Assembly: GCF_016595525.1 (NCBI RefSeq)
Contig: NZ_JAENII010000001.1
Span: 434,001-498,000 of the forward strand
Direction: 5' to 3'
DNA length: 64,000 bases
From: Haloferula rosea
Lineage (GTDB): Bacteria; Verrucomicrobiota; Verrucomicrobiia; Verrucomicrobiales; Akkermansiaceae
Position numbers and translations under genes: made by a program. The notes under the pieces are model-generated. The model saw only the letters and a list, made by a program, of their open reading frames with translations, did not search any database and was not told the origin of the DNA. Positions 1 to 64,000 of this stretch are shown one piece after another (positions within the stretch are counted from its first letter, which is position 1; the number at the start of each line of letters is the position of its first letter).

Positions 1-1
1 C

Positions 2-34
2 CGCCAGGGCGGGAACAACCCTTTCGACAAGTAA
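2..34 (+). CDS. C-terminal end of an upstream gene (partial)
   Basis: An open frame enters from the left edge and ends at a TAA (32-34), giving the tail RQGGNNPFDK. It lies 19 bp upstream of the first sulfatase and on the same strand, so it is probably the preceding gene of the sulfatase/GH1 operon. Ten residues are too few to name it. Confidence 0.3.
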   Translation, partial: RQGGNNPFDK

Positions 35-53
35 GATCCAATCCATTGAACCC

Positions 54-1544
54 ATGATGAAATCCCTTCTTCTGACCGCCCTGATGGCGGCATCGGCTCA
101 TAGCGCTGAGAAACCCAACGTCCTCTTCATTGCGGTGGATGACCTCAAACCGATGCTCGGTTGCTATGGGGATCCGGTGATCAAGACCCCGCAGATCGAC
201 CGTCTGGCTTCCCAGGGGACCACCTTCCTCAACGCGCATTGCCAGCAGGCCGTATGCGGCCCGTCCCGTGCGAGCCTGCTTACGGGCCTCCGTCCGGACA
301 CCACCAAGGTGTGGGACCTGAAGACCCGCCTGCGCGACATGATTCCCGAAGTGGTGACCCTGCCGCAGCACTTCAAGGACCACGGCTACACTTCGATCGG
401 TTTGGGGAAGACCTTCGACCCGCGCAGTGTGGACGGGATGATGAAGAATGATCCGGCATCCTGGAGCCGGCCGTATGTGAAGACTTCGGAGAACCCGGAG
501 TCCCAGATGGGATTCGTCGACCCGGAATTTGTGGCTCGCGCTCAGGCGGCCAAAAAAGAGAACCGTGGCAACTGGGACAAGATGAAGCAGGCTCTTGGCG
601 GAATGCCCGCGGTGGAGATCGACCAGGATGTGTCGGACACCGCTTACGACGACGGCATCTACGCGGAGAAGGCCGTCGAGTTGATTGCTGAGTTGTCGAA
701 GGACGAGAAGCCCTTCTTACTCGCGGTGGGATTCAAGAAGCCCCACCTGCCGTTTGTGGCGCCGAAGAAGTATGCCGACCTGTATTTGGGGGACGACATT
801 CGATTGGCGGAATTCCAGAAGATGCCGGAGGGAGCCCCGCAGGTCCACTTTCAGGATTCATGGGAGCTCAAGAATGGCAGCTATGCCGGCTACAAGGAGT
901 ATCAGGGGAAGGAACTTCCTGAAGCGGACCAGCGCCAGTTGGTGCACGGCTACATGGCGTGTGTCTCCTACATTGATGCTCAAGTCGGAAAGCTTCTCGA
1001 TGCGCTCGACGAGCAGGGAATTGCGGACAACACGATCGTCGTTTTCTGGGGTGATCATGGCTGGCATCTCGGGGACCACGGGATGTGGTGCAAGCACACC
1101 AACTACGAGCAGGCCACCCGCGTGCCGATGATCATTGCCCGCAGGGCGAAGGGCGGGAAGGGAGCGAAGACGATGTCACCGGTCGAGTTCGTCGATATCT
1201 TCCCGACGCTCTGCGACCTCGCAGGGATTCCAAAGCTGAAGGAACTGGAAGGAGTGAGTCTGACCCCGGTGCTTGATGATTCGAAGGCGAAGGTGAAGGA
1301 CTATGCGGTGAGTCAGTATCCTCGCGGCGGTGGTGGCAAAGAGCTGATGGGCTACACCCTCCGAGACGGGCGCTACCGCTACATTCGCTGGATTACCAAG
1401 GGCGATCCTTCGGACATGAAGTTCGAGGAGTTCTATGATTACGAGACCGACCCGCTGGAGAAGCGCAGTCTGATCGATGATCCAGCCGTGGCCGACGAAG
1501 TGAAGCGCTTCCGGGCCGCCACGGACCAGTTCCTCAACTCCTGA
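54..1544 (+). CDS. Secreted S1 sulfatase, iduronate-2-sulfatase-like
   Basis: Type I sulfatase (alkaline phosphatase superfamily) predicted to hydrolyse sulfate esters on polysaccharide outside the cytoplasm. The first ~18 residues form a signal peptide ending near AHSA. The metal-binding start PNVLFIAVDDLKPMLGCYGD follows, with the D-D pair. The nucleophile motif CGPSR starts at Cys68 and is followed by the usual LLTG; this Cys must be converted to formylglycine. GDHGWHLGDHG near residue 330 supplies further metal ligands. The ~496-aa length and the DLKP start resemble iduronate-2-sulfatase-like enzymes; the true substrate is not readable. A second ATG directly follows the first, and no Shine-Dalgarno is obvious. 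The next sulfatase starts 5 bp downstream, so the two are almost surely cotranscribed. Confidence 0.93.
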   Translation: MMKSLLLTALMAASAHSAEKPNVLFIAVDDLKPMLGCYGDPVIKTPQIDRLASQGTTFLNAHCQQAVCGPSRASLLTGLRPDTTKVWDLKTRLRDMIPEVVTLPQHFKDHGYTSIGLGKTFDPRSVDGMMKNDPASWSRPYVKTSENPESQMGFVDPEFVARAQAAKKENRGNWDKMKQALGGMPAVEIDQDVSDTAYDDGIYAEKAVELIAELSKDEKPFLLAVGFKKPHLPFVAPKKYADLYLGDDIRLAEFQKMPEGAPQVHFQDSWELKNGSYAGYKEYQGKELPEADQRQLVHGYMACVSYIDAQVGKLLDALDEQGIADNTIVVFWGDHGWHLGDHGMWCKHTNYEQATRVPMIIARRAKGGKGAKTMSPVEFVDIFPTLCDLAGIPKLKELEGVSLTPVLDDSKAKVKDYAVSQYPRGGGGKELMGYTLRDGRYRYIRWITKGDPSDMKFEEFYDYETDPLEKRSLIDDPAVADEVKRFRAATDQFLNS

Positions 1545-1549
1545 GATTG

Positions 1550-3256
1550 ATGAAATTCAAATTCCATTTCCTTCTTCTGGCTGCCGGTAGCCTGGGTTTC
1601 AGCGGCTGTGACAAGCCGGCCGGGGCACCTGCCGAACCGGGTGCGGAAGCAAACGTAGTCCCGTCGGCCGATCAGGTCGATGGGGTGGAACCTGCCAAGG
1701 ATTCGGCCAAGAAGCCCAACATTCTCTTCCTGATTACCGACGACCAGTTCAAGCACCACATGAATTGGATGCCGGAAGGCAAACAGGACAACGGCAAGCC
1801 ACGCAACTTCACCCCCAATACCGATCGCCTTGCGGAGAGCGCGACGATCTTCGATCGGATGTACGTGACTTCGCCGGTGTGCACGCCCAGTCGGTTTGCC
1901 GCGCTGACCGGGATGTATCCAAGCCGATCGAAAGCGCAGAGTTTTCTCGACCGCCAGAAGGAACTGGGTGGTCAGGCTTCAGTGGAGTGGAACACCTTCA
2001 TCACGGAGGGCATGCCGACGCTGCCAAAGATGCTGCAGAAGGCGGGCTATCGGACGGGAATCGTCGGCAAGAACCACGTGGTGGAAGTCAAGGGCATGAA
2101 GAAGCCCGAGTGGCTGGCGAAGGCGGATGACCCCGAGATGCTGGCGATTCTGAAGGACAACTACGCGAAGCAGATGGAGGCCATCCATGAGGCGGGATTC
2201 GACTATGGTGCCTCGCTCTACTACGACAACCCCGACTTCATCGGGGTGAAGGCTCTCGCTTCGCACAACCTCGATTGGATTGCCAAGGGGGCGCTGGATT
2301 TCCTCGACGAAGAGGATGACCGGCCGTTTTTCCTCTACTGCGCGGTGACCATTCCCCATGGCCCTGGCGAGCCGGAGCGTTCTTACAAGGCGGATCCACG
2401 GATCACCGCCGTGGGCATGCTGAAGGAGCCTCTGGATGTATTGCCTGCGCGAGACACCCTCGAACCTCGACTGAAGGAGGCCGGTGTGCCGGCCAAGTGG
2501 GGCCGCCCGAACCTGTTGTGGCTCGACGACATGGTGGGCGCACTCGTGGACAAGCTGGAGGCATCGGGTGAGCTTGAGAATACGATCATCGTCTATTTCA
2601 ACGACCACGGCCAGCAGGCCAAGGGGACGATCTATGAAGGAGGGGTGCATTCCGAGGGCTTCATCCGCCGTGAGGGTGGTTTCCCGGTGGGGCCACGGAC
2701 TGATGCACTGGTCAGCAATCTGGATTTCGCACCGACCCTGGTGGAGCTTGCCGGAGCAAGCAGTGGGGAGGCGGACTTCGATGGAGCTTCCATCATGCCG
2801 GTGCTGAATGGAGAGAAGGAGCAGGTGCATGATGCGCTTTTCTTCGAACTGGGATTCGTGCGCGGGGTGATCCAGGGCGAGTGGAAGTACATCGCGCTCC
2901 GCTATCCCGAGCCGGTCGCGAACATGTCGGTGGAAAAACGTCAGCGCGTGCTGGATCGCTTCAACGAGAACCAGACGAGACGGGGGCGTCCGGTTTACAC
3001 GGAGGATCCGGCGGCTCCATTCTCCCACGTGCAGTCGATTCCCGGCGGTGGTGATGCGGAACACATGTCGATCGGCAAGTATCCGTCCTTCCACGACGCG
3101 GATCAGCTCTACCACCTCGCCTCCGACCCGACCGAGCAGAAGAACCTCGCCGCGGACCCGGCACATGCCGCGAAGCTGGCCGAGCTGCAACAGGTCCTGC
3201 GCGAGCATCTGGAAGGAATGCCCGGCACCTTCGGCGACCTGAAGCCAGCCAACTAG
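1550..3256 (+). CDS. S1 sulfatase, predicted lipoprotein
   Basis: Second type I sulfatase of the cluster, 569 aa from the ATG; a TTG codon just upstream is a less likely start. The N-terminus is a lipoprotein signal with a lipobox-like FSGC near residue 20, followed by a Pro/Ala/Glu-rich linker, so the enzyme is probably membrane-anchored. Catalytic features: PNILFLITDDQ, the formylglycine motif CTPSR with Cys111 followed by ALTG, and a late metal-site stretch YFNDHGQQAKG. It differs clearly from the upstream enzyme (different linker, spacing and C-terminal region), suggesting a different sulfate position or sugar. It sits 5 bp after the first sulfatase and 21 bp before the GH1 gene, consistent with one transcript degrading a sulfated glycan. 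Confidence 0.9.
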   Translation: MKFKFHFLLLAAGSLGFSGCDKPAGAPAEPGAEANVVPSADQVDGVEPAKDSAKKPNILFLITDDQFKHHMNWMPEGKQDNGKPRNFTPNTDRLAESATIFDRMYVTSPVCTPSRFAALTGMYPSRSKAQSFLDRQKELGGQASVEWNTFITEGMPTLPKMLQKAGYRTGIVGKNHVVEVKGMKKPEWLAKADDPEMLAILKDNYAKQMEAIHEAGFDYGASLYYDNPDFIGVKALASHNLDWIAKGALDFLDEEDDRPFFLYCAVTIPHGPGEPERSYKADPRITAVGMLKEPLDVLPARDTLEPRLKEAGVPAKWGRPNLLWLDDMVGALVDKLEASGELENTIIVYFNDHGQQAKGTIYEGGVHSEGFIRREGGFPVGPRTDALVSNLDFAPTLVELAGASSGEADFDGASIMPVLNGEKEQVHDALFFELGFVRGVIQGEWKYIALRYPEPVANMSVEKRQRVLDRFNENQTRRGRPVYTEDPAAPFSHVQSIPGGGDAEHMSIGKYPSFHDADQLYHLASDPTEQKNLAADPAHAAKLAELQQVLREHLEGMPGTFGDLKPAN

Positions 3257-3277
3257 AATCCGAGTCGAGATCGATTG

Positions 3278-4675
3278 ATGCAATTTCCCGAAAACTTCAC
3301 GTGGGGCACTGCGACCTCATCCTATCAGATCGAAGGCGGACACGACGAGGGGGGCAAGGGGCCGTCCATCTGGGATGCCTTCTGCGAGATTCCCGGCCGA
3401 ATTGCGGGCGGGGACGACGGCAAGGTGGCCTGTGACCACTTCCACAAATTCCGGGAAGATGTGGCCCTGATGGCTTCGCTGGGCTTGCGGGCCTATCGTT
3501 TCTCCATCTCATGGCCACGCATCCTTCCGACCGGCCGGCTTGATCGTGGTTCGATGAACGAGGAGGGCATCCGTTTCTATTCCAAACTGATCGATACCCT
3601 GCTGGAGCACGGTATCGAGCCGTGGGTGACGCTCTACCACTGGGACCTGCCACTGGCACTCCAGACCGAGCGCGATGGCTGGTTGAATCCGGAGATCGCC
3701 GATGATTTCGAAGCCTACGCCCGGATCTGTTTCGAGGCCTTCGGGGATCGGGTAAAACACTGGATCACGCTCAATGAGCCATGGGTCGTGGCCATTCTTG
3801 GCTATGGGCAAGGGGTGTTCGCCCCGGGGCGAACCTCCACCACCGAGCCCTACGTCGCGGCGCACCACCTGCTGCGCTCCCATGCCAAGGCGGTGCAGTG
3901 CTACAGGAACGAGTTTGCCCATCAAGGCGGGAAGATCGGGATCACGAACAACTGCGACTGGCGCGAGCCGCTCACCGACAAGCCCGAAGACAAGGACGCC
4001 GCGCAGCGTGCTTTGGAGTTCTATCTCGGGTGGTTTGCCGATCCGATCTTCCGCAGTGGAGACTATCCGGAGTCGATGCGTGAGCGGGTGGGAGACCGAC
4101 TTCCGAAGTTCACGGAGGAGGAAAGCAAGGCGCTTCTCGGGTCCTCCGACTTCTTCGGTCTGAATCACTACACGACGATGTTTGCTGCTGAGGCATCCTC
4201 GGATGGCAAGGAAGGAAGCGTCTACGGCAACGGTGGTATTTCCGAGGATCAGGACGTGGACCTGTCCGTGGATCCCGAGTGGCCGCTGACCGAGTTCAAG
4301 TGGGCGGTGGTGCCATGGGGCTGCCGCAAGCTTCTCGGATGGATCGCCGAGCGATACGGGGATCCCGCCATCTACATCACCGAGAACGGTTGTGCGATGG
4401 ATGATCAGGTGTCAGCCGACGGAAGCGTGGATGATCAGGACCGCCTCGAGTTCTATCGTGGCTATCTGGAGGCCTGCCACCAGGCGATCGGCGACGGTGT
4501 CCATCTGAAGGGTTATTTTGCGTGGTCGTTGATGGACAATTTCGAGTGGGCGTCGGGCTACCGGTTCCGCTTTGGTCTGGTCCACGTCGACCCGAAGAGC
4601 CTGAAGCGCACACCGAAGAAGTCGGCGCACTGGTACTCGAAGGTCGTGCGAACGAATGCTCTCGGAGACGAGTGA
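3278..4675 (+). CDS. GH1 beta-glucosidase / beta-glycosidase
   Basis: Family 1 glycoside hydrolase, retaining, 465 aa, the normal length for the family. The N-terminus FTWGTATSSYQIEGG is the classic GH1 opening. The acid/base glutamate lies in TLNEPW (Glu167) and the nucleophile in YITENG (Glu369). The aglycone-site region WSLMDNFEWASGYRFRFGL is present near the C-terminus. No signal peptide is visible, so it should act in the cytoplasm on imported beta-linked disaccharides or short oligosaccharides. The chosen ATG follows an in-frame TTG by one codon. Being last in the sulfatase run, it likely finishes degradation of desulfated oligosaccharides; glucoside, galactoside or fucoside preference cannot be decided from sequence. 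Confidence 0.95.
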   Translation: MQFPENFTWGTATSSYQIEGGHDEGGKGPSIWDAFCEIPGRIAGGDDGKVACDHFHKFREDVALMASLGLRAYRFSISWPRILPTGRLDRGSMNEEGIRFYSKLIDTLLEHGIEPWVTLYHWDLPLALQTERDGWLNPEIADDFEAYARICFEAFGDRVKHWITLNEPWVVAILGYGQGVFAPGRTSTTEPYVAAHHLLRSHAKAVQCYRNEFAHQGGKIGITNNCDWREPLTDKPEDKDAAQRALEFYLGWFADPIFRSGDYPESMRERVGDRLPKFTEEESKALLGSSDFFGLNHYTTMFAAEASSDGKEGSVYGNGGISEDQDVDLSVDPEWPLTEFKWAVVPWGCRKLLGWIAERYGDPAIYITENGCAMDDQVSADGSVDDQDRLEFYRGYLEACHQAIGDGVHLKGYFAWSLMDNFEWASGYRFRFGLVHVDPKSLKRTPKKSAHWYSKVVRTNALGDE

Positions 4676-4677
4676 AA

Positions 4678-4701
4678 GGCGCCGCCGATGGTGGCGGTGC
4701 C
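4678..4701. terminator. Hairpin between convergent genes
   Basis: A 9-bp inverted repeat (one G-T wobble) with a 6-nt loop begins two bases after the GH1 stop and lies just beyond the stop of the facing PEP-CTERM gene. There is no T-tract on either side, so a bidirectional terminator role is only suggested by position. Confidence 0.35.
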
Positions 4702-4724
4702 GGTGCTCAGATCAGGTCCCTTCT

Positions 4725-5468
4725 TCAGCGACGACGGCGAAGCAGGAAGCCGGTGAGGCCAATCATCGAGAGGAGGGCCGTTGAAGGTTCGGGAACCACG
4801 TCGAGCGAGAAGCGTGCCCGGAAGTGGTTGACCTTGAAGCCGTCGTTGGTGTCGCCCGACACGTAACCCACTGTCATGGCATCGGAATTGGGGGCGAAGG
4901 TGAATTCGTCGGTGGTGACGTTGGTGGCAGCGCCACCCCCGAAGGCGAGGCTTGCCACGTCGTCAGGAGCCGTTCCGTCATTCGTAAACTGGGAAAAATC
5001 GATCTGGTTGAAGCCGATGAAGTCGATCACTCCTGTATCGCCGGGGGTTGCACCCGCCCCCAATGTGATGGACCCGCCGGTGTAAGTGAAAGTAAGGCTC
5101 TCGGACACGTCACTGATTCTCCCACCACCATTGCCATTCACACCGAGGTCGTTCGGGTCGTTGTTGATCGTTCCTCCGGTGGCGGACACGGTGAAGTTGA
5201 ATACCGCGGTGTCGTCATCCGCTCCATTCCCGTCCAGAGTCAGGCTGGTCAGCGTGATGGTCATGGTGCCGCTTGCCTGTCCGTCAAGCCCGGCGGGCGA
5301 TTGGGAATAAGCTGCGTTCACCATGCCATCGACATCACCGACGGCGATGGCTCCACCTGAAGGGTTGGGGGATTCATTCGGCCCGATCCGATCGATGTTG
5401 AAGGTCAGGGCACCATGCGCCACGGGCGAGGTGATGGAGGCGAGTAAGAGGAAGTGGGTTTTTCTCAT
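4725..5468 (-). CDS. PEP-CTERM sorting-domain protein
   Basis: Exported protein of 247 aa starting at MRKTHFLLLASITSPVAHGA, a standard signal peptide; the open frame continues 41 codons upstream but that part does not look coding. The body is acidic, rich in Gly, Asn and Thr and poor in Cys, consistent with a beta-rich surface protein. The C-terminus holds VVPEPSTALLSMIGLTGFLLRRRR: a PEP motif, a hydrophobic segment and an Arg cluster. This is the PEP-CTERM signal processed by exosortase in Gram-negative bacteria. No enzymatic motif is visible and its function is unknown. It sits alone on the minus strand, convergent with the GH1 gene. Confidence 0.85.
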   Translation of the reverse strand: MRKTHFLLLASITSPVAHGALTFNIDRIGPNESPNPSGGAIAVGDVDGMVNAAYSQSPAGLDGQASGTMTITLTSLTLDGNGADDDTAVFNFTVSATGGTINNDPNDLGVNGNGGGRISDVSESLTFTYTGGSITLGAGATPGDTGVIDFIGFNQIDFSQFTNDGTAPDDVASLAFGGGAATNVTTDEFTFAPNSDAMTVGYVSGDTNDGFKVNHFRARFSLDVVPEPSTALLSMIGLTGFLLRRRR

Positions 5469-5600
5469 CAGTGAAGCGAAGGGATGGTTGTTGAAGGGTA
5501 ACACTCCAATTGTTTCGGACAATTTCCCAGTGGGCTCGAATTCGACCAGAAAACCCTGCGGGTGCGCCCATTCGGTGGGTAGGCAGCGCATGCCAATCCG

Positions 5601-8600
5601 TCAGTCGGCGACTCGGACACGACCAAATCCGATGCCGCCATTCGGAAGGTCCACTTCCACCAGAGATCCGGCGGGGGCGGTGATGGGCACCTCGGGGATG
5701 CTCACCCAGTCATTGAGGTCGACGGAGCTCTGGACGAAGTAGAGCAGGCTTGTGGTATTGCGGACCGGGACGAAGCGGAGGGCTGGCCCGGTGCCAGAGT
5801 CCTGCACGGTGACGGGACTGCCATGGGCGCCGCTGGTGGGTGAGGTGCCGAGGGCGAATTCCAACAGGTTGACCATGCCGTCTCCGTCGGGGTCGTCTTC
5901 CGGCATGGTCTCGAGCACGCCGTTCCATGGCTGGCCGGTGGACCATTGCTCGTAGAGACTGACTTCGGCGGTGAGGCGGCGAAGTGTCACTCGATCGATG
6001 GACGCGGTGTCGCCTGCTCCCCATTTGGTGCTGGTTTGGTTGCCCTGGAAGCGCGTCAGGGCCAGTCCACCGGTGGCCGCGGTGTCGGCATCAAGTTCCG
6101 GTAGTGGGATGGGACTGCCCCCAGCGATGGTCAGGGTGCCGGACCACTTGCGGGTGTCGAGATCGAGGATGGCTCGGACCAGCAGGTCGCTGGCAGTAGT
6201 GACTGCGCCGCCACCTTGGTCGAAGTCATAGAGGCGTTCGTTGCTGCTGCCGATGCGGTTTTCCAGCACCAGCGTGCCTGCATTCTTCCTGAATCGGATA
6301 TTGCCGAAATCGTTGCCGCCTTCGTCGCGGAGCGAGAAACCGAAGGTGACCCCATTGGGCGACTGGGTGAAGTCGATGGAATCGACGGCGATTTCCCAGG
6401 CGAAACGGCCGGTGGTGAAGGGGGCGCCGGGGTAGTTGGTGGTCGTGCGGAAGTGATCGGTGGTGTCCTGTTGGAGGAGCAGGTTTCCCGCTCCGTCACA
6501 GGCGACCTTGTCCGAGGTGGTGCCTGTGAAACCGGTTCCGTTGGCACTGAGGCAGCTCTCAAGTTGGACTCCCGATGCGTCGTCGAAATCCCACTGCTCG
6601 ATCACTTCGTCGGCCGGAGGGACCGGCAGGGTGAAGGTCACGGTGGCGTTGGCAGTCTGAGCAGCGCCATCGATTGCGGTGTAGATCATGGTGACCCCAC
6701 CCGCAAAACTCTCCGGGGCACTGAAGGTGATGGATGAGCCGTCAGTCGTCGCGGATCCGGAAGCCGGCTGGGTGATGGCGGAGATACTCAGCGGGCCATC
6801 GCCGAAGTCGTTGAGCCGGGGATCAAAGGTGAGTGTTTCGCCCGGCAGGATGGTGATGGCGTCATCGACGAGGGTGAGAGCGGGGGAGACAGCTCCTGTG
6901 TTGAGTGTCAGGGTCACATTCCCGGTGTTGGTGGTGCCATTGATGTTGTTGCCGTCGGAGAACTGACCACCCGGGTCGATCGTGAAGCCGTTCCAGCCGC
7001 CGAGGTTCTCACTCTCCACGCGATACTTGTATTTCTCGCCGTCGCCAGAGGAGAAGTTGTCATCGACGTAGGTACCGATGTTTCCCAGGACGAAGCCAAT
7101 CTCGCGGTAGCTGTCGGTGCCGCCATTCAAGGCGCGTTCGTCGGGTCCGGAGCGATAGATGATCGAGCGGGTGGCGTTGGTGGCGTTGATCGTCCAATCG
7201 AGATGGATGGCGTGGTCGGAGAGTTGGGTCAGGACGAGTCCGCTCGGTGCGGCATCCGGAGGGGTGGGGAGTTGGTTGATCACCGCGTTGTCGATCAGCA
7301 CCCGTTGTTCGCTTTGCCACGAGTTGCTTCCCGGTTTCGGCATCTTCGTGCCTGCGGAGAGAACCTTCTGATAGAGAGCGTCAAGCATCTCGGCGGCGAG
7401 GTCGGGTCGGCTTGGAGCTAGGTCGTTTCTTTCGTAGGGGTCGGCCGCGAGGTTGTAGAGCTCGAGACGGCGCTGGACCATGAAGTAGAGCAGCTTGTAG
7501 TCGCCCTTGCGGTAGGCACCGAGAGCCGGATTGGCGGTGCCGACATTGGCATTGGTGAAGAAGTGATGAAGGTCCGGGCGGGCCGAACGGGTGGGCTGGC
7601 CCGCGCTCAGCATGAAGCTTTCCGAGTCACGTGCTTCTGCCGGTTGTTGGGCCGCTCCGGTGAGGTCGGCAAAGGTTGCCCAAAAGTCCGCACCGTGCAC
7701 GAAGGCCTTCGAGACACTGGCGCTGGTCAGGCCGGGCACATGAACGATCAGGGGGATCCTGAGGCCGCCCTCGTAGACCCAGGTCTTCCCCTGGCGGAGG
7801 GGGTAGTTTGAGGTCGGATAGGCGGAGTAGGCATTCGAGAAGTCGCCCGTGTTCACGGGGTCGGTGGCGTCGTCCTCCAGATCCTTCGAGGGGTCGACTC
7901 CGTCGCCGTAGGCAGAGGTCGATTTGCCGCCGTGGTCAGAGGAGACCACGAGCACTGTGGTTTCCGCCAGCGTCTTGCCCGGGTGGCGGGGATCCGAGGT
8001 GGCGGCGAGGTGGGCACGGAGGTCAGCGATGCTGTCGTCGTAGCTCTTCATCATCGCGGCATAGACCCGGTTGTCCTGTACGACCCGAGTCGCCGAGGAG
8101 TAGTCGCGGATGAGTCCGGTGCCCGCGGGGTGGTTGGCGAGCTCGTCGGCCATGGACGTCTTCCTCGCCGTGAAGTAATCGATGTCGCTTTGCTTTGCCT
8201 CGGCCGGGGTGTGGACGGCATAGTGGGCGAGCGTGAGGAAGAAGGGGGAGGTGCTGTGATTAGTGAGGCTGTCGTTGATGAAGTCGATGCCTTCATCGGT
8301 GAGACGGTCGGTGAGATACTCCTCGCCGTTCGCTGCCGGCACGGTCAGTCCGGTGCCCGGGCCCATGTTGTAGGCAGGGTCGGAAAGGTCTTCGTAGAGC
8401 AGGGTGTTCGGGTCAGGGAAGTAGGAGAGGCCGTTGGTTGGATTGGACGAGGGGGCTCCGGCATGTCCGGCGGCGATGCTGACGTCGAATCCCTGCTGAG
8501 CCGGACCACGAGGAATGGAGTCGTCGCTCTGACCGAGGTGATACTTGCCGATGTAGCAGGTGCGGTAGCCAGCGCCTTGGGCGGCCTCACCATAGGTCAC

Positions 8601-9215
8601 GGCATCGATAGGAACGCCGCCGCCGGTGGAATTGCCACCCGGGTCGAGGTAGTCGCTTCCTTTGCCCACCACTTCCGGGTTCCAGTCATAGGTGCCGGTG
8701 AGAAGAGAGCGGCGTGCCACCACACAACGGGGGCCCGAACAGTAGGCATTGTCGATCACCATGGACTGGCCAGCGAGGATGTCGAGGGCGGGTGTCTCGT
8801 GAATGGTCGGTCCGTCGATCGGGCGGTTGCGGAGGGCCACGATGTCCTTCACTCCCATGTCGTCGGCGAGGAAGAAGATGATGTTCATGCGGATCGTGGT
8901 CGCCGCGCTTCCCAGAACGAGGGGTGCGGACTCCGTGGCACCATGGAGAGAGCGAACCTCATACGAGTAGCTCGTCTCGGGGTTCAAACTACGGTCGTAG
9001 TAGTAGGTCGATCCAGCGGGCAGGTCGGCAACGGGGGATCCGTCCCGATAGATCCGGAATCCGGTTTCTCCATCGACGGAATCGGTCCATGCAAGGGCGA
9101 TGGTCGCGGGCCCACCGGGCGAAGCGGCTCCGTGGCTCGGTGGATCGATCGCAAACAGGCTTGAGCCGAAGAGAAGGCTGACGAACAGCTGGGTTTTGAA
9201 AATTCGGGTCGTCAT
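5601..9215 (-). CDS. Large multidomain secreted sulfatase with atypical Cys motif
   Basis: Secreted 1204-aa protein. Order of parts: signal peptide (1-22); fibronectin-III-like domain (~25-105); S1 sulfatase domain (~108-620, MNIIFFLADDMGVKD start, VVSSDHGG later); second FN3-like domain (~650-770); an Ig/cadherin-like beta domain (~785-865); a ~205-residue module starting EQWDFDD (~874-1080); an Asp-rich calcium-binding-like stretch DDPDGDGMVNLLEFALGTSP; and a C-terminal beta module ending RVRVAD. The sulfatase nucleophile position reads C-V-V-A-R-R-S-L-L-T-G from Cys164, so the usual Pro/Ala two residues after Cys is Val. It may be a divergent substrate of the formylglycine-generating enzyme or an inactive homologue. 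The central and C-terminal modules recur in the upstream gene at 9387-11006. Confidence 0.88.
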   Translation of the reverse strand: MTTRIFKTQLFVSLLFGSSLFAIDPPSHGAASPGGPATIALAWTDSVDGETGFRIYRDGSPVADLPAGSTYYYDRSLNPETSYSYEVRSLHGATESAPLVLGSAATTIRMNIIFFLADDMGVKDIVALRNRPIDGPTIHETPALDILAGQSMVIDNAYCSGPRCVVARRSLLTGTYDWNPEVVGKGSDYLDPGGNSTGGGVPIDAVTYGEAAQGAGYRTCYIGKYHLGQSDDSIPRGPAQQGFDVSIAAGHAGAPSSNPTNGLSYFPDPNTLLYEDLSDPAYNMGPGTGLTVPAANGEEYLTDRLTDEGIDFINDSLTNHSTSPFFLTLAHYAVHTPAEAKQSDIDYFTARKTSMADELANHPAGTGLIRDYSSATRVVQDNRVYAAMMKSYDDSIADLRAHLAATSDPRHPGKTLAETTVLVVSSDHGGKSTSAYGDGVDPSKDLEDDATDPVNTGDFSNAYSAYPTSNYPLRQGKTWVYEGGLRIPLIVHVPGLTSASVSKAFVHGADFWATFADLTGAAQQPAEARDSESFMLSAGQPTRSARPDLHHFFTNANVGTANPALGAYRKGDYKLLYFMVQRRLELYNLAADPYERNDLAPSRPDLAAEMLDALYQKVLSAGTKMPKPGSNSWQSEQRVLIDNAVINQLPTPPDAAPSGLVLTQLSDHAIHLDWTINATNATRSIIYRSGPDERALNGGTDSYREIGFVLGNIGTYVDDNFSSGDGEKYKYRVESENLGGWNGFTIDPGGQFSDGNNINGTTNTGNVTLTLNTGAVSPALTLVDDAITILPGETLTFDPRLNDFGDGPLSISAITQPASGSATTDGSSITFSAPESFAGGVTMIYTAIDGAAQTANATVTFTLPVPPADEVIEQWDFDDASGVQLESCLSANGTGFTGTTSDKVACDGAGNLLLQQDTTDHFRTTTNYPGAPFTTGRFAWEIAVDSIDFTQSPNGVTFGFSLRDEGGNDFGNIRFRKNAGTLVLENRIGSSNERLYDFDQGGGAVTTASDLLVRAILDLDTRKWSGTLTIAGGSPIPLPELDADTAATGGLALTRFQGNQTSTKWGAGDTASIDRVTLRRLTAEVSLYEQWSTGQPWNGVLETMPEDDPDGDGMVNLLEFALGTSPTSGAHGSPVTVQDSGTGPALRFVPVRNTTSLLYFVQSSVDLNDWVSIPEVPITAPAGSLVEVDLPNGGIGFGRVRVAD

Positions 9216-9270
9216 GGGTTGGAAAAAGGAAGCATGGGAGTGCGGGTTCTCAAAGGCGCGTCAGCGTTCT

Positions 9271-9317
9271 TTTTCGGCCCACGATGGCCGAGAAAACGCC
9301 CTTCTTCGGGGAAGGGC
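9271..9317. other. Two adjacent intergenic hairpins
   Basis: Two inverted repeats stand side by side in the gap between two minus-strand genes. The first is centred on CGGCC/GGCCG, extended by T/A pairs (9271-9295). The second is GCCCTTC/GAAGGGC around a TTCGGG loop (9298-9317). A third, stronger hairpin follows at 9336-9359. They may be RNA-stability or termination elements; no gene lies here. Confidence 0.4.
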
Positions 9318-9330
9318 TTCCCAAGGAATG

Positions 9331-9359
9331 CAAAAGGCCGGCATCGTGAGATGCCGGCC
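9331..9359 (-). terminator. Rho-independent terminator for the 9387-11006 gene
   Basis: A perfect 10-bp inverted repeat (GGCCGGCATC/GATGCCGGCC) with a 4-nt loop lies 27 bp past the stop of the minus-strand gene. On the minus strand the hairpin is followed directly by TTTTG. Strong stem plus short U-run is a standard intrinsic terminator, and it would separate this gene from the large sulfatase gene downstream. Confidence 0.75.
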
Positions 9360-9386
9360 AGTTTGAATGGTTGAAGCTTCTCCGGC

Positions 9387-11006
9387 TCAGGGGGTATTGA
9401 GACGGTAGAAGTTGGCCGGAGTGCCTGGGGTGGAAATCGTCAACTCGAAGTTGTCACCATTCTCGACCGGCACGCCGACGACTTGTTCCCACGCGTCCGA
9501 AGCACCCAGGTCCGTGGATTCCTCAAGCACGGCATTGGCGGGGGTGGCGATCGGCCAAACGAGAGTGATCTCTCCTGCGCCCGGGCCTTGGACGATGGAC
9601 AGGCTCAGGTCGGTCGGAGCGTTGAGATCACGGATGACCAGATAGTCGACGAGCACTTCGTCAGCAGCACCCCAGTCCAAGGTGTTGGTGTTGGCTGTCG
9701 TCCGGACCTGATCGAACTCGAGGCCTGTGGCTGCCATGGCGATACCCGACACGCAGTTTCCGATGCCGTCACCGAGTTGCCAGTGGACGTCGAAGGTGTC
9801 GGTGTCCAAGTCGGCGACCACCGAAACGTTCAGGTCGGTGATGGTGGTGACTCCGAAGTCGACTAGGGTTGTGTTGGTGTTTCCGACACGGGTTTGCAGG
9901 AGGAGGCTGCTGTTCTGCCGATGGAGACGGACGATGAAGAGGTCGGTGCCGGCGCCTTTGTCGCGCATCCCGAAGCCCACATTCGCGCCGGTCACATCAC
10001 CACCGGAAAGAGTGGCCGAAGGGACGAACCATTCCATGCCGAAGCGCCCGGTCGTCTGGTCCGGTGTGGTGATGTCACCGTTGCGGAAGATGCTGTCGGT
10101 ATCGCTCGTGCCTTGGGTGAAGACCATGTTTCCGCCCGAAGTCACGGCATTGTCGGCGTTTCCACCCAGCGTGCCGGTGCCCGCGTCGTTCTGGGCGTTG
10201 CCGAGGCTTTCGCCGTCGATATTGAATTGCCAGTCCTCGATGGCCGGTGCGACCGGAGGGTCGGTGTAGGTCGAGAGTGTCAGGAAATCGACCGCCACTT
10301 CGTCCGTGGCGCCCCAGTCGGTCGCATTCGTGCTGGCGTAGAGGCGGAGGCGGTCGAGCGTTGATCCGGTGATATCCATCGGGATGTTCGTCTGGCATCG
10401 TTGAGGCTGGCCGTCCGGAGTCCAGTAGACATCGTAGGTGTCGCTATCCATGTCGAAGATCACGCGGACTTCGAGTGGGCCGGTGAGACTGGTTTGCGCG
10501 AAGTCCTCCAGATCGGTGTTGAGGCCGGTGGAGCTGTTGCGTCGCTGGAGGCGGAGGTCGCCATTTTGCTTCTGGAGGCGGACATTCAGCAGGTCGACGT
10601 TGCTCGAGTTTCGAACTGTGAATCCGACATTGGCACCAGTAGCATCCCCGCCTGCCAAAGTCGCGGACTGGTAGGTGAAGGCGAGTTCGAACTTGCCGGT
10701 GGTGGCACCTGGTGTGGTGACGTCGGTCGTGCGGAACAAATTGTCGGTGGATTCATCGACTTCGGTGGTCTCCGGGTCGTCGACGCTGACGGAAAACACC
10801 AGGTGGCCTGAGCCGTCGGTGGCGACGTTTGCGACGTTACCGGCCCACGCGGCGGTGCCTGCTGAGTTGACGAGGCCAGTGAAGGGAGTGTCGGCGGCTT
10901 CATTGAACTGCCAGTCCTCGAGCGTGCTGGCCGAAGCGGGTGACGAGCCGACTCCTACGACAGCCATGAGGCTGAGGAGAGTGGTCAGTGAATTGGATGG
11001 TTTCAT
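9387..11006 (-). CDS. Secreted protein with tandem EDWQF beta modules
   Basis: Exported 539-aa protein of unknown function. The start chosen is MKPSNSLTTLLSLMAVVGVG, giving a signal peptide cleaved near ASAS; the frame is open further upstream but without coding character. Two tandem ~215-residue modules follow, opening LEDWQF (residue ~29) and IEDWQF (~257). Each then has an F-R-x-x-D-(I/V)-T-T-P motif, a TTG(K/R)F strand, GANVGF, an xLRLQ/SLLLQ strand, a D-x-D-(S/T)-D-T-(Y/F)-D-V stretch and a closing DWGA.DEV. The same module occurs once in the neighbouring 1204-aa sulfatase. The last ~70 residues form a C-terminal beta module ending FYRLNTP, also shared with that sulfatase. The fold resembles concanavalin/LamG-like beta sandwiches, so glycan binding is possible, but this is inference. 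Confidence 0.8.
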   Translation of the reverse strand: MKPSNSLTTLLSLMAVVGVGSSPASASTLEDWQFNEAADTPFTGLVNSAGTAAWAGNVANVATDGSGHLVFSVSVDDPETTEVDESTDNLFRTTDVTTPGATTGKFELAFTYQSATLAGGDATGANVGFTVRNSSNVDLLNVRLQKQNGDLRLQRRNSSTGLNTDLEDFAQTSLTGPLEVRVIFDMDSDTYDVYWTPDGQPQRCQTNIPMDITGSTLDRLRLYASTNATDWGATDEVAVDFLTLSTYTDPPVAPAIEDWQFNIDGESLGNAQNDAGTGTLGGNADNAVTSGGNMVFTQGTSDTDSIFRNGDITTPDQTTGRFGMEWFVPSATLSGGDVTGANVGFGMRDKGAGTDLFIVRLHRQNSSLLLQTRVGNTNTTLVDFGVTTITDLNVSVVADLDTDTFDVHWQLGDGIGNCVSGIAMAATGLEFDQVRTTANTNTLDWGAADEVLVDYLVIRDLNAPTDLSLSIVQGPGAGEITLVWPIATPANAVLEESTDLGASDAWEQVVGVPVENGDNFELTISTPGTPANFYRLNTP

Positions 11007-11284
11007 GGGTTTCGAGTAAGATTCGTGGTTTGAATGATCGGAACCATAGTGAGTGCCATTGGATGAAATCAACAAGGCGCTATTGTGGTGAAGAACGGTG
11101 GGTTTAAGTTGATAAAACGCACTTTGCGTCCGTTTCTTGCAATTCCTGATGGTGCTGATTGATCGGTTTCTGGATGCGATAGTGCGTTCCTGCATGGTTT
11201 CGAGGACGAAAATGGCTGCGGGGTTCCCTTGAGCAAGGCGCAGGGATCGGGGAAGGTTCGGAAACTCAAATCCGAATCCTCTTC
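11007..11284. other. Divergent intergenic region
   Basis: This 278-bp gap separates the minus-strand beta-module gene from the plus-strand pseudopilin gene and must hold promoters for both. It is visibly more AT-rich than the flanking genes. No RNA gene, clear operator repeat or convincing promoter pair could be singled out by eye. Confidence 0.5.
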
Positions 11285-11983
11285 ATGAAAACCCATTTCT
11301 TCAAACCAACCCGCGCCGCAGGTTTCACCCTGGTCGAACTTCTTGTGAGTATCGTCATCGTGGCGGTGCTTGCTTCGGTGGTCTTCGCCGTTTCGATCCG
11401 CGTGAAGTCGAAAGCGAATGCTGCCGGTTGTGTATCGAACCTCCGTCAGGTCGGCAGCATGATGAATGCAGCGGCTGTGGAAAACAGCGGCATGTATCCT
11501 CATGGCGGGCCACCCAAGGGGTGGATTCGTCGTCTGGTGTCCGAGGTTGATACCAGTTATCCGGATACCGGTGGTCCGGCGGATGGTCCCTTCTTCAAGG
11601 ATGGAGCCGGGAACATCTTCAATTGTCCTGCCGACAAGGATGGGTGCCGCGAACTTCATAAGAGCTACCTTGGCAATCCATGGGTGCTCGGGATGAAGGA
11701 CGGGGAGGGTGAGTGGCTCGGAAATGGTGCCTTTTCCCCGCGGCGTGTGCAGTCGATTCGCCAACCGGCCCGCACCTTCCTCATCGTCGAGGACTGGACC
11801 CGCGATGCGCCGCTGTGGCGTGGCAACGGCCTCCGTTACCGGGGTGATCTCAACAAGGATGCTGAGAACCCTGCCCACGGAGAGGGGCGGCACTTCCTCT
11901 ATGTGGATGGGCATGTCGAGTATCTCGCCAAGGACCCGGGCATGACCGACGAAGGTTATGCGGTGCACTACCAGGGCCGATAA
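11285..11983 (+). CDS. Type II secretion-type pseudopilin, H-X9-DG family
   Basis: Protein of 232 aa with a type IV pilin-like leader: a short basic stretch, then AAGFTLVELLVSIVIVAVLASVVFAV, with the Gly-Phe cleavage site and the conserved Glu five residues after it. Prepilin peptidase would cut and methylate it. The hydrophobic N-terminal helix continues into SIRVKSKANAAGCVSNLRQVG, typical of DUF1559/GspG-like proteins that are very numerous in Planctomycetes and Verrucomicrobia. Near the C-terminus, GRHFLYVDGHVEYL fits the H-X9-DG style signature of this family. The true role (pseudopilus, secretion or substrate display) is unknown. It lies 37 bp upstream of the GH94 phosphorylase and may share its transcript. 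Confidence 0.87.
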   Translation: MKTHFFKPTRAAGFTLVELLVSIVIVAVLASVVFAVSIRVKSKANAAGCVSNLRQVGSMMNAAAVENSGMYPHGGPPKGWIRRLVSEVDTSYPDTGGPADGPFFKDGAGNIFNCPADKDGCRELHKSYLGNPWVLGMKDGEGEWLGNGAFSPRRVQSIRQPARTFLIVEDWTRDAPLWRGNGLRYRGDLNKDAENPAHGEGRHFLYVDGHVEYLAKDPGMTDEGYAVHYQGR

Positions 11984-12020
11984 GCGTGTTCGATTCACTT
12001 TCTTTCCTTCTGACTCAGTC

Positions 12021-14483
12021 ATGAAATACGGTTACTTTGACAACGATCGGCGCGAGTACGTGATCACCGATCCCAGGACCCCGGTCAAGTGGGTCAACTA
12101 CATCGGCTCGCTGGCCTTCGGCGGTATCGTCGACCAGACCGGTGGTTCTCTGCTGTGTGCCGGTGATCCGGGGTTGAACCGGATTACCAAGTACATCCCG
12201 CAGCTCCCGGCATCGGACTTCAAGGGCACCACGCTCTATCTGAGGGTGCGGGGGAAGGACGGGGTTGAGTTGATCAGCCCCTTCTTCACTCCCCGCCTGG
12301 ACGCATTTGATCTCTATGAATGCCGGGTCGGGTTGTCCTATCAGACGATCGTCAGTGAGATCCGCGGAATCCGCACCGAGGTGACCATCTTCGTGCCGAC
12401 CGGCGAGTCCGTCGAGTTGCGTGATATCCGGGTGACCAACCTCCGCGACGATGAAGTGGATGTGGAAGTGGTGCCGGTCGTGGAGTACAGCCACTTCGAC
12501 GCGCTCAAGCAGTTTGCCAACGCCGACTGGGTGCCGCAGACGATGATGAGCGAGGCACTGCCAATCGATGCCGATCATCTCGCCCTCCTCCAGTATCCCT
12601 TCCTGAGGAAGGACGGCGCGGTGAACTATCTGTCCGCCAGCGGGGCGGTGTCGTCCTTCGAGAGCGACCGGAAGATCTTTCTTGGTGGAAACGAATATGG
12701 CACCTGGCGTGAACCGCTGGCCCTGGCATCCGGGCACCCGCTATCCTGCTACGAGGCCCGTCGTGGGGACAACATCGGTGCACTGGTGCTGCCGCTCGGA
12801 ACGCTCCAGTCGGGAGCAGAGGAGCGGGTGGTTGCCATGCTCGGGCAGGCCGAGCGCGACGAGATCCGCACCACCGTGACGAAGTACTGCAACCATCATG
12901 AAGTGGATGCCGCGTTCGAGAGGTTGGCGGATTTCTGGAGCGCGAACCTTTCCGTGTTCGAGTGCCGCACGCCGGACCCTGACTTTGATGCCATGGTCAA
13001 CGTGCACAATCCGCGGCAGTGCTACATGACGATGAACTGGTCGCGCTACCTTTCGCTCTATCAACTCGGCATCGGAACCCGGGGACTTGGTTTCCGTGAC
13101 AGCTCGCAGGATGTCATGGGCGGACTGTCGGGTGCGCCGGGCGAAGCGAAGGAGTTGTTGCGCAAGCTGCTGAGTATCCAGAAGCCCGATGGATCCGCGA
13201 TGCACCAGTTCTATCCGGCGACGATGGAGGCCGACTGCGGGGATGCCGAGGAGGAGAAGGATAATGGCAAGCTGGTCTATGGCGATGACCACCTGTGGAT
13301 CGTGTCCGCGGTGTGCGCCTACCTGAAGGAGACCGGTGACCGTGATTTCCTCGATGAGAAGATCACCTACTACGATGCTAGTCTTTCCATTGACGGACGA
13401 CCTGATGGAACGGTGATGGAGCACCTCTGCAAGGCGCTTGCCTGGACGAAGGAGAATGTCGGTGACCATGGCATCCCCTTGCTCGGGTTCGCGGACTGGA
13501 ACGATTGCGTCAATCTTCCCGGCAAGGCGGAGAGCATGTTCAATGCCTGTCTCTACGGGCTGGGCCTGCGTGAGATGATCGAGCTCTGCGAGCACCTGGG
13601 GCATGATGACCTGGCGGAACGCTATCGGGGTGATCACGCCGACATGCGGCAACAGGTCAACGAGGTTGCCTGGGACGGGGATTGGTACGTGCGCTACTTC
13701 ACCGAGCAAGGTGAGGCGCTCGGCTCGAGGAACAATGCCCATGGAGCGATCTACACCAACGCCCAGTCGTGGGCGGTGATGGCAGGGTTTGCACCGGAAG
13801 AACGGGCAAGTCGTGCCTTGGATTCAGTGCGCGAGAAACTCAACACGCCCTTCGGGATCAAGCTGAGTGGTCCGGGATACAACCAGTATGACCCGGAAAT
13901 CGGTGGAGTGACGACCTATCCGCCCGGTGCCAAGGAGAACGGCGGCATCTTCCTGCATTCCAACCCCTGGGTGATGATCGCCGAGACGATGCTTGGACGT
14001 GGCGACCGTGCCTTCGAATACTACTCACAGATCAACCCGGCGAAACGCAATGACGACATCGATCTGTTCGAGGTGGAACCCTATTGCTATCCGCAGAACA
14101 TCCTCGGGGACGAGCATCCCCAGTTTGGCCTCGGCCGGAACAGCTGGTTGTCGGGCACGGCATCGTGGACCTATCAGGCGGCGACAAAGTTCATCCTCGG
14201 CATCCGACCCGGGCATGACGGGTTGGTGGTGGATCCCTGCGTGCCGAGTTCCTGGGACCGCTTCGAAGTCACCCGTCGGATCCGTGGCGCGAGCTACAGG
14301 ATCGTGGTGGAGAATCCGCAGGGAGTGTCGCGGGGGGTGGCTTCCATCACCGTCGACGGCAAGGCCTTGGACGGCGGAGTGATTCCTTACTGCGACGGCG
14401 GCGAACATCTCGTCGAGATCACGATGGGTGAGGAGTCTCACGGCGTGGTCGAGGATGTCACGGAATTGGCGGCTGCCGGGTGA
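12021..14483 (+). CDS. GH94 disaccharide phosphorylase (cellobiose/chitobiose phosphorylase family)
   Basis: Inverting phosphorylase of family GH94, 820 aa from ATG; the frame is open 21 codons upstream but that part overlaps the pseudopilin stop. The start MKYGYFDNDRREYVITDP is the family hallmark. The catalytic Asp lies in GFADWNDCVNLPG (residues ~491-503). The C-terminal half carries the (alpha/alpha)6 barrel features, such as NAHGAIYTNAQSWAVMAG and SWLSGTASWTYQA. It would split a beta-linked disaccharide with phosphate to yield a sugar 1-phosphate plus a free sugar. No signal peptide, so cytoplasmic. The N-terminal region (TGGSLLCAGDPGLNRITKY) differs from textbook cellobiose and chitobiose phosphorylases as I recall them, so substrate is left open. 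Confidence 0.9.
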   Translation: MKYGYFDNDRREYVITDPRTPVKWVNYIGSLAFGGIVDQTGGSLLCAGDPGLNRITKYIPQLPASDFKGTTLYLRVRGKDGVELISPFFTPRLDAFDLYECRVGLSYQTIVSEIRGIRTEVTIFVPTGESVELRDIRVTNLRDDEVDVEVVPVVEYSHFDALKQFANADWVPQTMMSEALPIDADHLALLQYPFLRKDGAVNYLSASGAVSSFESDRKIFLGGNEYGTWREPLALASGHPLSCYEARRGDNIGALVLPLGTLQSGAEERVVAMLGQAERDEIRTTVTKYCNHHEVDAAFERLADFWSANLSVFECRTPDPDFDAMVNVHNPRQCYMTMNWSRYLSLYQLGIGTRGLGFRDSSQDVMGGLSGAPGEAKELLRKLLSIQKPDGSAMHQFYPATMEADCGDAEEEKDNGKLVYGDDHLWIVSAVCAYLKETGDRDFLDEKITYYDASLSIDGRPDGTVMEHLCKALAWTKENVGDHGIPLLGFADWNDCVNLPGKAESMFNACLYGLGLREMIELCEHLGHDDLAERYRGDHADMRQQVNEVAWDGDWYVRYFTEQGEALGSRNNAHGAIYTNAQSWAVMAGFAPEERASRALDSVREKLNTPFGIKLSGPGYNQYDPEIGGVTTYPPGAKENGGIFLHSNPWVMIAETMLGRGDRAFEYYSQINPAKRNDDIDLFEVEPYCYPQNILGDEHPQFGLGRNSWLSGTASWTYQAATKFILGIRPGHDGLVVDPCVPSSWDRFEVTRRIRGASYRIVVENPQGVSRGVASITVDGKALDGGVIPYCDGGEHLVEITMGEESHGVVEDVTELAAAG

Positions 14484-14636
14484 GGCGGGATTCGAGGTCC
14501 TTTTTCCATCATTCATCCCGCGGGAAGTTTCGGTCACGGAATGAGGCCGAACTCCCGCTCGATGGTCGGCATCGGGCATTGCTGCCTGGGGTGTTGATCC
14601 GGGCTGGCGCAGAGACTGCGTTCAGCGTCCTGGCTT

Positions 14637-15410
14637 TCACTCAAACGCATACTTCCCGTCGACGATGCTGGTGTCCGGCGGGCGGCGGGTCTTTTCGAAG
14701 TGGTCGTGGCCTTGCTTGAGGTTCTTCCAGAAATCGAGATGCTTGCTGGAGGCGGCACGGCGCATGCGGGTTTCGGTCATGCGGAAGGGAAAGAGGTGGA
14801 TGCGGATGAAGGGTTGGCCGTTGGTGAGGGCGGCATCGCAGAGGGTGTAGATTTCCTCGATCTTTTCGTCGCTCATGGCGAGGCAGCCGATGCTGACGCA
14901 ATTGCCGTGAACCATGATGAAGGAGCCGGTGCGTTTGTGATGCCGGTCGTAGGCGTTCGGGTAGCCGATGTTGAAGGCGAGGTGGAAGGTGGAGTCGGGT
15001 TTCATGCCGGAGCGGGCGAAGAAGTAGAAGCCCTCGGGGACCTGGCGGTCTCCTTCGGCGGTCTTCGGTCCGAGGGCGCCGGAAGCGGCGGCGATGGGAT
15101 AGCTGCGGAAGAGTTTGAATGTCTGGGTGCCGGGTTCCTGCACCCAGAGTTCGAGCACGTTCTCTTCCTTGTAGGCGCGCAGGAATACAGGGTCACCGAA
15201 GCGGAGTTTCTTCGCTTCCAGATCGCGGGTGAGGGATGCGCGGACGCGCTGGGCGGCGGCCTTGGCCCGTGCGGGCCCTGGCAGGGATGAATCGACAGCG
15301 CGGTTGGCTGCGGTGGTGCTTTCCTCGTCCACGGTGCTGGTTTCTGAGTCGGTGTCCTGACTCCGGCAAGAGCAGAGGACGAGAGAGAGGATGAAGAGAA
15401 GCGCTTTCAT
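14637..15410 (-). CDS. YafK-type L,D-transpeptidase lipoprotein
   Basis: Predicted lipoprotein of 257 aa: MKALLFILSLVLCSCRSQ gives a lipobox ending at Cys13 or Cys15, followed by an Asp/Glu/Thr/Ser-rich linker. The YkuD catalytic domain has FIMVHGNCVSIGCLAM, with the catalytic His and the S-x-G-C Cys. The surrounding sequence (EENVLELWVQ, GPKTAEGDRQVPEGFY, FNIGYPNAYDR) matches the YafK/DpaA subgroup. Members act on peptidoglycan or on bonds to peptidoglycan; the E. coli member cleaves the Lpp-peptidoglycan link, so either synthesis or hydrolysis is possible here. Its ATG overlaps the stop of the upstream VanW-glycosyltransferase gene as ATGA, which implies translational coupling. Confidence 0.9.
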   Translation of the reverse strand: MKALLFILSLVLCSCRSQDTDSETSTVDEESTTAANRAVDSSLPGPARAKAAAQRVRASLTRDLEAKKLRFGDPVFLRAYKEENVLELWVQEPGTQTFKLFRSYPIAAASGALGPKTAEGDRQVPEGFYFFARSGMKPDSTFHLAFNIGYPNAYDRHHKRTGSFIMVHGNCVSIGCLAMSDEKIEEIYTLCDAALTNGQPFIRIHLFPFRMTETRMRRAASSKHLDFWKNLKQGHDHFEKTRRPPDTSIVDGKYAFE

Positions 15411-17218
15411 GCAGGCGCGGCGTGGTCGGCGGTGGCGGTGGCGGGAGGTGCGGGACTTTCGGTGTGAAGGGATTGGATGGCGTCGGCGAGGAGGGTGGGG
15501 TTGGGTTCCGGGAGGGTACGGAGCAGGGGGTGTTGGGGAAGGCCGCAGGTGGAGGTGGCGATGACGGGGATGCCGTGGGCGAGGGCGCGCAGGGCGAGGC
15601 GGGGTTGGTGCTCGACCCAGGCGGGAAGGATCAGGGCGTGGCAGGTGGGCAGATCGGAGAGGGTGGCGGGATGCCAGCGGATGGACTCAAGTGGATCGTC
15701 AGCAGAGTCTTCACGGGCGCGGCCGAGGACCAGGAGTTCGTGGTCGGTCCCTTCGAGGGCGGCGGCCAGTTCGTGGATGCCTTTTCGTCCAAGCGGGGAG
15801 CAGGGGAGGAAGAGCCGGAGAGGTGCCGAGCTGTCGTGGGGTGGACGGGTGCCCGGGGTGGTCGGGTGCGGCATGTCCCAGTCGATCAGCCATGCGCGGT
15901 GCCCGAAGTGGCTGGCGAGGGCGCGGTGCGGGGTGATCAGTCTTCCCGCCTGCTCGAGGGCTTCGGTCTCGGAGCGGACGAGTTCGTCATCGGCGCGGAA
16001 ATCGCCGAGGGTGGGTGAGTCCGGTTGCTGCCGGGAAGCGGTGTCGAGGCGCCGGTGGAGTTCGGCCAGCGGCCAGCGGGTGACGAGGACGTCGAAGGTC
16101 CGGCCCCCTAGGGTCCCGAGTTGCCAGAGGTGAGGGAGGAGGTTCTGGCTGACGACGAGGTGCCGGCACTGCGGAGAGATACGGTGGTCGTAGTAGCTTG
16201 CGAGGTCGGCGTCGGCCCTGAGGAGGGCTGCCTGCCGGATCGCACCCTGGGCGGGCAGCCGGCGTTGCTGGATGGAACGGCGGAGGGTGGGGATGGTCGC
16301 GTGGCAGGCGACTGCGTGGCCGGGTGGATTCCAGCGGTAGTTGGGTTTTCGCCACTTGTGTCCGTCGAGCGGAGTGAACCAGTGATCTCCCTCGCGGGCG
16401 TGTCCGGCACACCAGCGATCTAATTCCGGCCAGCGGGCATCGAGGAAGAAGGCGGAGTGGCCGAGGGCGGGCGCGTGGGAGGTGATGGCGGAGGGGTGCC
16501 GGAAGCACTCGGTTTGATTGCAGGTGAGGCAGTCTCCGGTCGCGGGCGGTCGCGGCAGTTCGGTGGCTTCGGTTTTCCGTGATACCACATCGATGGGGGA
16601 GCCGCTGCGCATGCGGACTGCCAGGGTGGTGGCATCGAGACGGACTTCGAGGCGCCAGGCGACGGGGGCCCGGAAACGAAGGTCGACGTAGTTCCAGAAG
16701 ACGGTGGCGTCGCGATCCTTCTCGGCGTCGGACCCGGGGATGGTGCGTGAGTGGGCGTGGCGTTCGACGATTTCCAGACCGGCGGCGAGGGCGGCCTGAT
16801 AGAGCAGGCCGGAGAGTTGGCACAGTCCGCCACCGCGGGAGGGGACGAGGCATCCTTCGCGGAGTTCGCGGCCGATGGTGTAGCCGCGGCTCCGGGTGGT
16901 GCGTCCAAGTTGGCGCCAGAAGCTGAAGATTCGGCCTGCGGGGACTTCGATGCCGTCGAGGGCGCGTGCGGCGACCCGGAGGTTCTCGATCTTTCCGGCA
17001 GTGAGTGGAAATTCGGCGGGCGTGGTCTGGGTCCACAGCGGGGACTCAGCGGAGCCGAGGACCGGAGCGTCTTCAAGGCTTTGTGCGCGTGGGTGACGGG
17101 CGGGGCGGTGGCGGAGATCCCAAGCGGCCCGGCGGCATTGGAAGACGCGGGTTTTCAGTCCGAAGAGGAGGGCTTCGAAGCGGCTGGGGAGTTCGCGGGT
17201 GTTGGGGTCGGAAGACAA
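15407..17218 (-). CDS. VanW-like domain fused to a glycosyltransferase-like domain
   Basis: Protein of 603 aa. The N-terminal half (~70-260) is VanW-like: EVPAGRIFSFWRQLGRTTRS, GYTIGRELREGCLVPSRGGG, LCQLSGLLYQAALAAGLEIVE and the R.AHSRTIPGSD region. A Cys-containing linker (GDCLTCNQTECF) follows. The C-terminal ~250 residues look like a GT1/GT4-type glycosyltransferase C-lobe: LRLFLPCSPLGRKGIHELAAAL, LLVLGRA, and HALILPAWVEHQPRLALRALAHGIPVIAT. The two domains in one chain are unusual. The start is a TTG; no ATG lies nearby and the upstream RBS is weak, so the N-terminus is uncertain. No signal peptide is seen. It overlaps the L,D-transpeptidase gene by 4 bp, linking it to cell-envelope modification. 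Confidence 0.75.
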   Translation of the reverse strand: MSSDPNTRELPSRFEALLFGLKTRVFQCRRAAWDLRHRPARHPRAQSLEDAPVLGSAESPLWTQTTPAEFPLTAGKIENLRVAARALDGIEVPAGRIFSFWRQLGRTTRSRGYTIGRELREGCLVPSRGGGLCQLSGLLYQAALAAGLEIVERHAHSRTIPGSDAEKDRDATVFWNYVDLRFRAPVAWRLEVRLDATTLAVRMRSGSPIDVVSRKTEATELPRPPATGDCLTCNQTECFRHPSAITSHAPALGHSAFFLDARWPELDRWCAGHAREGDHWFTPLDGHKWRKPNYRWNPPGHAVACHATIPTLRRSIQQRRLPAQGAIRQAALLRADADLASYYDHRISPQCRHLVVSQNLLPHLWQLGTLGGRTFDVLVTRWPLAELHRRLDTASRQQPDSPTLGDFRADDELVRSETEALEQAGRLITPHRALASHFGHRAWLIDWDMPHPTTPGTRPPHDSSAPLRLFLPCSPLGRKGIHELAAALEGTDHELLVLGRAREDSADDPLESIRWHPATLSDLPTCHALILPAWVEHQPRLALRALAHGIPVIATSTCGLPQHPLLRTLPEPNPTLLADAIQSLHTESPAPPATATADHAAPA

Positions 17219-17348
17219 GGTGGCTGAGGAATCTAGCGCCGCCGCCGGTGAGTTCTATTTGAAGGGCAGGTGAAGAATCGGGATGGCGGGATGCGGGCGG
17301 TCGGGTTTTGAGGTTGATGGATGGGGTGGGGGATGAGAAGGGCATGGC

Positions 17349-18209
17349 ATGGCTGCAGCGATTGGCATCATTGGTGGAAGTGGGCTTTATGAGATCGAAG
17401 GCTTCGAGAAGTCGGAGGAACGCCGGGTGGAAACGCCGTATGGTGAGCCGTCGGATGCTTTGGTCGGTGGCATGCTGGGAGGTCGCCAGGTGTGGTTTCT
17501 TCCTCGCCACGGGCGGGGTCACCGGATCCTGCCGCACGAGATCAACCATCGGGCGAACCTATGGGCGCTGCGCAGTCTGGATGTCCGCTTCCTGATCTGC
17601 GTGACGGCAGTGGGCAGTTTGCGCGAGGCCTACGCTCCGCGGGACGTGGTCCTGCCCGACCAGTATTTCGACCGCACCAGTCGCCGTGAGCATCACACCT
17701 TTTTTGGCAAGGGCATCGCCGGGCACGTTTCCTTTGGTGACCCGGTCAGCGAGGGAATGAGGCAGATCCTGCGTGATGCAGCGATCGCCGAGGGGGCGAC
17801 GGTGCATGACCGTGGCACCTACGTGAACATGGACGGGCCGGCATTTTCGACGCGGGCGGAGAGCGAGGCGAACCGCCAGCTGGGATTCGATGTGATCGGG
17901 ATGACCAACCTCCCGGAAGCCAAACTTGCGCGTGAGGCTGAGATTGCGTCGGCGACGCTGGCGATGGTGACGGACTACGACTGCTGGAAAATCGAGGAGG
18001 ATGCGGTCAGTGCCGAGTCGGTGATGGGGCACTTGAAGGCCAACGTGGCACTGGCGAAGCGGGTGCTGGCGAAGGCGGTGCCGGCGGTGCCCGAAGAGCC
18101 TGAGTGGCCCGAGCATCAGTCGCTGGACGGGGCAATCATGACCCCGCGGGAGTTCTGGCCGGAATCGACAACGGACATGCTGAGACCGCTCTTGGGGCGG
18201 TTCCTGTGA
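17349..18209 (+). CDS. mtnP: S-methyl-5'-thioadenosine phosphorylase
   Basis: Purine nucleoside phosphorylase family 2 enzyme, 286 aa. It splits S-methyl-5'-thioadenosine with phosphate to adenine and 5-methylthioribose 1-phosphate in the methionine salvage pathway. Family features: IGIIGGSGLYEIEGF at the start, PRHGRGHRILPHEINHRANL for phosphate binding, FLICVTAVGSL, and RGTYVNMDGPAFSTRAES, followed by GMTNLPEAKLAREAEI in the substrate pocket. Length and motif order are normal. The start ATG at MAAAIGIIGG fits the family. It is a single plus-strand gene, divergent from the VanW fusion and followed by a separately promoted deacetylase gene. Confidence 0.94.
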   Translation: MAAAIGIIGGSGLYEIEGFEKSEERRVETPYGEPSDALVGGMLGGRQVWFLPRHGRGHRILPHEINHRANLWALRSLDVRFLICVTAVGSLREAYAPRDVVLPDQYFDRTSRREHHTFFGKGIAGHVSFGDPVSEGMRQILRDAAIAEGATVHDRGTYVNMDGPAFSTRAESEANRQLGFDVIGMTNLPEAKLAREAEIASATLAMVTDYDCWKIEEDAVSAESVMGHLKANVALAKRVLAKAVPAVPEEPEWPEHQSLDGAIMTPREFWPESTTDMLRPLLGRFL

Positions 18210-18231
18210 GGGATTGGTTGCAAATGAGCGC

Positions 18232-18259
18232 GTGACATCTGCGGAGTCGGGAGCATAAT
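18232..18259 (+). promoter_or_regulatory. Candidate sigma-70 promoter for the deacetylase gene
   Basis: GTGACA (18232-18237) and CATAAT (18254-18259) each match consensus at five of six positions and are spaced 16 bp. Transcription would begin near 18266, leaving a ~33-nt leader with GGAG before the ATG at 18299. This supports 18299 rather than the in-frame ATG at 18272 as the start. Confidence 0.45.
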
Positions 18260-18298
18260 ACGCGTTATTCCATGACGCGCCCTCTTTCGGAGATCTTA

Positions 18299-19135
18299 AT
18301 GAAAACCGCCCTTCACATCGCTGCCTTCTCGCTTCTGAGCATGTCGCTCGGCAGCTGTTCGAACCAAGAACCCGAGACAGCGGCGGAAGCGGCTCCGGTG
18401 AAGAGCAGTGCGAACCGCTCTTACGAAACGCCGAAGACGAAAGGTCCGGTTCCCAAGAATCCGGACATGCGGATGTCCGCCAATTTCTCCAAGGATGCCG
18501 GCGTGACCATCTCCCGAGTTTCGGTTGGCCAGCCATTTGTGGCGATGACCTTTGACGATGGCCCGCACCCGCGGAACACACCGCGTCTGCTGGACATGCT
18601 CCGGGAGCGGAACATCAAGGCGACGTTCTACGTGATCGGTCGCAATGTGGATCTCTACCCCGCGCTGACCCGCCGCATTGTGGCGGAAGGTCACGAGATC
18701 GGGAATCACACCTACACGCACGGCAATCTGACCAAGATGAGCGACGAGAAGGTCCGTGGTGAGCTCAATCGCTGCCGTGAGTCGATCGCCAAGGCGACCG
18801 GGGTGCAGCCGCGCACGATGCGTCCTCCCTATGGCGCATTGCTTCAGCGTCAGCGTTCCTGGATCCACGGTGAGTATGGCTACCCGACGATCCTGTGGTC
18901 GGTTGACCCGCGGGACTGGCAGCGTCCGGGGCCGTCGGTGGTGACCTCGCGGATTCTTTCCGGCACGACGCCGGGAGCCATCATTCTGGCGCACGATCTG
19001 CACGCTCCCACGGTGGACGCGATGCCGTCGACTCTCGATGGTCTGCTGCGCAAGGGATACAAGTTTGTCACGGTGTCCCAACTTCTGGCGATGAAGCCGG
19101 ATTCCGCTCAGGCGTCGGTCACGCCGGCTCCTTGA
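18299..19135 (+). CDS. Polysaccharide deacetylase (NodB homology), lipoprotein
   Basis: Carbohydrate esterase family 4 domain protein, 278 aa. The start gives MKTALHIAAFSLLSMSLGSC, a lipoprotein signal with lipobox LGSC; an upstream ATG nine codons earlier would spoil it. NodB motifs: MTFDDGPHPRNT (Asp86 and Asp87), the metal-binding H-x3-H in NHTYTHGNL (His137, His141), RPPYGALL, ILWSVDPRDWQ and the late ILAHDLH. These are the standard metal ligands and catalytic residues, so the enzyme should be active in N-deacetylation of peptidoglycan or another amino-sugar polymer at the envelope. It has its own candidate promoter and is followed 27 bp later by a dynamin-like GTPase gene. Confidence 0.93.
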   Translation: MKTALHIAAFSLLSMSLGSCSNQEPETAAEAAPVKSSANRSYETPKTKGPVPKNPDMRMSANFSKDAGVTISRVSVGQPFVAMTFDDGPHPRNTPRLLDMLRERNIKATFYVIGRNVDLYPALTRRIVAEGHEIGNHTYTHGNLTKMSDEKVRGELNRCRESIAKATGVQPRTMRPPYGALLQRQRSWIHGEYGYPTILWSVDPRDWQRPGPSVVTSRILSGTTPGAIILAHDLHAPTVDAMPSTLDGLLRKGYKFVTVSQLLAMKPDSAQASVTPAP

Positions 19136-19162
19136 TCGGTCGGTTGAAGGCTTCCTTCGGCC

Positions 19163-20887
19163 ATGGTGGGTGAGCGGTATTTTGCGGCACGGGAAAGGCT
19201 GCTGGCCTGCGTCGGGGACATCCGTCGCCTCGGCGAGGAAATCCAGTTGGCAGAAGGTGGCGAGGGCGATGAGCCAAGCGGCCTCCGGGAACTTTCGCGC
19301 CCGCTCAGGGTCGTGGCGCTCGGCGAGGTCAATGCGGGCAAGTCCACCTTGCTCAGTGCACTGGCTGGCGCCGAGATCTGTGAGATCGGGCCGCTGCCGA
19401 CGACGCAGCGGACGATCCATTACCGCTATGGGTCCGCGGAGAAGGAAGTGGAGGGGAAGGATGGCTGGCTTCACGTATCGAAGCGGCATGAGTTCCTGAG
19501 GCGGGTTGAACTGATCGATACGCCGGGGAGCAATTCGGGCTGGCGGGAGGTCGTGCTGGCCGACATCGGGAAGTTTTCCAAGGCCGACCTGATCCTGATG
19601 GTTTTCCCGTCTGGCAATACGTGGACGGCGGCCACCTGGGATCTTCTGAGTGCGGTTGACGATGAAGCGCTGGACCGGGTGCTTCTCGTGGTCCAGCAGG
19701 CGGATGAGAAGTCCGCCGAGGATCTGCGGGTCATCGAGGGTCACATGAGGGAGCTATCGGTGAAGAAGGTCGGTCGTGAGTTGCCGATTCTCACCATGGC
19801 GGCCGGTCTCGCGCTGGAGGCGAAGATCTCCCCGGAAACGGCGAGGAAAGGCTGGTCGGCGAGCCGATTCTCGACCTTCGAGGACTTTTTCACCCGCGAG
19901 GTGTGCGATTCGGTGGCGAAACGGTATGTGTTCGACCGGACTTGTCAGGAGGCGACCCGGTTGTTGCGGCGGATCGAGGATGCCCTCGATCGTCAGCGGC
20001 GGGGCATGGATGACGACGGCTGGTTTCTTGCCGGGCTGGAGCGTGAGGCGGATGAATTGCGCGAGTTGGTGGTTGCGGATGCCGACCGGACCCTGGTCAA
20101 GCTGAGGGAGCCGTACGAGGCCTTGGTGGCACAGGTAGGGCGGGCATTGGCGGGTCGGCTGGGGCCGATGAGGACATTCATCGGTTTGCTCTTCGGAGAT
20201 CGCAGTGCGACGATTCTTGAAGCGCAATTGGCGGAGAAACTGCAGGACATGATGGCGGACTTCAGTCGCCAGGATGCTGCCCGCTTGCTGAACGAGTGCG
20301 AGGGTCACTGGGGTGAAGTCCGTCCGCGGGTGATTGAGCGCATGGGGATGGATCCCGGCGAAGCCGTCACGTCCGGGGAAGCCCGGGAGGGGGTGATTGA
20401 TCACTCGGTCGAGGAAACGAGCAAGGCGTTGCCGGGTTTGCTCCAACAACTCCGGTTGCGGGGTTCGTTGGATGGTCCACTGCGGAGCCGGAACCGGCGT
20501 TTGAAGGGGATGGCGACCTTGTTGTTTCTCCTGCTGATCGGTGCCGGAGTCTGCGGCACCCTCGGGGTGGAGCCGATCGCAACCTGGTTGCTGCTGACCG
20601 CAGGAGGCATGGCGTTGATGAGCCTTCTGGTGACCTGGGTCAGTGGACGACGGGTCGTGAGCGATGCCAAGCAGCGCTTGATGGATTCCGAGGCCCAGGT
20701 GGAACGCGCGGTGCGTCCGTTTTACATCGAGTCCGTCCGGGACCTGTTTGGAGCCTATTCCAACGGCTTGATCGGGGTCAGACGTCAGCTTGCAGATCGT
20801 CAGGCTGATCTGGCACCTCAGGCGGAGAAGTGGGACGCCCTGTATCTCCGGCTCAAGATGATCGAGCAGGAACTGGAGGAAGGCTGA
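19163..20887 (+). CDS. Dynamin-like GTPase with C-terminal membrane hairpin
   Basis: Protein of 574 aa. The GTPase domain has G1 GEVNAGKST (~residue 54), a G2 Thr in TTQRT, G3 LIDTPGSNSG (~residue 117) and a weak G4 in VVQQADEKS in place of NKxD/TKxD. Long helical stretches follow (residues ~240-440), then two hydrophobic segments at ~450-496 separated by a short turn, then a helical tail. This G domain, stalk and membrane hairpin is typical of bacterial dynamin-like proteins, which bind and remodel membrane and are usually linked to membrane-stress repair. Only one such gene is present, whereas many bacteria carry a pair. It follows the deacetylase by 27 bp, so cotranscription is likely. Confidence 0.8.
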   Translation: MVGERYFAARERLLACVGDIRRLGEEIQLAEGGEGDEPSGLRELSRPLRVVALGEVNAGKSTLLSALAGAEICEIGPLPTTQRTIHYRYGSAEKEVEGKDGWLHVSKRHEFLRRVELIDTPGSNSGWREVVLADIGKFSKADLILMVFPSGNTWTAATWDLLSAVDDEALDRVLLVVQQADEKSAEDLRVIEGHMRELSVKKVGRELPILTMAAGLALEAKISPETARKGWSASRFSTFEDFFTREVCDSVAKRYVFDRTCQEATRLLRRIEDALDRQRRGMDDDGWFLAGLEREADELRELVVADADRTLVKLREPYEALVAQVGRALAGRLGPMRTFIGLLFGDRSATILEAQLAEKLQDMMADFSRQDAARLLNECEGHWGEVRPRVIERMGMDPGEAVTSGEAREGVIDHSVEETSKALPGLLQQLRLRGSLDGPLRSRNRRLKGMATLLFLLLIGAGVCGTLGVEPIATWLLLTAGGMALMSLLVTWVSGRRVVSDAKQRLMDSEAQVERAVRPFYIESVRDLFGAYSNGLIGVRRQLADRQADLAPQAEKWDALYLRLKMIEQELEEG

Positions 20888-20930
20888 GGGAGTCGCTGCC
20901 CTCCACTGGGCGGGCCGGGGCAGCGTTGAA

Positions 20931-20965
20931 AGAAAACGGCCCGAAGCGAGATCGCCCCGGGCCGT
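20931..20965 (-). terminator. Intrinsic terminator for the EF-hand gene
   Basis: An 8-bp inverted repeat (ACGGCCCG/CGGGCCGT) encloses a smaller inner stem GCGA/TCGC. On the minus strand the outer stem is followed by TTTTCTTT. It lies 30 bp past the EF-hand stop. Position and U-run make it a convincing terminator; it may also stop transcripts from the facing GTPase gene. Confidence 0.75.
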
Positions 20966-20995
20966 GAGAATGACTGAAGTCAGTCGAGTGCGACC

Positions 20996-21550
20996 TTATT
21001 GGCCACCCTTTGGCTTGCCTGGGCCGCCTTTGCCGCGGCCTTCGCCGCCTGCACCTGGACCACCCTTGCCGCGACCTGGGCCGCCGGCACCCGGGCCGCC
21101 TTTACCGCGACCTTCTCCGCCACGGCCAGCCATTGGGCGTGGTGGGATCTGCTCACCGGCGTCGATGGCTGCCTTGCGCTCGTCGGGGCTCAGCTTGCCG
21201 TCCTTGTCGGCGTCATACTTCTCGAGGATCTCCTTGCGCTTGGCTTCCATGTCGGAGCGCATTTGCTCACGTTCGGTCTCGTCGAGTTTGCCGTCTTTAT
21301 CGGCGTCGTATTTTTCGAGCATGGCGGCGCGGCGCTTTTCCATTTGTGCCTTGCGTGCTTCGCCAGCGGCCTTGCGCTCATCGGCGTCGAGCTTGCCATC
21401 CTTGTTGGCGTCGAACTTCTCGAGGACTTCAGGTGGGATCGGGCGTTCGCCGCGGTCCTTGCGTGGTCCTTTGTCGCCTTCCTGTGCGATGGCGCTGAGT
21501 GAACCAGCCGTGAGGATGGCGAGTGTCGAGCAGATGATTCGTGCTTTCAT
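20996..21550 (-). CDS. Secreted EF-hand protein with Gly-rich tail
   Basis: Exported protein of 184 aa from MKARIICSTLAILTAGSLSAIAQ, a clear signal peptide; the frame is open upstream but the first residues there are not signal-like. Three EF-hand calcium loops are spaced along a highly charged helical region: DANKDGKLDADE, DADKDGKLDETE and DADKDGKLSPDE. All have the D-x-[N/D]-K-D-G pattern and the final Glu. The last ~45 residues are a low-complexity Gly/Lys/Arg tail with repeated GRGKGGPG units. Such proteins are frequent in Planctomycetes and Verrucomicrobia; no enzymatic function is indicated. Calcium binding in the periplasm or at the surface is likely, with a possible role in polyanion binding by the basic tail. 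Confidence 0.87.
   Translation of the reverse strand: MKARIICSTLAILTAGSLSAIAQEGDKGPRKDRGERPIPPEVLEKFDANKDGKLDADERKAAGEARKAQMEKRRAAMLEKYDADKDGKLDETEREQMRSDMEAKRKEILEKYDADKDGKLSPDERKAAIDAGEQIPPRPMAGRGGEGRGKGGPGAGGPGRGKGGPGAGGEGRGKGGPGKPKGGQ
21013..21125. repeat. Imperfect short repeats encoding a Gly-rich tail
   Basis: Repeated GC-rich units encode GRGKGGPG three times within the EF-hand gene. Copies differ at third positions and are in frame. This is a coding low-complexity tract, not a CRISPR or intergenic repeat. Confidence 0.7.
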
Positions 21551-21708
21551 GATATCGATTGGTTGGTTGTTTGCTTTTGTTTCTGTGAATCGCAGCGGTT
21601 GCTGTCCTTCGCTGTTGAAGGGAACACCCGGTTTCGGAAAAGGTTGCGGACGAGAATGATTTGCCACAAAGCCCTTGGCCCGTTTGGATGCGGCCAGCCT
21701 TTGACTCA

Positions 21709-22617
21709 ATGAGTTCCGCCCCAGCAAAAGATTCCAAAGCCACCGTGTTCTTCAAACGCACGGCGAGCACTCTCGGGCTTTGGGGTGTGGTCGCCCTCGG
21801 CTTTGCCAGTCGTCAGGACTGGGCCTACCTGATCCTGATCGGGGCGATCATGGTTCTGGCCACGGTGGAGTATTTTCAGATGCTGCGTGTGCGCGGGGAG
21901 AAGTGCTTCCCGCGTTTCGGCATCGGGTTGGCGGTGCTTTATGCGGTGGCCATGTCGTGGTTTCTCCTGCGTGGCGATGGTGTCCTGCCGGTGGGATTCA
22001 CCGGTGCCGCGGTCTTCCTGGCGATTGCCGGTGCCTTCGCGTTGCAGCTGCGCCATCCGATCCGTGGGGACGAGCCACTCAAGGCGGTCGCCTTCACGTT
22101 GCTGGGATTCATCTACCTGCCGGTTCTCTTCGGCTATGCGCCACGCCTTGTCTTTGAGCTCGATGGGCCGGGTGAGGTGCCGGGGGCGATGGTCCTGTTG
22201 TGGTTGATCGCCGTGACCAAGTTCACCGACATGGGTGCCTACATCGTGGGATCCGCGATCGGGAAGCACAAGATGATCCCCCACGTGAGTCCCGGGAAGA
22301 CGTGGCAGGGTTTTGGTGGAGCGCTGATTTTTTCCCAGCTGGCTGGCTGTGGCCTCTATGCATTTTTCCAGGATGACATGCCGAACTTCGCCACCGGCCT
22401 GCATGTGCTGGGTGGCTGGGGGGCGGTCGTCGGCCTGGGTGTGGTCATTGCCTTGCTGGCGGTGATTGGCGATCTGGCGGAGAGCGTCGTGAAGCGTAGT
22501 CTTGAGGCGAAGGACTCGGGCCACATGTTGCCGGGGATCGGGGGAGCGCTTGATCTGATCGACTCGCTCTGCTTCACCGCGCCATTCCTGTATTTCTACC
22601 TCCAGTGGGTGCATTGA
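21709..22617 (+). CDS. cdsA: Phosphatidate cytidylyltransferase
   Basis: Integral membrane enzyme of 302 aa that makes CDP-diacylglycerol from CTP and phosphatidate, the branch point of phospholipid synthesis. The start at MSSAPAKDSK follows an open but non-coding stretch. About eight hydrophobic segments are seen. The family signature is at the C-terminal end: SPGKTWQGFGG, then ESVVKRSLEAKDSGHMLPGI with GGALDLIDS. The usual PGHGG...DRxD reads PGIGG...DLID here, a slight departure. The gene overlaps or abuts dxr, an order (cdsA-dxr) common in many bacteria. Confidence 0.92.
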   Translation: MSSAPAKDSKATVFFKRTASTLGLWGVVALGFASRQDWAYLILIGAIMVLATVEYFQMLRVRGEKCFPRFGIGLAVLYAVAMSWFLLRGDGVLPVGFTGAAVFLAIAGAFALQLRHPIRGDEPLKAVAFTLLGFIYLPVLFGYAPRLVFELDGPGEVPGAMVLLWLIAVTKFTDMGAYIVGSAIGKHKMIPHVSPGKTWQGFGGALIFSQLAGCGLYAFFQDDMPNFATGLHVLGGWGAVVGLGVVIALLAVIGDLAESVVKRSLEAKDSGHMLPGIGGALDLIDSLCFTAPFLYFYLQWVH

Positions 22618-22619
22618 TT

Positions 22620-23786
22620 GTGAGCGGAGTGACGAAGAGGAAAAAGGTGGTCTTGCTCGGTTCGACGGGCTCGATCGGAGGTTCGACCCTTGAGGTGGCG
22701 AGGCAGTTGCCCGAACGGGTGGAGTTGATCGGCCTGGCAGCCAACTCCAGTGTGGAGGCCCTGGCCGAGCAGGTGCGTGAAACCGGGGTTCGCGAGGTGG
22801 CGATTTATGACGCCTCGAAAGAAGCGGAGTTGCGCTCGCTGCTACCCGAGGGCGTGCGCGTCCGCGTGGGTGAGGAAGGATTGACCGAGTTGGCGACGCT
22901 GGCGGAGGCCGACATGGTGCTTGTGGCCATCGTGGGAACGGCCGGTTTGCAGCCTGCGCTCGCCGCGATCGAGGCGGGTAAGGATCTGGCGGTTGCATCC
23001 AAGGAGATACTCGTGATGGCCGGTGAGGTGGTCACGGCTGCGGCCGAAAGGCACGGAGTGCGCCTGCTGCCGGTGGACAGCGAACACAACGCGATTTTCC
23101 AATGCCTCGACGGTCACCGTGGTGGTGCCGATGAAGTTTCACGGCTCATCCTAACAGCCTCGGGTGGTCCATTCCGGACGATGCCGGCGGACCAGCTCGA
23201 GCAGGTGACGCTGGAACAGGCGCTGAAGCATCCAACCTGGGAGATGGGCCGGAAGATCACGATCGATTCCGCGACGCTTTTCAACAAGGGGCTCGAGATG
23301 ATCGAGGCACGATGGTTGTTCGGGATCGGGATGGAGAAGATCGACGTGATCGTGCATCCCCAGAGCATCGTTCATTCCATGGTCGAGTTCGTCGACGGCT
23401 CGGTGCTTGCCCAGCTGAGCCGCACGGACATGGGGTTCCCGATTCAGTATGCGCTCACCTGGCCCGAGCGCTTGAAGGGCGGCTTGCAGCCGCTCGATTT
23501 CGCGGAGTTGGCCAAGCTGGATTTCGAGGCTCCCCGTGAGAGTGACTTCCCGGCGCTGAGGTTGGCGCGCACCGCGGGTCTGAAGGGTGGGACCCTGCCG
23601 GCGGTGTTCAATGCGGCCAACGAGGTTGCGGTGGATGCCTTCGTGGACCGTCGACTCAGCTTCCCGGGAATCTGGCGTGTCGTGGAAGCCACGATGGACG
23701 CGCATGCATGCGCAGACGCCTCATCCTTGGATGCCGTGGTGTCCGCCGATGCCTGGGCGCGCGAGGAGGCGCTGAAGCGACTCTGA
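22620..23786 (+). CDS. dxr: 1-deoxy-D-xylulose 5-phosphate reductoisomerase
   Basis: Second enzyme of the MEP isoprenoid pathway; it converts DXP to MEP with NADPH in the cytoplasm. Family features: VVLLGSTGSIGGSTLEV (NADPH-binding), ASKEILVMAGEVV, PVDSEHNAIFQCL (metal and substrate ligands), TASGGPFR, and HPTWEMGRKITIDSATLFNK followed by GLE. Length ~388 aa is normal. No ATG lies near the start. GTG at 22605, TTG at 22614, GTG at 22620 and GTG at 22629 are all in frame; I chose GTG 22620, which begins two bases after the cdsA stop and gives MSGVTKRKKVVLLG. Either way translation is coupled to cdsA. Confidence 0.95.
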   Translation: MSGVTKRKKVVLLGSTGSIGGSTLEVARQLPERVELIGLAANSSVEALAEQVRETGVREVAIYDASKEAELRSLLPEGVRVRVGEEGLTELATLAEADMVLVAIVGTAGLQPALAAIEAGKDLAVASKEILVMAGEVVTAAAERHGVRLLPVDSEHNAIFQCLDGHRGGADEVSRLILTASGGPFRTMPADQLEQVTLEQALKHPTWEMGRKITIDSATLFNKGLEMIEARWLFGIGMEKIDVIVHPQSIVHSMVEFVDGSVLAQLSRTDMGFPIQYALTWPERLKGGLQPLDFAELAKLDFEAPRESDFPALRLARTAGLKGGTLPAVFNAANEVAVDAFVDRRLSFPGIWRVVEATMDAHACADASSLDAVVSADAWAREEALKRL

Positions 23787-23821
23787 GCCGACCCGTTCGG
23801 GTGGCTCGAGAGTCGAGTGGC

Positions 23822-23855
23822 TCGCCGGGTTCCGAAGTGGCTTCGAATCCGGCGA
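23822..23855. terminator. Bidirectional hairpin between convergent genes
   Basis: A 15-bp stem with one bulged C and a 3-nt TGG loop (left arm 23822-23837, right arm 23841-23855) sits between the dxr stop and the stop of the facing Bat-operon gene. It lacks a T-tract, but its length and position between convergent genes fit a transcription barrier or RNA 3'-end protector. Confidence 0.55.
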
Positions 23856-23879
23856 TGACCGGGCTGCGCGGTGTTCAGC

Positions 23880-26800
23880 TCATGCGGCGTGGCGGGCGAC
23901 CTTCTGCCATTGCTTGACGACCTTCTGCAGGTCGGGTGCCGGCTGTTCCTCGCGCCCGAAGCATGAGGTTTCGATTTCGCGAATCTGTGAGGTGATGGCT
24001 TCGCGATCCTTCTCCGACAGCTTGTCTCCCACTTCGCTGCGCACGCGGCGCAGGAAGACGACGGTGGAGAATGGAGTCACGTTTTCAGGAGCTGTGAGCC
24101 GCTGCTCGGCAACGACTTCGGTCTTCCTTGAGCGGAGGACTTTCCACAGCAGGAGAATCACCACGAGCAGACCACCCGCAGCCAACAGCCAGCGGGTCAG
24201 GTGGGTCTGACCAAGGACGGAAAGGGCGATGCCTTCCGCAGCTTCTTCGGCATCGAGGTCGATCAGGTCGGTGTCGCGATACAATTTGTATTCGAGGGTC
24301 GCGGACTCCGCCGAGCCGATGGGTTGTGGAAGCGGGAAGCGCTCGGTGGCTTCAAAGTCCGGCTGGCGGCGGTAGGTGATCTGCCAGTTCCGGTCGGCGC
24401 GCGGTGCCCTCGACGATCCGTCACTGACGAACTCGATGATGGCGAGCGTGCCATCGACGACTTCGGTCTCGAATCCATCGCGCTGATACTCGAAGCACTC
24501 GTCGAGGTCGGCGATGATGCCTTGGCCCGTGGCGGAGATGTCCACGGTGAGGAGGCCTTCGCTCCAGTCGCGCTCGTCCATGGTGACGGACAAGGCGAGT
24601 TCGGGGCAGGGGCGCGGCGGCACATCGTCAGGCCGGGCATTGATGGGCTGGACCTGGGAGATCACGGGCAGGACGACCTGACCGGGCTGGTCGACGAAGT
24701 CCATGTCGAGCTGGATGGATGGGATCCGGTCGACCGCGGCATTCTTCGCCTGCAGCACGGCATAGACCATGGGGGTCTCGGTCCAGCCTTCGCGTGACAG
24801 GGGGATGGGCTTCACTCCGGAGTCGTGGAAGGTGAGCGAGACGACCTCGAAGGTCTCGTCGAGGGCGGCGTGGATGTTGCGTTCGAAGTCGCCCCGCAGG
24901 TCGCGTTGTTGGGCGCCTCCCATTCTGGCCGAGCCGGGGCCCCTCAGGTATTTGCCGTAGCCACCGCTCTCGCGGAGCAACTGGCGGGTTGATTCGAGCC
25001 CGATGTAGATGCCGAAGGGATGACCGTGGCCGACGTCGGTGGGTCCGTCGACGGTCACCCGGAGCTGGATTTCATCGAGAAGCTCCCGGTAGTAGTCGAG
25101 CGACCGGGTGGCGGCCTCCGCGGCCGGATGATCTTCGCCGATGATCTTGAGACCGGATGAGAGGAAGCGTTGTCGCACATTCGCAGGCACTCGTGGAAAC
25201 AGGGTGCCCAACATCTCGCCGAACATGGTGAGGTGCGCTTCGGCGGCTTCGCCGGGCAGGGCCCTCATGGCGTCGCCAATCGACTGCAGTCCCGGGTCGG
25301 TGCGTGCGGTGTTGCTGGTCAGTTGGGCCAGGTCGCTGGCACCGAGCATGACGAGGAACCACGCCTGATAGGGCTCGACGGTCCACTGGCCTTCCGGCAT
25401 CGATTCGGTGTCCTTGGCGTAGGTCTCCGCCGCTGCGCGGAAGCTGGAAAACGCGCCGTCCCGCAGGTCCACGTAGTCGGTTAGCTTGATCTGGCGGTCG
25501 AATTCATACTGCGAGGCGTCGTAGAAGAGACGGCCGCGGGTGATGAGTGCGCGCCAGTCCGAGTCGTCGTCGGGGATGCCCCGTTTGGCGAGTTCGAGAG
25601 CGGTGCGGTAGCCGCGTGAAACCTCGTCCTTGGTTTCTTCCTTGGTGCGGTTGGTATTCGCCTGCTGCTGGGTCGCGGGATCCTGCCACTCCTCACCGAG
25701 TCGGGCACGCATGCCTTCCAGCAGGTTGAGCAGTTCGGCGCGGACCATCGATTCAGGGGGGCCGAAGATGGCGACGATGTCATCGAGCTGATAGACCTCC
25801 GCACCGCTGTGCAGGGCCATGAAGGCTTCGACGACCAGGGAAGGGTCGATGGGTTCCGGCGAGATGCCACGCAGTTCGGCAAGCAGGCCTTTCAGTTCCT
25901 CGATGTTCTGATTCTGGCGGAGGCGGGTCAGGGGAATGCTCTGTCCGCTGGCGGCGAGTTGAGGAGGAACGTACATGCCGTAGGCCCGCATCTGCTTCAC
26001 CCGGCTGTCCTCCGCGGGTTTGCTCTGCTTGGCCACCCAGGCGGCGAGGATGTCCTCACAGATCTGCCTTTCCAGGCCTGGATGCTCCTCGGCGTATTGC
26101 CGCACGCTGTCCATATCAAGCGAGTCCGAGTCCAGCACTTCGAGCTTGAGCAAGGTCAGTCGGACGCGCTGGGTGAGGCCGGGGTTGAGGCGCTCGACGA
26201 TTTCGAGCGGCGGTGCGGATTCAAGAATCTGAGGGGTGGCGAGGGTCTTCACCTCCGCTTGGTTGAGCATCCCGTAGCGCTGGAGCATCATCCGTTGGGC
26301 CTGGGTCATCTCGGTGGCCACGACCCCGCCGGCCCGATAGCAGGCTTCCGCTTCGGCAAGCCAGTTGAGGACCAGCACGGACACATTCGGGGGGAGTGCT
26401 TCCTCCATGGTTTTCAGGCTGTCGAGAATCAGTCGCTGGGTGCCGAGGCTGTCGGTGCGGGCCTGCAGGTCGTCATCCAGTGATGCCTTCTGGCCCTGCT
26501 CGCCAAAGATGGCGATGAGGTCGGAAAGGGTCGCGCGTTGGGAGAACAGGTGTTCCTGAATCAGTTTTTGGGCGACGTCCGGTTCGAGGGCGGGGAGGAG
26601 CGCGACCAGGCGCTCCATGGCGAGGCGGAACTGGGGGCGGGTGTAGTTGCCGATGCGTGATGACTTCATCAGGATGGCGCAGACTTCCGCGGCCTTGGCA
26701 AACTGGCGTTCGTCTCGGTCCTCGATCCCGAGGGTGGTGAAGTATTCCATCGCGTAGACCAACTGGGTCAGGTCGGCCTTTTTCCATGCTTCCTCGTCGA

Positions 26801-27587
26801 GGGGGAGGAACGGGGCGGCATCGCGGATCCAGCCGAGCTTCGAGAGGAGCTGGGTGGCGAGCATCGCGCCTTCCTTGGTGTCGCCACCGAGGCCCTGCCA
26901 GCCTTCCTCGAGGCGTTTGACGAGGGTCTGCCGTCCTCCATCGCCGAGCGCGACTTCGGCGAGCTTGGCGACGGATGGCAGTTGGTCCTCGGTCAGGCCG
27001 CCGGGTGCGGCGGACACCAATCCGTAGAAGTCCTCACTGAGAATGGGCGCGGGGAGTTTGCGTTTCTCACGGTTCTCCTGCTGCTGCTGGGACATCCGGC
27101 GGCGGGCGGCGTAGGGGTCCTCGCCATCCGATGGGCGGGCGGGTTCGCTGAGGAGCTTGCCGACGGGCACGGCCTGATTGGCGAGGCTTGAGATCAGCTT
27201 GGTGTAAACCGGGCGGGCCTTGTCGATCGGGAGCGAGTCCAGGGTGGCCTCGACCGCCTTCCAGTCACCGAACAAAACGGCATATTGGAATTCTTCGACG
27301 GGAGTCAACTCGTCCTTGGCTTCGCGGTTGCGAAGGACCTCGAAAATCGCCTGGGGGGACCGGTCGAACTTGAGTTCCTGCAGCTCTGCGGCGAGGTCCT
27401 TCTCCGGCTCCGCGGGTTCTGCTTCGGCGGCGTCGACGGCGGCATCCGGGAGCGGTGCCTCCAGGGTTTCCAGGAGCGGGTTACCGGTGGTCGGGTCAGG
27501 TACGGGAATGACCGTAGTTTGAGCGGTGACAGCGGTCCACAACCCCAGCATCAGCAGGATCGATCGGCTCGAAATGGTGGTTTTCAT
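23880..27587 (-). CDS. 1235-aa exported, membrane-anchored protein of the Bat-type operon
   Basis: Last gene of the MoxR/VWA operon. A signal peptide (~1-22) is followed by an acidic Ala/Glu/Pro linker (~40-70). Residues ~75-750 are mostly helical and repeat-like, without a recognised domain. A beta-rich region (~800-1110) includes VTVDGPTDVGHGHPFGIYIG and several Ig-like stretches. One transmembrane segment (WLLAAGGLLVVILLLWKVL, ~1130-1150) is followed by a ~85-residue cytosolic tail. The place in the operon and the Ig-like region before a single C-terminal membrane helix recall BatD proteins, but it is far longer and I could not match the helical part to a family. It probably works in the periplasm with the VWA proteins. 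It starts 21 bp after the TPR gene. Confidence 0.7.
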   Translation of the reverse strand: MKTTISSRSILLMLGLWTAVTAQTTVIPVPDPTTGNPLLETLEAPLPDAAVDAAEAEPAEPEKDLAAELQELKFDRSPQAIFEVLRNREAKDELTPVEEFQYAVLFGDWKAVEATLDSLPIDKARPVYTKLISSLANQAVPVGKLLSEPARPSDGEDPYAARRRMSQQQQENREKRKLPAPILSEDFYGLVSAAPGGLTEDQLPSVAKLAEVALGDGGRQTLVKRLEEGWQGLGGDTKEGAMLATQLLSKLGWIRDAAPFLPLDEEAWKKADLTQLVYAMEYFTTLGIEDRDERQFAKAAEVCAILMKSSRIGNYTRPQFRLAMERLVALLPALEPDVAQKLIQEHLFSQRATLSDLIAIFGEQGQKASLDDDLQARTDSLGTQRLILDSLKTMEEALPPNVSVLVLNWLAEAEACYRAGGVVATEMTQAQRMMLQRYGMLNQAEVKTLATPQILESAPPLEIVERLNPGLTQRVRLTLLKLEVLDSDSLDMDSVRQYAEEHPGLERQICEDILAAWVAKQSKPAEDSRVKQMRAYGMYVPPQLAASGQSIPLTRLRQNQNIEELKGLLAELRGISPEPIDPSLVVEAFMALHSGAEVYQLDDIVAIFGPPESMVRAELLNLLEGMRARLGEEWQDPATQQQANTNRTKEETKDEVSRGYRTALELAKRGIPDDDSDWRALITRGRLFYDASQYEFDRQIKLTDYVDLRDGAFSSFRAAAETYAKDTESMPEGQWTVEPYQAWFLVMLGASDLAQLTSNTARTDPGLQSIGDAMRALPGEAAEAHLTMFGEMLGTLFPRVPANVRQRFLSSGLKIIGEDHPAAEAATRSLDYYRELLDEIQLRVTVDGPTDVGHGHPFGIYIGLESTRQLLRESGGYGKYLRGPGSARMGGAQQRDLRGDFERNIHAALDETFEVVSLTFHDSGVKPIPLSREGWTETPMVYAVLQAKNAAVDRIPSIQLDMDFVDQPGQVVLPVISQVQPINARPDDVPPRPCPELALSVTMDERDWSEGLLTVDISATGQGIIADLDECFEYQRDGFETEVVDGTLAIIEFVSDGSSRAPRADRNWQITYRRQPDFEATERFPLPQPIGSAESATLEYKLYRDTDLIDLDAEEAAEGIALSVLGQTHLTRWLLAAGGLLVVILLLWKVLRSRKTEVVAEQRLTAPENVTPFSTVVFLRRVRSEVGDKLSEKDREAITSQIREIETSCFGREEQPAPDLQKVVKQWQKVARHAA

Positions 27588-27608
27588 GGCAGTGATGGGT
27601 CGGGTGGG

Positions 27609-28337
27609 TCAGGAACCTGATCCGGGTTTGAAGCGATCGAGGCCGGCTCCGGACTTCGGAGGTCCGTCACCGGAGGGTCCGCGGCCGGGTTGCTTGCCCC
27701 GTTGTCCGCGGCGTTTGGCCATTTGCTCGCTGAGCCCTTGGTTGGCCATGCACTGGCCTTCCTTCGGCAGCGGTCGGGCCATCAACTCGGTCAGGCTGAG
27801 GCGCTGGAGTTGCACGGCGGACTCGAGATCCTTCTGGTGTCGCTCGGGGTCTCCCGAATCACTGAATTCCTCGGCGAGCATGCGGTAATTCTGTCGCGCG
27901 AGCTCGGCTTCCTCCATCCACAATTCCCGCTGGGCGCCTTCGAGGCGCATCACCCAGGCGGCATAGTAGTGGATGCGGCCAGACAGCTCGCGGGCTTCAC
28001 CGCGGAAGGACTTGGGCATGGAGGAGAAGCCCGGGTCGTTGACCAGCGACTCGGAGAGGTCGATGGCCTCCACGGCTTCACCGGTCCGGAAGCGGGTGCG
28101 GATCTGGGCGAGGTCGAGGCGAAGCTTCAGGTCCGGCTCGGAGGTTGCGACCAGCTTGGCCGCGTCCCGGAATGACTTGTCGGCTGTCGCCCAGTCGCCC
28201 CGTTTTTCCGCCAGCTCGCCTTCGCGGACGAGCACGCGTGCCTGATCGACTTCCAGCCAATCCTGACCGTGGCTGAAATGCAGCACGACGACGGGCAGTG
28301 GCAGGAGCAGCCATAGTAGAGCGAGATAGCGTTTCAT
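27609..28337 (-). CDS. TPR-like protein of the Bat-type operon
   Basis: Protein of 242 aa with an N-terminal membrane anchor or signal (YLALLWLLLPLPVVVLHFS). A helical region follows with TPR-like spacing, for example ARVLVREGELAEKRGDWATA and ADKSFRDAAKLV. The C-terminus is basic and Gly/Pro-rich and lacks structure signals. TPR proteins (BatC/BatE type) are standard parts of Bat operons, where they are thought to bridge the VWA proteins and partners in the periplasm. It starts 4 bp after the stop of the upstream VWA gene, so cotranscription is nearly certain. The exact Bat class is not assigned. Confidence 0.75.
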   Translation of the reverse strand: MKRYLALLWLLLPLPVVVLHFSHGQDWLEVDQARVLVREGELAEKRGDWATADKSFRDAAKLVATSEPDLKLRLDLAQIRTRFRTGEAVEAIDLSESLVNDPGFSSMPKSFRGEARELSGRIHYYAAWVMRLEGAQRELWMEEAELARQNYRMLAEEFSDSGDPERHQKDLESAVQLQRLSLTELMARPLPKEGQCMANQGLSEQMAKRRGQRGKQPGRGPSGDGPPKSGAGLDRFKPGSGS

Positions 28338-28341
28338 CGGA

Positions 28342-29346
28342 TCATGGTGAGGTTTGAGGATTCAGGGAGGCAGGGCGATGGCGCCACGGGCTGCCGAAGG
28401 CATCGAGGAAAAGGGGGATCAAGACCAGCATACTGGTCGAGCCGGCGAGCAACAGCAAGGCGGCCATGCGGCGGTCGACGCGCCACTTCGAGCCGACGGA
28501 AGGTTCGGCGGTGAGTGACTCGAGTGCTTCGCGGGGAAGGGGGCGGAAGTTGCAGTCGTAGTAGCGGGCTCCGAGGCGGCGGGCCAACTGCCCGAGATTC
28601 GCGGTGTCCTGGCGCGATTGGTGGCCGTCGATGAAGGATCCGCGGGCCGGGTCGCCGACCCCGATGACCACCGCCTGTGCGACCGCGGGTGGCAGCGGTT
28701 GCAGGCCGGTCGGCGGCAAGCTGTCGCCATCGGATAGAATCAACAAGGTGGCCGACTTCCGGGGGAGGTCCTTGATCAGCTTGCCGGCCTCATTGACCGA
28801 GGCGAGGATGTCGGTCTTTCCCGGCTTGTAGGTGATGTGGAAGGGGGTGCCGGAGGCAAGGTGGAGGAGGAGTTCGCGATCGCGGCAGCGTTCGACGAGC
28901 ATCCGGGCTTCGGTATAGAAGCCGAGGGCGGTCAGGCTGACGTGTTCATCGGGCAGCTGGTCGAGCACCGACTTGAGCACTTCGGCGGCCCGGGCGTTGC
29001 GGGTCATCTCGCCGGACTCGCCGGCATCCGTCAGCAGCATCGAGGGTGAGACATCGAGCATGACGACGAGGTGTCGCTCGACGTTGTTGCCCGTCTTGCT
29101 TTCGCGGGTTCGGTTGTCAAAGGAGACCAAAGTCACAAGCGACCACGCGGCGGTGGCGATGGCTGCGACCCGCAGCCATGGGATGGCGCGGGTCCACGCA
29201 CGGGGCTGGGCATCCGGGCCGAAGGCAAGCGGAGCGATCCGCCGGATGCGCCGGGCGTGGAGCCATTCGCCCAGACCCGCGAGCAGCGCGGTCGCCAGAG
29301 CGGCGCCGAGTGCGATGGCGGGGAGGTTTTCAGCGTGCCACATCAT
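28342..29346 (-). CDS. VWA-domain membrane protein (BatB-like)
   Basis: Protein of 334 aa with two N-terminal hydrophobic segments, a von Willebrand A domain and a C-terminal membrane helix (MAALLLLAGSTSMLVLIPLFL). The MIDAS metal site begins DVSPSM, and the later ILSDGDS fits the VWA fold. The ATG at 29346 overlaps the TAA of the preceding VWA gene (TAATG); an upstream in-frame GTG at 29352 is less likely. It is the second of two adjacent VWA genes, the BatA/BatB arrangement. In other bacteria these proteins are tied to aerotolerance or envelope stress and are thought to be acted on by the MoxR ATPase. Confidence 0.85.
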   Translation of the reverse strand: MMWHAENLPAIALGAALATALLAGLGEWLHARRIRRIAPLAFGPDAQPRAWTRAIPWLRVAAIATAAWSLVTLVSFDNRTRESKTGNNVERHLVVMLDVSPSMLLTDAGESGEMTRNARAAEVLKSVLDQLPDEHVSLTALGFYTEARMLVERCRDRELLLHLASGTPFHITYKPGKTDILASVNEAGKLIKDLPRKSATLLILSDGDSLPPTGLQPLPPAVAQAVVIGVGDPARGSFIDGHQSRQDTANLGQLARRLGARYYDCNFRPLPREALESLTAEPSVGSKWRVDRRMAALLLLAGSTSMLVLIPLFLDAFGSPWRHRPASLNPQTSP

Positions 29347-30263
29347 TACCACGGGGTGTAGCGGAGTCCGAGAAGGGTGAGTGCATACAGCAGCAGGGCG
29401 GCGAGCCCGGCGATGGCGAAAGGTTCGTGGTAGTCGACCCAGTCGGCGGTCGATGGCTTGAAGCGGGCTTTCTGCATCCGGTCGATTTCGCGGAAGACCT
29501 CGTCGAGGGCTCCCGAGTCGCCGACGACGAACATCTTGCCTCCAGTCGCGGCGGAGACGGTTTCCAAGCCACCGGCGCCAGCACCATCTCCGATCAGGAT
29601 TCCGAACACGCGGATCCCGTCGGCCGCCAGTTCTTCGGCGACGGCGCGATCGCCTCCATTGTTGAAGTCGGCGCTGGATCCGTCACTGATGAGAACGACG
29701 GCCCTGTCGCCCTCGGCGACCTGGAGCAGTTGTTCGCGGCACCCGCGCAGGGCATTGGCGATGAGGGTGCCGCCCATCCATCCGGGCATGTTCGAGGGGC
29801 GGACGTATTTCATCGCATTGGAAACCGCCGACAGCTCTCGGGTCGGGGGCACCCAGTGAAGGTATTCGGAGCCGAAGACGGTCAGGCCGAAGGCGTCCCC
29901 TTCGCGGAAGTCGCAGAACGCTTGCGCGGCGGCCACGGCGGCCTCGAACCGGGTGCCGTTCCCACCGAACGGGACGCTCATCGATCCCGAGACATCGATG
30001 CACAGGAGGATGTTGTTGAGCACCCGCTCATCGGTCGGCGGGGCGGGGCGTCGGGGGCCGGCGAGCATCAACACGGCCACCGCGAGCAGGACGGCGGGCA
30101 GGCTTCCGGCGAGGTGGATGAAGAACCGCAGCACCCGCCCTTCACGGAGTCCGCCATGGTCGAAAGGGAGGGCGACGGCATGACCGCGACGCACCCATTG
30201 CCAAAACCCCCAGATCAGGGGCAGGGCGAGCAGCCACAGGAATGCGGGATGGTGGAAGCTCAC
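29346..30263 (-). CDS. VWA-domain membrane protein (BatA-like)
   Basis: Protein of 305 aa starting at GTG. Two hydrophobic segments near the N-terminus (FLWLLALPLIWGFWQW; SLPAVLLAVAVLMLAG) precede a VWA domain with a canonical MIDAS, DVSGSM, plus GGTLIANAL and VLISDGSS. A C-terminal membrane segment follows (AIAGLAALLLYALTLLGL). The GTG overlaps the upstream TGA as GTGA, and the downstream VWA gene overlaps the TAA here, so translation is coupled on both sides. Known Bat and MoxR operon members of this shape sit in the inner membrane with the VWA domain facing the periplasm. Confidence 0.87.
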   Translation of the reverse strand: MSFHHPAFLWLLALPLIWGFWQWVRRGHAVALPFDHGGLREGRVLRFFIHLAGSLPAVLLAVAVLMLAGPRRPAPPTDERVLNNILLCIDVSGSMSVPFGGNGTRFEAAVAAAQAFCDFREGDAFGLTVFGSEYLHWVPPTRELSAVSNAMKYVRPSNMPGWMGGTLIANALRGCREQLLQVAEGDRAVVLISDGSSADFNNGGDRAVAEELAADGIRVFGILIGDGAGAGGLETVSAATGGKMFVVGDSGALDEVFREIDRMQKARFKPSTADWVDYHEPFAIAGLAALLLYALTLLGLRYTPW

Positions 30264-31060
30264 GGGATGGCCTCCTTTCCGCTCGTCCGATAGGGGGCCA
30301 GAAGGCTCTCGATCTCATCGTCTGATGCGCCGTCAGGGTGGTGGAGCCAGCGCTCGAGTGCCTGAATCAAGCCACCCGCTTCCGGGTGCTTGCGCAGTGC
30401 CGCCAACTCGCTTGCCATGCGCTGTTGGGGGAGCTTCAGGCGGTCGCGCCAGTAGGCGGTCAGCAGGCGTTCGAGTTCGGCTTGTCCGCGGCTGTTGAGT
30501 TCTCCTGCGGCGGCTTGTTCGACGTAGGGTCGCAGTTGCTCGGCGAGGTCGGGTTCGGCCGCTGCGGTCACTTCGTCTTCGACCGTTCGTTTGCGTCGGC
30601 CGAACCAGGCGAGTGCGATCCATCCGAGGATCCACACGATTCCCAAAGCAATCAGGAGAATCCGGTAGCCGCCGAACCAGGGGACCGTGGATGGCACGAA
30701 TTCGGTGAGTGATCCATCGTGATCGTTCGGCAGGATGGTTCCCACGGTGAAGGTTCGTTCTCCCAGTTCGGTCGCGGGGCTGCCGTCAGGATGCATCAGG
30801 TAGTCGGCCAGCCGATACTCCCCGGGCTCGAAGCCAATGAAGTGGAACTGGTAGGAAAACCCGTCATCGACCGGCGAGACTTCGCCGAGTCGAACGATCA
30901 GGGGAGTGCGGTCGTCGAGGGGGCGGGGAATGTAGTCACCTCGCTCCAGAGTCACGCGGTTTCCCTCTTCGATGCCGAGGGCGTGCGAGTCCTCCGGCGG
31001 CTCGGTGGCCAGTGCCAGCGCTCCGTGCACGAGGACGATGATGGCGACCAAGGTTCTCAT
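30260..31060 (-). CDS. Single-pass membrane protein of the MoxR operon (DUF4381-like)
   Basis: Protein of 266 aa starting at MRTLVAIIVLVHGALALA, a signal peptide. A ~120-residue beta-like domain (VSPVDDGFSYQFHFIGFEPG, TFTVGTILPNDHDG) is followed by a transmembrane helix (ILLIALGIVWILGWIALAWFG) and a basic, helical cytosolic tail. Layout and position between DUF58 and the first VWA gene fit DUF4381-type proteins. Its ATG overlaps the DUF58 stop (ATGA), so the long in-frame extension into the DUF58 gene is not real. The cytosolic tail may contact MoxR or DUF58; this is inference from context. Confidence 0.72.
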   Translation of the reverse strand: MRTLVAIIVLVHGALALATEPPEDSHALGIEEGNRVTLERGDYIPRPLDDRTPLIVRLGEVSPVDDGFSYQFHFIGFEPGEYRLADYLMHPDGSPATELGERTFTVGTILPNDHDGSLTEFVPSTVPWFGGYRILLIALGIVWILGWIALAWFGRRKRTVEDEVTAAAEPDLAEQLRPYVEQAAAGELNSRGQAELERLLTAYWRDRLKLPQQRMASELAALRKHPEAGGLIQALERWLHHPDGASDDEIESLLAPYRTSGKEAIP

Positions 31061-31914
31061 CCGCGTCTCGCCGATCCGGCACGGTTTTTCATGAAATGCC
31101 GGAGGCTCGAAACCACCGGCTGGTCGATCGGCAGATGCAGGTAGGAGATGCCGGCTTGAGCGAGTTGGTTGCCATCGCCGTTGCCCGGGAATTGCCGATG
31201 GCCGTGGGTGACGAAGGACTTGCCGGTCTCCGCCTCGACACCCCGGAAGAAACCGGCTTTCAGCGCGCCGCGCTCGGCGGGGTCCTCCAGGTGAAGGACC
31301 ATGCAGTCGTGGTCCTGGGCCATGCGCTTGATCGCCGCCACACCATCGGGGTCGTGGAGGTCGCTGATGACGACGAACAGACAGCGCTGTTCGACGCGGG
31401 GAATCAGCTCGCGCACCTTCCTGCCGAGGCTGGTTCCACCTCCGGATGATCCTTTGCGAAGCTGGTGGAGCCACTGCATGATCGATCCCCGGGAAAGCGA
31501 GGGTGTGTGGTGGAGCCCGCAGTCTCCGACGCTCATGATGCCGACGGGGTTCATGTGCTCGACGGCGGCCAGAGCGAGGCCTCCTGCGATCCTAACTGCC
31601 CAGGCGTATTTGTTCGGCGAGCAGGTTCCCACCCGCATCGAGGCTGAGGTGTCGACCAACAGATAGACTGGCATCTGGCGTGGGGCTTCGTATTCCTTCA
31701 CATGGAAACGCCCGGTGCGCCCGGTGACCCGCCAGTCGATGAATTTGACCGGGTCGCCATTCTGATAGAGGCGGGACTGCACATACTCGATGCCCGCGCC
31801 GAGAAAGGGTGAGCTTTCCTGACCGTAGGCGAGTGCGTCGGCCAAGCGGCGAACGACGATCTCGAATTGCCGCGCGTCGAGCGGGTCGTCAGCGAGTGGT
31901 GCGTCGTCCGGCAT
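31057..31914 (-). CDS. DUF58 domain protein
   Basis: Protein of 285 aa with the DUF58 signature YQNGDPVKFIDWRVTGRTG followed by FHVKEYEAPRQMPVYLLVDT. The C-terminal part is a VWA-like fold: DTSASM matches a MIDAS and SDLHDPDG follows a beta strand. No membrane helix is present. DUF58 genes almost always follow moxR, and here the gene starts 8 bp after the MoxR stop. The role is probably that of a cytosolic partner or adaptor in the MoxR-VWA complex; a precise function is not established. Confidence 0.92.
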   Translation of the reverse strand: MPDDAPLADDPLDARQFEIVVRRLADALAYGQESSPFLGAGIEYVQSRLYQNGDPVKFIDWRVTGRTGRFHVKEYEAPRQMPVYLLVDTSASMRVGTCSPNKYAWAVRIAGGLALAAVEHMNPVGIMSVGDCGLHHTPSLSRGSIMQWLHQLRKGSSGGGTSLGRKVRELIPRVEQRCLFVVISDLHDPDGVAAIKRMAQDHDCMVLHLEDPAERGALKAGFFRGVEAETGKSFVTHGHRQFPGNGDGNQLAQAGISYLHLPIDQPVVSSLRHFMKNRAGSARRG

Positions 31915-31922
31915 GACGTGGA

Positions 31923-32894
31923 TCAGCCCAACTGGTGAAGGATCTCTTCGAGGACATCTTCCGGTTTCCGTCCTTCGGCCAGGGCTTCGTAGCTCAGCCG
32001 GATGCGGTGAAGGACGACATCCTCCGCGAGTTCGAAGAGGTCTTCCGGGGTGACGAAGTCACGCTCCATCACGAAGGCGCGTGCGCGTGCCGCCTGGACG
32101 ATGGCGAGAGCCGCACGTGGCGAGCAGCCCAGCTCCATGGCGGGATGTTCGCGGGTCAGCCGGACGAGTTCCACGCAGTGCTTCATGAAGACGTCGCTCA
32201 CATGCACCTTCTGGACGGTTTCCATCGCTGCGATGAGATCGGGGAGGCCGCAGACCGGTTCGTCGGAAATCATGTCGAAGGCCGTCTTGGGAACGGCGCC
32301 GCCGTCGACGTGTTTGAGGCCCATGCCGAGTTGGCGGCGGAGCACCGTTTCCTCCTGGTCGGGGGTCGGGTAGCCGATTCGGTGGCACAGCATGAAGCGG
32401 TCGAGTTGGGCTTCCGGCAGCTCGAAGGTGCCTGCCTGCTCGACCGGGTTCTGGGTGGCGATGACGAGGAACGGGGTGGGCAGGGGGTGGCTGGCGTTGC
32501 CGATGGTGACCTTCCGTTCCTGCATGGCCTCCAGCAGCGCGCTCTGGACCTTCGGCGCCGCCCGGTTGATTTCATCGGCCAGCAGCAGGTTGGTGAAGAC
32601 GGGGCCCTTGTGGGTGCGGAATTCGCCGCTCGCCTGATCCAACAGCTCGGAGCCGAGGATGTCGGAAGGCAGCATGTCGATGGTGAACTGCACGCGGCCG
32701 AACTTCAGGGCCACCGCTTTGGCGACGGTGTTGACCATCAGTGTCTTGGCGGTGCCGGGGACGCCGAGGAGGAGCAGGTGACCTCCGGTCAGCAGGGCGA
32801 TCATCATTCGTTCTACGACGACGTCTTGGCCGACGACGACCTCGCCGACGCGTTCGCGGACGGCGGTGACAAAATGGGGTTGAGTCGCGATCAT
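31923..32894 (-). CDS. MoxR-family AAA+ ATPase
   Basis: ATPase of 323 aa. The Walker A is GVPGTAKT (~residue 44), Walker B LLADEINRA (~residue 107), and ATQNPVEQAGTFELPEAQLD carries sensor 1 and the following helix typical of MoxR. It ends with an AAA lid region (ELGCSPRAALAIVQAARARAF). MoxR proteins act as chaperone-like ATPases that insert metals or remodel VWA-domain partners. It sits at the head of the DUF58/VWA cluster and 31 bp after the thioredoxin-like gene. A second MoxR, from a different subgroup, lies at 55780-56718. Confidence 0.94.
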   Translation of the reverse strand: MIATQPHFVTAVRERVGEVVVGQDVVVERMMIALLTGGHLLLLGVPGTAKTLMVNTVAKAVALKFGRVQFTIDMLPSDILGSELLDQASGEFRTHKGPVFTNLLLADEINRAAPKVQSALLEAMQERKVTIGNASHPLPTPFLVIATQNPVEQAGTFELPEAQLDRFMLCHRIGYPTPDQEETVLRRQLGMGLKHVDGGAVPKTAFDMISDEPVCGLPDLIAAMETVQKVHVSDVFMKHCVELVRLTREHPAMELGCSPRAALAIVQAARARAFVMERDFVTPEDLFELAEDVVLHRIRLSYEALAEGRKPEDVLEEILHQLG

Positions 32895-32925
32895 GGAAGG
32901 GTGTGTGGGGAAAAGGAGTTGGAGA

Positions 32926-33975
32926 TCAGGGAAGGCGGCCCTCTTGGTAGGCTTTGAGAGCGGCTTTCATGGCCGGGGTTTGGGATGGGGCGGCAGATTC
33001 CACCGCCTGAGTCTGCAAGCGCACCGCCTTGTCGGGTTCGTCTTTTCTGAATGCAACAAGTGCCAGCACTCCGAGGGCGTCGGCCTTGACCGGCGCGGCG
33101 GAGGATGAGAGGGGCTGGGCCAGCGCGGCGGCGGCGTCGAGCATGGCGGGCGTTGCAGCCGGTGCCTGAGCGAGTGAATTTGCCACCGCAATCACCACGG
33201 TCGGCTTCTCTTCGAAGTCCTCGGCGAGGATTCCCGCCAGGGCCACGGAGTCGTCGTACTGCTTCCGTGCGATCATGAGGTCGAGCTCCATGAGACCGCC
33301 GATGTGACGGAATCCATCGGGGAGTGCTTCGTGGAGCGCGGCGACGACCGGGGCGGCTTCCTCCGGTTTGCCCTCGGCGAGCAGGGCGGATGCCTTGGTG
33401 GCCAGCGCCTTGGCTTCATCGCTCAGTGTGGCGGGTGCCGCCTTGTCGGCGGTCTTTGGCTTGGTGCCGGGTTCGGCGAGGAGTTTCTTGAGGAATGATT
33501 TCTCGAGGCTCATCGGATGACCGATGTAGGCGAGTTTGCCCTGCTTGTTGACGACGAAGGCGCAGGGGATGCCGTTCTGGCCGGCGGCTTTCAGCCAAGT
33601 TTTGGCCATCGTGCCTGCGGCGTCATCGACGCCAACGCGATAGCTCATCTTCGATCCCATCTTGCGCACGAACTGATCCACTTTGGCGGCGTCCTCGCCG
33701 AGATTCTGCCCGACGACGACCAGCCCGTCCGAGGCGAACTCTCTGGACAGCGCGTCGATATGGGGAATGGCGGTGATGCACGGGCCGCACCAGGTCGCCC
33801 AGAACTCGACGATGTAGACCTTGTCGCCCTCGAGCTCCTTGACCGGCTCACCCTGCGCCCATTTGCCCGGGGCGATGCGCGGCGCCGGGTCGCCTACTTC
33901 GAGGGCTGCCGATGCGACCGATGGTGAGAAGGCCATGCAAATACTCACAGTTGCCAAGGAAAAGTAGCGGATCAT
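32926..33975 (-). CDS. TlpA-like thioredoxin-fold protein with C-terminal helical extension
   Basis: Exported 349-aa protein starting at MIRYFSLATVSICMAFSPSVASA (signal peptide); upstream in-frame ATGs would lengthen the n-region. The thioredoxin-like domain (~24-165) has FWATWCGPCITAIPHIDAL with the W-C-G-P-C redox motif and GIPCAFVVNKQGKLAYIGHP around the cis-Pro region. The rest (~180-349) is Ala/Lys-rich and helical, resembling TPR or helical-hairpin repeats. Such TlpA proteins reduce or isomerise disulfides in the periplasm. The gene starts the run that continues 31 bp later into moxR, so it may be the first gene of the Bat-type operon, or just its neighbour. Confidence 0.85.
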   Translation of the reverse strand: MIRYFSLATVSICMAFSPSVASAALEVGDPAPRIAPGKWAQGEPVKELEGDKVYIVEFWATWCGPCITAIPHIDALSREFASDGLVVVGQNLGEDAAKVDQFVRKMGSKMSYRVGVDDAAGTMAKTWLKAAGQNGIPCAFVVNKQGKLAYIGHPMSLEKSFLKKLLAEPGTKPKTADKAAPATLSDEAKALATKASALLAEGKPEEAAPVVAALHEALPDGFRHIGGLMELDLMIARKQYDDSVALAGILAEDFEEKPTVVIAVANSLAQAPAATPAMLDAAAALAQPLSSSAAPVKADALGVLALVAFRKDEPDKAVRLQTQAVESAAPSQTPAMKAALKAYQEGRLP

Positions 33976-34200
33976 GACGCCGCGCATGTGATCCGCAAAA
34001 ACCGAGGGTTGAAAGCGCAAAATCCTCTTGGCTGAGCCGATGAGAACGCCGGGGTTTTCCGGGGAACCGCAGGGAGTGGCAGGGAGGGGTTGGTTGCCAG
34101 CATGTTAGGGCGTGGTTCCTTGATCACTCGATGCCCCACCGCCCGGTTCCGCTGACGCCCGGACTTGTGGGAAGATGGTTCGGTCGATAGGGTGTGGGGA

Positions 34201-35151
34201 ATGAAGCTCATTCTTCCTGCCTTGATGCTGGCTGTAGCTCCTGTGGAGGCGGTGCTTTTTCATGCGACGGATGACATTACGCACAACCGGGAGGTGGCAC
34301 CGGGCGGGAGTGTGGCCGGGTCGGGCTGGCAGTTTCAGGGAGAGTTCGGGAATTTCACCGGCACCATGATCGCGCCGCAGTTCTTCATCACGGCGAAGCA
34401 TCTCGGGGTGCCGTCGTCGACATTCGTGTCGACGGGGTACTTCAACGGCGGTTCGGACGTGGTCTACACGGTCGACACGACGGCCAACGGTGGCACGGGA
34501 TACTGGAACATCGGCAGTACTGACCTGAGGGTGTTCAAGATCAACGAGACCTTTTCTTCCTACGCACCGCTCTACACCGGCAGCGGGGAAGTGGGTGAGG
34601 AACTGGTCGTCATGGGGCGGGGGACGCAGCGGGGGACGGCCGTGACCGAGATGGAGATGAGCGGAGCGACGATCGGGTGGAAGTGGGGGACGAGTGATCA
34701 TGCGACGCGCTGGGGCACCAATGAGGTCCATTCCACGGTTTCCGCGGGTGGGGCGAACTACCTCTATTCCACTTTCGATCTCGGAGTGGGTGGTGACGAG
34801 GCCCACCTTTCGACGGGGGATTCGGGCGGCGCGGTGTTCATTCAGGATGGCGGGGTTTGGAAGCTGGCGGGCATCAACTACGCGGTGGATGGCCTGTGGG
34901 ACTACAACGATGTGGTCGATACGAACGAGTTCAACGCGGCGCTGTTCGACTCCCGGGGGCTCTACGTCGGCAGTGATGGGGACGGCTGGACCCTCGTCGA
35001 GGATGAGGGAGCACCGGAACCGAGCGGATTTTATGCAACGCGGATCAGCAGCTACCATGGCGACATCGCTGCGATCACCGGGGTGCCAGAGCCGGGGATT
35101 TTCGCCTGCCTTGTGGTCGGTCTGGGAGTGATCGGGCGTCGTCGGCGTTGA
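34201..35151 (+). CDS. PEP-CTERM trypsin-like serine protease
   Basis: Exported protein of 316 aa (start at MKLILPALMLAVAPVEA; the frame is open 12 codons upstream). The chymotrypsin-like fold shows a complete candidate triad: His67 in FITAKHLG, Asp108 in STDLRVFKI, and Ser208 in STGDSGGAVF. The tail is VPEPGIFACLVVGLGVIG followed by an Arg cluster, a PEP-CTERM exosortase signal. So a serine protease is predicted to be delivered to the envelope or surface by the PEP-CTERM pathway. Oddly, the canonical TAAHC after the His is TAKHLG and no disulfides are expected. It stands divergent from the TlpA gene; a separate ABC exporter gene follows. Confidence 0.87.
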   Translation: MKLILPALMLAVAPVEAVLFHATDDITHNREVAPGGSVAGSGWQFQGEFGNFTGTMIAPQFFITAKHLGVPSSTFVSTGYFNGGSDVVYTVDTTANGGTGYWNIGSTDLRVFKINETFSSYAPLYTGSGEVGEELVVMGRGTQRGTAVTEMEMSGATIGWKWGTSDHATRWGTNEVHSTVSAGGANYLYSTFDLGVGGDEAHLSTGDSGGAVFIQDGGVWKLAGINYAVDGLWDYNDVVDTNEFNAALFDSRGLYVGSDGDGWTLVEDEGAPEPSGFYATRISSYHGDIAAITGVPEPGIFACLVVGLGVIGRRRR

Positions 35152-35205
35152 CGGCGGCGGGGTGATGGGCTCCCATCGTCCCGATGCCGACACACGGGGA
35201 GACGA

Positions 35206-35211
35206 AGGAGG
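35206..35211 (+). promoter_or_regulatory. Ribosome binding site deciding the exporter start
   Basis: AGGAGG lies 8 bp before the ATG at 35220, a near-perfect Shine-Dalgarno. It decides for 35220 over the in-frame ATG at 35184, which lacks one. Few other genes in this window have so clear a site. Confidence 0.7.
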
Positions 35212-35219
35212 AAGGGAAG

Positions 35220-36965
35220 ATGAAACCGGGCGCGGCTTTGGCGTGGCTCTGGACCTACTTGTCTCCGCACAAATCGATCTTCATTCCCTCGCTGTTGGCC
35301 CTGTTCATCACGGCCGGGTTGGCCTTGGTGTTTCCTTTCCTGCTGAAGGATCTGATCGGGGATCCGGCGGATGCGTGGAAGGAAGGGGTGAATGTGGAGC
35401 ACGTGAAGGAGGGCCTGGACCGCAATCTGAAGTGGCTGGTGGGCGCGCTGTGCCTTCAGGCATTCATCGGTTTCTGGCGGGTGTTGGGATTCATGAAGTC
35501 CGGTGAGGGCGCCCTGAACGGGCTTCGTCGTGATCTCTTTTCGCATCTTCTGAAACTGCCGGTTTCCTTCTTCCAGGATCAGCGGGCAGGGGCCCTGAGT
35601 AGTCGGGTGGCGGCGGATCTGACCATCGTGCGCGAGACGCTCATGAGCACGGTTCCGCAAGCCGTGAGGCAGATCGTGATTCTGGTGGGTGGCTTGGCCG
35701 CGGTATTCTGGTTCTCGTGGAAGCTCGCCTGCGTGATGCTGGCCTGTGTGCCGGTGGTGGTGCTGGCCGTGGCGGTTTTCGGGCGCAAGGTGAGGAAGCA
35801 TTCGCGGGCGGCGCAGGACGCGCTCGCGGAGTCGGGCACGGTCATCGAGGAATCGGTCCAGAGCATTCAGGATGTGAAGGCCTTCGGAAACGAGGGTTTC
35901 GAGGAGCGCCGGTATTCGGGAGCCTTGGACGAGTTCTTTGGTGTGACGATGCGTGGTGCCTTGGCTCGTGCAGCGTTCCTTTCGTTCATCATTCTGGTGA
36001 TGTTCGGAACGATTGCCGGAGTGGCGTGGTGGGGGGCGCACTTGCTTGTCCGTGGCGATGTGACCAACGAGGAATTCGTCGGCTTCATCCTCTTCAGTAT
36101 CTTTGTCGGTGCGTCCTTGGGGTCCTTTCCGGAGATCGTCTCGCAGTTCCAGGCGATGAGTGGGGCAACTGAACGCATCCGCGAAATTCTCGATCATGAT
36201 ATCGAGCAGGGTGGCACGCGCCGGGCCGAGCTTCACGGGGCGCTTGCTTTCGAGAATGTCGGGTTCGCCTACGCATCCCGTCCGGACCGCCTGGTGCTGG
36301 ACGGAGCTTCCTTTGAGGTTGAGGCCGGACAGCGTGTTGCCTTGGTTGGGCCATCGGGTGCGGGCAAGTCCACGGCGATGTCCCTGATTCTTGGTTTTCA
36401 CCGTCCGAACGAGGGGCGTGTGACCTTCGATGGGGTGGATGCCACGGAGTTCTCGCTCGGATCGCTGAGGGGAGAGATGGCGGTGGTTCCTCAGGAGGTC
36501 CTGCTTTTCGGAGGGAGCATCCGCGAGAATATCGAGTATGGGCGTCCGGGAGCGACCATGGAGGAGGTCGAGGCTGCGGCACGGGATGCCAATGCGCATG
36601 AGTTCATCAGCGCGCTGCCCGAGGGCTATGAGACGCTGGTCGGACCCCGTGGGGTGAAGATTTCCGGAGGGCAGCGCCAGCGGATTGCAATCGCCCGGGC
36701 CGTCCTTGCGGATCCGAAAATCCTGCTGCTGGATGAGGCGACGAGTGCGCTCGATGCCGAGAGTGAACGTCTGGTCAACGAAGCGCTGGAAACCCTGATG
36801 AAGGGGCGGACAAGTGTGGTCATCGCACACCGACTCTCGACGGTGCGCCATGCCGACCGGATCCTGGTCATCAACCACGGTAAGGTCGCGGAAAGCGGGA
36901 CCCACGAGGAATTGATGGCACAAGCCGGGACCTATCGTTTCCTGGTGGAGACCCAGCTCAGCTGA
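35220..36965 (+). CDS. MsbA-type ABC exporter (fused membrane and ATPase domains)
   Basis: Half-transporter of 581 aa. The N-terminal ~320 residues contain six hydrophobic segments of a type I exporter domain. The nucleotide-binding domain has Walker A GPSGAGKST (~residue 380), a Q-loop VPQEVLLFG, the signature KISGGQRQRIAIARAV, and Walker B ILLLDEATSALD with the D-loop and a His switch (VVIAHRLSTV). The family works as a homodimer or heterodimer to export lipid-linked molecules, lipid A cores, peptides or drugs. The cargo is not readable here. It has a strong RBS and stands as a single gene between the PEP-CTERM protease and hisG. Confidence 0.93.
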   Translation: MKPGAALAWLWTYLSPHKSIFIPSLLALFITAGLALVFPFLLKDLIGDPADAWKEGVNVEHVKEGLDRNLKWLVGALCLQAFIGFWRVLGFMKSGEGALNGLRRDLFSHLLKLPVSFFQDQRAGALSSRVAADLTIVRETLMSTVPQAVRQIVILVGGLAAVFWFSWKLACVMLACVPVVVLAVAVFGRKVRKHSRAAQDALAESGTVIEESVQSIQDVKAFGNEGFEERRYSGALDEFFGVTMRGALARAAFLSFIILVMFGTIAGVAWWGAHLLVRGDVTNEEFVGFILFSIFVGASLGSFPEIVSQFQAMSGATERIREILDHDIEQGGTRRAELHGALAFENVGFAYASRPDRLVLDGASFEVEAGQRVALVGPSGAGKSTAMSLILGFHRPNEGRVTFDGVDATEFSLGSLRGEMAVVPQEVLLFGGSIRENIEYGRPGATMEEVEAAARDANAHEFISALPEGYETLVGPRGVKISGGQRQRIAIARAVLADPKILLLDEATSALDAESERLVNEALETLMKGRTSVVIAHRLSTVRHADRILVINHGKVAESGTHEELMAQAGTYRFLVETQLS

Positions 36966-37091
36966 GGTGATGTGGCCGAGTGGCTTCCGGGTGGGGGAGT
37001 CCCGGGAGTGCAGGCTGTGGATTTCCGCGATTTCGGGACAAAACTTCCCTTGCGCTCCCAAGGATCTGCGGCTATCTCCGCCGCCCGCGCG

Positions 37092-37979
37092 ATGGCAGAG
37101 GAGCAATCCAAATCCCTGAAACTGGCAATCCCGAAAGGAAGCCTGGAGAAACCGACTCTCGATCTACTCGAGAAGGCCGGCTACAACATTTACGTTTCGT
37201 CGAGAGGGCTGCGTCCTTCATCGGATGATGCGGATCTCGATTTGTTCCTCATACGGGCCCAGGAGGTGGGTCGCTACATCGGCCAGGGTTTCCTCGATTG
37301 CGGGATCACCGGGCTGGACTGGGCCACCGAAGCGGGAACGGAGTTGGTCGACCTGGCTGAGCTGCCGTATTCGCGTGCGACGGTCCGCCCTACCAAGTGG
37401 GTGCTGGTCGTGCCGGAAGATTCACCGATCCAGAAGCCGGAAGACCTCGAAGGAAAGCGCATCGCCACGGAAGGCGTGGGCATCACCCAGCGCTATCTCG
37501 CCGAGAAGGGGATCAAGGCCGACGTCGAGTTCTCTTGGGGAGCAACCGAGGTGAAGGTGCCCGATCTTGTCGATGCCATCGTCGACGTGACCGAAACCGG
37601 ATCGTCGATCAAGGCCAACAAGCTGCGCATCGTCGACACCCTGCTGACTTCATTCCCCCACTTCTACGCCAGCCCGGAAGCGGCGGCTGACAAGTGGAAG
37701 CGTGAGAAGATGGAGCGCATTTGCCTGATGCTGAAGGCGGCACTGGATGCCCGCGACAAGGTGGGCCTGAAGATGAACCTACCGGAAGGTCAGCTCAAGC
37801 AAGCGCTGGACAAGCTTCCCTCCCTCCGTCGCTCGACGGTCTCACCCTTGGCTGAAGACGGCTGGGTGGCGATCGAAGTGGTGATCGAAGAGAAGGTGGT
37901 CCGCCACATCATTCCGGCTCTGAAGGAGCTGGGTGCCGAGGGCATCATCGAGTATCCGCTCAACAAGCTCGTTTCCTGA
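37092..37979 (+). CDS. hisG: ATP phosphoribosyltransferase, long form
   Basis: First enzyme of histidine biosynthesis: joins PRPP and ATP. The 295-aa protein starts at MAEEQSKSLKLAIPKGSLEK; an in-frame ATG 40 codons upstream precedes sequence with no coding character. The HisG core is clear: RPSSDDADLDLFLIRAQEVG, DCGITGLDWA and the PRPP-binding DLVDAIVDVTETGSSIKANK, with LRIVDTLLTS after it. The C-terminal ~75 residues (VGLKMNLPEG and VAIEVVIEEKVVRHIIPALK) form the ACT-like regulatory domain. This makes it the long, HisZ-independent form that histidine inhibits. No other his gene is adjacent. The next gene is the 34-aa COX24-like protein, 39 bp downstream. Confidence 0.94.
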   Translation: MAEEQSKSLKLAIPKGSLEKPTLDLLEKAGYNIYVSSRGLRPSSDDADLDLFLIRAQEVGRYIGQGFLDCGITGLDWATEAGTELVDLAELPYSRATVRPTKWVLVVPEDSPIQKPEDLEGKRIATEGVGITQRYLAEKGIKADVEFSWGATEVKVPDLVDAIVDVTETGSSIKANKLRIVDTLLTSFPHFYASPEAAADKWKREKMERICLMLKAALDARDKVGLKMNLPEGQLKQALDKLPSLRRSTVSPLAEDGWVAIEVVIEEKVVRHIIPALKELGAEGIIEYPLNKLVS

Positions 37980-38018
37980 ATTTCCTAGCAACAACCGTAA
38001 CCACAAACTGCAACGATC

Positions 38019-38123
38019 ATGGGTTCGCTCAAAAAGCGCCGTAAGACGAAGATCAGCAAGCACAAGCGCCGTAAGCGCATGAAGCAGAACCGCCACAAGA
38101 AGCGGCTCCGCTACAAGTCCTGA
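38019..38123 (+). CDS. Small basic AURKAIP1/COX24-domain protein
   Basis: A 34-residue protein, MGSLKKRRKTKISKHKRRKR then MKQNRHKKRLRYKS, in which about 60 percent of residues are Lys or Arg. It matches the COX24_C/AURKAIP1 domain, which includes the mitochondrial small-subunit ribosomal protein mS38; comparable short basic proteins occur on some bacterial ribosomes (for example mycobacterial bS22). A role as a ribosome-associated protein is therefore likely but inferred. It is 39 bp after hisG and followed by a clear hairpin terminator. The length and composition make it easily missed by ORF finders. Confidence 0.75.
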   Translation: MGSLKKRRKTKISKHKRRKRMKQNRHKKRLRYKS

Positions 38124-38176
38124 CGCTCCGGCGTTGAGACTCGCTTGTTGACTGAAATCAACGCAAATCACCATCG

Positions 38177-38198
38177 GGGATCCAGTTCGCTGGATCCC
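38177..38198 (+). terminator. Terminator hairpin after the COX24-like gene
   Basis: A perfect 9-bp inverted repeat GGGATCCAG/CTGGATCCC encloses a TTCG tetraloop, a very stable fold. The following bases TCGTTT give only a weak U-run. It lies 53 bp past the stop of the small gene and is a likely transcription end for it (and perhaps hisG). Confidence 0.65.
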
Positions 38199-38291
38199 TC
38201 GTTTGGCGTACGGTCATCGGGCGGATTTTGGTGTGGGTGGATCGGGCGATTCGAATTGATGTGTCGGGCGGGGCGGTAATGATCGGGGCTG

Positions 38292-39626
38292 ATGCGTGTC
38301 CTGTTGCCAATCATCCTCTCCCTGCCGCTTCAGGCCGACCCGAAGGCGGAGTTCGCCCGTGGGGTGCTGGAGGAAGCGAGGGGGGGGTCCGGAGCACCGT
38401 GGTTCGATCGGGCCTACGAAGAAGATCCGGAGGCGTGGCCTCTCGTGCGGCGCAGGGCGACCCGGCTCTTCGAGGAAGGAGACATTGCCGGAGCATCGAC
38501 GCTCTATCGCGAGTATGCGTCGGGACACCCCGAGCGTCTGGAGGTCCAGGTGACTTATGCGGATTTCCTCCGCGAGAGCTCTCCTGGGGATGACTTCGCG
38601 GCCAAGCTTGCCGGTGAGGTGCTGGAGAATGCGCTGGAGCAGCATGGCGATTCATTGCCGGTCATCCGACGGCTTTTCCGCAGCTACGAGCAACGTGGCA
38701 TGAGGGAGGATTCGCTGCGCTTGTTTGACAAGGTGGCAGCCGAGGAAGGTTCGAGTGCGGCCCTCGCCGCGGCGGAAATGGCGCGGACGCTTTTCCCTGG
38801 CGATGATCTGGAAGCGCGCGCCAAGATCGATGGGGTCTATCTGCAGGCGTTGGAGCGCTCGCCGGAGGATGCGGTGCTGGCGCGGGCGGCGAGTGAGCAT
38901 TTCCGGCGCTCGGGACGTCTGGACGAGGCGGTCGAGGTCCTACGCAAGCATGCGGAGGCGGCGCCTGCCTCCCTCGATTTGCGGGTGCGTTTGGGAATTT
39001 TGTTGTTCGCGGCGAAGAAGGAGGAGGCGGGTGAGGCTTGTCTCAAGGAAGTGCTGGCGATCGACCCCCGGCAGGCCTTGGCCCATCAGACGCTCGCGAA
39101 ATTCTATCGTCGTCAGGACGATCCGGAGCGGGCGCGTCCACATGCGGTCCAGGTGCTGAAGATCCGTGGCGGGGATGCCGATGAGTTCCTGGAACTGGCG
39201 GACGAGCTCATGGAGCTCGAGCGCCCGAGGGACGCGCGGCTTTTGCTGGAGAAGGGGCTGTTTGATCACCCCGAGGATCCCGACATGGCGGTCAAGCTGG
39301 CGATTGCGACCCAGGAGGACGAATCGACCCGGGACCAGGCGGCCTGGAGGTTCCGCGAGGCGGAATCCTTGTCGGGGGTGGACGGTCCGGCGACGGAACC
39401 GGGCTTCCAGTTGGCCTTTTCCGAGCATCTTCTCGAAACCGGCCAAACCGAGGCAGCGGAGACCCGGCTGAGGGCGGCGATCAAGGCGTATCCACCGGAA
39501 GCCAAGGGAGAAACCGCCGCCGCGCTGAGGCGATTGGCGGGGATCTGGCTGGAGGACGGACGCAATGAATCGGCGGCGAGGGCGCTTCTCAAGCGGGCGG
39601 AGGCCCTCGATCCGGAGGGGAAATAG
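38292..39626 (+). CDS. TPR-repeat protein
   Basis: Protein of 444 aa with a short hydrophobic start (MRVLLPIILSLPLQA) that may be a weak signal peptide. The rest is a chain of TPR helices, with recurring patterns such as ALERSPEDAVLARAASEHFR, EVLRKHAEAAPASLDLRVRL and CLKEVLAIDPRQALAHQTLA; at least eight to ten repeats seem likely. No enzymatic domain is present. TPR arrays bind partner proteins, but the partner is unknown. It lies 94 bp past the terminator of the COX24-like gene and 55 bp before the L,D-transpeptidase gene, which seems to have its own promoter. Confidence 0.82.
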   Translation: MRVLLPIILSLPLQADPKAEFARGVLEEARGGSGAPWFDRAYEEDPEAWPLVRRRATRLFEEGDIAGASTLYREYASGHPERLEVQVTYADFLRESSPGDDFAAKLAGEVLENALEQHGDSLPVIRRLFRSYEQRGMREDSLRLFDKVAAEEGSSAALAAAEMARTLFPGDDLEARAKIDGVYLQALERSPEDAVLARAASEHFRRSGRLDEAVEVLRKHAEAAPASLDLRVRLGILLFAAKKEEAGEACLKEVLAIDPRQALAHQTLAKFYRRQDDPERARPHAVQVLKIRGGDADEFLELADELMELERPRDARLLLEKGLFDHPEDPDMAVKLAIATQEDESTRDQAAWRFREAESLSGVDGPATEPGFQLAFSEHLLETGQTEAAETRLRAAIKAYPPEAKGETAAALRRLAGIWLEDGRNESAARALLKRAEALDPEGK

Positions 39627-39642
39627 TGGTCACGCCCGGGGA

Positions 39643-39671
39643 TTGCACAATTCGGATTCGTCCGGTATAGA
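39643..39671 (+). promoter_or_regulatory. Candidate promoter of the second L,D-transpeptidase gene
   Basis: TTGCAC (39643-39648) and TATAGA (39666-39671) are 17 bp apart and lie just upstream of the gene. The -10 ends only 10 bp before the ATG, so the transcript would be leaderless or nearly so. The matches to consensus are partial (3/6 and 4/6), so this is tentative. Confidence 0.35.
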
Positions 39672-39681
39672 CCCGCGCTTC

Positions 39682-40362
39682 ATGTCCAAGACTCCCTCCA
39701 AATCTTTTGTTTACCGCCTGGTGGCTCCGGCCATGGCTCTGGGTGGGGCGCTGTTTCTCGCGAGCTGTGCTACCGACACCGGCTACACGCTGGGCCCGGA
39801 CGGCAAGCCTTACGACAAGGACGGCAATGCGATCAATCCGTTCGAAGAAGGAACTTACGAGCACTTCAAGGCGGAGCCCGGATACCCCAAGACATCCAAC
39901 GTGTGGAAGAACGATGAGGTGCTGGCCAGAACGAGCGCTGAGAATTCCAGCCTTGTCATCTCGATCCCGCTTCAGCGTGGCTTTCTCATGAATGGTGAGG
40001 AAGTGGCGATCGACTACCCGGTTTCGACCGGTCGCAAGTCGCACCCGACTCCCACGGGGGAATACAAGATTCTCGAGAAGGAAGCCGAGAAGCGCTCGAA
40101 TGCCTATGGCAAGATCTACGATGCCGAAGGCAATGTGGTGAATTCCGATGCGGACTCCCGCAAGGATGAGATCCCGGAAGGTGGCAAGTTCGTCGGAGCA
40201 TCGATGCCCTACTGGATGCGTCTGACGTGGGACGGTGTGGGTCACCACATCGGCCGGGTGCCGCGCTACCCGGCCTCTCACGCGTGCATCCGCGGTCCAC
40301 GCTCGGTGATGCCCACGGTCTTCAAGAAGACCAAGTTGGGCACTCCGGTGGTGGTCGAGTAA
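39682..40362 (+). CDS. L,D-transpeptidase (YkuD/ErfK type), lipoprotein
   Basis: Predicted lipoprotein of 226 aa: MSKTPSKSFVYRLVAPAMAL then a hydrophobic stretch ending FLASC. The catalytic domain contains FLMNGEEVAIDYPVSTGRKS followed by HPTPTGEYKI, and the active-site region GHHIGRVPRYPASHACIRGP. The standard S/T-H-G-C motif reads S-H-A-C, keeping the catalytic His and Cys and the Arg after it. The role is to make 3-3 cross-links in peptidoglycan or to anchor proteins to it. The C-terminal PTVFKKTKLGTPVVV is typical of the fold. This enzyme is of a different subgroup from the YafK-type gene at 14637-15410. Confidence 0.9.
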   Translation: MSKTPSKSFVYRLVAPAMALGGALFLASCATDTGYTLGPDGKPYDKDGNAINPFEEGTYEHFKAEPGYPKTSNVWKNDEVLARTSAENSSLVISIPLQRGFLMNGEEVAIDYPVSTGRKSHPTPTGEYKILEKEAEKRSNAYGKIYDAEGNVVNSDADSRKDEIPEGGKFVGASMPYWMRLTWDGVGHHIGRVPRYPASHACIRGPRSVMPTVFKKTKLGTPVVVE

Positions 40363-40450
40363 GGCGGCTCCTGCGACGGGTTGCCTCCGCCCTGACTGCG
40401 GTTCTTCCTTGGAAGGCCGGTCGTTTCCGTGTTCTGATGTTTCAATCGGA

Positions 40451-42688
40451 ATGGAGGAAAACGATGTCGGCGTTGGCAGAAGTCAACTCGTGGGGGTGGA
40501 ACGGGCCCTTCGGGTCGCTCTGGCATTCTGTGGCATCCTCGCGGTCCTCTGGTTGGCCCTGGGGGAGTCGTCGGCTCCATCGCGTGCCGCGGCCGGTGCC
40601 GTTGGGGCACTGGCCATCACCAGTCTTGCCTGGCAGCAGCGACGTCGTGCGGGGGATGCCAGCCGGGAGGCTGAGATTCTCGCCCAGCAGCTGGTCGATG
40701 AGCGGCAAAAGATCGAGCACGATTTCGTCCGTCTGCGTGAGGAATACGAAATTCTGGAGCACTACTTTGAGACGGTGATGAACAACATCCCGGCCAACCT
40801 CTACTTCAAGGATGAGGATTCCCATTTTCTGAAGGTGAATCAAGGGATGGCGGAGTCGTTCGGATGTTCTCACCCAGCCGATATTCTGGGCAAGACGGAC
40901 CATGATTTCTTCGGTCCCGAGCACGCGGATCAGGCATTGGCCGACGAGAGGCAGATCCTCGCCACGGGGAAGGGGATCGAGGACAAGGTGGAGTTCGAGA
41001 ACTTCGCCGATGGCAAGGTGGGCTGGGTGCTGACGACCAAGCAACCTTTCCGCAATCGGGCGGGCGAGATCATCGGCACCTTCGGGATGTCGAGCAACGT
41101 CACCGAACTGATGGAGACCCGGAACACGCTCGAGAAGGAGCGCAACATGCTGCGTTCCCTGATCGACAGTTTCCCCGACAGGATCTTCGTGCGCGACCCG
41201 GGCCGTCATTATCTTGTCGTGAACAAGGCGATGGCCGAGTGGGTAGGGGCTTCTTCGCCCGAGGAGATGCTCGGGAAGCGCCCTGATGATTATTTCCCGG
41301 AGGCCCTGGTGAAGTCCGGGGCGCGCGAGGACCTGAACCTGCTTGCTACGGGAACCCCCGTAATCAACCGCGAGTGGAAGCTCCGCGGGCAAAAGGGCGA
41401 GCGGAGGATCGTGGTGACTACCAAGGTCCCGTGGGTTGATGCCGAAGGGCGGTATCTGGGGATCGTTGGGATGGACCGCGATGTGACCGAGGAGCGGCGT
41501 GCCAAGGCCCTGCTCGAGAAGACCGAACAGAACCTCCAGGAGTTGATGGATAACAGCCCGGCGGTCGTTTACATGAAGGATGTTTCGGGCCGCTACCTCA
41601 TGGTCAACCGGGGCTATGAGGAGTTGTTCGGGCTCGACCGTGCGGACGTGCTGGGCCGCACCGATCATGACTTCATTGCCGACCCTGAAGCCGCGGACCG
41701 GTTCCGGGACAGTGATCTGAAGGTTCTCGAGAAGGGCAAGTCCATCCAGATGGACGAGCGCCTCTATGTCGACGGCGAGCCACGCTGGTATGTCTCGGTG
41801 AAATTCCCCTTGTTCGACGCGAGTGGCCGCGTCCACGCCACGGCGGGGATCTCCACCGACATCACCGACCGCAAGGAAGCGGAGCAAGCGATGGGCCAGC
41901 TCAACGAGGAGCTCGTGCTGGCGAATGACAATCTGACCCGCGCTCATGAGCAACTGATCCAGGCGGAGAAGATGGAGTCGATCGGCAGGCTGGCATCCGG
42001 CGTGGCGCACGAGGTGAAGAATCCGCTCGCGATGATTGGCATGGGGCTGGAGCTTCTTGCCCGCAGGATTCCGGAGGACGACGAAACGGGCCGCGAGACG
42101 CTGGAGCGGATGAAGCGAGGGATCGAACGGGCGAAGACGATCATCAAGGGGCTGGTCGATTTCTCGTCGGCACGGCAACTCGAGCGTCTGCCGGTCAACC
42201 CCAATCAGGTCATTCGCGATTCCCTGGCACTGGTCGACTATGAGCTCCGCAAGGGTGGGGTGAAAGTGATCGAGGACCTGGCCGATGAATTGCCGGAGAT
42301 CAAGATGGACGCCACCAAGATCGAGCAGGTGCTGGTCAACCTGCTGATCAATGCCATGCATGCCATGGGTGCGGGCGAGATCGTGGTGAGATCGCGGCAG
42401 GGCCGGCTCGTGGGAAGCGGGCGCGATGAAGGGGCGAGGACGGCGGGCCATCTCCGTGAGGGGGATCCCGTGGTCTTCATCGAGGTTGAAGACTCGGGTC
42501 CCGGAATCGACCCCGAGAACCTGAGTAAACTCTACGATCCGTTTTTCACCACGAAGCCCACGGGGATGGGAACGGGGCTGGGTCTTTCGGTTTCCCGGAA
42601 GATCATCGAACTGCACCAAGGGACGCTGGATCTTGAGAACCGGGAAGAGGGAGGAGTCCGTGCGACCATCGTACTGAAGGTGACATGA
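40451..42688 (+). CDS. Multi-PAS sensor histidine kinase
   Basis: Histidine kinase of 745 aa. Near the N-terminus two hydrophobic segments (~19-38 and ~46-61) with almost no loop between them anchor the protein without a periplasmic sensor domain. A coiled stretch leads into three tandem PAS domains (~95-215, 225-345, 350-470), two with GRTDHDF/GKTDHDF motifs. A short coiled coil precedes the HisKA domain with phospho-acceptor His520 in GVAHEVKNPLAMI. The ATPase shows the N box NLLINAMHAM, G1 EDSGPGID, F box FFTTK and G2 GTGLGLSV. It probably senses cytosolic redox, oxygen or small ligands. The start ATG 40451 is preferred over an upstream TTG. The partner response regulator follows 52 bp later. 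Confidence 0.9.
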   Translation: MEENDVGVGRSQLVGVERALRVALAFCGILAVLWLALGESSAPSRAAAGAVGALAITSLAWQQRRRAGDASREAEILAQQLVDERQKIEHDFVRLREEYEILEHYFETVMNNIPANLYFKDEDSHFLKVNQGMAESFGCSHPADILGKTDHDFFGPEHADQALADERQILATGKGIEDKVEFENFADGKVGWVLTTKQPFRNRAGEIIGTFGMSSNVTELMETRNTLEKERNMLRSLIDSFPDRIFVRDPGRHYLVVNKAMAEWVGASSPEEMLGKRPDDYFPEALVKSGAREDLNLLATGTPVINREWKLRGQKGERRIVVTTKVPWVDAEGRYLGIVGMDRDVTEERRAKALLEKTEQNLQELMDNSPAVVYMKDVSGRYLMVNRGYEELFGLDRADVLGRTDHDFIADPEAADRFRDSDLKVLEKGKSIQMDERLYVDGEPRWYVSVKFPLFDASGRVHATAGISTDITDRKEAEQAMGQLNEELVLANDNLTRAHEQLIQAEKMESIGRLASGVAHEVKNPLAMIGMGLELLARRIPEDDETGRETLERMKRGIERAKTIIKGLVDFSSARQLERLPVNPNQVIRDSLALVDYELRKGGVKVIEDLADELPEIKMDATKIEQVLVNLLINAMHAMGAGEIVVRSRQGRLVGSGRDEGARTAGHLREGDPVVFIEVEDSGPGIDPENLSKLYDPFFTTKPTGMGTGLGLSVSRKIIELHQGTLDLENREEGGVRATIVLKVT

Positions 42689-42704
42689 TCGGAACCGTCT
42701 TCGC

Positions 42705-42734
42705 TTGCTAGGGTTTGCCGAACCGCGTTAGAAC
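42705..42734 (+). promoter_or_regulatory. Weak candidate promoter before the response regulator
   Basis: TTGCTA and TAGAAC lie 18 bp apart and end 6 bp before the ATG at 42741, again implying a near-leaderless transcript. Both boxes match consensus at four positions only. The gene may equally be cotranscribed with the kinase. Confidence 0.25.
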
Positions 42735-42740
42735 TAGGTT

Positions 42741-43130
42741 ATGAGATCCACTCGAATTCTGATCATTGATGATGAGCCTGACTTCACGGCCTTGCTGAAG
42801 GCCAATCTCGAGGAAGCAGGGGACTTTCTCGTTCGGCAGGTCAACGATTCCGAACTGGCGGTCAAGGCGGCTCATGAGTTTCGTCCGCACCTGTGCGTGA
42901 TCGATGTGGTCATGCCGGGGATGGATGGCGGTGACATCGTCGCCAAGTTCCGCGAAGATCCGGATCTCAAGAAGGTGCCGGTGATGATGTTGACGGCCTT
43001 GGTCGAGGAGAATCCGGAGAGCACGGACGGGGAGACCCAGACCGGCGGGTTGCCCTTCGTGAGCAAGACCTCCGATTTTGAAACCATTCTGGCCTGCATC
43101 GAGAAACATCTCGAGGAGCACGACCGCTGA
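42741..43130 (+). CDS. Single-domain response regulator
   Basis: Stand-alone receiver domain, 129 aa. Acidic pocket residues are in ILIIDDEPDF; the phospho-acceptor is Asp55 in LCVIDVVMPGMDG; the switch Thr lies in MMLTALVE; and the conserved Lys is in FVSKTSDF. There is no output domain, so it signals by protein contact. A loop between the Thr and Lys (EENPESTDGETQTGG) is longer than usual. The histidine kinase gene ends 52 bp upstream, so they likely form a two-component pair. Its stop lies 3 bp from the stop of the convergent sulfatase gene. Confidence 0.9.
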   Translation: MRSTRILIIDDEPDFTALLKANLEEAGDFLVRQVNDSELAVKAAHEFRPHLCVIDVVMPGMDGGDIVAKFREDPDLKKVPVMMLTALVEENPESTDGETQTGGLPFVSKTSDFETILACIEKHLEEHDR

Positions 43131-43133
43131 GAT

Positions 43134-46100
43134 CTACTTCAGGGTCACCCGGAAGAACATCCGGTCGCTGCCTCCCAGCGCACTGACATCCAGACTGGTG
43201 GACGAGCCGGTGACGTCCGCCGGGTGGTCGTCCACGACCGTGGACCAACTGCCCGCGGCGAGGGTGGTGGATGACTCAATGTGGTAGAGCGCCCCGGGTT
43301 TCGATGGCCAGGTAATCATGAGGTTTCCATCGGCCCCGGATGGAGTCGCCTTGAAGAAGCTGGTTGGGTTCAGTGGGTCGGTCCCGGTTCGGAGTTCGTC
43401 GCCATCCAGGGTGCGGTCGCCGTCGCTATCGTCACGGTCGGGGTCGGTTTCACCCGTGTCGATCAGACCGTTTCGGTTCGGATCCTCATCATTGTCGGGA
43501 AGGCCGTCGAGATCGAGATCGACGCCGGGAAGAACGGGCATGTCATAGGGATCGTCTGTGCCGCCCGAACTGAAGGTCGGCCATTGGGCACCGGCGTCGT
43601 GCAAGGCGCGTGCCATCCTCCGGGCCATGCCCATGACCCGATCCGGTTCGGAGGCCGCGAGATCGGTCGCCTCCGAGATGTCGTTGGCGAGGTTGTAGAG
43701 TTCGTAGCTGTTCGAGGCGTAGTTGTAGATGAGCTTCCAGTCTCCCTCGCGGAGAATGGTGAAGTAGTCCGAGCGATGATCGTGGGGAAAGTGAATGAGG
43801 AGTTGCTGGGGACGGTGCTCACCGGGTTGACCACGGAGGTAGGGGGTGAGGTCGTGCCCATCGATGTCCTGCCCGTGTGAAATGCCGACCACTTCGGCCA
43901 TCGTCGGGAACAGATCGAAGATGGCGACAATGTCGTCTTCACGGCTTGCCGCGGGAATCGGCAGGGCGGCTTGGAAGGGATTGCCCGGATCAGGAGTGGC
44001 CCAGGCGATGAGGAGCGGTTCGCGGATTCCTCCTTCGTATTTGGATCCCTTCTTGTGGCGGAGGGGGGCGTTCGAGTCGTTGACGTTGGCCGTCGGGGCG
44101 TCCCCTCCGTTGTCGGACGTGAAGATGATGAGGGTGTTCTTGGCCACCTCCGGGCTGAGGTTGGCCATCATGTCGGCGAGGGATTTGTCCATGCCCTCGA
44201 TCATGGTGGCGTAATTCAGTTCCCCCCCGCTCAGGGTCGGGTAGTTCGCACTGAATCGGGTGTCCTCGGTGAAAGGTGAGTGAACCGCGTAGTGAGCCAT
44301 GTAGGCAAAGAAGGGGGCGCCATCGTCGATGCTTTCGTTGATGGCCTCGTTGATCTCAAGGGTGAGTGCTTCGGTGAGGAAAGTCCCGGTATTGTGGTAA
44401 TCCTCGAGTCCGGGGACGGGCCTTGAGCCTCCCTGACCGTAATCGCCAAGGTAGGATCCGGGATGGCCGATTTCAGAACCCGCGATGTTCACGTCGAAGC
44501 CGACATTCAACGGGTCCTTGGCGTAGTCGGTGGCCCCGAAGTGGGCCTTGCCTGCATGGATCGTCCGATACCCGGCCTGCTGCAGCAGGGATGGGAGGGT
44601 GGTGTGGGTGTCGGGCAGTCCGCTGCGGATCCAGTCGGTCGGCGAGCGGTGGCTGGGGGTGGAGTTCTGGGAGGTTTCGGTGCCGGCCGGATTCGTCCAG
44701 TTGGTCACGTGGTGCCGGGCGGAGTTGATGCCGGTGATCCAGCAGTTCCGCGACGGCGTGCACACCGGCATGGCGTAGGCATTGGTGAATTTCATCCCGC
44801 GGGCGGCGAGTGCCTCCATGCCGGGGGTGCGGTAGCGCTGGTTGAGCGGGGTGACGACGGCATTTCCACTGGAGTCATAGTAGAATGGCACGGAAGTGTC
44901 CTGCCACCCCATGTCGTCGACGAGGAAGAAGATGATGTTCGGGCGTTCGGGGCCAACCCCGACGCGGATGGTTCGGGAGGTGATTTCTTCTCCGAGGGTG
45001 GCGTGCAGGGTGAACTCGGTGGTCTCGTTCAGGGTGAGTTGGAGGCTGCCGATGCCGGCGCTGGTCAGGGCTGCCGCATCGATGTTCCCCGGATCAAGGG
45101 TCAGGGTGTCGAAGGCGGGGGCGTCCCACGAAAGGGTCACCGTGGAGCCGGGTGCGACATAGTGGTCGTCGGCGGAGAAGTCCGTGATGACCGGTGGGTT
45201 CGGCGGGTCCCCTGCGACGATGACCAGCCCGTTGATCGCGCTGCGCGTGTCGCCTGAACCGGGGTTGCCCGTCAGGGTGAACGACGTTCCGCTCAAGCCG
45301 CTGATGATGACGAAGTTTCCTTCTTCGACGAACGTTCCACTGAATACCGACGAGTCGAGAATGGTGGCGGTTTGCGCACCGGTCCCGTCGTCGATGGTGT
45401 AGTTCATGGTGCGACTGGACGAATTGGAATCGCCGTAGATGACCGCGTGATAGCCGCCGTTGGTGATGCTGGGTGGAAGGTTGCTGACGGTGAAGGCCTC
45501 GCTCTGCTTGAATCCATACCATCCCTCCATCATCACCCAATCCTTGTTGGCTCCTCCCCAGCCGTTGGAAGTGAACCCGCTGAAGCCGGAATTGACGGCC
45601 AGGGTCGCTCCGGACGCAGCACCCTTCGCCGTGGTCAAGGGGAGACCGGTGAAGTTCAGGCCGCTTCCTCCTCCATTGCTTACGTTGTTCCAGTGGCTGT
45701 TCGAGGTGTCGACAATCCCCCCCTGACTGAGCGGAGTGGCGCCATCGGCCATGGCGGTGGCGGTGGTCGTCCCATTGTGCATCGCCACCTGGATGCGGTC
45801 GCTGGCGGGGTGGTCGAGCGATACGATCTGGAGGCCGGTGATGCCACCGCGGCCACTGGAGGCATCCATTTCCAAGGTCAGGTCGCTCGCCGTGAGTCCC
45901 CGGAACACCATGAGATTGGAATCCGCAGGTTGAAGGGTGGCGTCATGGTAGAGGCCTGACCAGGTCGAGGCATCGGTGCCGGTCTGGGAAGTTCCATTGA
46001 CGGTGATGGTGTGGCTGCGGTTGTTGTCGGAAGTCTCAAAGTAGACGTAGAGGTCGTAGCCGGGGGTGGTGAAGTCGGAGGACAGCGATTTGATCTCGAG

Positions 46101-46478
46101 GTCGCCGACATCGCCCGCGTCCGGATCCCATGAGATGTAGGACGCCATCATGTCGCGGTCGCCACTCTTCGGCGCGCCTCCATTGACGGCATTGGTGAAG
46201 TTCACGTAGGCCGAGGACAGGACGAAATCGAGCGTGGCGGCACTCGCGTTGCCGGCATCGTCTGTGAGCGGGTTGACAAGGTTGGCGGTGGTATCGAGGT
46301 GGCTGAAACCAAATTGGTTCCAGTGCGTCCCGTCCACCGGAATGACGCCAGCCGTCTCTCCGGGGTCGACCTGGTTGTTGTCGGCGGAACTCGCCGAGTT
46401 GTCCCAGAAGTTGATGCTGATGGTCCGGGCGCAAACCGACGTGATCAGGGCGAGGCCGAGGTAGGAAAAGAGTCGCAT
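43134..46478 (-). CDS. Large secreted sulfatase with twin N-terminal beta modules
   Basis: Secreted 1114-aa protein from MRLFSYLGLALITSVCA (signal peptide); the frame is open 275 codons further upstream, but that part is a shadow of the opposite-strand gene. Two ~200-residue beta modules (~18-225 and ~230-430) come first, each ending with an I-x-G-L motif; then an Ig-like domain (~435-515). The S1 sulfatase domain (~520-985) begins RPNIIFFLVDDMGWQD, has the nucleophile motif CTPSR at Cys573 and TSDNGGDAPT later. An Asp-rich calcium-binding stretch (DPDRDDSDGDRTLDGDELRT) and a C-terminal beta module ending FFRVTLK finish it. The catalytic motif is canonical, in contrast to the sulfatase at 5601-9215. 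The first module also occurs in the 1668-aa PEP-CTERM protein. Confidence 0.88.
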   Translation of the reverse strand: MRLFSYLGLALITSVCARTISINFWDNSASSADNNQVDPGETAGVIPVDGTHWNQFGFSHLDTTANLVNPLTDDAGNASAATLDFVLSSAYVNFTNAVNGGAPKSGDRDMMASYISWDPDAGDVGDLEIKSLSSDFTTPGYDLYVYFETSDNNRSHTITVNGTSQTGTDASTWSGLYHDATLQPADSNLMVFRGLTASDLTLEMDASSGRGGITGLQIVSLDHPASDRIQVAMHNGTTTATAMADGATPLSQGGIVDTSNSHWNNVSNGGGSGLNFTGLPLTTAKGAASGATLAVNSGFSGFTSNGWGGANKDWVMMEGWYGFKQSEAFTVSNLPPSITNGGYHAVIYGDSNSSSRTMNYTIDDGTGAQTATILDSSVFSGTFVEEGNFVIISGLSGTSFTLTGNPGSGDTRSAINGLVIVAGDPPNPPVITDFSADDHYVAPGSTVTLSWDAPAFDTLTLDPGNIDAAALTSAGIGSLQLTLNETTEFTLHATLGEEITSRTIRVGVGPERPNIIFFLVDDMGWQDTSVPFYYDSSGNAVVTPLNQRYRTPGMEALAARGMKFTNAYAMPVCTPSRNCWITGINSARHHVTNWTNPAGTETSQNSTPSHRSPTDWIRSGLPDTHTTLPSLLQQAGYRTIHAGKAHFGATDYAKDPLNVGFDVNIAGSEIGHPGSYLGDYGQGGSRPVPGLEDYHNTGTFLTEALTLEINEAINESIDDGAPFFAYMAHYAVHSPFTEDTRFSANYPTLSGGELNYATMIEGMDKSLADMMANLSPEVAKNTLIIFTSDNGGDAPTANVNDSNAPLRHKKGSKYEGGIREPLLIAWATPDPGNPFQAALPIPAASREDDIVAIFDLFPTMAEVVGISHGQDIDGHDLTPYLRGQPGEHRPQQLLIHFPHDHRSDYFTILREGDWKLIYNYASNSYELYNLANDISEATDLAASEPDRVMGMARRMARALHDAGAQWPTFSSGGTDDPYDMPVLPGVDLDLDGLPDNDEDPNRNGLIDTGETDPDRDDSDGDRTLDGDELRTGTDPLNPTSFFKATPSGADGNLMITWPSKPGALYHIESSTTLAAGSWSTVVDDHPADVTGSSTSLDVSALGGSDRMFFRVTLK

Positions 46479-46643
46479 GGATTTCGGGGAATATGGCTGC
46501 GGGAGGATGCCTTGGCAAATCAGCATGTTGCGATGGGGTGAGAGCTCAGGGGGGAATGGGGGATCGGTCGAAATCCGAAAATCGTCAGGAGGACTTGAAA
46601 TCCGCTCGACGGCCAAGGAGCGCTTCGTTTGGCTGTTCGGACC

Positions 46644-47639
46644 ATGAGAAACACGCGATGGATGGGTTTGGCGGCGGTCGTTTGTGCTGCGGGGCTGGCA
46701 GGCTGTGGCAAGAAGGACGAGGGGCCATCCTATGCCTTCGTGACCAATGGTGTGGCCTCGTTCTGGGACATCGCGAAAAGCGGAGCCGAGGCCGCCGGGC
46801 AGGAGCTCGGGGTGGACGTGACCGTGCTGATGCCCAATGGGGTGGTCGAGCAGAAGCAGATGATCGAGGACCTCGTGATCCGCGGTGCGGATGGCATCGC
46901 GATCAGCCCGATCGACCCTGACAATCAAACGGAGGTGATCAATGAAGCGGCGGCAGCGACGAACCTGATCACGGCGGACTCCGATGCGCCGAAGTCGGAC
47001 CGGATGTTCTACCTCGGAGTCGACAACTACGAGGCGGGTCGGATGTGCGGCCAGTTGGTCAAGGAGGCGCTGCCGGATGGGGGCAAGGTGATGATTTTCA
47101 TCGGCAGGTTGGAGCAGGACAATGCGAAGCGCCGTCGCCAGGGGGTGATCGATGAATTGCTGGATCGGAGCATGGATCCGACGCGCTTCGACCCACCTGC
47201 GGAGGTGCTGAAGAACGACAAGTATGAGATTCTCGGAACGCTGACCGACCAGTTCGATCGGGTGCGTGGCAAGCAGAACATGGATGACACCCTGACTGCC
47301 CATCCTGATCTCGGATGTGCGGTGGGCCTGTTCGTGTTCAATCCACCGCTGATCCTCGAGTCACTGAAGAGTGCCGGGAAACTCGGTCAGGTGAAGGTGG
47401 TTGGTTTTGACGAGGCCGACGAGACGCTGCAGGGGATTCTCGACGGTCACGTTCACGGAACCGTGGTGCAGAATCCGTTCGAGTATGGGAAGCGTTCCAT
47501 TGAGATCCTTCACGCTCTGAACCAGGGGGACACGTCGGTGGTGCCGGAGGATGGTTTCATCAATGTGCCGGCGCGTCAGATCCGGAAAGACACGGCGGAA
47601 GCCTTCTGGGCGGACCTGAAGTCCAAGTTGGGTGAGTGA
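46644..47639 (+). CDS. Sugar ABC transporter substrate-binding lipoprotein
   Basis: Periplasmic binding protein of the ribose/galactose family, 331 aa. MRNTRWMGLAAVVCAAGLAGC is a lipoprotein signal with lipobox LAGC. The mature part has the type 1 PBP fold: SYAFVTNGVASFWDIAKSGA, DGIAISPIDPDNQ, GYLGVD-like FYLGVDNYEAGRM and VVGFDEADETLQGILDGHVH. It would capture a monosaccharide or related small molecule. Its stop overlaps the start of the ATPase gene. The ATG is preferred over an upstream TTG. Cluster order is binding protein, double ATPase, single permease. Confidence 0.91.
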   Translation: MRNTRWMGLAAVVCAAGLAGCGKKDEGPSYAFVTNGVASFWDIAKSGAEAAGQELGVDVTVLMPNGVVEQKQMIEDLVIRGADGIAISPIDPDNQTEVINEAAAATNLITADSDAPKSDRMFYLGVDNYEAGRMCGQLVKEALPDGGKVMIFIGRLEQDNAKRRRQGVIDELLDRSMDPTRFDPPAEVLKNDKYEILGTLTDQFDRVRGKQNMDDTLTAHPDLGCAVGLFVFNPPLILESLKSAGKLGQVKVVGFDEADETLQGILDGHVHGTVVQNPFEYGKRSIEILHALNQGDTSVVPEDGFINVPARQIRKDTAEAFWADLKSKLGE

Positions 47640-49129
47640 GCGCGTTGCTGGAGCTTCGTGGGATTGAGAAGCGTTTCTCCGGGGTTCACGCCCTGAAGGC
47701 GGTGGACCTGCATGTCGACGAGGGTGAGGTGCTCGCCCTGCTCGGTGAGAATGGCGCGGGGAAGAGCACGCTGATGAAGATCCTCGCCGGCGTGCAGCGG
47801 GCTGACGGCGGGGAGATCCGCGTGGGTGGTGAGGTCCGGAGTTTCCGCTCGGTCGCGGAGGCTCTTGAAGCGGGCGTTGCCCTGATTCACCAGGAACTCA
47901 ATCTGGCCGAGAACCTCGATGTGGCAGCCAACGTGTTCTTGGGACGGGAGCCATCGCGATGGGGGGTGATCGATGCGGCCCGCATGCATCGGGAGGCGGG
48001 GACTTGGCTGAAGAAGGCGGGGCTTGAGATCGACCCGTCGACCGCGGTGAGCGAGTTGTCCATCGGGCGCCGTCAGCAGGTGGAGATTGCCAAGGCGCTG
48101 GCGGTCAATGCACGCATCCTCATCATGGATGAACCGACCTCGTCGTTGTCGGAAACGGAGACGCGGAAGCTGTTCGATGTGATCCGTGATCTGAAGGCGA
48201 GCGGGGTGGCGATCATCTACATTTCCCATCGCCTCGGTGAGGTGCAGGAGGTCGCTGACCGGGTGACGGTGCTGCGCGACGGGGAGAAGGTGGGTGATCT
48301 CGACAAGGAAGGGATTTCCCATGAGTCGATGGTCAGGATGATGGTTGGTCGTGATCTCGATGCCTTTTTCCCGCGCCGTCAGGGCGAGGTGGGTGAGCCT
48401 GTGTTGGAAGTGGATGGGCTGAGGACCCTGGCCTTCCCGGCCGAGTCGATGGGGTTCTCGGTAAGGGCGGGTGAGATCGTCGGTATCGCCGGTCTGGTGG
48501 GTGCCGGGCGCTCGGAGATGTTGCAGGCCGTCTTCGGGGTGGATCGGAGACTCGCTGGAGAGGTCAGGGTGGGCGGTCGGCTGGTGCGGGGCGGGTCGCC
48601 TGCTGAAGCGATCGCTGCAGGCATGGCGCTGGTGCCGGAGGACCGCAAGCGTGATGGTCTGGTGCTGGAAATGGGCGTCGGCGAAAATCTGAGTCTGGTG
48701 ACGCTCGCCCGGGATGCCTTTCCGGGTGGTTTCCGTCGCGGCTCGGCGGAGCGGCAGGTCGAGAAGGAGATGGGGGAAGCGATGCGGATCAAAACGGCCG
48801 GCGCGGGGCAAGCGGTGGGTCGCATGTCCGGGGGCAATCAGCAGAAGGTGGTGATCGGCAAGTGGTTGGCGATGGATCCAGAGGTGCTTCTTCTCGATGA
48901 GCCGACGCGCGGCGTGGATGTCGGCGCGAAGCATGAGATCTACGTGCTGATGGAGGCTCTGGCGGAGCGCGGCAAGGCGGTGGTCTTCGTTTCCAGCGAC
49001 ATGGTCGAGGTGCTTGCCATGTCCGACCGGATTCTGGTGATGCACGAAGGGCGCCTGGGTGGTGAACTCTCGCGGGAGCAAGCGAGCGAAGAGGCCGTGA
49101 TGGCCTTGGCAACAGGAGGAAAGCTATGA
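47636..49129 (+). CDS. RbsA-type sugar ABC transporter ATPase (two cassettes)
   Basis: 497-aa protein with two fused ATP-binding domains, as in RbsA/MglA/XylG. The first cassette has Walker A GENGAGKST (~residue 37), signature ELSIGRRQQVEIAKAL and Walker B ILIMDEPTSSL. The second has the degenerate Walker A GLVGAGRSEM, normal for this family, plus MSGGNQQKVVIGKWL and VLLLDEPTRGVD. Start is GTG overlapping the upstream TGA (GTGA), and its own stop overlaps the permease ATG (ATGA), so the three genes are translated as a unit. Confidence 0.94.
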   Translation: MSALLELRGIEKRFSGVHALKAVDLHVDEGEVLALLGENGAGKSTLMKILAGVQRADGGEIRVGGEVRSFRSVAEALEAGVALIHQELNLAENLDVAANVFLGREPSRWGVIDAARMHREAGTWLKKAGLEIDPSTAVSELSIGRRQQVEIAKALAVNARILIMDEPTSSLSETETRKLFDVIRDLKASGVAIIYISHRLGEVQEVADRVTVLRDGEKVGDLDKEGISHESMVRMMVGRDLDAFFPRRQGEVGEPVLEVDGLRTLAFPAESMGFSVRAGEIVGIAGLVGAGRSEMLQAVFGVDRRLAGEVRVGGRLVRGGSPAEAIAAGMALVPEDRKRDGLVLEMGVGENLSLVTLARDAFPGGFRRGSAERQVEKEMGEAMRIKTAGAGQAVGRMSGGNQQKVVIGKWLAMDPEVLLLDEPTRGVDVGAKHEIYVLMEALAERGKAVVFVSSDMVEVLAMSDRILVMHEGRLGGELSREQASEEAVMALATGGKL

Positions 49130-50235
49130 AGAAGACTTTGGGAGTATTGATGGTGTTCGTGGCGGTCTGCCTGGCGGCGATCGGGCTGAGCGATGTGTTC
49201 TTGTCGGCGGGAAACATCGAGCGGTTGCTGCTGCGGATCGGCCTGTTCAGCATTCTGGCGATCGGGGTTTCCTTCGTGATCGTGACGGGAGGCATCGACC
49301 TCTCGATCGGTTCGGTGGTGTGCCTGGTGGGCTGTGGCTTGCCGTGGCTGTTGGTGGAGCAGGGGTGGTCGGTCGGCCTGACCCTGACGGTGCTCTTCCT
49401 GGTCGTCGGCTTGATTGGATGGGGGCACGGGATGTTGATCACCAAGCTGAAGCTGCAGCCCTTCGTCGTCACGCTCTGCGGGCTGCTGGTGTATCGCGGA
49501 CTGGTGCGGGGGGTGACCGGTGACCGCTCGCTCGGCTTCGGCAGCGAGTATGAATCGCTTCGCCAGCTTGCCCAGGGTGAGCTGGCACCATCCCTTCTGT
49601 TGGGGGTGCTGGCGGTCGTGCTGGCGGGGGTGGCGGTGTATGGATGGATGAAAGAGCGCCGGTTCCGTGCGGGGGTGGTGGCTTCGTCGGTCGCTGCGGG
49701 TCTGGCCGTGCTCGGTGCGGTGCTACTACGTCAGTCGGAGTTCGGCGTGAAATTTCCCTTCGTCATCCTGATGGTCGTGGCGGGTCTGGCCGGAGTCTTT
49801 CTGAACCTCACCGTCTGGGGGCGGCACCTGCTCGCATTGGGTAACAGCGAGGAGGCGGCCCGGTTCAGCGGGATTGCGACCGATCGGCTGGTGATCGTGA
49901 GCTACATCCTCTGCGCCTTGCTTGCAGGCCTCGGCGGCTTGCTGATTGTGCTCGACGTGGGATCGGCCCAGCCCAGTGACTTCGGCAACTTCTACGAGTT
50001 GTATGCCATCGCAGCTGCGGTGATCGGTGGTTGCAGCCTGCGTGGCGGGCAGGGGGCGGTCATCGGCGTGGTGGTCGGCATGGCGCTGATCCAGGTGATC
50101 CGGAACCTGATTGTGCTGGTGATTCCGAAATATCAGAATCTGGAATTCGCGGTGATCGGAGTGGTCATTCTTCTCGGGGTGATCGGAGACGAGGTGTTCA
50201 AGCGCCTCGCGGAAAAGCGGAGGAGGCTGACGTGA
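49126..50235 (+). CDS. RbsC-type sugar ABC transporter permease
   Basis: Membrane protein of 369 aa with about ten hydrophobic segments, BPD_transp_2 family. Typical features are SFVIVTGGIDLSIGSVVCL near residue 55 and the AARFSGIATDRLVIVSYILC and AAVIGGCSLRGGQGAVIG motifs that contact the ATPase. A segment at ~155-205 (VLAVVLAGVAVYGWMKERRF and after) looks like an inserted pair of helices, as in XylH-type permeases. With one gene for the permease it presumably forms a homodimer. Substrate might be a pentose or hexose; the sequence does not decide it. Confidence 0.93.
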   Translation: MKKTLGVLMVFVAVCLAAIGLSDVFLSAGNIERLLLRIGLFSILAIGVSFVIVTGGIDLSIGSVVCLVGCGLPWLLVEQGWSVGLTLTVLFLVVGLIGWGHGMLITKLKLQPFVVTLCGLLVYRGLVRGVTGDRSLGFGSEYESLRQLAQGELAPSLLLGVLAVVLAGVAVYGWMKERRFRAGVVASSVAAGLAVLGAVLLRQSEFGVKFPFVILMVVAGLAGVFLNLTVWGRHLLALGNSEEAARFSGIATDRLVIVSYILCALLAGLGGLLIVLDVGSAQPSDFGNFYELYAIAAAVIGGCSLRGGQGAVIGVVVGMALIQVIRNLIVLVIPKYQNLEFAVIGVVILLGVIGDEVFKRLAEKRRRLT

Positions 50236-50615
50236 TGGAAAGCGTGCGATTGGACAAATGGATGTGGGCGGTGCGCCTGTTCAAGACCCGCGGTCTGGCC
50301 GCGCGGGCGTGCGAGAGTGGTCGGGTCAAGGAAGGAGGCCGGATTTTGAAGGCGTCCAGCACACTTCGTGGCGGGGAGTTGATCGAGTTGCCGTTCCAGG
50401 AGGGACCGGGCACGCGAGTCGTCCGGGTGACGGGGTTGATCGACCGCCGGGTGGGTGCTCCCCAGGCGCGGGAAGCCTGTGACGACATCACGCCGGAGGA
50501 TGTAATCGAAGCCCGACGGCTGTGGAGTGCGAACCGCTCCCACCGCAAGGAGGGCGAGCAGGGCCGGCCGACGAAGAAGAAGCGCCGGGAGATCGACCGG
50601 GGGTTCTTTGAGTAG
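50235..50615 (+). CDS. S4-domain RNA-binding protein (Hsp15-like)
   Basis: Protein of 126 aa. The N-terminal S4 domain (RLDKWMWAVRLFKTRGLAAR, then ACESGRVKEGGRILKASSTL) is the Hsp15/YrfH type that binds structured RNA, in E. coli the 50S subunit carrying a stalled nascent chain. The C-terminal ~40 residues are rich in Arg and Lys (NRSHRKEGEQGRPTKKKRRE). Its ATG overlaps the permease stop (TGATG), so it is translated with the transporter although the function is unrelated. The in-frame extension into the permease gene is not coding. Confidence 0.88.
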   Translation: MESVRLDKWMWAVRLFKTRGLAARACESGRVKEGGRILKASSTLRGGELIELPFQEGPGTRVVRVTGLIDRRVGAPQAREACDDITPEDVIEARRLWSANRSHRKEGEQGRPTKKKRREIDRGFFE

Positions 50616-50641
50616 TCGCGCGATTTTTTTGCGTTGAGGTT

Positions 50642-53600
50642 TCAGGCACGGCGGCGGCGAGCCAGTGCGAGACCGCCGAGCAGCACGAGCAGGAGTGACC
50701 TGGGCTCGGGGATGATCGTCAAACTCACGACGCCGGGTGTGGCACTGCTCACGGACCACGAGTAGGTCGGGTCAAGGGTGGGCATGGCTCCTAGCTCCAG
50801 TCCATTGTCGACGAGAGATCCCGCGTAGGTGGCGAGAGTCCAGGTATCTCCGAGGTTTGCCGAGGTGAAGTCACCGGAACTGGCGGTGACTTGAAGGAGA
50901 CCGTCGAGGGTGAAGTTGCCAGCGATGGTCATCAGATCATTGATGCCGCCGCCTGGAGTCAGGTCCATGGGGTTCAACTCATAATCGAGGATGCTACTGC
51001 TGTTCAGACCGAGGTCGCCCTCAAATCCCAAAGTGCCCGGTGAGTTTCCTGGTGCGATGGTGCCATCGACCAAGGCGTTTCCACCGATAGTGCCTGCTCC
51101 TGCTAGGGTCGCAGCAGCAGTCACATTGAGGGTGCCCGTGCCCGTGCCACTCCCTGATCCATTGTTCACGAGCAGGGTCCCGCCATTGATGGTCGTGGTC
51201 CCCGTGTAGGTATTGTTTCCAGTCACCTCGAGGGTGCCTGCTCCATTTTTCACCATCGCAGCGGAACCGATGATGGTGCCACTGATGAGGAGATCGGTAG
51301 CGCTGCTTCCGGTCGCGTCCTCGACGGTCCAGTTGGAGGTGAAGACATTGCTGACCACGGATGAAACCGTGGATGCGGCTGAGCCGGTGATGAGGAAGTT
51401 CGAGTTGTTCCCGGATCTTACGTCTCCCGGCCCGGTGACCGTCGCGCCACGCATCGTCAAAGAACCGAAGTAGTTCTCCCGGGTCATCAAGAGCGTGCCT
51501 CCGTTGAGAACGACGGCCTCGCTGTTGCCGGGGTAGCCTCCCAAACCGTGGGCTGTGGCAATCTCCAGCGTTGCCCCGGATTCTACCGTGACGACGCCAT
51601 TGCCGGTCATGCGGTTTCCGGCAAAGGAGCTATTGTTGAGCCTGAGGGTGCCGCTGTTGACGTTGATGATGTTGGGCAGGGAAACGCCACCGGCGGTGGA
51701 CGTGATGACCCCCGAACTGTTGATGTTGAGGACTCCATTGCCGGTGATCCCTCCACTCAGAGTCAATGAGCCGGAGCCCTCGATGTTCATGGTGCCGTTG
51801 TTGGCAACGAGGTTGGCGAAGTTCGAGCCATTCGCGAGGTCGAGTTCAAGGGTGCCGTCATTGGTGATGGCGCTAGCCCCACTGATGGAGCCAGTGGTCC
51901 CATCGCCAATATGCAGTGTTCCTCCTGAAATTGTGGTGGCACCGGTGAAGGTATTATCGTTCGTCAGTGTCAGTGTTCCGGTGCCGGATTTGGTGAGGGT
52001 GGAGGCCCCGCCAATCCCATCGCCTGTGAGGGAGTAGGAGGTGGTATTGTTGAACAGGACGGCTGCCGGGGTGATGGTGCCGTCCAGATTCACCGCATAT
52101 TCGGTCGCGGTGTCATCAAACTCGACCACATCGTAGGTGTAGAAATTCGAGGTGGTTGAGTTGCTCTTCAGAGCGAAATTCGAGGTGGTTTCGACGTTCC
52201 AATCCGCCGAAGTGCTCCCTTTCCAGACGACGCTGTCGATGGAATCGATACGGAATTTCACTGCTGTGTTGGCGACATCATCGACCAGGGAGACACCGTA
52301 GTGGGGGTTCGGGAGGGCAGCTGCGGTGAGTCCACCGAAACCAGCACCCTGGATGGTTCCGTCGTAGTCGATCACCGTGAATTCGTCATTCACGAAGACT
52401 TGTCCGACTGGAGCAATGCCGAGGCTGTGACCTCCCACCGAGCCGGTGGTGAGTCCATTCGAGCCTGATACGATGACCTGATCCGCAGAAGCGCCCACGC
52501 GGAAGAGCGAGGAGGAGCCCGCTTGAAGTTCGAGGGTCTGGAAGGTCGCGGTTCCGGTCGTCAGGGGGGTGCCCGCCCGCAGTGTGCCACCATTGGCGAC
52601 GATGACGCTGGAGACGCCGGTTGCCGAACCGTTCGAGTAGAGCGTTCCACCATTCACAACGGTGTCGCCCGTGTAGGTGGAATTGGTTCCATCAAGGACA
52701 AGCGTTCCGGAGTCAACCGAGAAGCCGCCGACCCCAGAGAAATCACCGCTCAGGGTGATGGTGTGGGCTCCTGCTTGGAAACTGGTATCTCCGTTCGTGC
52801 CGGTGAATTCGATGTTGCTGGATGAAGACCAACTGCTTGACCAGTCGTAGCCTGATACGGTTGACGACGAAGTGGTGCCGACGGTGCCGCCACCGAACTG
52901 GATCAGGTAGCTGCCGTTGTTCCGGATGCCCCATTGACCGATATTGAGTATGCCGCCAGTGAGGGTGAGGGTCTCGGTGCCGCCACTCGTGCTGCGGCCG
53001 TCGACGGTGAGCGATGTCGTGTTGACGGTGCCCCCGGAGATGTTGAGGTAGCCGGTTCCATCGATACCGAGCATCAGGTTGGCCTGCCCTTCATTGTTTG
53101 GATTCGTGACGGTATCGGGCTGGCTTAGGCTTCCGCCTGAAACGTTGATTGATGAATCGGAGTTACCCCAGTGACCGATCCGGACGTCGTTAGTCACGAG
53201 TACATCGCCAGCAATCAGATTGGAAACATGGGGCTGGTTGCCGTTGTTGCCGAGTTCCCAATCGTCGAGCTGCAAGGTGCCGCCAGCTCCGTTGCCGAGG
53301 TTGATGTTGGTTGTGCCTCGTCCCAGGTCGAAGCCGCCATCTGCGAAGGCCGAACTGGAGTTGATGTTCAGTGTGGCATTTCCCTGCACCCGGATCGTTC
53401 CACCGGTGAGGTTGAGATCGCCATTGATCGTCGTGGTTCCATTCGAGATAAAGAGACCGCCATTGAGGTTGGTGTCACCATTGATGACAAGGGTGCCGCC
53501 ATCGCTGGTGGTCAGGCGTCCGTCACCAACGATGTCGGATTCGACGGTCGTGACGAAACCGGTCCATGTGTGGAAACCGCTGTCACCACTGGCAATGGTC

Positions 53601-55648
53601 ACCCCACGATTGGCCGCGATATTGAGGTTTACACCTCCGCTGGAGGTTCCCCCTTGAATCCGTCCGCCCCCTTGCAGGATGATGGCATCTGCGGTTGCGG
53701 CGCCGGATACGGTACCGAGGGACGAGTCGTCCGCGATGCGCAGGATACCTTGCGAAACCGTCGTGGACCCCGAGAAACCTGTGTTCCCGGTTGAATTGAT
53801 GACCAAGTTGCCAGAGCCGGTTTTTTCCAGATTGTGGGTCCCGATGATGGCTCCGTTGACTACGCCGGTGGCATTGGTCCACGTGGTAAGGCGGCTATCA
53901 CTTTCGAGTGTGATGTCTCCGTTGAGGCTGGTGTTTGTATTGAAGCGGATTGCCCCTAGGTTGCCTGCACCCTCCGAGGTCCCTATTCCGTTGATGGAAA
54001 CGTTGTTCGTCAGGGTACCACCGGAGATCCAGAGTTGCCCCCCGGATTCGACGGTGACGTTGCCGGTGCCGAGGCGGTTGCCTCCGGAGCTGTCGACCGA
54101 TACTCGAGCCCCCCCAATCGAAACATCCCCGCTGAAACCGGAAAGATCCCCGCCAGCGGTGAGGGATGGGTCGGAGCTTCCACTGCCTTCGAAGCGCAGC
54201 TCGCCGTTTCCAACGATCGAGTGTTCCAAAGCATAGCCTCCATTGGCATTGGAGAAGGTCAGCGTGCCGTCATTGATACTGATGCCTCCCATGAGCCCAG
54301 AGTGGTTCTTGAGAAGGGTGAGCTCTCCGCTGCCGCTCTTGGTGATGCTGCCATCTCCTGAAAAAGTCCCCTCAAACGTATTGTTGGAGCCGTCAGATCC
54401 GATGGTGAGGTCGACCCCACTGTTGATGCTTGCGGTGCCAAGTCCACTGATCTGGTTGAAAGACTGATTGGCTGCGAGGGTGATGGTGTCGTTGAGTGTG
54501 ACGAGACCACTGATGTTGTTTGCCGCGCTGCCGAGGGTGATGTTGCCTCGAGTCGTTAGGTTGGTGGCAGAAATGGCTGAGTTGATCACCAAGGCGTCGT
54601 CCGCACGCAGAAGCCCCAGCCCTCCGGAAAGATTGAGCGTTCCACCGGACAGTGTGATTTGACCGTTTTTGACCCAGACGGCGTCCGCAGCCTGCGAACC
54701 GCTCAAGGTGATGGTGTGGCTATTGATCCCATCAGTCCCAGCTGAGAAGACGGCTGCATGACCCGAGGTCCAGCCCCCGGTGGAACTCTCGCCGGTCGGA
54801 TCGCTGCTCCAATAGCTGTCGGAGCCCCATGTGCCATTCAAGGTTCCAGCGCCGGTGTCGCCCGCGCCTGTGGCCGCACCATTGACGTCCCAGTGGCTGA
54901 GCGTGCCCGAGTAGGTGTTCTCGATCTGAAATCCAGCAATGGCGGCCCGGCCTGGGCTGCTCTGAAGAGCGCTGATGGAGAGGGTTCCGTCGGGACTCGC
55001 CGCATCCTCGATCCGCAGGTAGTTGTCGCTCTCGGTCAGGGTGTCGGCCCCCGACCAGTTGCTGGCGGTCCATGAGTTGTTGCTGTCTGCAACCGAGATC
55101 GTGCCGCCCGCGCCGTCGCCGATGTAGAAGTTCCCACCGACGGAGACCGCTGACATGTTGGCGGGACTTCCCTGATCGGTTGCATGGATGATGTAAAGAT
55201 CCTGGGTGAGGAATGGGGAGATGATATCCACGGACCAGCCGCCACCATCATCGAGGTAGCCCCTGGTCAGAGCTCCATTTTCGGAGGTGGCAGTCGCTCC
55301 TCCCGAGGCTGAGCGCCAGGTGTTGTTGGAGGTCCAGGATGATGAAAAGCCGCTAACAACAGATCCGCTATCATCCACGACGGTTCCTGCCGCCAGCGAG
55401 CCGTTGGCCCCAGTGCCATTGTTCCAGAATTCTCCAGAGATAGGAATCGCTCCCGCGCTGGCGGAGCCCGCGCTAGTGTCAATCGATCCGTTGCTCTCGT
55501 TTGCTGCGAGATTGACGCTGATGGTTTGGGCTGGGGCGATGCTCCAGTGGGCGGCCAGCAAGGCCCCCGGGACGTAGACGGTGCATGTCCTCAGCGCAGC
55601 GCGAAGGAGCCTTCCTCGGTGGGAAGTGGGGTCAGAGGGGGAGTTCAT
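50642..55648 (-). CDS. Autotransporter-repeat PEP-CTERM surface protein
   Basis: Very large (1668 aa) exported protein. The N-terminus has an extended Arg-rich leader and a hydrophobic stretch ending near APA-Q, an unusual signal peptide. A ~220-residue beta module comes first (ISVNLAANES to FQIENTY), like the ones in the sulfatase at 43134-46478. The rest is a long beta-helix-like array with autotransporter-associated repeats, for example LTKSGTGTLTLTNDNTFTG and ATTISGGTLHIGDG, and repeats of G-x-T-x-I-x-G-G-T-L. The end is IPEPRSLLLVLLGGLALARR, the PEP-CTERM sorting tail, in place of a beta-barrel domain. It is therefore probably a surface adhesin or matrix protein sorted by exosortase. Codon use is more AT-rich than in the neighbours. 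Confidence 0.85.
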   Translation of the reverse strand: MNSPSDPTSHRGRLLRAALRTCTVYVPGALLAAHWSIAPAQTISVNLAANESNGSIDTSAGSASAGAIPISGEFWNNGTGANGSLAAGTVVDDSGSVVSGFSSSWTSNNTWRSASGGATATSENGALTRGYLDDGGGWSVDIISPFLTQDLYIIHATDQGSPANMSAVSVGGNFYIGDGAGGTISVADSNNSWTASNWSGADTLTESDNYLRIEDAASPDGTLSISALQSSPGRAAIAGFQIENTYSGTLSHWDVNGAATGAGDTGAGTLNGTWGSDSYWSSDPTGESSTGGWTSGHAAVFSAGTDGINSHTITLSGSQAADAVWVKNGQITLSGGTLNLSGGLGLLRADDALVINSAISATNLTTRGNITLGSAANNISGLVTLNDTITLAANQSFNQISGLGTASINSGVDLTIGSDGSNNTFEGTFSGDGSITKSGSGELTLLKNHSGLMGGISINDGTLTFSNANGGYALEHSIVGNGELRFEGSGSSDPSLTAGGDLSGFSGDVSIGGARVSVDSSGGNRLGTGNVTVESGGQLWISGGTLTNNVSINGIGTSEGAGNLGAIRFNTNTSLNGDITLESDSRLTTWTNATGVVNGAIIGTHNLEKTGSGNLVINSTGNTGFSGSTTVSQGILRIADDSSLGTVSGAATADAIILQGGGRIQGGTSSGGVNLNIAANRGVTIASGDSGFHTWTGFVTTVESDIVGDGRLTTSDGGTLVINGDTNLNGGLFISNGTTTINGDLNLTGGTIRVQGNATLNINSSSAFADGGFDLGRGTTNINLGNGAGGTLQLDDWELGNNGNQPHVSNLIAGDVLVTNDVRIGHWGNSDSSINVSGGSLSQPDTVTNPNNEGQANLMLGIDGTGYLNISGGTVNTTSLTVDGRSTSGGTETLTLTGGILNIGQWGIRNNGSYLIQFGGGTVGTTSSSTVSGYDWSSSWSSSSNIEFTGTNGDTSFQAGAHTITLSGDFSGVGGFSVDSGTLVLDGTNSTYTGDTVVNGGTLYSNGSATGVSSVIVANGGTLRAGTPLTTGTATFQTLELQAGSSSLFRVGASADQVIVSGSNGLTTGSVGGHSLGIAPVGQVFVNDEFTVIDYDGTIQGAGFGGLTAAALPNPHYGVSLVDDVANTAVKFRIDSIDSVVWKGSTSADWNVETTSNFALKSNSTTSNFYTYDVVEFDDTATEYAVNLDGTITPAAVLFNNTTSYSLTGDGIGGASTLTKSGTGTLTLTNDNTFTGATTISGGTLHIGDGTTGSISGASAITNDGTLELDLANGSNFANLVANNGTMNIEGSGSLTLSGGITGNGVLNINSSGVITSTAGGVSLPNIINVNSGTLRLNNSSFAGNRMTGNGVVTVESGATLEIATAHGLGGYPGNSEAVVLNGGTLLMTRENYFGSLTMRGATVTGPGDVRSGNNSNFLITGSAASTVSSVVSNVFTSNWTVEDATGSSATDLLISGTIIGSAAMVKNGAGTLEVTGNNTYTGTTTINGGTLLVNNGSGSGTGTGTLNVTAAATLAGAGTIGGNALVDGTIAPGNSPGTLGFEGDLGLNSSSILDYELNPMDLTPGGGINDLMTIAGNFTLDGLLQVTASSGDFTSANLGDTWTLATYAGSLVDNGLELGAMPTLDPTYSWSVSSATPGVVSLTIIPEPRSLLLVLLGGLALARRRRA

Positions 55649-55779
55649 GGTTCTGAGTGGCAGGAGAGCCGCATAAATCGAGCCAAAAGTGCAATAAAGT
55701 TCTTCATTGGGGTGCGAGATCGCGCCCAAGTCTTCGTTTCTGAGGCTCCCCGAAATTGTTGGGAGCTGGTGAGATCGGG

Positions 55780-56718
55780 TTACGGGGAAGGAACCTGCTC
55801 GACGATTTCCTCGACGACACCGCGTGCTTCGACGCCGGAGAGGCGGGCTTCGGGTTCGACGACGAGGCGGTGGGCGATGACGTCGGGAGCGAGATCCTGG
55901 ATGGTTTCGGGGACCACGAAGTCGCGGGCTTCGAGAATCGACAAGGCCTGTGCCATGCGCATGAGGGCGAGGGAGGCACGCGGGCTGGCCGCGAGTTGCA
56001 GGTCTTCGCGACGCCGGGTGGCGGAAACGATTTCGACGATGTAGCTGCGGATCTCGTCGGTGATTCTGACCTGCCGCACGGCGGTGAGGAGGTCGATGAT
56101 CTGGTCTCGCTCGACGGCTGGCTCGATGCTGTCGACGGGGTGCTTTTCGATCTGGTCGTTGAGGATGGCGCATTCGTCTTCGACGCTGACGTAGCCGAGT
56201 CGGGAGCGGATCATGAAGCGGTCCATCTGGGCTTCGGGAAGTGGATAGGTGCCGCGGAATTCGACCGGGTTCTGAGTGGCGATGACGAAGAACAGGCCAT
56301 CGAGATCGTGGCGTGTGCCATCGATGGTGGCCTGGCGCTCGGCCATGGCTTCGAGCAGGGCGGACTGGGTGCGCGGGGAGGCGCGGTTGATTTCATCCGC
56401 GAGTAGGATGTCGGTGAAGATCGGTCCGGGACGAAAGCGGAATTGCTGGTTGGTCGGGTCGAGCACGGAGACGCCGAGAATGTCGGTGGGCAGCAGGTCG
56501 GGGGTGAACTGGACGCGTTTGAAGGTGGTGCCGGAAATGGAGCGCGCGATGGCTTTGGCGAGGGTGGTCTTGCCGGTGCCTGGGACATCCTCGACCAAGG
56601 CGTGGCCGCCGGCGGCGAAGCAGGCGAGGATACGGCGGACGGGGTCATCCTGGCCGACGACGACTTGTCGTACGGATTGTTCGAGTTGGTGGGCGGTCTC
56701 TTGAGGGGCGGCGGCCAT
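55780..56718 (-). CDS. Second MoxR-family AAA+ ATPase
   Basis: ATPase of 312 aa starting at MAAAPQETAHQLEQSVRQVV. Walker A EDVPGTGKTT (~residue 43), Walker B LLADEINRASPRTQ (~residue 105) and the MoxR stretch ATQNPVEFRGTYPLPEAQMD are all intact. The sequence differs from the MoxR at 31923-32894, especially in the C-terminal lid. There is no adjacent DUF58 or VWA gene, which is uncommon. Instead it lies 4 bp after an unrecognised exported 639-aa protein which overlaps an M42 peptidase. The in-frame extension upstream of the ATG overlaps that gene and is not real. Confidence 0.92.
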   Translation of the reverse strand: MAAAPQETAHQLEQSVRQVVVGQDDPVRRILACFAAGGHALVEDVPGTGKTTLAKAIARSISGTTFKRVQFTPDLLPTDILGVSVLDPTNQQFRFRPGPIFTDILLADEINRASPRTQSALLEAMAERQATIDGTRHDLDGLFFVIATQNPVEFRGTYPLPEAQMDRFMIRSRLGYVSVEDECAILNDQIEKHPVDSIEPAVERDQIIDLLTAVRQVRITDEIRSYIVEIVSATRRREDLQLAASPRASLALMRMAQALSILEARDFVVPETIQDLAPDVIAHRLVVEPEARLSGVEARGVVEEIVEQVPSP

Positions 56719-56722
56719 GGGG

Positions 56723-58642
56723 TTATTGGGTGACGGTGAGGGATTCGCAGAGCTTGTTGTGCTTCTGATAGAGGGTGTCCAGTTCTTCGACGGCGGGTTC
56801 GGGAAGTCGGGCACGCAGGCGTTTCCACACGGAGTCGTTGATGAACCGTTGGGCCCGTGAGGTGGCGTGATAGAGGATGGCTTCGGGGAGGATGCGGGGG
56901 CCATTCGAGGTGACGACGATGGGGTGGAGCAGGCGGTGTTCCACCGGTTCATCCCCGTCTTCGTCGGTCCGGTGGACGATGGTGGCTCCCGCCCAGCGGC
57001 CGTGACGGTGGATGCCCAGGACTTCGTAGTGGGTGGGGGTGGGGAGTTCCTGACCGAGGAAGGCAAACACCCGGCGGATCGCGGTGTCATCGTCGAAGCC
57101 GGTGATGGTGGGGAAGATTTTCCGCAGGTCGGTGTCATCGAGTGCCTCCGTCCATGTTTTCGTGATGGCGCGGGCTTCGTCTTCACTGGGTGCGGGAGCA
57201 TCGGCGAGCCCGCCGAGTCGGGGGCCGAAGTCCATGCCGGCCAGCCAGGCATCGGTGTCGCGGGCCTGCGCTTCATGACCCCAGTCGAGCAGGGCGGCGG
57301 GGAGGTCGGGGTCGTCTTCGGGGGCAATGGTCGAGACGATGGCCCAGCCCGTCTCGTCCTTCTTGAGGATGAGGTGGTGGAGGGTGGCTCCGGGAATCTC
57401 GGGTCGCTTCGGATCGAATCCGCAGTAGATCACCCATGCCTGGTCTCCGACCATGTGGGTGTCGAGGCGGACGGGCCGTTGGGTGCCGGGACGGAAGCTG
57501 CGCCAGAGTCGGGATGTCTCGCTCAGAAGCTGGGTGCTTTCCTCGACGTCGACGGCGCGGCTGAGGCAGGGGAATACGGCGGCGTAGTCGTCACCCGTTA
57601 GTGAGGTAAGGAACTCGTCGGCGAGTGCGATCGGCGTGTCGAAGGCCTTCCGCTCGTGGCTATCGATGAGTCGTCCGGGGAAGTTTTCGTAGTCGGTGGG
57701 AACGAAGTGGGTATTGGCGTCTTCGCTCTCTTCTTCCAGCAACCAGAGGGGAAGGCGGATGCGCCAGAGGCCGGCATCGGATTTCTCCAGGCTGAAATGG
57801 CGGATGGCCCAGTCTGCCGGGCCCGGTCGGGAGCGCGCGGCATTGAACATCCCGATGGTGACGGTGGCGTTGGTCGCATCGGCATCGGTGTGGAGCTCGA
57901 CATGCAGCAGTGAGGGGTCGGTGAGTTCCTGCCACTGCCCATCCGCCTTCCATGGGGCGTGGAGGGCGCGGGAGGTGATGCTGACGATGTCGCGCCAATC
58001 CTCGGGAAGCTTGGGTTCCAGGCCGCCGAGGTGGGCGAGGGCGAGGGGGGTGTCGAGTTCCCGGCATGCGGCCATGAAATCTGCGACGATCTCCGAGGGT
58101 GAGTCTTCCATCAGTTCGTCCTTCGTCTTGCTGGCTTGGATATCGGTCAGCAGGTCGGACAGGATGTCTTCCCTCAAGCGTGTGAGGTGGTGGTTGCGAC
58201 GGGTGAGCATCCACTTTTCGAGACGTGCGGCGGCGGCTCCCATACCGGGTTGGTAGCGGAGGCCGGTGTTCTCGAAGGAGGCGAGGACGGGGGCGGGTTG
58301 CCAGTCGTCGTCGCGGCGGATCAGTCCGATGGCGTGGATGGTGATCTGGCTCGGGTCGAAGTCGACGATCTGGGAGATGATGACGGCGGCCAGATCACCG
58401 TCGGTGGTTTCTTCGACGGCACGCAGGTCCCCTTGCTCCAGTCTCTTGCTCAGGCGGTTGAGGCGCTCGGCGATGACGAGCTTCTTTTCCTGAGTGGTGC
58501 CGGGAAACACGGCGGTGAACTCCTCCCACTTTCCGGGGGTGTCCTTGGTCGCCTTGAGGAAACCCATCGCCGCCTCTCCAAGCGCTCCGGCATGGGCCGC
58601 TGCGCTGGTGAGGATCAAGAGGCAGGCGAGGAGGCGTTTCAC
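56723..58642 (-). CDS. Exported protein with tandem NTF2-like repeats (unrecognised)
   Basis: Secreted 639-aa protein with signal peptide MKRLLACLLILTSAAAHAGA; start is GTG, overlapping the peptidase stop as GTGA. I do not recognise the whole protein. By eye it has four similar units of ~130-150 residues (about 20-150, 175-310, 330-460 and 475-600). Each begins with helices around an L-T-x-x-D-D/L-D-x-x-D pattern, then three to four beta strands ending in a W-A/G-x-x-x-x-x-x type turn. This layout resembles NTF2/SnoaL-like folds. No active site or membrane segment is seen. It is sandwiched between MoxR (4 bp downstream) and the M42 peptidase (overlapping), so the three are surely translated together; it may be the periplasmic target or partner of the MoxR ATPase. 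Confidence 0.6.
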   Translation of the reverse strand: MKRLLACLLILTSAAAHAGALGEAAMGFLKATKDTPGKWEEFTAVFPGTTQEKKLVIAERLNRLSKRLEQGDLRAVEETTDGDLAAVIISQIVDFDPSQITIHAIGLIRRDDDWQPAPVLASFENTGLRYQPGMGAAAARLEKWMLTRRNHHLTRLREDILSDLLTDIQASKTKDELMEDSPSEIVADFMAACRELDTPLALAHLGGLEPKLPEDWRDIVSITSRALHAPWKADGQWQELTDPSLLHVELHTDADATNATVTIGMFNAARSRPGPADWAIRHFSLEKSDAGLWRIRLPLWLLEEESEDANTHFVPTDYENFPGRLIDSHERKAFDTPIALADEFLTSLTGDDYAAVFPCLSRAVDVEESTQLLSETSRLWRSFRPGTQRPVRLDTHMVGDQAWVIYCGFDPKRPEIPGATLHHLILKKDETGWAIVSTIAPEDDPDLPAALLDWGHEAQARDTDAWLAGMDFGPRLGGLADAPAPSEDEARAITKTWTEALDDTDLRKIFPTITGFDDDTAIRRVFAFLGQELPTPTHYEVLGIHRHGRWAGATIVHRTDEDGDEPVEHRLLHPIVVTSNGPRILPEAILYHATSRAQRFINDSVWKRLRARLPEPAVEELDTLYQKHNKLCESLTVTQ

Positions 58643-59715
58643 AGTTTCTGGTGAAAGGTGTCCTTCGCACTGAGGGACTGAATGAATCCGGTGAGGAGTT
58701 GGATGGTGTGCTCGATGTCGTCGAGATGGGCCGTTTCCACCACCGAGTGCATGCAGCGGAGAGGGAGGGAGACCAAGGCGCTCGGAACGCCTCCCCGCTG
58801 GGTGAAGATCTTGTCGGTGTCGGTGCCGGTGAAGCGGCTGCTTGCTTCATGTTGAAGCGGGATCTTGCCATCCTTGGCGACCTTGACGAGTTGATCGACG
58901 ATCATCGGGTGGTTGGCCGTGCCGTGGGTCAGGGTCGGGCCGCCGCCGAGTTTCACGTCGCCGTGTTTCTTGGCGTCGAGACCGGGGGTGTCGGTGGCGT
59001 GGGTCACATCGAGGCACACGCAGGCATCCGGCAGCAGCCGGTAGGTGGCCATCATGGCTCCATGGCCTCCGATCTCTTCCTGAATGGCGTTGAGACAAAC
59101 GAGTGAGACGGGTGGCTTGGTCTTGGCCTTGGCGAGGCGGCAGAGGACCTGGGCGATGATGAAGGAGCCGATCCGGTTATCGAGTGCCCGCGAGACGATG
59201 CGCTTGTGAGCGAGCTCCGTCGGTTCGTCCGCATACACGGCGAAGTGGCCGACACGCAGTCCGAGCTCGGCCACTTCCTCGGCGGACGATGCTCCGACGT
59301 CGACCCACAGTTCGTGAACCTGGGGTGCCTTTTCGTTGCTCAGCGAATCGCGACGGAGATGGACGGCTGTGTTGCCGATGATGCCGGTGACTTCACCCTT
59401 GTCGCCGAGCAGGCGGAGGCGACGCCCACGGGCGGTGGCATGGTCGGACCCGCCGACGCGATCGATCCGGAGGAATCCGTCCTTCTGGATGTGTTTGATC
59501 ATCCAGCCGATCTCATCGGCGTGGGCGGCGAGCATCACGGAACGCTTGGAGCGCCCGGGGAGGGTGGCCCATGTGGAGCCATAGGCATCGCACTCGACGG
59601 TGTGGGCGGATGGTTTGAGGTAGTTGGCCCAGACGCGCTGTCCGGGCATTTCGCTTCCGGTCGGGCTGGGGGCTTCGAGAAGTTTGTAGAGGAAGGTGCG
59701 CTCGTTCTTGGTCAT
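58639..59715 (-). CDS. M42-family metallopeptidase (glutamyl/aminopeptidase-like)
   Basis: Cytosolic dinuclear zinc peptidase of 358 aa, M42 family (FrvX, glutamyl aminopeptidase, sometimes annotated as endoglucanase). Metal and catalytic residues: His in MLAAHADEIGWM, Asp in ALDNRIGSF, the Glu pair in AIQEEIGGHG, Asp in CLDVTHATD and the late His in RCMHSVVETAHLDD. No signal peptide. It removes N-terminal residues from peptides, in large self-compartmentalised complexes. The gene overlaps the next one by four bases (GTGA), tying it to the 639-aa and MoxR genes. Confidence 0.92.
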   Translation of the reverse strand: MTKNERTFLYKLLEAPSPTGSEMPGQRVWANYLKPSAHTVECDAYGSTWATLPGRSKRSVMLAAHADEIGWMIKHIQKDGFLRIDRVGGSDHATARGRRLRLLGDKGEVTGIIGNTAVHLRRDSLSNEKAPQVHELWVDVGASSAEEVAELGLRVGHFAVYADEPTELAHKRIVSRALDNRIGSFIIAQVLCRLAKAKTKPPVSLVCLNAIQEEIGGHGAMMATYRLLPDACVCLDVTHATDTPGLDAKKHGDVKLGGGPTLTHGTANHPMIVDQLVKVAKDGKIPLQHEASSRFTGTDTDKIFTQRGGVPSALVSLPLRCMHSVVETAHLDDIEHTIQLLTGFIQSLSAKDTFHQKL

Positions 59716-59746
59716 CGGAAAAAAGGGGTGCGTGGGCTTTCGGGGC

Positions 59747-60016
59747 TCAGCGGTCGGGAACTTCCGGGAAATCCGCCGGATCTTCGAGGATCTTGTCGAT
59801 GCGTTCGATGTGTTCCCACGGGCAGCGTTTGCGTTGGTACTTCCTCCAGAGGATGTCGCGCAGGGCTTCCCACATCTCGCGTGGAACCGGGTCGATGGAC
59901 TCCCAATCGGGGTCGTGCTTCAAGGTGGTCTGGAAGGACCATCGTCCTGCGTGACGATTTGCCCGCCAAAAGCGCAGGCCATCTTCTGTTCGTTCCCGCC
60001 ATTCGTGCGATTCCAT
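59747..60016 (-). CDS. Small hypothetical protein, 89 aa
   Basis: Begins MESHEWRERTEDGLRFWRAN and ends PADFPEVPDR. It is acidic and Trp-rich (five Trp in ~90 residues), with a Pro-flanked helical segment and no signal peptide or known domain. The longer in-frame upstream part (35 codons) is not needed for a start. It lies 31 bp before the M42 peptidase, so it may be the first gene of that cluster. Function unknown. Confidence 0.65.
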   Translation of the reverse strand: MESHEWRERTEDGLRFWRANRHAGRWSFQTTLKHDPDWESIDPVPREMWEALRDILWRKYQRKRCPWEHIERIDKILEDPADFPEVPDR

Positions 60017-60133
60017 CCGCGCCAGTGTCGGCCCGGACCTTCGATCTTCCAAGCGTGGAATCGTGTTCGATGAAATCCGGGTGGTGGTCAAAATATGCGT
60101 ATTCCGGGTGCGAACTGGCACGAAACTTCAAAC

Positions 60134-60161
60134 TTGGCAGGTTCGGTTCGATATCTAGCTT
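60134..60161 (+). promoter_or_regulatory. Weak candidate promoter of the CPBP gene
   Basis: TTGGCA (60134-60139) and TAGCTT (60156-60161) are 16 bp apart, and the -10 ends 7 bp before the GTG at 60169. The -35 matches at five of six, the -10 at only three. Tentative; transcript would have a very short leader. Confidence 0.22.
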
Positions 60162-60168
60162 TCGGGGC

Positions 60169-61236
60169 GTGTTGCGCACCCTCCAAAGCGACGTTTTCAA
60201 GATCCTCGTCTATGTGGCGGCCTCGCTGGTGCTGGCAGCGGCGATGGCGCCGTGGATCTACAATCTGGGGATGGGTGTGGCTGAGATTACCGAAGGGAAG
60301 GACACGAACGGCTTTCTTTCGTGGATCGGCGATGCGGCGCGGCGTTCGGAAACGAATTTTCCGCGCTTCTTTGACCGCTCACTGCTGCTTTCGGCGCTGC
60401 TGCTTCTCGGACCGGTGGTGGCGTGGCTGCGTGTCGGGCGCGATGGTCGGCGGTTCCGCGACACGCCATGGTCCTTGAGGCTTCCTGAGACGGTGGTGAG
60501 TGATGCGGGTCAGCCGCTGCGTTCGAATCCGAATGGGTGGCCGCAGTGGATCGTGGGGTTTCTGCTGGCGGGTGGACTGCTGCTGGTCTCCGGCTGGGTG
60601 ATGGTGAAGGCCGGTTTTTTCATGTGGCGGGATGCCGCCGAGTCCGTGCACGGGGTGCCGAATCCGTGGTTGGAGGACATCCGTTGGGGTTCCGCCGTCC
60701 GCAAGGCCCTGCCCTCGGCACTGATTGTTTCGCTGATCGAGGAAGTGCTGTTCCGCGGGATTCTTCTCGGGATTTTCCTGCGTGCGATGAAGCCGGTCGC
60801 GGCGATTGTTTCCCTTTCGTTCCTGTTTGCCTTTGTGCATTTCCTGGAGCCTCCGATGGGGGCGAAGGTGCCTGACCCAGAAGCCCTCGACGCCGGGTTC
60901 GTGTTTCTCGGGCAGATTCTGGCCCGCTTCGCGGAGCCTTTTTCGATGATCGGCCGGTTTGCGATGCTGGTGACCCTCAGCGTGGTGCTTTCGGTGGCCC
61001 GCTGGCGGACGGCCTCCCTGTGGCTGCCGATCGGGCTGCATGCGGGCTGGGTGTTCTGCTATCAGGTTTTCAAATCCGCCACTTGGCCGGTTTCGGGGCT
61101 TCCCAAGCTTGCCGAATGGTTGGTCGGTGGTTCCCTGATGGAAGGACTGCTCCCGCTGGCCGTGGTGGTGATGACAGGGGTGTTGGTGGCCATGATGACG
61201 CGGGCCCGGACCGATGACCCTTTGGAGAATGCCTGA
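60169..61236 (+). CDS. CPBP family intramembrane metalloprotease (CAAX-protease-like)
   Basis: Integral membrane protein of 355 aa with about eight hydrophobic segments. It has the CPBP/Rce1-type motifs: EEVLFRG with Glu191, Glu192 and Arg196, FAFVHFLE with His224, and GLHAGW in a late helix. In bacteria such proteins are linked to bacteriocin resistance or peptide processing; the target is unknown. The start is GTG 60169 (no ATG nearby). The long in-frame extension from 59206 overlaps the M42 peptidase and is not coding. The ComF-like gene overlaps its 3' end by 23 bp. Confidence 0.85.
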   Translation: MLRTLQSDVFKILVYVAASLVLAAAMAPWIYNLGMGVAEITEGKDTNGFLSWIGDAARRSETNFPRFFDRSLLLSALLLLGPVVAWLRVGRDGRRFRDTPWSLRLPETVVSDAGQPLRSNPNGWPQWIVGFLLAGGLLLVSGWVMVKAGFFMWRDAAESVHGVPNPWLEDIRWGSAVRKALPSALIVSLIEEVLFRGILLGIFLRAMKPVAAIVSLSFLFAFVHFLEPPMGAKVPDPEALDAGFVFLGQILARFAEPFSMIGRFAMLVTLSVVLSVARWRTASLWLPIGLHAGWVFCYQVFKSATWPVSGLPKLAEWLVGGSLMEGLLPLAVVVMTGVLVAMMTRARTDDPLENA

Positions 61237-61966
61237 CTGGGCGAATGCTCTGCGGCGGTTGGGGCGGGGCGTGCTGGATCTCGTCTATCCGGCATCTTGC
61301 CATGCATGCGGGCGAACGGTGGACGGGGGAGAGGCGCTCTGCAGTGCTTGTCGTGTGGGGATTCCTGATTTGAAGGATCCGTTTTGTGACACCTGCGGCG
61401 AGATGTTTGATGGTGCCATCGAGTCGTCCTTTTCCTGCTCGAACTGTCGGGGTCAGACCTTCCACTTTGAGTTTGCTCGGCCTGGAGTACCTCGTTCCGC
61501 GGAAGCGATGGAATTGATCCGCGACTTGAAATACAGTCGCCAACTCCATGTGGCTGGAGAAGTGGCCCGTTTGGTGGAGCGGGCGTTCTCGGATGGCAGG
61601 CTGGGTGAAGCGATTGCGGGGCGCTGGCCGTTGATTCCGGTTCCGCTCCATCGTCGGCGATTGCACTGGAGGCAGTTCAACCAGGCGCGGGAAATTGCCC
61701 TGCCGCTGGGGAAATTCGTCGGTCTGCCCGTGGTGGACGGGTTGAAGCGCATTCGCCCGACGGTGACCCAGACGCGCCTGAGCCGTCGCCAGCGGCAGCA
61801 GAACCTGAAAGGGGCATTCGAGGCGCAAAAGGAACTCGGCGGGGCGCCCGGAGTGGTTCTGGTCGACGATGTCTTCACGACGGGGTCGACGGTCAACGAG
61901 TGCTCCCGGGTCCTGCGCAAGGCGGGTGTCCAAAAGGTGGTTGTCGTCACGGCGATGCGTGGCTAG
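61214..61966 (+). CDS. ComF-like phosphoribosyltransferase
   Basis: ComF/GntX-family protein, 250 aa. Two N-terminal zinc-binding CxxC clusters are visible: CHACGR with CSAC, and CDTCGE with CSNCRG. The PRTase domain has the classic 13-residue PRPP-binding motif, VVLVDDVFTTGSTV. The family is named for a role in DNA uptake, but most members act in unknown ways. The ATG at 61214 is the longest choice; ATG at 61229 (MPDWANAL) is also possible. It overlaps the end of the CPBP gene and is followed 50 bp later by accD. Confidence 0.87.
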   Translation: MTLWRMPDWANALRRLGRGVLDLVYPASCHACGRTVDGGEALCSACRVGIPDLKDPFCDTCGEMFDGAIESSFSCSNCRGQTFHFEFARPGVPRSAEAMELIRDLKYSRQLHVAGEVARLVERAFSDGRLGEAIAGRWPLIPVPLHRRRLHWRQFNQAREIALPLGKFVGLPVVDGLKRIRPTVTQTRLSRRQRQQNLKGAFEAQKELGGAPGVVLVDDVFTTGSTVNECSRVLRKAGVQKVVVVTAMRG

Positions 61967-62016
61967 CCTCGGGCTCACTCCGAGCCGCGGGGTGTGCCAA
62001 ATTTCATCACCGAATC

Positions 62017-62844
62017 ATGGGGATTTTCGACAAGCCAAAGCTCCGCAGGAACCGCAGCAAGGACGTCATGCCTGAAGGCCTCTGGACCAAATGTCCGGAG
62101 TGCAATGCCATGCTCCACCAACTGGAACTGCGCCAGCATGTCCAGACCTGCCACCACTGCGGGAACCACTTCCTCATGGATTCCCATGATCGCATCGCCC
62201 TGGTGGCGGATCCGGGCACCTTCGAGGAAACCGAAAAAGGTCTCATTTCGGCGAACCCCCTCGGGTTTGCCAACTACCCTGAGAAGACCGCGATGCTGCG
62301 TGAAAAGACCGGGTTGGACGATGCCGTGGTGACGGGACGTCTCACCATCGGCGGGAAGCCTGCCATGATTGCCGTGATGGACTTCAAGTTCTTCGCCGGT
62401 TCGATGGGCTCGGTGGTCGGGGAAAAAATCACGCGTGCGGTGGAAACCGCGATTCAGGAGAAGCGTGGGATGATCATTGTTTCTGCTTCGTCGGGAGCAC
62501 GCATGCAGGAGGGGATGCTTTCCCTGATGCAGATGGCGAAGACCTGTGGTGCCCTGGCCCGTCTATCGGAAGCCAAGCTTCCCTACATTTCAGTGCTGAC
62601 CCACCCGACGACCGGGGGTGTCACGGCCTCTTTCGCCACCATCGGCGACATCAACATCGCCGAGCCGAAGTGCATGATTGGTTTTGCCGGACCCCGTGTG
62701 GTCAAGGAGACGACCCACCAGAACCTTCCTCCCGGATTCCAGACGGCTGAGTTCATGCTCGAGCACGGCCTGATCGATGCCATCGTTCCAAGAACGAAGA
62801 TGCGCGAGAAGCTCGGTGCGCTGCTCGGCTACATGATGCCCTGA
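62017..62844 (+). CDS. accD: Acetyl-CoA carboxylase carboxyltransferase beta subunit
   Basis: Beta subunit of the ACC carboxyltransferase, which with AccA moves carboxyl from biotin to acetyl-CoA for fatty acid synthesis. Begins MGIFDKPKLRRNRSKDVMPE. A zinc-ribbon CPECNAMLH...CHHCGNHF is present. The crotonase-like core has SASSGARMQEG, LTHPTTGGVTASFA and GFAGPRVVKETTHQ. Length (275 aa) is normal. The in-frame 5' extension to 61900 overlaps the ComF gene and is not coding. folC begins 37 bp later, an arrangement (accD-folC) known from many bacteria. Confidence 0.95.
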   Translation: MGIFDKPKLRRNRSKDVMPEGLWTKCPECNAMLHQLELRQHVQTCHHCGNHFLMDSHDRIALVADPGTFEETEKGLISANPLGFANYPEKTAMLREKTGLDDAVVTGRLTIGGKPAMIAVMDFKFFAGSMGSVVGEKITRAVETAIQEKRGMIIVSASSGARMQEGMLSLMQMAKTCGALARLSEAKLPYISVLTHPTTGGVTASFATIGDINIAEPKCMIGFAGPRVVKETTHQNLPPGFQTAEFMLEHGLIDAIVPRTKMREKLGALLGYMMP

Positions 62845-62881
62845 CGGGTGATCATCCTTCCTGCGACCTGTCGTCCGAGCG

Positions 62882-64000
62882 ATGAACTACCGCGAGTCCA
62901 TCGACTGGTTGTTCTCCACCCAGTTGTTCGGCATCAAGCTCGGGCTGGACGGTCCGAAGCGTCTGCTCCGGCAGGCTCTCGCCTATCCATCCCACGGGGT
63001 GAAGGTGGTGCATGTCGCGGGGACCAACGGGAAAGGTAGTACTTGCGCGATGGTCGACTCGGTGGCGAGGGCGGTCGGCATGCGCACCGGCTTGTTCACC
63101 TCACCCCATCTGGTGGACTTCCGTGAGCGCATCCGGGTGTCGGGCGAGGAGATCCCGGAAGAGGCCTGCGCCGAGATGCTCACCGCGCTCCGGAGCTTGT
63201 GTGAATCGCTCGATGCGCATCCGACCTTCTTCGAGATCACGCTGGTACTGGCGATGCAGTGGTTCCGGGAGAGGGAGTGTGAATTGATCGTGCTCGAAAC
63301 CGGGATGGGCGGGCGGCTGGATGCCACCACCGCGGTGCCTGCCGACGTGTGTGGCATCACCCCGATCGGTCTCGATCACACGCAGTGGCTGGGTGAGACC
63401 CTTGAAGAAATCGCGGTCGAGAAGGCGGGAATCATGGTCGAGGGCAAGCCGGTGATTTCTTCACCGCAGGAACCTTCGGTCGAGCGTGTCCTCCGCATGG
63501 AGGCCAACGAGCGCCGTAGTCCGATCCATGTCGTTTCAGAACCCTTGCTCGGGTATTCCCTGGGGATGCCGGGTGAGCATCAGGCGTGGAATGCCGCGCT
63601 GGCCCTCGAGTGTCTGCACGCGTTGGGGATTCCGATGAATTTCGAATCGGTCCAGCACGGGCTGTCGTCGGTGCAATGGCCGGGTCGCTTCGAGGTGATC
63701 GAACTGGATGGGCGTATTGTCGTGTTCGATGGGGCACACAACCCCGCCGCGGCTGAGGTGCTGGCTAAAACGTGGAAGGCCCGTTTCGGGGAACGGCGGG
63801 CCAGCCTGGTCTTCAGCGCTGTGGCAACGAAAGACTTGGCGGGGCTTGGATCCCGGCTGGAACCGCTGGCTCAGGAGATCCACCTGTGCCCGGTCAGTAC
63901 AGAGCGGGCGGTGATGCCGACGGAGTTGTCTGAAGGATTCGCGGGCGATGCCAAGCTCCACGCTTCCGCGCCTGAGGCGTTCTGTGCGGCGATGCAGGGT
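62882..64000 (+). CDS. folC: Folylpolyglutamate synthase / dihydrofolate synthase (partial)
   Basis: Open from an ATG at 62882 to the right window edge, 373 codons so far. Adds glutamates to folate (and in many bacteria makes dihydrofolate) in the cytoplasm. Mur-ligase fold: HVAGTNGKGSTCAMVDS is the P-loop, TSPHLVDFRERIRV the following motif, ETGMGGRLDATTAV the substrate/metal region, and TPIGLDHTQWLGETLEEIA plus FDGAHNPAAAEV later. The C-terminal end is outside the window, missing perhaps 40-60 residues. It follows accD on the same strand. Confidence 0.95.
   Translation, partial: MNYRESIDWLFSTQLFGIKLGLDGPKRLLRQALAYPSHGVKVVHVAGTNGKGSTCAMVDSVARAVGMRTGLFTSPHLVDFRERIRVSGEEIPEEACAEMLTALRSLCESLDAHPTFFEITLVLAMQWFRERECELIVLETGMGGRLDATTAVPADVCGITPIGLDHTQWLGETLEEIAVEKAGIMVEGKPVISSPQEPSVERVLRMEANERRSPIHVVSEPLLGYSLGMPGEHQAWNAALALECLHALGIPMNFESVQHGLSSVQWPGRFEVIELDGRIVVFDGAHNPAAAEVLAKTWKARFGERRASLVFSAVATKDLAGLGSRLEPLAQEIHLCPVSTERAVMPTELSEGFAGDAKLHASAPEAFCAAMQG

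Follow-up and report, generated by a model that had tools for sequence, protein, structure and literature searches.

The window, a 64,000-nucleotide stretch of the Haloferula rosea genome, contains three copies of a module of about 210 residues, which are encoded by two adjacent genes on the minus strand. One of the genes (9387..11006) encodes a twin-module protein of 539 residues, in which copy 1 (10263..10922) is the N-terminal module and copy 2 (9621..10241) is the other. The adjacent gene (5601..9215) encodes a sulfatase protein of 1204 residues, composed of PF00884, SGSH_C, and Big_9 domains, module copy 3 in its C-terminal part (5970..6602), and a C-terminal region. A fibronectin type III (fn3) match in the sulfatase protein is weak and below the cut-off. 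Read from its first possible start, the twin-module open reading frame (ORF) spans 9387-11195(-) and 602 residues. The gene most likely starts at 11006, since the internal ATG at residue 64 begins a stretch that, judged by eye, resembles a signal peptide; the previously proposed length of 539 residues is obtained from this ATG. The last 78 residues of the twin-module protein were considered as a shared sorting domain, and this was rejected because, among the 740 ORFs compared, they match only the orthologue from the same genus.

The two genes are surrounded by genes for carbohydrate-active enzymes. A GH94 gene (11958..14483, plus strand), whose nearest sequences of solved structure are cellobiose phosphorylases, is separated from the twin-module gene by a gene (11285..11983, plus) whose product has a prokaryotic N-terminal methylation motif, and an ORF similar in sequence lies between the twin-module and GH94 genes in a same-genus genome (L036 3327-4028). 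On the other side, a gene for a PEP-CTERM protein (4725..5591, minus) adjoins the sulfatase-module gene; its product is not matched by the module profile, and a similar-looking ORF occupies the same place in a same-genus genome (L035 15869-16603). The same neighbourhood includes a GH1 gene (3275..4675) and two sulfatase genes (1547..3256 and 3..1544), all on the plus strand. Upstream are genes for an MFS_2 transporter, a Peripla_BP_3/AraC-type regulator, a sulfatase, and a protein that matches GH39 and GH79 weakly, as well as for the GH10 and sulfatase proteins that contain the module. The upstream GH10 protein has only a distant likeness to xylanases.

Homology and distribution of the module

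The three module segments are 204-223 residues long and can be aligned end to end by blastp. Copies 1 and 2 are 44% identical (E 5e-51), copies 2 and 3 share 31% identity (E 2e-18), and copies 1 and 3 share 28% (E 3e-16). Copy 3 scores 78.2 and 69.3 bits against the real copies 1 and 2, whereas 2000 residue-shuffled versions of these copies reach at most 29.6 bits. The opening motif E[DQ]W[QD]F is positioned at residues 93 and 320 of the 602-residue ORF and at residue 873 of the 1204-residue ORF, and the closing motif WGAxD at residues 294 and 508, and 1065, respectively. The original prediction of three homologous modules in two adjacent genes is thus borne out, and by sequence comparison the modules form a real domain family, which is unnamed in the libraries scanned.

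Neither Pfam nor NCBIfam contains a model that covers the three window copies, and searches of Pfam, NCBIfam, and PHROGs provided no consistent match on the module. That the family is unnamed refers to these three libraries. Iterated profile searches of 17 stretches containing 740 ORFs identified 42 copies of the module in 29 ORFs. When the 42 copies were compared with Pfam, 21 families appeared at E ≤5, and no single model matched more than two copies. Matches to GbpA_2 (one copy, E 0.00097; the whole protein scores 18.9 bits, below the cut-off of 26.6), GEVED (one copy, E 0.0063), and DUF7256 (L038 6466, E 0.0005; 20.3 bits against a cut-off of 27) were rejected as stray. Profile searches of the sequences in the Protein Data Bank (PDB) with the module gave nothing below E 0.4, and the module is absent from the accessible parts of the texts of PMC8857213 and PMC10880615. 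The earlier statement that the module cannot be matched to a named family therefore holds for Pfam, NCBIfam, PHROGs, and the PDB profile searches, and among the libraries scanned no well-described domain family accounts for the module.

The most strongly conserved positions, in the numbering of copy 2, are W4, F6, G65, R93, R105, D144, D146, R180, W190, D194, and D199. Residues D144 and D146 correspond to the D-x-D stretch noticed originally and are located in a predicted beta-hairpin turn. Arginine or lysine is kept at columns 93, 105, 140, and 180 in 26-32 of the 42 copies; column 140 is arginine in most copies and serine in copy 2. Column 190 is aromatic in 36 of the 42. The conserved arginines alternate with hydrophobic strand positions, and should therefore face outward. 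All 42 copies have a negative net charge, with a median of -14.

A profile built from the three window copies detects five copies in the H. rosea genome at E 0.01. The 42-row profile detects at least six, which lie from 424.5 to 444.9 kb on the contig and thus within about 20 kb; three of them are located just upstream of the window (C11:424484-425137, 425339-426028, and 428663-429304). Of 387 sampled genomes from the phylum, nine match the three-copy profile and 16 match the 42-row profile at E 1e-4. The distribution looks patchy, as only two of the six sampled genomes of the window's genus (six with the H. rosea genome included) match the 42-row profile; at most seven or eight candidates were scored per genome, so that copy counts are lower bounds and absence is no proof. 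Beyond the phylum, the search covered plasmid and phage records and, in a single pattern scan, genome contigs. At E 0.01, copy 2 matched none of the plasmid and phage records, and of the 92 contig stretches that fit the pattern, one was confirmed as a relative (L033, an Opitutales metagenome-assembled genome record).

Predicted structure of the module

Structures of copies 2 and 3 were predicted by AlphaFold2, each from a five-sequence alignment (models m71c782bf5ca3, pLDDT 84 and pTM 0.85, and m08da0a990a9e, pLDDT 83 and pTM 0.84). Both models are nearly all-beta sandwiches. The concanavalin A-like lectin/glucanase fold was recognized by Foldseek for copy 2 and by VIA-align for both copies. 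In the VIA-align comparisons of the predicted models, 903 of 1000 aligned chains for copy 2 and 578 of 1000 for copy 3 have Z ≥8, with the whole domain spanned. By its predicted fold, the module is a member of the concanavalin A-like lectin/glucanase superfamily: the fold is known, whereas the sequence family is new to the libraries scanned. The view of the copies as one structural unit agrees with the common predicted fold of copies 2 and 3, which is the concanavalin-like fold originally suggested for comparison; it probably extends to copy 1, which is 44% identical to copy 2.

The top match of both models is the internal sandwich of BT_1020 (5mqr residues 415-614), with a Z-score of 17.3 and an rmsd of 2.7 for copy 2 and a Z-score of 16.4 and an rmsd of 3.0 for copy 3, over 173 aligned residues in each case. 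Like the module in the sulfatase, this sandwich belongs to a multidomain glycan-degrading protein. However, it shares only 11-12% sequence identity with the module, and was missed by the sequence-profile searches of the PDB. Legume and ERGIC-53 lectins and the C-terminal sandwich domains of GH43 enzymes are among the matches listed at Z 13-17; those of copy 3 also include the sialic-acid-binding domain of a sialidase. The legume and ERGIC-53 lectin domains align to copy 2 at Z 14.5-15.8 with about 10% identity. The GH43_C2 domain (PF17851, which we take to be CBM91) resembles both models at Z 14.3-15.4 (5z5d and 5joz) and is, like the module, an accessory sandwich on a polysaccharide-degrading enzyme.

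Two further domains were compared and rejected as the identity of the module. Laminin_G_3 (PF13385), which belongs to the concanavalin-like superfamily according to its Pfam description, occurs in other segments of three copy-bearing proteins. It has no match in the 42 copies at E ≤5, and its hhalign probability is 0.1, obtained with a three-row alignment. The 3keto-disac_hyd domain (PF06439, presumably DUF1080) is similar in length to the module and has 21 matches in the H. rosea genome. It is without a match in the 42 copies, and its hhalign probability is 0.2 with an eight-row alignment.

Fusion partners and genomic neighbours

Pfam recognizes a sulfatase, GH10, GH18, or GDSL-esterase domain in 13 of the 29 copy-bearing ORFs. 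Sulfatase domains are present in seven ORFs and GH10 domains in five, one of which also contains a sulfatase; GH18 and the GDSL esterase occur once each, and one further ORF contains a beta-helix. The module is thus, as is characteristic of carbohydrate-binding modules, a discrete domain on carbohydrate-active enzymes (11 sulfatase and/or GH10 proteins, one GH18 protein, and one GDSL esterase). The sulfatase count includes L035 16720, an ORF cut by the end of its stretch, in which PF00884 is below and SGSH_C above the cut-off. In the 1825-residue protein L043 7854, a GH10 domain, the module, and a sulfatase domain follow each other in one chain. Fourteen ORFs, encoding twin-module proteins or single modules, have no catalytic or beta-helix partner recognized by Pfam. 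Among these 14, a PEP-CTERM match is above the cut-off in L040 and L033 3828 and below it in L034 11246. The matches of the protein L046 are limited to Ig-like and NPCBM-associated domains.

The original prediction took the pairing with a sulfatase as a clue to function. Carbohydrate-active partners do recur, but the range of partners is wider than sulfatases. Moreover, the H. rosea genome contains 117 sulfatase matches, which makes a sulfatase neighbour weak evidence by itself, and for this reason the nearby sulfatase genes were not used to argue for specificity. The GH94 neighbour says more about the module, because the genome has a single GH94 match, 2 kb from the nearest module copy, and GH94 is found within 10 kb of a copy in six of the 16 copy-bearing genomes (G000, G316, G001, G172, G081, and G227). 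With the stricter three-copy profile, the fraction is six of nine genomes. A rough estimate, computed from rounded numbers of loci and rounded genome sizes once GH94 had already attracted attention, places the probability of such proximity arising by chance at 1.3e-6 for five of eight genomes, the same-genus genome G316 being left out, or at 6.5e-7 with earlier GH94 counts. Seven copy-bearing genomes (G018, G158, G333, G003, G029, G035, and G174) encode GH94, but farther than 10 kb from any listed copy, and three (G108, G204, and G300) lack it altogether. Overall, 13 of the 16 copy-bearing genomes and 139 of the 371 others encode GH94 (Fisher p 9e-4); the test ignores genome size and relatedness, and larger genomes may tend to hold both.

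Putative function of the module

We propose, with a probability of about 0.65, that the module serves as an accessory domain for carbohydrate binding, has a concanavalin A-like lectin/glucanase fold, and tethers presumably secreted enzymes to glycan; the binding is putative, as is the location of the site. In sulfatases, GH10 and GH18 proteins, and the esterase, the module would keep the enzyme on its glycan. Twin-module proteins, or modules with a PEP-CTERM tail, may be secreted or surface glycan-binding proteins of the same degradation locus. The target glycan is probably beta-linked, as indicated by the GH94, GH1, and GH10 enzymes, and its oligosaccharides would end at the GH94 and GH1 enzymes. 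It is possible that the glycan is sulfated, as the partner sulfatases suggest. However, the net negative charge of every copy makes a simple electrostatic attraction to a sulfated glycan less likely.

The common fold does not in itself show function, as the concanavalin fold also hosts enzymes and structural domains. It is unlikely that the module has no glycan ligand; in that case it would be a spacer, or would bind proteins or the cell surface and so keep the enzymes assembled or attached to the cell. The 14 ORFs without a recognized enzyme speak for this alternative and, together with the Ig-like and NPCBM-associated protein L046, against the carbohydrate-binding proposal; the acidic charge of the module is also in favour of the alternative, and concanavalin-like domains can have a structural role. 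A further point against the carbohydrate-binding proposal is that GH94 is missing within 10 kb of a listed copy in ten of the 16 copy-bearing genomes. Nevertheless, the fusion partners are chiefly carbohydrate-active enzymes, and the copies in the H. rosea genome are positioned among GH94, GH1, GH10, and sulfatase genes.

Two other explanations were considered. It is rather improbable that the module belongs to a named family from which it has strongly diverged, GH43_C2 being the best candidate. In addition to the good fold matches of GH43 C-terminal domains, a single hhalign comparison aligns 75 columns (module 88-166) with GH43_C2 at E 0.0096, and the module profile matches the GH43_C2 domain of locus L090 in the same register at E 0.04 (profile 88-169). 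A deep relation between the sequences is possible, since these columns align in order and the L090 match has the same register. However, the hhalign probability of the comparison is only 4.3, whereas subsets of 10 and 16 module copies pair at 99.9 in a control that used larger alignments than the three, eight, and nine rows available for Laminin_G_3, PF06439, and GH43_C2. Furthermore, PF17851 is not among the Pfam matches of any of the 42 copies, and none of the 29 copy-bearing ORFs has a GH43 model among its Pfam matches. It is very unlikely that the module is itself an enzyme, such as a lyase or endo-glucanase of the concanavalin fold. Its fold matches include alginate lyases and beta-glucanases, and arginine, aspartate, and tryptophan positions are conserved, but a scan that covered a GH16 signature and PL7 signatures found the former in one and the latter in none of the 42 copies. 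An arrangement of tandem copies beside a complete catalytic domain is typical of a binding module.

A more specific form of the carbohydrate-binding proposal, which we regard as tentative and more doubtful than not, is that the module represents a new CBM family for a sulfated beta-glycan. GH10 enzymes and sulfatases would degrade this glycan, and the GH94 phosphorylase would finish the process inside the cell, with the binding putative. The literature search, as far as the sources were accessible, found no description of such a GH10, sulfatase, and GH94 route. Sulfatase-rich bacteria contain many degradation loci with unknown substrates, for which a recurrent module provides a handle, as its ligand, once found, would indicate what the locus degrades. 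The sequence family is a candidate for a new Pfam entry, and for a CBM entry in CAZy if binding is shown.

The usual sulfatase motif is C-x-[PA]-x-R. At this position, CVVAR is found in the window's sulfatase with module copy 3, in the relative of this protein from the same genus, and in L041, and the four other fused sulfatases (L034 8417, L035 3521, L043 7854, and L048) have CGPSR or CNASR. The CVVAR sequence may reflect a different maturation or a loss of activity.

Sulfatase signature and sulfatase content of the genome

The customary sulfatase signature is C-x-[PA]-x-R. The cysteine is retained but the signature reads CVVAR in three sulfatases, which are encoded on the reverse strand at positions 5601–9215 of the window (signature at residues about 164–175), 1–1514 of L036, and 7292–11020 of L041, the latter two being stretches of other genomes with module-bearing ORFs. 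The genome of L036 belongs to the same genus as that of the window, and that of L041 to the same class. The whole H. rosea genome contains 117 sulfatase family matches in 4.68 Mb, including dense runs on contig C11, which carries the module copies.

Module-bearing fusion proteins

A single 1825-aa ORF of stretch L043 (7854–13331, reverse strand) fuses GH10, the module, and a sulfatase. In stretch L038, a single 1328-aa ORF (6466–10452, reverse strand) encodes a GH18 domain flanked by four modules, two on each side.

PEP-CTERM neighbour

The sulfatase-module gene is adjoined by that of a PEP-CTERM protein (window 4725–5591, reverse strand), and an apparently similar ORF occupies the equivalent position in a same-genus genome.
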